Notes under the pieces: model-generated | Told to the model about the DNA's origin: nothing | The model's database searches: none | Seen by the model: the letters and a program-made list of their open reading frames with translations, nothing else | Translations under genes and position numbers: made by a program | Part shown: positions 1-20,032 of the stretch, one piece after another | Layout of the letters: each line of letters begins with the position of its first letter | How positions within the stretch are numbered: the stretch's first letter is position 1 | From: a virus | Virus record (IMG/VR): IMGVR_UViG_3300027969_000510 | Coordinates: 1-20,032 of that record | Length of the DNA: 20,032 nt | Reading direction: 5' to 3' (one strand)

Positions 1-3000
1 CGTATGCAACAATTACAAGTAATGCTGGATTACAATTTGGTACAGGCGATTTTACTATTGATTTTTGGTTTAGACCAGACTCTGTAGGAGTTAATCAAAC
101 ACTAGTTGATATGAGAAATACCGCGTCTGATTCAGCTGTACTTTTAGGTATAAATGGATCAAATAATCTTTACTTGTACGTAAACGGATCAACAAGAATT
201 ACCGGTACAGATAGCGTATCTTCTGAAACATGGTACCATTTAGAATTATCAAAATCTTCAGGATTTACTGAATTATTTTTAAATGGCCAAAGTCAAGGTA
301 CTTGGACAGACGGAACAACTTATGCGTTACGCCCATTAAAAATTGGTGCGGATTATAATGGCGCCGGTGACGGTTTCCTTGGATACGTTGACGAATTTAG
401 AGTATCAAAAGGTACTGCTCGACATACATCTGGATTTACAGTTGCAACATCACCATATACAAATGATTCATTTACAACTGCATTGTTGCATTTTAATGAA
501 TCGCCTGGATCATCATCTTTTGCAGATGACATTGGCGGCTATTCTTCTGGCAATCAATTTGTAATAAGAGGAACTGAATTAGGCGGCGCAACTCCTGCAA
601 ATGATTTAACTATTACAGTATTAACTGTTACAGCAGAACGTAAAATTGATACTATTTCAGCAAGCGGCACTGCATTAGATGACGATGTATATGCAACGTT
701 ATCTGGAACACTATTAACTGGCGGCGGCTCTGGATTAACACTAAACGTAAGCACCAGCGGCACTTCGTATATTACTGTTACAACTAGTTCCCTTGGATTG
801 GGGTATGTTGCAGGTGATAAAGTTAAAGTTGTGGGAACATTATTATCTGGCACTAGTCCAGCAAACGATTTAACTATTTTAATATCTACAGTAGGTGCTA
901 GCGGAGCAGTTGGACTTTTCTCAGTATTATCTGGAACTGCACGAGCCAGCTCGGCAGCTTATAACGCACTTGTACCAACAAATACAGTATCAAAAGGAGC
1001 TGGATTAGCGGCAACAATTGGTAAAGGTGGCGGATCTTACACATTTAACGCTGTTGAAAGCGGCGGCGACAATTATGTAGTTGGTAATAGATTAAAAGTA
1101 TTAGGCAACGCATTAGGTGGTGCTATCATAACACACGACATGATTATTACCGTTACTGAAATAGACACTAGCGGATCAGTAGTTAGCGCCACGGTAACAG
1201 GAACTAGTTCTGGCGGACAAGCGATATCATTCTACTCAACAGTAGTAATTTCAGAACCAACAATTGCTGCATTAACAACATTAACTCCAATTACATTTGC
1301 GGCAATTGCTGTTATCCAAGTTAGCTTTTTACAAAATCATGGACTCGTCCCTGGCGCTGGTATTTTAGTTAATATTACATCAGCAGCACTAAATCAAAAC
1401 TTAGCAGCCGGACCATTCTATGTTGAACAAGTGCCAACCCCAACATTGATTAGGTATACTGCAAGAGCTCAAGGTAATATTAACGTTACTGGTTTAACTG
1501 GCATCATCTATACTAGATCAGATACATTCTTCTCACACAGACCATATGACGGCGGCGTGCAATTAGGTACAGGCGGCCCGCAACACGGTGCTCATGCAAT
1601 TCGTATGAGCAAGAACTATATTCGTTATCAGTCTGGTAAAGGCTTAATGTATACAACTGGTGCATTATTTGCTCCAAGTTATGACTTGTTGTTGGCAACA
1701 TCAAATGGTTTAGCTGTAGGTAGCACAATTACATTTACCACAGACGATGTAGATCACGGATTACAAATTGGTGCAGACGTTAGAATTATTGGTGTTGAAA
1801 CAAGTGGTTACAATAACGACTATGTTGTTTCATCTATTATAAGTGAACGTGTGTTTACAGTAATTTCAACTCAACAGTTAGGTGCAACAACTGCCACATT
1901 AACAAGTCAAGCACAAATTTCATTATATAGATGGAGTGGTGCTACTGTACGTGCTGGTTGTTTTGACGATCAAAACGGTATGTTCTGGCAATATAACGGA
2001 CAGAGATTGGCTGTAGGTGTACGCTCATCAACATTCCAAATTGCCGGTAGTGTGAGTGCAACACCCAACAGCAACTTAATCACTGGTACAAATACACGTT
2101 TCCGTGATCAATTAAAAGCAGGTGATAGAATTGTTATTAAGGGTATGACACATACTGTAACAAGTGTGCCAAATCAAACAACTTTATATATGAACCCAGA
2201 CTATCGTGGCGCCAATGCTGGTAATAAGATTAAACTATGTCGTGTTCAAGATAGGTTATTTTATCAAGAAGATTGGAATAGAGACTCTGGTGATGGTACT
2301 GGACCAAGCGGATACAACATTGACATTACAAAGATGCAGATGATTGGTATCCAGTACACATGGTATGGTGCTGGTTTTATTGACTATATGCTACGTGGAC
2401 GTGAAGGTAACTTCTTATTTGTACATAGAGTTCGTAATAACAACGTAAACACAGAAGCATATATGCGTTCTGCTAACTTGCCAGTGCGTTATGAAGTTGT
2501 TAATGACGGTGCCCTTAACGCATTAAGAGCAGACATGACCACAAGCTCAACATCAATACTATTAGATAGTGCTGAAGATTTCCCAGATACAGGAGTAGTT
2601 TATATTGATAACGAGCTAATATCATACACTTCTAAAACAACTACAACCTTAGACGGTATTACACGTTCATCAGCATTAAGTAACTTCTCTGCTGGTGCAA
2701 CAAGGACATATACTGGCGGAGATGCAGCAGCACATAGTGACGGCACTGGTGTTATTCTTGTAAGTAACAAAACAAGTCCAGTTATTAGTCACTGGGGTAG
2801 TGCTTACTTAACAGACGGTGGATTTGATACTGACCGTGGTTATTTGTTTAACTACCAAGCTACTTCGTTTATTGCCACCACAGCACGTAAGACAGCTTTC
2901 TTAATTCGACTAGCACCTAGTGTATCAAACGCTATTGTTGGTGATTTGGGAGATAGAGAACTAATTAACAGAGCGCAGTTGCTACTACAGGGTATTGAAG

Positions 3001-3677
3001 TTACTGCGGGTACTGGTACTGCTTCTGGTATTGTTCTTGAAGGGGTGTTAAATCCAAGTAACTATCCAGTTGATCCAGCAAACATTGACTGGCGTTCACT
3101 ACAAAACCCATCAGCTGGTGGTCAACCATCGTTTACACAAGTGGCGTTGGGAACTTCTGTAACATGGAATAACTTGTTTACAGTATCATTTGAAGCAGCA
3201 ACACAAACGTATTCTGTAGGTAACGGTTTTTACTATGCAGAATTTGTAGCAACAGACACAGCAAACGTTCGAGTTGGTATGGTTGTAACAAGCCCAACAG
3301 CGGGTATTCAAGCAGTTATTCCAGGCGGTACAACAGTATCGTATATTAGTGGCGTGTTTAACAGAAGTGGTACAAACTATGTAACAATTTATTTTAACAA
3401 AAACTTTACTGGAAATATTGCAACTGGGTCAACTATCGCATTCAGCTCTATTGCTGCGTTCGCTGCTCCTGGTGAAACTATTTTCTCATTTGTTGGATTG
3501 CCAAATAATCAAACATCGTTGAACTTGGGACAGTTGAAAGAAATTACTAATACTGCTATTGGCGGTAGGGGTGTATATCCAAACGGTCCAGACGTATTGG
3601 CCATTAACTGTTACTTGACTGGTGGAAACCAGCAAGAAGTTTCAATTGTGTTGCGTTGGTCAGAAGCGCAAGCGTAA
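1..3677 (+). CDS. Large virion structural protein, LamG-like domain, 5'-truncated
   Basis: The reading frame (full codons from base 3) is open at the left edge, so the true start lies upstream; at least 1,224 residues are present. The first ~150 residues look like a LamG/concanavalin-A-type jelly roll (FGTGDFTIDFWFRP, then WYHLELSKS, LFLNGQ, FLGYVDEFRVSKG), a fold common in phage adhesins. Next come tandem beta-rich repeats of 88-90 residues (about bases 555-1200) sharing a GxxLxGxxPANDLTI-like motif. The middle (about 1950-2560) holds a segment with FDDQNGMFWQYNGQ, GTNTRFRDQLKAGD and EAYMRSANLPVRYE, and the protein ends LRWSEAQA; from memory, both patterns occur in structural proteins of marine T4-like phages. 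It is probably a fibre or baseplate-associated surface protein. No catalytic motif was seen. The exact virion location is inferred. A strong terminator follows 12 bases after the stop. Confidence 0.85.
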   Translation, partial: YATITSNAGLQFGTGDFTIDFWFRPDSVGVNQTLVDMRNTASDSAVLLGINGSNNLYLYVNGSTRITGTDSVSSETWYHLELSKSSGFTELFLNGQSQGTWTDGTTYALRPLKIGADYNGAGDGFLGYVDEFRVSKGTARHTSGFTVATSPYTNDSFTTALLHFNESPGSSSFADDIGGYSSGNQFVIRGTELGGATPANDLTITVLTVTAERKIDTISASGTALDDDVYATLSGTLLTGGGSGLTLNVSTSGTSYITVTTSSLGLGYVAGDKVKVVGTLLSGTSPANDLTILISTVGASGAVGLFSVLSGTARASSAAYNALVPTNTVSKGAGLAATIGKGGGSYTFNAVESGGDNYVVGNRLKVLGNALGGAIITHDMIITVTEIDTSGSVVSATVTGTSSGGQAISFYSTVVISEPTIAALTTLTPITFAAIAVIQVSFLQNHGLVPGAGILVNITSAALNQNLAAGPFYVEQVPTPTLIRYTARAQGNINVTGLTGIIYTRSDTFFSHRPYDGGVQLGTGGPQHGAHAIRMSKNYIRYQSGKGLMYTTGALFAPSYDLLLATSNGLAVGSTITFTTDDVDHGLQIGADVRIIGVETSGYNNDYVVSSIISERVFTVISTQQLGATTATLTSQAQISLYRWSGATVRAGCFDDQNGMFWQYNGQRLAVGVRSSTFQIAGSVSATPNSNLITGTNTRFRDQLKAGDRIVIKGMTHTVTSVPNQTTLYMNPDYRGANAGNKIKLCRVQDRLFYQEDWNRDSGDGTGPSGYNIDITKMQMIGIQYTWYGAGFIDYMLRGREGNFLFVHRVRNNNVNTEAYMRSANLPVRYEVVNDGALNALRADMTTSSTSILLDSAEDFPDTGVVYIDNELISYTSKTTTTLDGITRSSALSNFSAGATRTYTGGDAAAHSDGTGVILVSNKTSPVISHWGSAYLTDGGFDTDRGYLFNYQATSFIATTARKTAFLIRLAPSVSNAIVGDLGDRELINRAQLLLQGIEVTAGTGTASGIVLEGVLNPSNYPVDPANIDWRSLQNPSAGGQPSFTQVALGTSVTWNNLFTVSFEAATQTYSVGNGFYYAEFVATDTANVRVGMVVTSPTAGIQAVIPGGTTVSYISGVFNRSGTNYVTIYFNKNFTGNIATGSTIAFSSIAAFAAPGETIFSFVGLPNNQTSLNLGQLKEITNTAIGGRGVYPNGPDVLAINCYLTGGNQQEVSIVLRWSEAQA

Positions 3678-3689
3678 TACGCAACCACA

Positions 3690-3717
3690 AAAAAACGCTG
3701 CCTGAGCAGCGTTTTTT
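3690..3717. terminator. Bidirectional rho-independent terminator
   Basis: The arms AAAAAACGCTGC and GCAGCGTTTTTT pair perfectly around a CTGA loop. Six T follow the GC stem on the plus strand and seven on the minus strand. It lies between convergent genes (structural protein from the left, Nudix gene from the right), so it likely ends both transcripts. Confidence 0.93.
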
Positions 3718-3729
3718 AATGACTAAAAT

Positions 3730-4179
3730 TCACATTAAATCAATTACATCAAAAACAGTTTGCAGTTTGGTGCGCATGGTTTTATTGCCAAAACTGCTGC
3801 GTAATGCTTGGTGTAGGGGTTTGGGAGATCCGTCAATAGTACTCCAACACCATCCTTCATGTTCTTCGCTAAGTTTAGGTATAAATTCTTCTTCTACAAC
3901 ACATAGATAAGTGTGAAAATTAAAGACACTGTCGTTGCTAACAAATGTTTCTAACGGCATTGTTTTAATTATAGATGGAGGCTCGCCAATTTCTTCTTGG
4001 ATTTCACGCTGTAGACCTTGCCAAGCACTTTCGCCTTGGTCATTAGTGCCACCAACCAAGCCCCATGTGCCCGCATGTTTTCCATGGGATTTTTGTAGTA
4101 ATAAAATTCTACCTGTTTGCTTGGCATAAAATACCGCCCCGCTACAGACAATTTTATCTTTTATAGTTCTAGTCTCCAT
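3730..4179 (-). CDS. Nudix hydrolase
   Basis: This 149-residue protein has a complete Nudix box GX5EX7REUXEEXGU: G44, E50, R58-E59, E62-E63 and G65, with Glu in place of the last hydrophobic residue. The box binds Mg and hydrolyses a nucleoside diphosphate linked to another moiety. The substrate cannot be read; candidates are oxidised or non-canonical NTPs, NADH/ADP-ribose-type compounds or capped RNA ends. It overlaps the 3' end of gp15 by 19 bases and has its own Shine-Dalgarno GAGGGG just before the ATG, so it is the last gene of the leftward gp14-gp15 operon. A housekeeping-type enzyme at the end of a neck/tail operon is a typical auxiliary position. Family assignment is firm; function is not. 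Confidence 0.92.
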   Translation of the reverse strand: METRTIKDKIVCSGAVFYAKQTGRILLLQKSHGKHAGTWGLVGGTNDQGESAWQGLQREIQEEIGEPPSIIKTMPLETFVSNDSVFNFHTYLCVVEEEFIPKLSEEHEGWCWSTIDGSPKPLHQALRSSFGNKTMRTKLQTVFDVIDLM

Positions 4180-5753
4180 GTACCCCTCGCATATTCGCCC
4201 TCAAAGCTCTTGCCCCATTGGACTCCGTTCCACTTGTATTGAACGTTAGTATATATGTTAGTTAGGTATATGATCTGGTCCATTGTGGCGCCAGCATCCA
4301 TTACCACACTCCACTTGTTGCCATCCCACTCAATGATGTCATTGGTGTTGGCAATGAAGTCGCTGTTGTCATCATTCTTCCAAGCATCAGGCCCGTCTTC
4401 ATTCAAGTACAGTTCGTATGTGATTACATCATCAATTGCAACAGTGGTATCCAAACGCAACACCAGCATATCAGCAATATTAGACCCAGTAGCACTGACT
4501 TCGATATCATTTACAAATACTTTATAATCAACAACTTTATTATAGTCTGTATTAGTGTCTAATCGGTTGCTGCGGTTTTCAGCAATTAATGTTTCTCTTA
4601 TGCCGCCACCAATGTTATTAATAATCAAGTATCGTGTACCAACAGTTGGCGCATCTAAACCAGCACCTGGACCACTTTTTTCTGGATCAACAATGGCATC
4701 AAATGTTCCTGGACTGCTAGGCCTACTAACTGACGCAATATCAGTATTGGTTGGGAATGTGTCTGGATCCCAGCTAATTGTTAAAATACTCTCATCAATG
4801 GGATTAAGAGCTGATGTGCCGCTGACCTCAGTCCCACTCTCTTGTATTAAAAATAGTCTGCTTACTCCTGGTCTAAATTGCCCAGGATACGGGTCTAAAA
4901 TAGTTCTCCAGTTAATACTGTTACCCATTTTAACACTGACATATAACGAATTGTTGTTAGCATAGGTAACGTTTTCGCTTGGATCTAAAATTCTAGCGTT
5001 TCCGCCGTGTACAGTTATACCAAAGTTCTCAATGCTGGTTTTTGCTTTATCTAATATATCACTAAAGTTAGGACCTGCCTCAACAGTGTCTACGCCCAAT
5101 CCCTCAATATATCCATTGCCAGCAGTAGTCCCGCCCTTGTAAATACCCATTACAATATTGGTAACAACCCCAAGTGTTTTAACTTTACTAGGTGGACTGA
5201 TCCAGATTGGCATATCAAATGTCAATGTGGCAACATCAATATTACTTTCTGCACCAACTGGAACTTGTCTATTACTAAAAGTCATGTTGGTCAAATTGAC
5301 TACACTTAAACTGGTCCAGTCTAAATAATTGTCAGTTGTTTGTATTTCTAAACTTGGGTTAAACAACATCATAATTTGTTCTAATATCTGCAACTTTTGT
5401 TCAGTACTTGTACTCCAAATATCTGCCTTAACTGTAAGTTTATATGGTGTTGGCATCAAACGTTCTACAGTATAGTTTTTACCCTGTGTACTAGTATACG
5501 CACCGTCTTCAACATCTCTTTCTCGAATGTGTACTTTACCCACGTGAGTTGCATCTGCCAATCTTTCTCGGTCCATTTGTAAATCAGTAATATAAACAGC
5601 AATACGCGGAGCACTGTTAATTTTATTTTCACTGTTTTGACGATTAATGTTGGCTACTTGTCTATCGCTATCACCGTACATAACAGGCACTTGTTTAAGT
5701 GTGCCGTCACCATATTTTACCACAAAGTTGCTTAACAAACGGATTGTTTGCAA
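4161..5753 (-). CDS. gp15: Tail terminator / sheath stabiliser, gp15-like, with long C-terminal extension
   Basis: The first ~200 residues match the T4 gp15 pattern: VPVMYGDSDR, SAPRIAVYITDL, ERLMPTPYKLTVKADIW, EQKLQILEQIMMLFNP and FDMPIWISPP. In T4 gp15 caps the tail tube and sheath and contacts the neck. Length is 530 residues against about 272 in T4; the extra C-terminal half is of unknown function and ends with two W-x-G units (DGNKW, WNGVQW). The start given is TTG, the first standard start codon in frame. It is doubtful: the same frame stays open upstream to 5798 and reads FFYDGQIRRYLL, which matches the T4 N-terminus (YFYNSSFRRY), yet has no ATG, GTG or TTG there. The gene lies downstream of gp14 in the leftward operon and overlaps the Nudix gene. 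Confidence 0.88.
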   Translation of the reverse strand: MQTIRLLSNFVVKYGDGTLKQVPVMYGDSDRQVANINRQNSENKINSAPRIAVYITDLQMDRERLADATHVGKVHIRERDVEDGAYTSTQGKNYTVERLMPTPYKLTVKADIWSTSTEQKLQILEQIMMLFNPSLEIQTTDNYLDWTSLSVVNLTNMTFSNRQVPVGAESNIDVATLTFDMPIWISPPSKVKTLGVVTNIVMGIYKGGTTAGNGYIEGLGVDTVEAGPNFSDILDKAKTSIENFGITVHGGNARILDPSENVTYANNNSLYVSVKMGNSINWRTILDPYPGQFRPGVSRLFLIQESGTEVSGTSALNPIDESILTISWDPDTFPTNTDIASVSRPSSPGTFDAIVDPEKSGPGAGLDAPTVGTRYLIINNIGGGIRETLIAENRSNRLDTNTDYNKVVDYKVFVNDIEVSATGSNIADMLVLRLDTTVAIDDVITYELYLNEDGPDAWKNDDNSDFIANTNDIIEWDGNKWSVVMDAGATMDQIIYLTNIYTNVQYKWNGVQWGKSFEGEYARGTWRLEL

Positions 5754-5807
5754 TAAGTAACGTCTTATCTGACCATCATAAAAGAACTGAATAATAGTTC
5801 AACGGCG

Positions 5808-5909
5808 TTAAACCGAAGCCTCCAGCCAAACACGCTTTCCGTCTATTAACTTCCATGTTTTTCCTCTACAATGTGTTGATTCTATGTGCGTGAATTTATA
5901 GATATGCAT
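5808..5909 (-). CDS. Small ORF (33 aa) coupled to gp14
   Basis: The ATG at 5909-5907 overlaps the gp14 stop as TAATG, with AAGG about ten bases upstream, so translation could be coupled to gp14. The product begins MHIYKFTHIES and ends TWKLIDGKRVWLEASV, a composition that looks like real protein; the alternative frame across this gap does not. It stops at TAA in the same frame as gp15, with a second in-frame stop (TGA at 5801-5799) before the gp15 open frame. It may be an independent small protein or a remnant of a longer one. I do not recognise a family, and no function is assigned. It is the only candidate in the 155-base gap between gp14 and gp15. Confidence 0.5.
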   Translation of the reverse strand: MHIYKFTHIESTHCRGKTWKLIDGKRVWLEASV

Positions 5910-7093
5910 TATAAATCTGCCTTAGGTTTTAGAGCTTTACTCAATGCTTGACGCTCTACAATAACTTCTCCACCAATTTCTGCACTAGCAGTATTGTTGA
6001 TGAAACTAGTTTTAAGTGTTTGTTTAGTATCAGTGTTTGACATGGTCATACGTACTGCATCTTCAGTTTTTACCCAACGTGTTCCATCATATCTAAACAA
6101 TCTATTAGGCATAAAGTCAGTACGCAAGTAATAATCATTTAAATGTGCGCTTGCCGGGAAATTTATCCCATGGCCAAAATCAACACCGTTTGGAGGGACA
6201 CCGTCGCCTAATAAGTAGCCAACATAGCCACTACGTATAGCACGTCCGTGTATAGCACTAGCATCTGTTCCACCAAGTGTACTTCCAACAAAACTTGCAT
6301 CAATAGTTGTTTGATCCGCAGTTTGTAGCACTGGCTTGCCAGTGTTTGGATCAATAGCAAGAGTAAAGAATTGTTGTGTTTGATACCCACTTAACGGAGC
6401 ATCTGCTTCAGCTTGTGCTAACAATGCATTATTAATTTCAATTTCTTTAGCGTTAGTACTTAGAATATCTCTCAATGTTTGTGATGACGGATCTCCGTTT
6501 GCATCTGTTGCAGGCTTATCTAAGATGTCAGCAAACTGTTGAGCATCCGTAATTTTTTTAAGTTTAACTCTGTATAAATGCGGCCACCAAGTAATACTGA
6601 ATCCCTCACTTGCCCGACTTACATCTTCAATGACAAAGTAGCGAGGTAACGAAAGTGTGTATTCATTAAGTGCAAAATCATCACGTAAGTGAGGTAATTC
6701 TAATACGTCACCGCTGAGCGGCTTACGCCCTACAGTTTTAATCCAGTCGTTAATATGAACAGTCATAAAAACTGTATCGTTGTCTATAAACAATCCAAAC
6801 TGACTTAAATTGAAATCTAAATTCTGTACATTATAAATGCCTCGAACTTTATAAATGCTAGGGTCATATTTTCTATCCCTATTCTCTAGTAATAAAAGAT
6901 CCTGAATATTAGTTTCTTTTAGCACATCATAGTGTGGCTGATCAGCAGTAGCATTTTCTTGGCTAGTGTTAACACCTATGTATTTGTGGAGGTATAAGTC
7001 AGTACCGCCAATTTGGAACATCTCCCCAATTTGGCGATCTATGAACTTATAATCGTTCCCTTTCTCTGGTTTATATAAACTTAGTCTTGGCAT
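5909..7093 (-). CDS. gp14: Neck protein, gp14-like
   Basis: This 394-residue protein has the pattern of T4-like gp14, the neck protein that with gp13 joins the filled head to the tail. Supporting stretches are MPRLSLYKPEKGNDYKFIDR, NIQDLLLLENRDRKYDP, NVQNLDFNLSQFGLFIDND, GDVLELPHL and WWPHLYRVKLKKITDAQQF; in T4 the matching order is SNFGMQVQDEV, EGDLIYFP and NAIRKITAGKF. I chose the ATG at 7093-7091 over one 63 bases upstream because the upstream one would overlap gp13 and lacks the conserved opening. T4 gp14 is about 256 residues; here the C-terminal part adds a segment with YYLRTDFMPNRLFRYDG followed by TRW, a module also seen in the sheath. The late box GATAAATA sits 7 bases before the ATG and no Shine-Dalgarno site is visible. 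Confidence 0.88.
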   Translation of the reverse strand: MPRLSLYKPEKGNDYKFIDRQIGEMFQIGGTDLYLHKYIGVNTSQENATADQPHYDVLKETNIQDLLLLENRDRKYDPSIYKVRGIYNVQNLDFNLSQFGLFIDNDTVFMTVHINDWIKTVGRKPLSGDVLELPHLRDDFALNEYTLSLPRYFVIEDVSRASEGFSITWWPHLYRVKLKKITDAQQFADILDKPATDANGDPSSQTLRDILSTNAKEIEINNALLAQAEADAPLSGYQTQQFFTLAIDPNTGKPVLQTADQTTIDASFVGSTLGGTDASAIHGRAIRSGYVGYLLGDGVPPNGVDFGHGINFPASAHLNDYYLRTDFMPNRLFRYDGTRWVKTEDAVRMTMSNTDTKQTLKTSFINNTASAEIGGEVIVERQALSKALKPKADL

Positions 7094-7100
7094 AGTAGTA

Positions 7101-7108
7101 TATTTATC
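7101..7108 (-). promoter_or_regulatory. Late promoter box for gp14 operon
   Basis: GATAAATA on the minus strand, one base from the T4 late consensus TATAAATA, 7 bases before the gp14 ATG. It forms part of an inverted repeat (7099-7106 and 7115-7122, eight-base perfect arms) with the divergent gp13 box. Confidence 0.65.
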
Positions 7109-7113
7109 GACAG

Positions 7114-7121
7114 CTAAATAT
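7114..7121 (+). promoter_or_regulatory. Late promoter box for gp13
   Basis: CTAAATAT, two mismatches from TATAAATA, followed by GGAG (7126-7129) eight bases before the gp13 ATG. Divergent partner of the gp14 box; the two share the extended form G(A/C)TAAATATAC. Confidence 0.6.
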
Positions 7122-7137
7122 ACACGGAGATCTAATA

Positions 7138-7908
7138 ATGTCAAATCCAAGTACAAATTTAGCTGAAAGAGAAAAAGTTTATGACTACTGTCGCACTATG
7201 TTGGGCGACGGAATGGTTGATGTTGAGCTTGATCCAAAGCATTATGAAACCGCATTAAACCGCGCTCTAGCACGATATCGTCAGCGTAGCAGTGGTGCTG
7301 TAGAAGAATCTTACTATTTTTTAGAACTAAAACAAGACATTAACGATTATAGACTGCCAGACGAAATTGTGGAAGTTCGTAGTATTTTCCGTAGAACAGT
7401 TGGCAGTAGAACAGCTGGCGGCAGCGGCGGAACACAGTTTGAACCGTTCAATTTAGCCTATACAAATACCTACTTGTTAAACAGTACTATGTTGGGCGGG
7501 ATTGCAACATACGATATGTTTGCTCAATATCAAGAAATGGTAGGTCGTATGTTTGGCGCATATATTGAATTTCAGTGGATTCCCACTAGTCACACATTGA
7601 GAATTTTACAGCGACCTTTTAGTGAAGGTGAACAAGTAATGATTCGTGGATACAATTACAGACCTGACTATATACTGTTACAAGATATCTATGCTGGTCA
7701 ATGGTTTAAAGATTATGCTCTAGCTAACTGTAAAATTATGCTAGGCGAAGCACGTGGCAAATTCAGTCAAATTGCTGGACCTGGCGGTGCAGGCGGCCTC
7801 AACGGAGCAGACATGAAATCTGCTGGTAAAGAAGAACTTGAAAAGTTAGATAAAGAAATTGAACTTTATATTTCTGGCGGCACAGGCTATACATTGGTAA
7901 TTGGATAA
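7138..7908 (+). CDS. gp13: Neck protein, gp13-like
   Basis: This 256-residue protein follows the T4 gp13 pattern throughout: an N-terminal YCRTMLGDGMVDVELDPKHYETAL (T4: YCMRKLGAPVINVEVADEQIEDAI), a middle ELKQDINDYRLPDEIVEVRSIFR, then FQWIPTSHTLRI, GEQVMIRGY and a C-terminus with KFSQIAGPGGAGGLNG and KEELEKLDKEIELY. gp13 binds the portal after packaging and, with gp14, forms the neck to which the tail docks. Start is supported by GGAG eight bases upstream and a late promoter box. It is transcribed away from gp14, unlike T4 where both genes run in the same direction. T4 gp13 is 309 residues, so this one is somewhat shorter. Confidence 0.88.
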   Translation: MSNPSTNLAEREKVYDYCRTMLGDGMVDVELDPKHYETALNRALARYRQRSSGAVEESYYFLELKQDINDYRLPDEIVEVRSIFRRTVGSRTAGGSGGTQFEPFNLAYTNTYLLNSTMLGGIATYDMFAQYQEMVGRMFGAYIEFQWIPTSHTLRILQRPFSEGEQVMIRGYNYRPDYILLQDIYAGQWFKDYALANCKIMLGEARGKFSQIAGPGGAGGLNGADMKSAGKEELEKLDKEIELYISGGTGYTLVIG

Positions 7909-7909
7909 T

Positions 7910-8293
7910 ATGAAAATTTTGGATATCATTTCTGAATCAAGTGAAAAGAAGGTCACTAAAAGACAATCTCAATCAACTACAGGCTTAAACACCTATGGAG
8001 ATTCAGAGCATATGAGTGGTGATTATACTGCTTATAGATTAGGCATGGCTGTTGCCGGAGCCAACGGCAAAGACCCGTTACCAACAGAAATGAAGGCAAA
8101 AAGCTGGATTGGTAAGAAAAAGTCCACACATCCATATACCAAAGAAGAACAGGACATGCTCAAACAAGCATACAAAGCTGTTGGTGCCGAGTATACAGAT
8201 CTAAACCATGGCGACATGGAAAGTAAAGAATTGGACGATACTAATAAAGTTAGCCCAGTTCCAGCTCGTAAAAAGAACAAATACGGCATATAA
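7910..8293 (+). CDS. Small conserved protein, putative head-internal protein
   Basis: The ATG lies one base after the gp13 stop, so the gene is probably co-translated with gp13; a TTG nine bases upstream is an unlikely start. The 127-residue product is hydrophilic and Lys-rich, with a conserved-looking core YRLGMAVAGANGKDPLP, KSWIGKKKSTHPYTKEEQ and MLKQAYKAVGAEY, and a basic tail RKKNKYGI. Its N-terminus MKILDIISES contains I7-S8-E9, matching the T4 prohead protease gp21 rule (cleavage after L/I-x-E), and resembles the short capsid-targeting sequences of packaged T4 internal proteins. Two further genes in the window start the same way. I do not recognise a named family; the head-internal role is inference. 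Confidence 0.75.
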   Translation: MKILDIISESSEKKVTKRQSQSTTGLNTYGDSEHMSGDYTAYRLGMAVAGANGKDPLPTEMKAKSWIGKKKSTHPYTKEEQDMLKQAYKAVGAEYTDLNHGDMESKELDDTNKVSPVPARKKNKYGI

Positions 8294-8297
8294 ACTC

Positions 8298-8326
8298 TTG
8301 ACACTACGTTAATATTCATATAAAAT
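8298..8326 (+). promoter_or_regulatory. Host-type sigma70 promoter for the dNMP kinase
   Basis: TTGACA (8298-8303) and TAAAAT (8321-8326) are separated by exactly 17 bases; the -35 is perfect and the -10 has one mismatch from TATAAT. The start codon follows 24 bases downstream with AGGAG (8339-8343). There is no late box here, consistent with early or middle expression. Confidence 0.75.
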
Positions 8327-8349
8327 TGTGATATCTTTAGGAGATTACA

Positions 8350-9042
8350 ATGATTATTGGTATATGCGGTTTTATTGGTTCAGGCAAAGACACTGTTGCG
8401 GACTATCTAACAAACTTCCACGAATTTAGACGAGAATCGTTTGCCAGCACTCTTAAAGATGCAGTGGCACATGTGTTTGGTTGGGACAGAACCATGCTGG
8501 AAGGTCGCACCAAAGAAGCTCGAGAATGGCGTGAACAAGTGGATCCTTGGTGGGCAACTAGATTAGATATGCCCAGCCTTACTCCTAGATGGGTTTTACA
8601 GTATTGGGGCACAGAAGTTTGCCGCAAAGCATTCCATGATGATATTTGGATTGCCAGTCTAGAGAACAAACTTAGAACTAGTCGTGACCACGTGGTCATC
8701 AGTGACTGTAGATTCCCCAACGAAATCAAATCAATTAAAGATGCTGGTGGTATAATTGCTTGGGTACAGCGAGGTGAACTCCCAGACTGGTATCAAACAG
8801 CATTTGATGCAAACGCTGGATCAAATGTTGCCATGAACGATCTTAAAATGAAAAAGATTCATGCAAGCGAAACCGCTTGGATTGGTACTAATTTTGATAT
8901 TATTTTAGATAATAACGGAACAATTGACAGTTTATACCATCAAGTAAAGCAAGTAATTACAAGTCCGGAACAAGATCGCCCTGTCGCCACTGAACTCCCT
9001 CTTTATGTAGGACTCTCTGACAATTTGCACATATCGTCTTGA
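8350..9042 (+). CDS. gp1: Deoxynucleoside monophosphate kinase, T4 gp1-like
   Basis: This 230-residue protein has a P-loop GFIGSGKD at residues 7-14 and the DNMK-type layout: FASTLKDAVAHVFGW, then VLQYWGTEVCRKAFHDDIWI (T4: LMQALGTDLIVNNFDRMYWV), and VISDCRFPNEIKSI followed by GGIIAWVQR (T4: IVPDTRQDHEMDAARAMGATVIHVVRP). The T4 enzyme phosphorylates dTMP, dGMP and 5-hydroxymethyl-dCMP for phage DNA synthesis; substrate range here is unknown. The last ~25 residues extend beyond where T4 gp1 ends and are encoded antisense to the conserved HNH region of the opposing gene, so the native end was probably replaced. It has its own sigma70-like promoter and an AGGAG site, in contrast to its late-gene neighbours. 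Confidence 0.9.
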   Translation: MIIGICGFIGSGKDTVADYLTNFHEFRRESFASTLKDAVAHVFGWDRTMLEGRTKEAREWREQVDPWWATRLDMPSLTPRWVLQYWGTEVCRKAFHDDIWIASLENKLRTSRDHVVISDCRFPNEIKSIKDAGGIIAWVQRGELPDWYQTAFDANAGSNVAMNDLKMKKIHASETAWIGTNFDIILDNNGTIDSLYHQVKQVITSPEQDRPVATELPLYVGLSDNLHISS

Positions 9043-9298
9043 GATTGCTAGGACGACTGTTATTTAAATTGCCATCTATATGAAACACATTGAACTGTTC
9101 TTTGTGCTTGCCCTTAAACCCGCACTTTTCACAACTGTCTTTCTGACGATATCCATCTAAGTACCATTTAGGAAATCCGTGTGCTACACCGCCATGGCGT
9201 AGGCATGCTTCACACTTACTTCTATAATAAGTGCGACCATCTTTTTTATAATTGATTGCTGCGGGTCTAAAACCGCATAAACACATTGGTCTTGCCAT
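8957..9298 (-). CDS. HNH-like endonuclease / zinc-binding protein
   Basis: This 113-residue protein has three CxxC-type pairs (C6/C8, C29/C32, C56/C59) and then FHIDGNLNN, NLKTICANC with C90/C93. The spacing fits a zinc-ribbon HNH nuclease: H73 with D75 as first motif and an Asn in the middle helix. The usual last His of CxxCH is Gln94, so activity may be weak or absent. Such genes in T4-like phages are often free-standing homing endonucleases inserted between genes. It is antisense to its neighbours and overlaps the 3' end of the kinase by 86 bases. I chose ATG 9298-9296 because AATAAATA lies 4 bases upstream; a GTG at 9316-9314 is in frame but would include the promoter box. Confidence 0.82.
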   Translation of the reverse strand: MARPMCLCGFRPAAINYKKDGRTYYRSKCEACLRHGGVAHGFPKWYLDGYRQKDSCEKCGFKGKHKEQFNVFHIDGNLNNSRPSNLKTICANCQRVLHKEGVQWRQGDLVPDL

Positions 9299-9302
9299 AA
9301 AG

Positions 9303-9310
9303 TATTTATT
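9303..9310 (-). promoter_or_regulatory. Late promoter box for the HNH-like gene
   Basis: AATAAATA on the minus strand, one mismatch from TATAAATA, four bases before the ATG at 9298 and without a Shine-Dalgarno site. Confidence 0.55.
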
Positions 9311-9368
9311 CCGCACCTTTTTGGCACCTTTTCTGGGCTTGTTTGCGTTATGTTTTCTCCAATTAACA

Positions 9369-9376
9369 CTAAATAC
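9369..9376 (+). promoter_or_regulatory. Late promoter box for tail sheath
   Basis: CTAAATAC, TAAATA core at 9370-9375, 33 bases before the gp18 ATG. AGGAGA (9394-9399) lies nine bases before the start, giving a normal leader. Confidence 0.6.
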
Positions 9377-9408
9377 TTTAGAAGAAGAATCTTAGGAGAC
9401 ACCATACA

Positions 9409-12400
9409 ATGGCAACACTATCATCACCCGGCGTAAGCGTAACAGTTATCGATGAAAGCTTTTATACCCCGGCCGCTCCAGGTACAGTACCTCTAATTAT
9501 TGTAGCGACGGCAGCAAATAAGCAAAACGGAGCAGGCACAGGAATTGCTCCAGGTACACTGGCAACTAACGTTGGAAAGACATATTTAATTACTAGCCAG
9601 AAGGATCTTGTAGATACTTTTGGTGATCCAGTATTTAAAACGGACGCATCAAACAACCCAATCCATGCTGGCGAGCAAAATGAATACGGATTGCAAGCGG
9701 CTTATAGCTTATTAGGCGTAAGCAACAGGGCATACGTTGTACGTGCTGGAATTGACCTAGCGTCAATTAACGCATTAGCAAGTGCGCCAGCAGCTGACCC
9801 TTCAAACGGTACATACTGGTTAGACACAAACACTACATCGTTTGGTATTTTTGAATGGAACGGTACTACTAAGACTCCAACAAATTTAACTGGTCAGACA
9901 TTTACCAAGAAGAATCCACTCGTAATTACCGACACAACAAAGGTTGTGGATTACGCTGGTAGCGACTATGCTCCTAAGACAAGTATTGGCGCAATTGGTG
10001 ATTATGCAGTTGTTTGTTTATCTGACTTAACTACAGATTACGCTTCCCCAGACAAAGTTTATTATAAAAACCGTGCTGGTCAATGGGTACAAGTTGGTAG
10101 CAATGACTGGACAAGTTCATGGCCAACAGTGCAAGGCACCGTTGCAAGTCCAACAATTGTTAACGGCACAATATTTACAATTAACGGAATTTCTGTTACA
10201 GCAAACGCAACCACAGTTACAGCATTAGCAGCTAGGATCAATACTGGCCCAACAGCTTCTTTACTGGCAGCTCAGGGCATTACAGCAGGCGTTAGTGCAG
10301 CTGGTAGGTTAGAAATTTATTCCAATGGTGCAAGTGGCGCAAACAGCGAAGATAGTACAGCTTCAAATGCTGTTGTAATTGCTAGCGGCACAATGAACGT
10401 ATCAACAGTATTAGGTATTACCCCTGGAACTTTTTATGCTCCAAGATTGGCTATACAGCCACACACAAGCATTCCAAACTTTAAAACATCAAATACTGCC
10501 CCACGCCCAACAGGTTCTGTATGGATCAAGACAACTGAGCCAAACAGCGGTGCTAAGATTTCTGTTAAGCGTTATAATTCAGCAACAGATGCATTTGCAG
10601 CAGTCCCAGCTCCACTTTATGCAGACGGCACAGCAGCAATTTATGGCTTAGATCGCACAGGCGGCGGCAGTAATTTAGCAGCTGGATCATTGTTTGTTAA
10701 AACAAACGAACAAGAAGATAGAGGTGCTGACGATACACCACGTGTAGCTGACTTTAGAATCTTTAGACGTTCAGCAGTTGGTACAACAATTATTAAATCA
10801 GCAAAAATTGCAGCACAATTTACTTCTGGAACAAACACTTTTTCAATCGCAGAAAGTGTCGTTGGCAGTGCTACACTAGCAACTGCTATAACTGTAACTT
10901 GTTCTTCAGCTACTGGAAACGCATTAACAGGCGGTTTATCTGATGCAGACAAAGTTGCTGGAGCAATTAACTCGGCAGGATTTGCTAATATTGTTGCTGA
11001 AGTAGATAGTTTAAATCGAATTGTTATTAGTCACACTAAAGGTGGTGAGTTCCGCTTAACTGACGGTACTGCAACTCCTTTGAGTAAAGTATTTTCAGTA
11101 ACAGGTACTGCGGCAACAACCAATTTATACGCATCACCAACTGGCGATGTTACATCAGATTACGTTGCTACACTATGGGAACCGTTGCGTTTTACAGCAG
11201 GCGGGACAGCACCAACTTCACTAACAGCAAACGGTACTTTATGGTACAACAGTATTGTTGACGAAGTAGACATTATGATCCACAACGGAACTACTTGGGT
11301 TGGTTACAAGGATGTATCAAATCCGTTAGTAGTTGATTTGGGCGCCGGAATTAAAGCAACAGATGTGAATGGTCCAATTGTTGCAGCCACTGAGCCAATA
11401 ACACAAAGCGACGGAGAAACAGCTCTTGCTAACGGTGATTTATGGATTGACACAAGCGATGTAGAAAATTATCCACAAGTTTACAAGTTTAACGGAATAT
11501 CGTTAAAATGGGAATTGGTTGATAGTTCCGATCAAAGTACTGAAAATGGTATTTTATTTGGTGACGCACGTTACAACACAGCAGGTGCAAACAGCGATGA
11601 GCCAGGTCTGATTGCCGACCTATTAGAAAGCAATTTCTTAGACTTTGATGCTCCAGATCCAGCACTATACCCACAAGGTATGTTGTTATGGAACTTACGT
11701 CGTTCAGGATTTAACGTTAAGCGTTATGCACGTAATTATGTTGACGTGACTGCAATAAACACTCGTGTTAACGGCGCAGTAGGAGAAACACAAGCTGCTT
11801 ACTATCCAAATCGTTGGGTAAGTGAAGCTGGCAACCAAGAAAATGGTGCTGGTACATTTGGGCGCAAAGCACAACGTAAAGTTGTGGTACAAGCGTTACA
11901 GGCACTTGTTAACAGCAACCAAGAGATCCGTGAAGAAGAGCAAAGAGTGTTTAACTTGATTGCTTGCCCAGGATACCCTGAGTTGATTGGTGAAATGATT
12001 ACACTAAACTACGACCGTGGATTGACAGCATTTGTTGTTGGCGATACACCAGCTCGCTTAACAAGTGACGCAACAAGTTTAAGCAACTGGGGCAATAACG
12101 CAGCACTAGCATTAGAAGACAATGATTTGGGCGCAGCAAGCTTCGACGAATACATGGCTATGTTTTATCCATGGGGTTACACCAGTGACAACTTTGGTAA
12201 CAACGTAGTTGTCCCACCAAGTCACATGATGTTACGTACTATTGCACTAAGCGACAACGTTTCTTATCCATGGTTTGCACCAGCAGGTACACGTCGTGGT
12301 GGTATTACTAATGCATCAGCAGTTGGATATATCAGCTCAGAAGGCGAATTTACAGCAGTTGCATTAAACAACGGACAACGTGATACATTGTATGATGTTA

Positions 12401-12801
12401 AAGTTAACCCAATTACATTCTTAACAGGTGTAGGTCTTGTAAACTACGGTCAGAAGACTCGTGCTAGAAATGCTAGCGCATTAGACAGAATTAACGTAGC
12501 ACGTCTAGTAATTTACTTACGTAGACAGCTAAGTGTTCTAGCTAAGCCATACATTTTTGAACCAAACGATAAAATTACTCGTGACGAAATCAAAGGTGCT
12601 GTGGAAAGTTTAATGCTAGAACTATTAGGTCAACGAGCACTATATGACTACATTGTTGTTTGTGACGAAAGTAACAATACACCAAGTAGAATTGATAGAA
12701 ACGAATTGTATGTTGATGTGGCCATTGAACCGGTCAAAGCAGTTGAGTTCATCTACATTCCATTACGCCTAAAGAATACTGGCGAAATAGCTGGTCTATA
12801 A
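9409..12801 (+). CDS. gp18: Tail sheath protein, gp18-like, with large insertions
   Basis: The N-terminus MATLSSPGVSVTVIDESFY and the last ~380 residues are those of a contractile tail sheath: PQGMLLWNLRRSGFNVKRYA, FNLIACPGYPELIGEM, MFYPWG, YPWFAPAGTRRGGI, INVARLVIYLRRQL and the end AIEPVKAVEFIYIPLRLKN. Sheath subunits stack around the tube and contract at infection. Length is 1,130 residues against 659 in T4. The extra residues (about 125-715) hold repeated short beta units of the type G-x-L-W-x-x-T followed by NG and W (near 134, 369, 609, 676) and two segments (about 242-306 and 464-566) resembling flagellin_IN modules (TIFTINGISVTANATTVTAL, then AARIN). These probably decorate the outer sheath surface. 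The start is supported by AGGAGA nine bases upstream. It is followed by gp19 after 33 bases. Confidence 0.95.
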   Translation: MATLSSPGVSVTVIDESFYTPAAPGTVPLIIVATAANKQNGAGTGIAPGTLATNVGKTYLITSQKDLVDTFGDPVFKTDASNNPIHAGEQNEYGLQAAYSLLGVSNRAYVVRAGIDLASINALASAPAADPSNGTYWLDTNTTSFGIFEWNGTTKTPTNLTGQTFTKKNPLVITDTTKVVDYAGSDYAPKTSIGAIGDYAVVCLSDLTTDYASPDKVYYKNRAGQWVQVGSNDWTSSWPTVQGTVASPTIVNGTIFTINGISVTANATTVTALAARINTGPTASLLAAQGITAGVSAAGRLEIYSNGASGANSEDSTASNAVVIASGTMNVSTVLGITPGTFYAPRLAIQPHTSIPNFKTSNTAPRPTGSVWIKTTEPNSGAKISVKRYNSATDAFAAVPAPLYADGTAAIYGLDRTGGGSNLAAGSLFVKTNEQEDRGADDTPRVADFRIFRRSAVGTTIIKSAKIAAQFTSGTNTFSIAESVVGSATLATAITVTCSSATGNALTGGLSDADKVAGAINSAGFANIVAEVDSLNRIVISHTKGGEFRLTDGTATPLSKVFSVTGTAATTNLYASPTGDVTSDYVATLWEPLRFTAGGTAPTSLTANGTLWYNSIVDEVDIMIHNGTTWVGYKDVSNPLVVDLGAGIKATDVNGPIVAATEPITQSDGETALANGDLWIDTSDVENYPQVYKFNGISLKWELVDSSDQSTENGILFGDARYNTAGANSDEPGLIADLLESNFLDFDAPDPALYPQGMLLWNLRRSGFNVKRYARNYVDVTAINTRVNGAVGETQAAYYPNRWVSEAGNQENGAGTFGRKAQRKVVVQALQALVNSNQEIREEEQRVFNLIACPGYPELIGEMITLNYDRGLTAFVVGDTPARLTSDATSLSNWGNNAALALEDNDLGAASFDEYMAMFYPWGYTSDNFGNNVVVPPSHMMLRTIALSDNVSYPWFAPAGTRRGGITNASAVGYISSEGEFTAVALNNGQRDTLYDVKVNPITFLTGVGLVNYGQKTRARNASALDRINVARLVIYLRRQLSVLAKPYIFEPNDKITRDEIKGAVESLMLELLGQRALYDYIVVCDESNNTPSRIDRNELYVDVAIEPVKAVEFIYIPLRLKNTGEIAGL

Positions 12802-12804
12802 GAT

Positions 12805-12812
12805 GATAAATA
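12805..12812 (+). promoter_or_regulatory. Late promoter box for tail tube
   Basis: GATAAATA, one mismatch from TATAAATA, just after the gp18 stop and 22 bases before the gp19 ATG; GGAG (12821-12824) lies ten bases before the start. Confidence 0.62.
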
Positions 12813-12834
12813 TCAATAACGGAGCATATTAAAT

Positions 12835-13461
12835 ATGGCAATCGCAACATTATCAAAATTCACAGTGCCGCTAGCATCAGATGCTAGCGCATCAGCACAA
12901 GGCTTGTTGATGCCAAAGCTCAAATATCGCTTTAGAGTGATGTTTGAAAACTTTGGTGTTAGTACACCAACAACAGAACTTACCAAGCAAGTACAAAGTG
13001 CTGCTCGTCCTAACCTGGCATTTGCTAACCAGACCATTGAGATCTATAACAGTAAAATCAACTTTGCAGGTAAGCCAACATGGCAAACCATGTCAATTGT
13101 TTTACGTGACGATGTTACTGGTTCAGTAAGCAAGCTAGTAGGCGAACAACTACAGAAACAATTTGACTTCTTTGAACAAGCTTCAGCAGCTTCTGGCGTA
13201 GACTACAAGTTCACACTACGTATTGAAATGTTAGATGGCGGAAATGGCGCTAACACCCCAACAGTATTAGAAACTTGGGAATGTTATGGTTGTTATGTAA
13301 CCGCAGCCAACTATCAAAACTTAGCATACGGTGAACAAGGTCCGTCAACTATTGATATTACAATTCAACCAGATAACTGTATCCAAAGCCCACAAGGCAC
13401 AGGTGTTGGTACAGCAATTGGCCGTACTGTAAATACTTTAACAACTGGCGCAGGCCGTTAA
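12835..13461 (+). CDS. gp19: Tail tube protein, gp19-like
   Basis: This 208-residue protein sits directly after the sheath gene, as gp19 does after gp18 in T4, and has the matching layout: KLKYRFRVMFENFG, VQSAARPNLAFANQTIEIYN, GKPTWQTMSIVLRDDV, FDFFEQA, and YGCYVTAANYQNLAYGEQGP. Tube subunits form hexameric rings of the inner tail conduit. T4 gp19 is 163 residues; the excess lies partly at the N-terminus (a Ser/Ala-rich stretch ASDASASA) and at the Gly/Thr-rich C-terminus. GGAG ten bases before the ATG and a late box support the start. A strong terminator follows within two bases, so sheath and tube form a transcription unit. A near-perfect DNA palindrome lies at codons 12-18. Confidence 0.93.
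   Translation: MAIATLSKFTVPLASDASASAQGLLMPKLKYRFRVMFENFGVSTPTTELTKQVQSAARPNLAFANQTIEIYNSKINFAGKPTWQTMSIVLRDDVTGSVSKLVGEQLQKQFDFFEQASAASGVDYKFTLRIEMLDGGNGANTPTVLETWECYGCYVTAANYQNLAYGEQGPSTIDITIQPDNCIQSPQGTGVGTAIGRTVNTLTTGAGR
12869..12889. repeat. Palindrome inside the 5' end of the tail tube gene
   Basis: Ten-base perfect arms CGCTAGCATC and GATGCTAGCG are separated by a single A, starting 34 bases after the ATG. As RNA it could fold as a seven-pair stem with a seven-base loop. Part of it follows from the repetitive residues ASDASA. Confidence 0.6.
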
Positions 13462-13462
13462 T

Positions 13463-13487
13463 AAAAAGGCTGGCAACAGCCTTTTTT
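13463..13487 (+). terminator. Rho-independent terminator after tail tube
   Basis: AAAAAGGCTG pairs with CAGCCTTTTT around a GCAA tetraloop, followed by a run of six T. It begins two bases after the gp19 stop codon. Confidence 0.93.
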
Positions 13488-13523
13488 ATTGACTAAAAGT
13501 TATATACGCATTTAATTGTAATC

Positions 13524-13531
13524 AATAAATA
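13524..13531 (+). promoter_or_regulatory. Late promoter box for the tube-like gene
   Basis: AATAAATA (TAAATA core 13526-13531, preceded by CAA), five bases before the ATG at 13537, with no Shine-Dalgarno site in between. Confidence 0.6.
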
Positions 13532-13536
13532 TATGT

Positions 13537-14607
13537 ATGGCAAGTAAAAACAACGGCTTCTTAGATCAGCTAGTAAATGGCATAACAAACCCCAAGGGTA
13601 ATCTTGGCTCGTGGCAACACGCTAGCCGGACGTTTCAAGACGACTATTTCAGACTAGCTCCTAAGAGTAAATTCTTATATCATGTCTTCTTTGACATCAA
13701 TACAAGTGCTTTAAAGTCACTTAACTTAAAATATCAACATCAAAATGAAATTGGTCTTTTAGTTAAGAGTGCTGACTTACCAAAATTTACACTAAAAACA
13801 GCAACCCTTAATCAGTACAACAGAAAAAAAGTTGTACAAATGGATCACGAGTTACAACCTTTAAATATTAAATTCCATGATGACCGCGCACACATCATTA
13901 ATACAATGTGGCAAAATTATTATGCGTATTATTACTCAGACCCAAGTGCAGCAAAAACGCCTGGAGCATATAGTCGTACTGCAATGAAAAGTTCTAATTA
14001 TATTAGAACAACATACGGTTTTGATAACGGTAGTTCAATTCCTTTTTTTAATAAAATTGTTTTATATCAGCTAAACAAACGAGAGTATGTAAGTTACACA
14101 CTTATCAACCCGTTAATCACAACATTTTCTCACGACCAAGTACAAAGCAGCGATCAAGGATCTGCAGGCGCTGAAAACAATATGACTATTGCTTATGAAG
14201 CAGTGGCATACGATGTGGGGTCTATTAGAGGTGGAAAAGTTAAAGGTTTTGCAGTTGATCACTATGATAAAACCCCAAGCCCATTATCCGCAGCAGGTGG
14301 CGGCACATCAAGTATTTTTGGACCAGGCGGTGTTATAGATGGCGCTGCAGATGTATTAGATAGTTTAGCTAGTGGTGAAGCTTTTGAAAGTCCGGCTAAC
14401 TTTTTATCAACTGCAATAACCGCAGTTAATACATATCAGAACACAAAAGGGTTAACTAATGCTGGCATTGCACAAGAAGGGAAAAACTTACTTATTGGCG
14501 GAACTATAGCGGTTGCCGCAGCAGGATTAAGCGGATTAAAAAATATAGTATTTCCATCTAGCACAGGCAATGGAAATACTACTCAAGCAAATCAAGTGGA
14601 TTTTTAA
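13537..14607 (+). CDS. Tail tube-like protein, possibly gp54-like tube initiator
   Basis: This 356-residue protein begins MASKNNGFLDQLVNGITNPK. Its first ~240 residues have the layout of a tail-tube fold: FLYHVFFDIN, EIGLLVKSADLPKFTLKTAT, LNQYNRKKVVQMDHELQPLN, IKFHDD, then an aromatic YYAYYYSDP and AYEAVAYDVG. T4 gp54, which starts tube polymerisation on the baseplate, is a tube paralogue with a comparable PENRLSYETDW...LDPLVISF segment. Position right after gp19 fits a tube paralogue. The C-terminal ~100 residues are Gly/Ala-rich and contain a hydrophobic stretch (LLIGGTIAVAAAGLSGL) of unknown role. The tube-like fold is a reasonable call from pattern; the specific gp54 role is inference, and a different baseplate or tube component is possible. 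Confidence 0.6.
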   Translation: MASKNNGFLDQLVNGITNPKGNLGSWQHASRTFQDDYFRLAPKSKFLYHVFFDINTSALKSLNLKYQHQNEIGLLVKSADLPKFTLKTATLNQYNRKKVVQMDHELQPLNIKFHDDRAHIINTMWQNYYAYYYSDPSAAKTPGAYSRTAMKSSNYIRTTYGFDNGSSIPFFNKIVLYQLNKREYVSYTLINPLITTFSHDQVQSSDQGSAGAENNMTIAYEAVAYDVGSIRGGKVKGFAVDHYDKTPSPLSAAGGGTSSIFGPGGVIDGAADVLDSLASGEAFESPANFLSTAITAVNTYQNTKGLTNAGIAQEGKNLLIGGTIAVAAAGLSGLKNIVFPSSTGNGNTTQANQVDF

Positions 14608-14610
14608 AAT

Positions 14611-14979
14611 ATGGCCAGTAATTTACCTATTATAGAAACTGGATCTGATGTACGTGAAGTAAGAGATTTTTTTGATAAATTTTTCCTTCACCAGATAACT
14701 TTTCCCAGTAATCAAATTGACGCAGTATTGGGATTCTTTCTAAAACGTGGATTTGATGAAGAAGCAGCACGTAGTACAGGCATTGTACTGTTAAATCAAG
14801 CTAGACTTGATAGTGTTAGTGTATTTGAATTAATTGATACATTAAAAGGTCTAACCGACGTACAGTTAGCAAAGGTCGTCGCAGAAGTTTTAAATTCATA
14901 CAGAGAACAAACAAGCACACTTGGCTATAAGGTAATGTCCATTGTTGATACTTACGAAAGCCGTAACATTGTTGTATGA
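14611..14979 (+). CDS. Conserved phage protein of unknown function (122 aa)
   Basis: The product is largely helical and acidic, beginning MASNLPIIETGSDVREVRDF, with FFDKFFLHQITFPSNQIDAV, FFLKRGFDEEAA and VFELIDTLKGLTDVQLAKVV. There is no signal peptide, membrane segment or catalytic motif. The start follows the upstream stop by three bases and the stop overlaps the gp4 start as ATGA, so it is part of a tightly coupled late operon between tail-tube and head-completion genes. By position it could be a morphogenesis factor, a chaperone or a minor tail component. The sequence style looks conserved among marine T4-like phages, but I cannot name a family. Confidence 0.8.
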   Translation: MASNLPIIETGSDVREVRDFFDKFFLHQITFPSNQIDAVLGFFLKRGFDEEAARSTGIVLLNQARLDSVSVFELIDTLKGLTDVQLAKVVAEVLNSYREQTSTLGYKVMSIVDTYESRNIVV

Positions 14980-15413
14980 GCCGATTTGCCCGCGGAAAGT
15001 TTGTACCCAAACACCCTGAAAAATATATAGGAAATAAAACTCCCACATACAGAAGTAGTTGGGAGTGGAGTTTTATGAATACATGCGATACACACCCATC
15101 AATTCAACGATGGGCAAGTGAAGCTATTAGTATCCCGTATCGTGATCCTCTGACAAATAGACAGACAATTTATATCCCTGATTTTTTTATACAATATGTA
15201 GATAAGACTGGAAAGATGTTTGTTGAGCTTATTGAAGTTAAACCGTCAAATCAAGCTACTTTAGAAAGTGTTGGCAAAAGCAAATATAATCAAGCTCAAT
15301 TTGTTAAGAATCAAGCTAAATGGCAAGCAGCCCAAATTTGGTGTAAACGACAAGGTATTAAGTTTCGCGTACTAAGTGAAAAAGATCTATTCCACCAAGG
15401 CGGAGTTAAATAA
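14976..15413 (+). CDS. gp4: Head completion nuclease, gp4-like (TnsA-type fold)
   Basis: This 145-residue protein closely follows T4 gp4 (about 150 residues) from end to end: ARGKFVPKHPEKYIGN, TYRSSWEWSFM, IQRWASEAISIPYRDP, YIPDFFIQY, LIEVKPSNQ and NQAKWQAAQIWCKRQGIKF. T4 gp4 acts with gp2 and gp50 in head completion before tail joining. The fold is a TnsA-type PD-(D/E)XK nuclease; likely catalytic residues are E30, D69, E87 and K89, all present. The start ATG overlaps the previous stop (ATGA), implying translational coupling. It is followed by the small terminase gene after seven bases. Confidence 0.88.
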   Translation: MSRFARGKFVPKHPEKYIGNKTPTYRSSWEWSFMNTCDTHPSIQRWASEAISIPYRDPLTNRQTIYIPDFFIQYVDKTGKMFVELIEVKPSNQATLESVGKSKYNQAQFVKNQAKWQAAQIWCKRQGIKFRVLSEKDLFHQGGVK

Positions 15414-15420
15414 GTACGTT

Positions 15421-15897
15421 ATGACAAAGAAACTTGAAGAAATTTTAAACTTGCCTGAAAATAAGAAATTAGCTAATGAGGGCAAACCAACTAAACCGTC
15501 TGCTGAGCCTTTCTTACGAAGTATGGAAGAATTTGACAAAATTTCTGCCAGTTTGCCGCAAGTAAAAGGATTAGGAGACTTAGCTGATAACGAATTTGAT
15601 GCGTTAGCTCAACGTGCTACAGATGCATACGATGACCTAATGGATTTGGGTATGAATGTAGAAGCACGTTATAGCAGTAGAATTTTTGAAGTAGCGGGCG
15701 GAATGCTAAAAAATGCAATAGATGCAAAAGCAGCAAAGATTGATAAGAAGCTGAAAATAATTGAGCTTCAGCTTAAGAAACAAAAATTAGATCAAGATGC
15801 CAATCCAGATGGAGCGGGATCAATTGATATTCCAGGTAACGGATATATTGTTACAGACCGCAATAGTCTACTGGAAAAATTAAAGAATATGAAATAA
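15421..15897 (+). CDS. gp16: Small terminase subunit, gp16-like
   Basis: The start is ATG at 15421, giving 158 residues (T4 gp16: 164); an in-frame ATG 45 bases upstream would overlap gp4 and is less likely. The product opens KKLEEILNLPENKKLA, has a helical centre ARYSSRIFEVAGGMLKNAID, a charged coiled-coil KIDKKLKIIELQLKKQKLD and ends with a short helix DRNSLLEKLKNMK, the layout of T4-type small terminases. gp16 forms rings that regulate the packaging motor gp17. Downstream of it are two other genes before gp17, whereas in T4 the two genes are adjacent. The stop codon is embedded in the late box that serves the next gene. No strong Shine-Dalgarno site is visible; GGAG lies 15 bases before the ATG. 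Confidence 0.78.
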   Translation: MTKKLEEILNLPENKKLANEGKPTKPSAEPFLRSMEEFDKISASLPQVKGLGDLADNEFDALAQRATDAYDDLMDLGMNVEARYSSRIFEVAGGMLKNAIDAKAAKIDKKLKIIELQLKKQKLDQDANPDGAGSIDIPGNGYIVTDRNSLLEKLKNMK

Positions 15898-15900
15898 ATA
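15893..15900 (+). promoter_or_regulatory. Late promoter box overlapping the gp16 stop
   Basis: AATAAATA with TAAATA at 15895-15900; its first three bases are the gp16 stop codon. GGAAG (15911-15915) precedes the next ATG by eight bases. Confidence 0.6.
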
Positions 15901-15923
15901 TACTATTACTGGAAGCATAACAA

Positions 15924-16538
15924 ATGTCAACATTTATCGATTACCTTGTAGAAAGCGTTAAAACATACGAGTTTAAAATTAAGATTGCTGGGAAACTAGA
16001 CAACAGCATGGCAAAGTCTATTAAAGAAGCGTTATCAAAGTATGATTGCGCTAACGTAAGCAAAGGCAACAGATTACCTATTCAAGAAAGTCCATTAGAT
16101 TTTCCAGCATTAAAAAATTCAGAAGTAACCATTTTTGAGGTATCTTGCCGTTATCCAGCTACTCCTCCTGTTATTGCAGAAGTACTAGCTAATGCATTAA
16201 AACTTAATAGAGGAAGCATCCTTGTTCGCACTATGCAAGAAGATGACAACTTTGAAGCAAACGCAGCCGCATTTGCAAAGATTGGAACATCGGGCGAAGC
16301 ACTATTAAATAAACCTTACGAAGACAGTGAAAAACAAGTAAATCAATTGTCATTCTTAAAAGACTTAGCCAAAGTTAGTCACAGCGGCGAACAATACAAA
16401 GGTGTTAATGATCAGCTATTAGCTAAATCATCACCAGGGGAGTCTGCTCCTCAAAAGGACGACAAACTTGGAACAACAAGTCCTATTGGCTCTAAAGCAA
16501 TGAAATTTGTTGATCCATTTAAAGGACAAAAGAAATGA
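15924..16538 (+). CDS. Putative head-internal or prohead-associated protein (204 aa)
   Basis: The N-terminus MSTFIDYLVESVKTYEF contains L8-V9-E10, a prohead-protease-type site at nearly the same position as in two other window proteins. The following ~85 residues, with TYEFKIKIAGKLD and EVTIFEVSCRYPATPPV, alternate strands and helices like a small alpha/beta (ferredoxin-like) domain. The last ~100 residues are hydrophilic, with PGESAPQKDDKLGTTSPIGS and a basic end KGQKK. GGAAG and a late box support the start. The stop overlaps the next ATG (ATGA). Placed between small and large terminase genes, it may belong to the head assembly or packaged-protein set. No named family was recognised; the role is inference. 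Confidence 0.78.
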   Translation: MSTFIDYLVESVKTYEFKIKIAGKLDNSMAKSIKEALSKYDCANVSKGNRLPIQESPLDFPALKNSEVTIFEVSCRYPATPPVIAEVLANALKLNRGSILVRTMQEDDNFEANAAAFAKIGTSGEALLNKPYEDSEKQVNQLSFLKDLAKVSHSGEQYKGVNDQLLAKSSPGESAPQKDDKLGTTSPIGSKAMKFVDPFKGQKK

Positions 16539-17131
16539 ATTTTCAAAATTTAATTAATAGAATTGGTGAGTTAGACAAGCCAGTTACACAACTAAAAGAG
16601 CAAGCAGAGTTTAAATTCTCTAATGATATGGATCTTAACGCAGTTAAGAAACTTTCTGGACTTAGCGAAAGTGAAGTAGCAGAATGTGGAATGAGTCCAA
16701 TGAGCATGATAGGCGGAGCAAGCACACCACCAGTTACTATGAATGTTAGCCTTAATGCTAGTGGCACTGAAAACATCCGAGATTTAATGGACTTACTAAA
16801 AGGTGCTGATGGCGAAAGCAATGCAGTTGCCGGACCAGTTGGCGTTATTAGCGTTTCAGGCGGCGGCCATGCAGAACCAGATGATGACAATTTTGGTGGC
16901 CCAAGCGATGACGATGCAGATAATTTAGAACTTGAAGTTGATGAAGTGTTGGCCAACTCTCCTGATGAACAATATGGCACAGTTTCTGATATAACTGACG
17001 CTGGATCAAAGGACGGTTTTGGTGACAACGAGGCTGAAAAAGTTAATGGTGGCGGAAACCCTTACGATCAAGTATCAGAAGGTCTAATGGCACAATTACA
17101 AAATCTGTACACTGAAGTTAAAAACAGATAA
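16535..17131 (+). CDS. Acidic putative head-internal / scaffold-like protein (198 aa)
   Basis: The product starts MNFQNLINRIGELDKPVTQL with a potential protease site I10-G11-E12, comparable to its upstream neighbour. The middle is Gly/Ser/Met-rich and then strongly acidic (EPDDDNFGGPSDDDADNLEL, followed by EVDE), with little predicted folded core, and it ends in a short amphipathic helix LMAQLQNLYTEVKNR. Acidic, helical-ended, protease-site-containing proteins are typical of T4-like prohead core or internal proteins, so that is the suggested role, without direct proof. The start is coupled to the previous gene by ATGA overlap. A terminator follows 20 bases after the stop. Confidence 0.75.
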   Translation: MNFQNLINRIGELDKPVTQLKEQAEFKFSNDMDLNAVKKLSGLSESEVAECGMSPMSMIGGASTPPVTMNVSLNASGTENIRDLMDLLKGADGESNAVAGPVGVISVSGGGHAEPDDDNFGGPSDDDADNLELEVDEVLANSPDEQYGTVSDITDAGSKDGFGDNEAEKVNGGGNPYDQVSEGLMAQLQNLYTEVKNR

Positions 17132-17151
17132 CACAGACATTATGTCTACTC

Positions 17152-17179
17152 AAAAGCGGCACTAGTGGCCGCTTTTTTT
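17152..17179 (+). terminator. Rho-independent terminator upstream of large terminase
   Basis: AAAAGCGGC pairs with GCCGCTTTT around an ACTAGTG loop; seven T follow the GC stem. It closes the 13537-17131 operon and separates it from the terminase promoter box. Confidence 0.92.
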
Positions 17180-17180
17180 A

Positions 17181-17188
17181 TGTAAATA
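17181..17188 (+). promoter_or_regulatory. Late promoter box for large terminase
   Basis: TGTAAATA (core TAAATA 17183-17188), five bases before the ATG; no Shine-Dalgarno site. It is a weaker match than other boxes and sits directly after a terminator. Confidence 0.5.
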
Positions 17189-17193
17189 AACAC

Positions 17194-18774
17194 ATGAGTA
17201 AAAGTTTAGATGGCGTCTTAACCAAAAAAGCGCATAAAAAAGACAAGTTTTCAGAAGCACAAGTTTCTGAGCTTTTGGCCTGTGCGGATCCTGAAAACGG
17301 ATATACGTACTTTACAGAACACTTTTTTTATATTCAACATCCAACCAGAGGTAAACTGTTACTGGCGCCGTTTGAGTATCAAAAACGGTTATTACACGCA
17401 TACCACAATCACAGATTTACTGTTAATATGTTGCCTAGACAGATGGGTAAAACTACAACGGCAGCTGCATATTTGTTATGGTACGCAATGTTTCATCCAG
17501 ACCAAACCATTTTAATTGCAGCGCATAAGTATACTGGTTCACAAGAAATTATGCAACGTATACGTTATGCATACGAGTTATGTCCAGATCATATACGCAG
17601 TGGAGTAACAAACTATAACAAAGGGAGTATTGAATTTGACAACGGATCACGAATTGTTTCAGCTACTACTACTGGTAACACCGGTCGTGGTATGTCCATA
17701 TCCTTACTATATTGTGATGAGTTTGCTTTCGTACAACCTAACATTGCTGAAGAATTTTGGACATCAATATCACCAACACTAGCAACTGGTGGTCGTGCAA
17801 TTATTACAAGTACACCAAATAGTGACGAAGATACGTTTGCCACTATCTGGAAGGAAGCAAATAACAAATTTGATGAGTATGGTAACGAACAAGATTTGGG
17901 AATTAACGGATTCTTTCCTTATACTTGCAAGTGGGAAGAGCACCCCGATCGCGATGATGTGTGGGCCAAACAAGAGCAAGGTCGTATTGGGGAAGAAAGA
18001 TTTCGTCGTGAGTATGGATGCGAATTCTTAATTTATGATGAAACTCTCATTAACAGTATTAAGTTAAGTGAGCTGGAAGGAAGAGAGCCATCGTTTAAGA
18101 TGGGACAGACTCGCTGGTACACTAAACCAACTCCCGACAATATATACCTTGTTAGCTTAGATCCAAGTTTGGGTACAGGCGGAGACTTTGCTGCAATTGA
18201 AGTATTTGAATTACCTAGTTTTAAACAAGTTGCAGAATGGCATCATAATTTAACACCCATTCAAGGTCAAATCAAAATTCTCAAAGACATTTTAAAATAC
18301 CTAGAAGATCAAATGGACGGCACAGCAAACAACATTTATTGGAGTATTGAAAATAATACTGTAGGTGAAGCTGGACTAGTATGCATCAAAGATCAAGGAG
18401 AAGAACAATTTTCAGGACTTATGATATCTGAACCAATGCGCAAAGGACACGTCCGAAAATTCCGCAAAGGGTTTAACACTACTCATGGAAGTAAAATTGC
18501 TGCCTGTGCTAGATTAAAGCACATTATTGAAACTAGTCAAATGCAGTTGAATTCTAAGAGTTTGATATCAGAATTGAAGAGCTTTATTGCTTCTGGTTTC
18601 AGCTTCAAAGCCAAAAGTGGTGATCACGACGATCTTGTTAGTGCATTGTTATTAATCGTGCGTATGAGCCAACTAGTAGCTGATTGGGATCCTAGGGTGT
18701 TTGAAACGTTGTCTGGAGTACATACAGAGGACGATTACGAAGCTCCTTTACCCATTTTTGTTTCCAGCAATTAA
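17194..18774 (+). CDS. gp17: Large terminase subunit, gp17-like packaging ATPase/nuclease
   Basis: This 526-residue protein contains both motor and nuclease domains. ATPase: Walker A PRQMGKTT (81-88), Walker B LLYCDE (171-176, catalytic E176), coupling motif ITSTPN (204-209). RNase H-like nuclease: D323 in SLDPSLGTGGDFAA, E385 in WSIENNTVG, and the acidic cluster GDHDDL at 476-481. In T4 the motor docks on the portal, pumps DNA and cuts concatemers; gp16 regulates it. All key residues are present. T4 gp17 is 610 residues; this one is shorter, mainly at the N-terminus. It is set off as its own unit by an upstream terminator and a late box only five bases before the ATG. Confidence 0.96.
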   Translation: MSKSLDGVLTKKAHKKDKFSEAQVSELLACADPENGYTYFTEHFFYIQHPTRGKLLLAPFEYQKRLLHAYHNHRFTVNMLPRQMGKTTTAAAYLLWYAMFHPDQTILIAAHKYTGSQEIMQRIRYAYELCPDHIRSGVTNYNKGSIEFDNGSRIVSATTTGNTGRGMSISLLYCDEFAFVQPNIAEEFWTSISPTLATGGRAIITSTPNSDEDTFATIWKEANNKFDEYGNEQDLGINGFFPYTCKWEEHPDRDDVWAKQEQGRIGEERFRREYGCEFLIYDETLINSIKLSELEGREPSFKMGQTRWYTKPTPDNIYLVSLDPSLGTGGDFAAIEVFELPSFKQVAEWHHNLTPIQGQIKILKDILKYLEDQMDGTANNIYWSIENNTVGEAGLVCIKDQGEEQFSGLMISEPMRKGHVRKFRKGFNTTHGSKIAACARLKHIIETSQMQLNSKSLISELKSFIASGFSFKAKSGDHDDLVSALLLIVRMSQLVADWDPRVFETLSGVHTEDDYEAPLPIFVSSN

Positions 18775-18782
18775 CATAAATA
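18775..18782 (+). promoter_or_regulatory. Late promoter box after gp17
   Basis: CATAAATA, one mismatch from TATAAATA, immediately after the gp17 stop and five bases before the ATG at 18788, with no Shine-Dalgarno site. Confidence 0.58.
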
Positions 18783-18787
18783 TTACT

Positions 18788-20032
18788 ATGAATGCAAATT
18801 TTGAAAGAATCGCAAAAGACTTAGTTACCCAACTATCAACTAGATTTCCTAGCATGAGAAAGGACACTATTGACTCTAAACCTATCGATGGTAGAAACTT
18901 TAGGGATCAAGATACCCGTAAACTTAGCTTTGATTATACTGATGATCGCAACGGTGAAAAACTAACAAACGTTTCTATAAGTTTATCAGATGCAGACGAA
19001 AAGCCAGCAATGAGTGTTCTATGGAGTAAGAATCCGCGTGATGAATCGTGGATGGACTTCTTAGATGAACTAAGCGATTTTGCACAAACACACGGTTTAG
19101 ATTTTGATTTACAAAATCCATCCCAAAGTAATTTAGATAAAAGAGATCCTATCGGAGAAGGAAGAATGACAGAATCAAGACTTTCTGGTACAAGTAAAAC
19201 TAGTTACCAAGACATTGGTGAAGCTAAGATCATTGTTAGACATAGCTCACCAGTTAACTATAATGCTCCTAACGGTAGGACACAACACATTGACAGCATC
19301 TTTATTGAAAATGCTGCTGGTGAAAGATTTAAATATCCGTATAAACACTTGAATGGAGCTCGCGCACTAGCAGAGCACATCAAAAATGGCGGAACACCTT
19401 ACGATGCAATTGGCTCACACATTACAGGTTTGTCAGAAGAACTAGCTGGTCTACGCAAGTTTAAAGGTTATGTAGGTCGTAATGCAGCACTGGGTGAAGC
19501 CATGGGAGACATTACCAGTAAAGTAATGGAACGTATTGAAGAAGTTAAGCGTGAGATCCATAGCTTACAACGTCCTGCATATTATTCACATTTTGCAGAA
19601 AACTTTCAAGCTCGTGATTCACAAAACATTCCAGAAGATGTTATGAATGATTGGATTGATCGTTTGACAATCCGTACGTTCAATGAAGAAATGAAATCAG
19701 TTTTCCCGTTCATTTACAACCTAGTTGGTGAAAGCAATTTACCAGTTAGAGAATTATCAGCAGATGATTTACTGGGTGAAGTAACAGATCAAGAGATAGA
19801 GAAATCTTTATCACAAGGGGGAGTAGATCCCACCCCTGAACAAATGCAAGACCCTGAATGGTTGGCAGCACATGGTTTGGAAGACCCAAGTCAGTATCAA
19901 GATCAATCTGCAGAAGCAGATGCATTTAACGATGCCTTAATACAAGCTGATCAACAAGGCAAAACAGTATTCACATTTAAAGGTAAAAACTACCTTGTTA
20001 AAAACGACATGTACGGCCAAGGCGGAACCAGT
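18788..20032 (+). CDS. Long protein of unknown function, 3'-truncated
   Basis: The frame is open from ATG 18788 to the end of the window, 415 codons without a stop. The N-terminal ~110 residues form an alpha/beta-looking unit (KLTNVSISLSDADEKPAMSV, WMDFLDELSDFAQTHGLDFD). A second unit follows: AKIIVRHSSPVNYN, HIDSIFIENAAGERFKYPYK and HLNGARALAEHIKNGGTPYD, then a helical part with ITSKVMERIEEVKREIHSLQ. The visible end includes Gln/Asp/Glu-rich linker (PTPEQMQDPEWLAAHGLEDP) and then KTVFTFKGKNYLVKND. There is no membrane segment, signal peptide or known catalytic motif. The position directly after gp17 with a late box suggests a virion or morphogenesis protein. I do not recognise it, and the C-terminus is missing. 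Confidence 0.8.
   Translation, partial: MNANFERIAKDLVTQLSTRFPSMRKDTIDSKPIDGRNFRDQDTRKLSFDYTDDRNGEKLTNVSISLSDADEKPAMSVLWSKNPRDESWMDFLDELSDFAQTHGLDFDLQNPSQSNLDKRDPIGEGRMTESRLSGTSKTSYQDIGEAKIIVRHSSPVNYNAPNGRTQHIDSIFIENAAGERFKYPYKHLNGARALAEHIKNGGTPYDAIGSHITGLSEELAGLRKFKGYVGRNAALGEAMGDITSKVMERIEEVKREIHSLQRPAYYSHFAENFQARDSQNIPEDVMNDWIDRLTIRTFNEEMKSVFPFIYNLVGESNLPVRELSADDLLGEVTDQEIEKSLSQGGVDPTPEQMQDPEWLAAHGLEDPSQYQDQSAEADAFNDALIQADQQGKTVFTFKGKNYLVKNDMYGQGGTS

Follow-up and report, generated by a model that had tools for sequence, protein, structure and literature searches.

The tail sheath protein encoded by the virus DNA analysed here, a record of 20,032 nucleotides referred to as the window, very probably has a core split into an N-terminal and a C-terminal part, between which profile comparisons and structure models place an accessory arm of Trp/Asn-Gly units and two flagellin_IN/FliD-like domains. 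The protein is a further example of the known enlarged sheaths of jumbo phages and not a new kind of system; it is fairly likely to be a multi-domain subunit of the RaK2/121Q/PA5oct/Atu_ph07 jumbo lineage, in which the outer accessory arm widens and stabilises the tail.

Identity and Architecture of the Sheath Protein

The sheath gene is an ORF on the plus strand (9409–12801, stop codon included) that starts with ATG and encodes 1,130 aa. In the PHROG search, phrog_10581 (annotated as "tail sheath") spans residues 1–1125 with an E value of 3e-233, and in the Pfam profile search PF17482 matches residues 1023–1119 above its cut-off (E 5e-15); PF04984 has no match anywhere in the window, PF17482 being the model that recognises the sheath. 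T4 gp18 matches residues 885–1119 (E 3e-27), the insert being devoid of sequence match to it, and the adjoining gene (12835–13461) encodes a tail tube protein assigned to phrog_4542 (E 8e-51). Judged from these matches, the gene encodes a gp18-type contractile tail sheath protein. The first-pass annotation had given its length as 1,130 residues versus 659 in T4, which agrees with the ORF and with the 659 aa of the T4 gp18 chains. The roughly 590 extra residues that it counted are correct as the size of the inserted region and not as the gain over T4; the net difference is only 471 residues, since T4 gp18 has domains of its own at the site of the insert.

The sheath was modelled with AlphaFold2 from 64 sequences, giving a mean pLDDT of 77.7 and a pTM of 0.60, with pLDDT values of 80–94 across most of the insert and poor values in the last 130 residues. 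The model aligns with the solved sheath 9ev2 (Z 23.9, 323 residues, 3.7 Å) over the model range 25–1124, and many other solved sheaths also align with the core, including T4 gp18 (3j2m, Z 21.1); this full-length comparison is dominated by the core and is uninformative on the insert. Because the matched range reaches from residue 25 to 1124, both termini build the core and residues ~117–712 are accessory. The N-terminal part of the core comprises residues 1–116 (9409–9756, plus strand) and the C-terminal part, which contains the PF17482 match, residues 713–1130 (11545–12798, plus strand), with mean pairwise identities among relatives of 77% and 78%, respectively. Between them lie about 600 accessory residues, formed by four Trp/Asn-Gly beta-meander units and the two domains named A and B.

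Enlarged sheaths of this sort have been modelled by Evseev et al. 2022 (PMC9230969) for Atu_ph07, SCTP-2, RaK2, and SP27, whose multi-domain proteins, classified as type 3, have 1,086, 955, 888, and 887 aa, respectively; the published lengths reach 1,283 residues, with at least five domains. Type 3 sheaths possess a core and at least two additional domains, an arrangement shared by the window sheath, where the stretch separating the two parts of the core holds A, B, and the Trp units; as in the window, the conserved core of the published type 3 proteins is split N- and C-terminally and several domains, termed Ig-like by those authors, are located in between (PMC9230969). By sequence, the window sheath is directly related to those of Atu_ph07, SCTP-2, and RaK2, the last of which was reported in 2013 to be larger than that of T4 (PMC3622015). 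T4 gp18 itself is similar in core sequence and fold and is shorter by the residues mentioned above.

Trp/Asn-Gly Units of the Accessory Arm

The first-pass annotation had described repeated short units with a Trp/Asn-Gly signature, a description borne out by motif counts against shuffled sequences and by profile links against core controls. The units, all on the plus strand, are U1 (residues 120–175, 9766–9933, motif GTYWLDT), U2 (residues 352–408, 10462–10632, GSVWIKT), U3 (residues 594–645, 11188–11343, GTLWYNS), and U4 (residues 655–712, 11371–11544, GDLWIDT), and each of them forms a short beta meander in the AlphaFold2 model. The strict pattern G[TSD][YVL]W[LIY][DKN][TS], which was defined after inspecting the sequence, occurs four times in the sheath (residues 134, 369, 609, and 676); none of 20,000 shuffles contains it more than once. 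When the units are compared as profiles, U1 is linked to U3 (prob 88.5) and U2 to U4 (79.3), with a less firm link between U1 and U4 (48.2), and the 28 control comparisons of units with core segments remain at or below 3.5. The direct links U1–U2 (1.6), U2–U3 (0.5), and U3–U4 (2.7) are lacking, which argues against four equal copies; a fifth candidate at residues 414–465 has at best a weak profile link (21.2).

Among relatives, a relaxed version of the motif occurs three times in six of the seven named sheaths and once in that of Vibrio phage 2.275.O, and the four strict motifs occur together in only two of the 64 aligned sequences, 20 of which contain none. In the alignment of the clade, W137, W150, W372, W612, and W679 are invariant and W630 and W701 almost so; on this alignment, what the clade conserves is the Trp positions rather than the strict motif.

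In a search of 2,601 ORFs, taken from the window and from 85 loci, a pooled Trp-unit profile had no convincing match outside the sheaths (best E 0.026), and with separate unit and domain profiles the only targets under 950 aa were sheaths of named phages. Of 32 matching ORFs of 200–799 aa, 24 are relatives of two minus-strand neck genes, as are 58 of all 412 ORFs of that size; when compared as profiles, the neck protein encoded at 5909–7156 reaches prob 33 and gp15 prob 8. Sharing of the Trp unit by neck proteins is only suggestive on these figures, because the matching relatives are not independent and the two probabilities are so low.

The neck protein of 5909–7156 (minus strand, phrog_11591) carries the segment NDYYLRTD...LFRYDGTRWVK, which resembles a Trp unit. 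The gp15-type sheath terminator (4161–5753, minus strand) is enlarged to 530 residues, PF16724 covering only residues 6–207, and its C-terminal part contains Trp/Asp-Gly stretches similar to half a Trp unit; T4 gp15 has about half this length. In the locus L012, the same neck gene (2092–3696, minus strand) encodes 534 residues with additional sequence near the C-terminus, and therefore neck proteins may gain inserts too.

Flagellin_IN-like Domains A and B

Domain A corresponds to residues 240–348 (10126–10452) and domain B to residues 458–577 (10780–11139), both on the plus strand; their profiles match each other with prob 95.8 (E 7e-9), so that on sequence grounds A and B are homologous copies of one domain. 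Two flagellin_IN-like segments had been proposed in these regions, with a profile search against PF07196 as a check. The segments are real and mutually homologous, and for both, PF07196 is the Pfam family matched most often in the relatives, hitting domain A in 29 of 63 (best E 6e-6; next family, four members) and domain B in 30 of 63 (best E 1e-5; next family, three members), counts that refer to sub-threshold matches from a search that does not give the cut-off. The part of the proposal that did not hold concerns the window protein itself, whose own A and B are unmatched by PF07196 in searches with the sheath whole and in pieces.

A separate model of residues 240–577 (pLDDT 80.5) was compared with solved structures by Foldseek and, on its 1000 best rows, by VIA-align. 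Foldseek gave no match under E 0.001 for this model, and Vibrio cholerae flagellins occupy its top four rows (0.03–0.09). In VIA-align, the predicted model shows the FliD/flagellin D2 fold, with V. cholerae FlaD (9n8a, Z 9.4, 90 aligned residues, 2.4 Å), FlaA (9n8g, on domain A, Z 9.2, 89 aligned, 2.5 Å), and Escherichia coli FliD (5h5w, Z 9.1, 96 aligned, 2.5 Å) at the head of the list, FlaD and FliD being the matches assigned to domain B; they are accompanied by the sheaths of phiTE (Z 8.4, 89 aligned, 2.5 Å) and A-1(L) (8kee, Z 7.6, 84 aligned, 2.4 Å) and by FlgK (Z 7.1, 95 aligned, 3.3 Å). Flagellins and FliD together range from Z 6.0 to 9.4, LPMO domains from 4.2 to 5.3, and the other rows reach at most 3.6; a Z under 8 possibly reflects a common arrangement, and the best flagellar rows are barely above this value. 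The strand order in the models is strand-strand-helix-strand-strand-strand. A search of BFVD with residues 240–577 retrieved the sheath of Myoviridae sp. ctWb16 (E 5e-13) and two further proteins under 0.001, followed by weaker rows of sheath, baseplate, and structural proteins.

The flagellin likeness could also be a generic resemblance among beta-sandwiches arisen without common descent, a reading that appears unlikely. It would account for the absence of a PF07196 match in the window and for the promiscuity of this family, which has matches in 10 of 14 control genomes, three of them above the cut-off, and even in the gp15 core of one relative (E 1.8e-5), a match taken here for chance; in addition, the PDB profile search ranked two unrelated chains above the flagellins for A and gave nothing flagellar for B. 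Against it, the reversed sequences match PF07196 in none of 31 cases for A and none of 28 for B, flagellins or FliD make up four of the nine PDB profile rows for A (E 0.01–0.4), and the flagellar rows are well clear of the unrelated ones in the fold comparison. Moreover, the sheath of Atu_ph07 exceeds the curated cut-off of PF07196 (26.6 versus 22.7 bits), as no other of the 16 records does, and the sole NCBIfam row for the window sheath is FliD, over residues 513–561, a match (E 0.03) that falls far short of the family's cut-off. The flagellin_IN assignment is thus upheld at the level of family and fold, though without a PF07196 match in the window's own copies: PF07196 leads the Pfam matches of the relatives, and the structure prediction placed flagellins and FliD at the top of the fold list.

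PF07196, the D2 domain of FliD, and the D2 domain of flagellin resemble the window domains in the order of strands and helix and in predicted fold; unlike the flagellar proteins, the carrier is here a viral sheath, and the window copies fall short of PF07196. The sheath of phage Adele has a lateral domain that is reported not to be directly involved in contraction; it is described as a beta-sandwich of seven strands and a helix, and FliD and flagellin are named among its matches (PMC12846349). The fold has been noted in further virion proteins of phages as well, such as nozzle and auxiliary capsid proteins (PMC12846349). Type 2 sheaths, including those of Adele, phiTE, and Sf14 (PMC12846349) and also that of A-1(L), have one such lateral domain, whereas the window sheath combines two flagellin_IN-like domains with Trp units. 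Flagellotropism, which might be read from a flagellin-like fold, was rejected because the fold is found across many sorts of phages and virion proteins. Both the existence of large sheaths bearing outer domains and the similarity of such a domain to flagellin are already published; duplicated flagellin_IN-like sheath domains and a scaffold of Trp units with three slots were not found described in a limited literature search.

Relatives and Evolution of the Insert

Among annotated phages, 2,575 records match the sheath and 16 cover at least 80% of the query, namely Atu_ph07, Phosso, the PA5oct group, SCTP-2, and Vibrio phage 2.275.O; no nucleotide-level match to the window was found in the phage collection. 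In IMG/VR, at least 597 stretches among 600 candidates listed encode a relative of the sheath, and 70 of the best 80, which were kept, contain the full gene, with 1,081–1,157 residues.

The domains within the insert change faster than the core, the mean pairwise identity being 77–78% for the core, 55–63% for U1–U4, 46% for B, and 38% for A. The dN/dS of A is above that of the C-terminal core in 14 of 14 close pairs, which share sequences and are not independent, and it is at most 0.35 for A and 0.45 for B. Selection on A and B, as estimated from these codon comparisons, is relaxed and purifying, not diversifying; domain-wide positive selection is not seen in either of them.

The domains also differ in their presence and position. 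A is missing in the alignment from four of five named relatives (RaK2, 121Q, PA5oct, and SCTP-2) and B from Atu_ph07. In the window sheath, flagellin_IN-like domains fill slots 2 and 3; in Phosso and Atu_ph07, one flagellin-like domain is located in slot 1, after U1, and a second one in slot 2. PA5oct, SCTP-2, RaK2, and 121Q have sequence in slot 3, and only that of PA5oct scores against the B profile, weakly (7 bits). The fast change, the higher dN/dS, and the absence of A from four relatives are as expected of parts dispensable for contraction.

Genomic Context

The sheath gene is accompanied by genes for a gp15-type terminator, a virion structural protein, a head-tail adaptor, a dNMP kinase, tube proteins, a TnsA-like protein, and a terminase, a set that fits the neck/tail block of a T4-related phage; PA5oct, RaK2, and 121Q show a similar order around the sheath (adaptor/neck, dNMP kinase, sheath, tube/structural, head completion/closure). 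Downstream, two consecutive tail-tube-like genes (12835–13461 and 13537–14607, plus strand) match phrog_4542, the second with an E value of 6e-8 and with a long additional C-terminal part; two tube genes are annotated in PA5oct and three in RaK2. An HNH endonuclease gene (8957–9316, minus strand; PF01844 just above cut-off) is located between the genes for the dNMP kinase and the sheath, in opposite orientation, and overlaps the end of the kinase gene, and annotated homing endonucleases are present elsewhere close to the sheath in PA5oct and RaK2. A Nudix hydrolase gene (3730–4179, minus strand; PF00293, E 9e-17) adjoins the terminator gene, and a similar gene was recognised by eye at this position in L012 (76–573). 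The large ORF 3–3677 (plus strand), cut by the start of the window, has at its present N-terminus a domain of the concanavalin/laminin-G type (PF13385, E 2e-18).

Possible Role of the Accessory Arm

In the published models, the extra sheath domains are placed away from the tube and are suggested to serve in adhesion, appendage formation, or stability (PMC9230969); in phi-Kp24, the outer part of the sheath is directed outward and unused in assembly contacts (PMC9700779). By analogy with these sheaths, the insert of the window protein would have an outward position.

Direct contact with the host surface, in which the flagellin-like domains, exposed outward along the tail shaft, would raise adsorption by binding glycans or other structures on the host, agrees with the published hypothesis of adhesion (PMC9230969) and with A and B being the fastest-changing part of the sheath, with higher dN/dS; nevertheless, it is rather unlikely, since the low dN/dS ceilings of both domains are not those of domain-wide diversifying selection, the fold recurs in nozzle and auxiliary capsid proteins (PMC12846349), and stability is published as an alternative to adhesion (PMC9230969). 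The contact suggested by the first-pass annotation is not favoured by the results, none of which supports it. Even less probable is a docking platform, by which the arm would anchor the thin filaments, or whiskers, that related jumbo phages carry on their tails. Appendage formation is one of the published suggestions (PMC9230969), and in phAPEC6, a relative of 121Q, filaments are arranged along the sheath; these occupy three rings only, though, out of the 25 that contain the sheath subunit (PMC7247149). In addition, the whiskers of Atu_ph07 are chiefly on the capsid (PMC6102473), and the sheath of 121Q is devoid of domain A.

The preferred reading is that of a subunit with a stabilising outer arm. 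Its N- and C-terminal parts would form the core round the tube and contract, a task for which the fold match is complemented by what is known of the family. The arm, with its Trp/Asn-Gly beta-meander units and the two flagellin_IN/FliD-like domains predicted between them by profile and fold, would be directed away from the tube, taking no direct part in contraction if published sheaths are a guide. The accessory domains would pack on the sheath exterior, widening and stabilising a large tail, and the outer surface would tolerate fast sequence change and the gain or loss of domains. A further role in weak adhesion or in docking tail whiskers may be added; that stabilisation is the main role of the accessory domains has about even odds.

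A flagellar cap and filament building block recurs within the sheath subunit of a contractile phage tail, where it is present in duplicate. It is conceivable, though doubtful, that the protein is a modular display chassis, in which a conserved arm of Trp units offers three slots and flagellin_IN-type domains are duplicated, moved, or lost from one phage to another; if so, the tail shaft would be covered by many copies of an exchangeable module, which would adjust the contact of the shaft with its surroundings. Close relatives differ in the slots that are filled, and therefore the lineage offers a clean natural comparison for the role of outer sheath domains.
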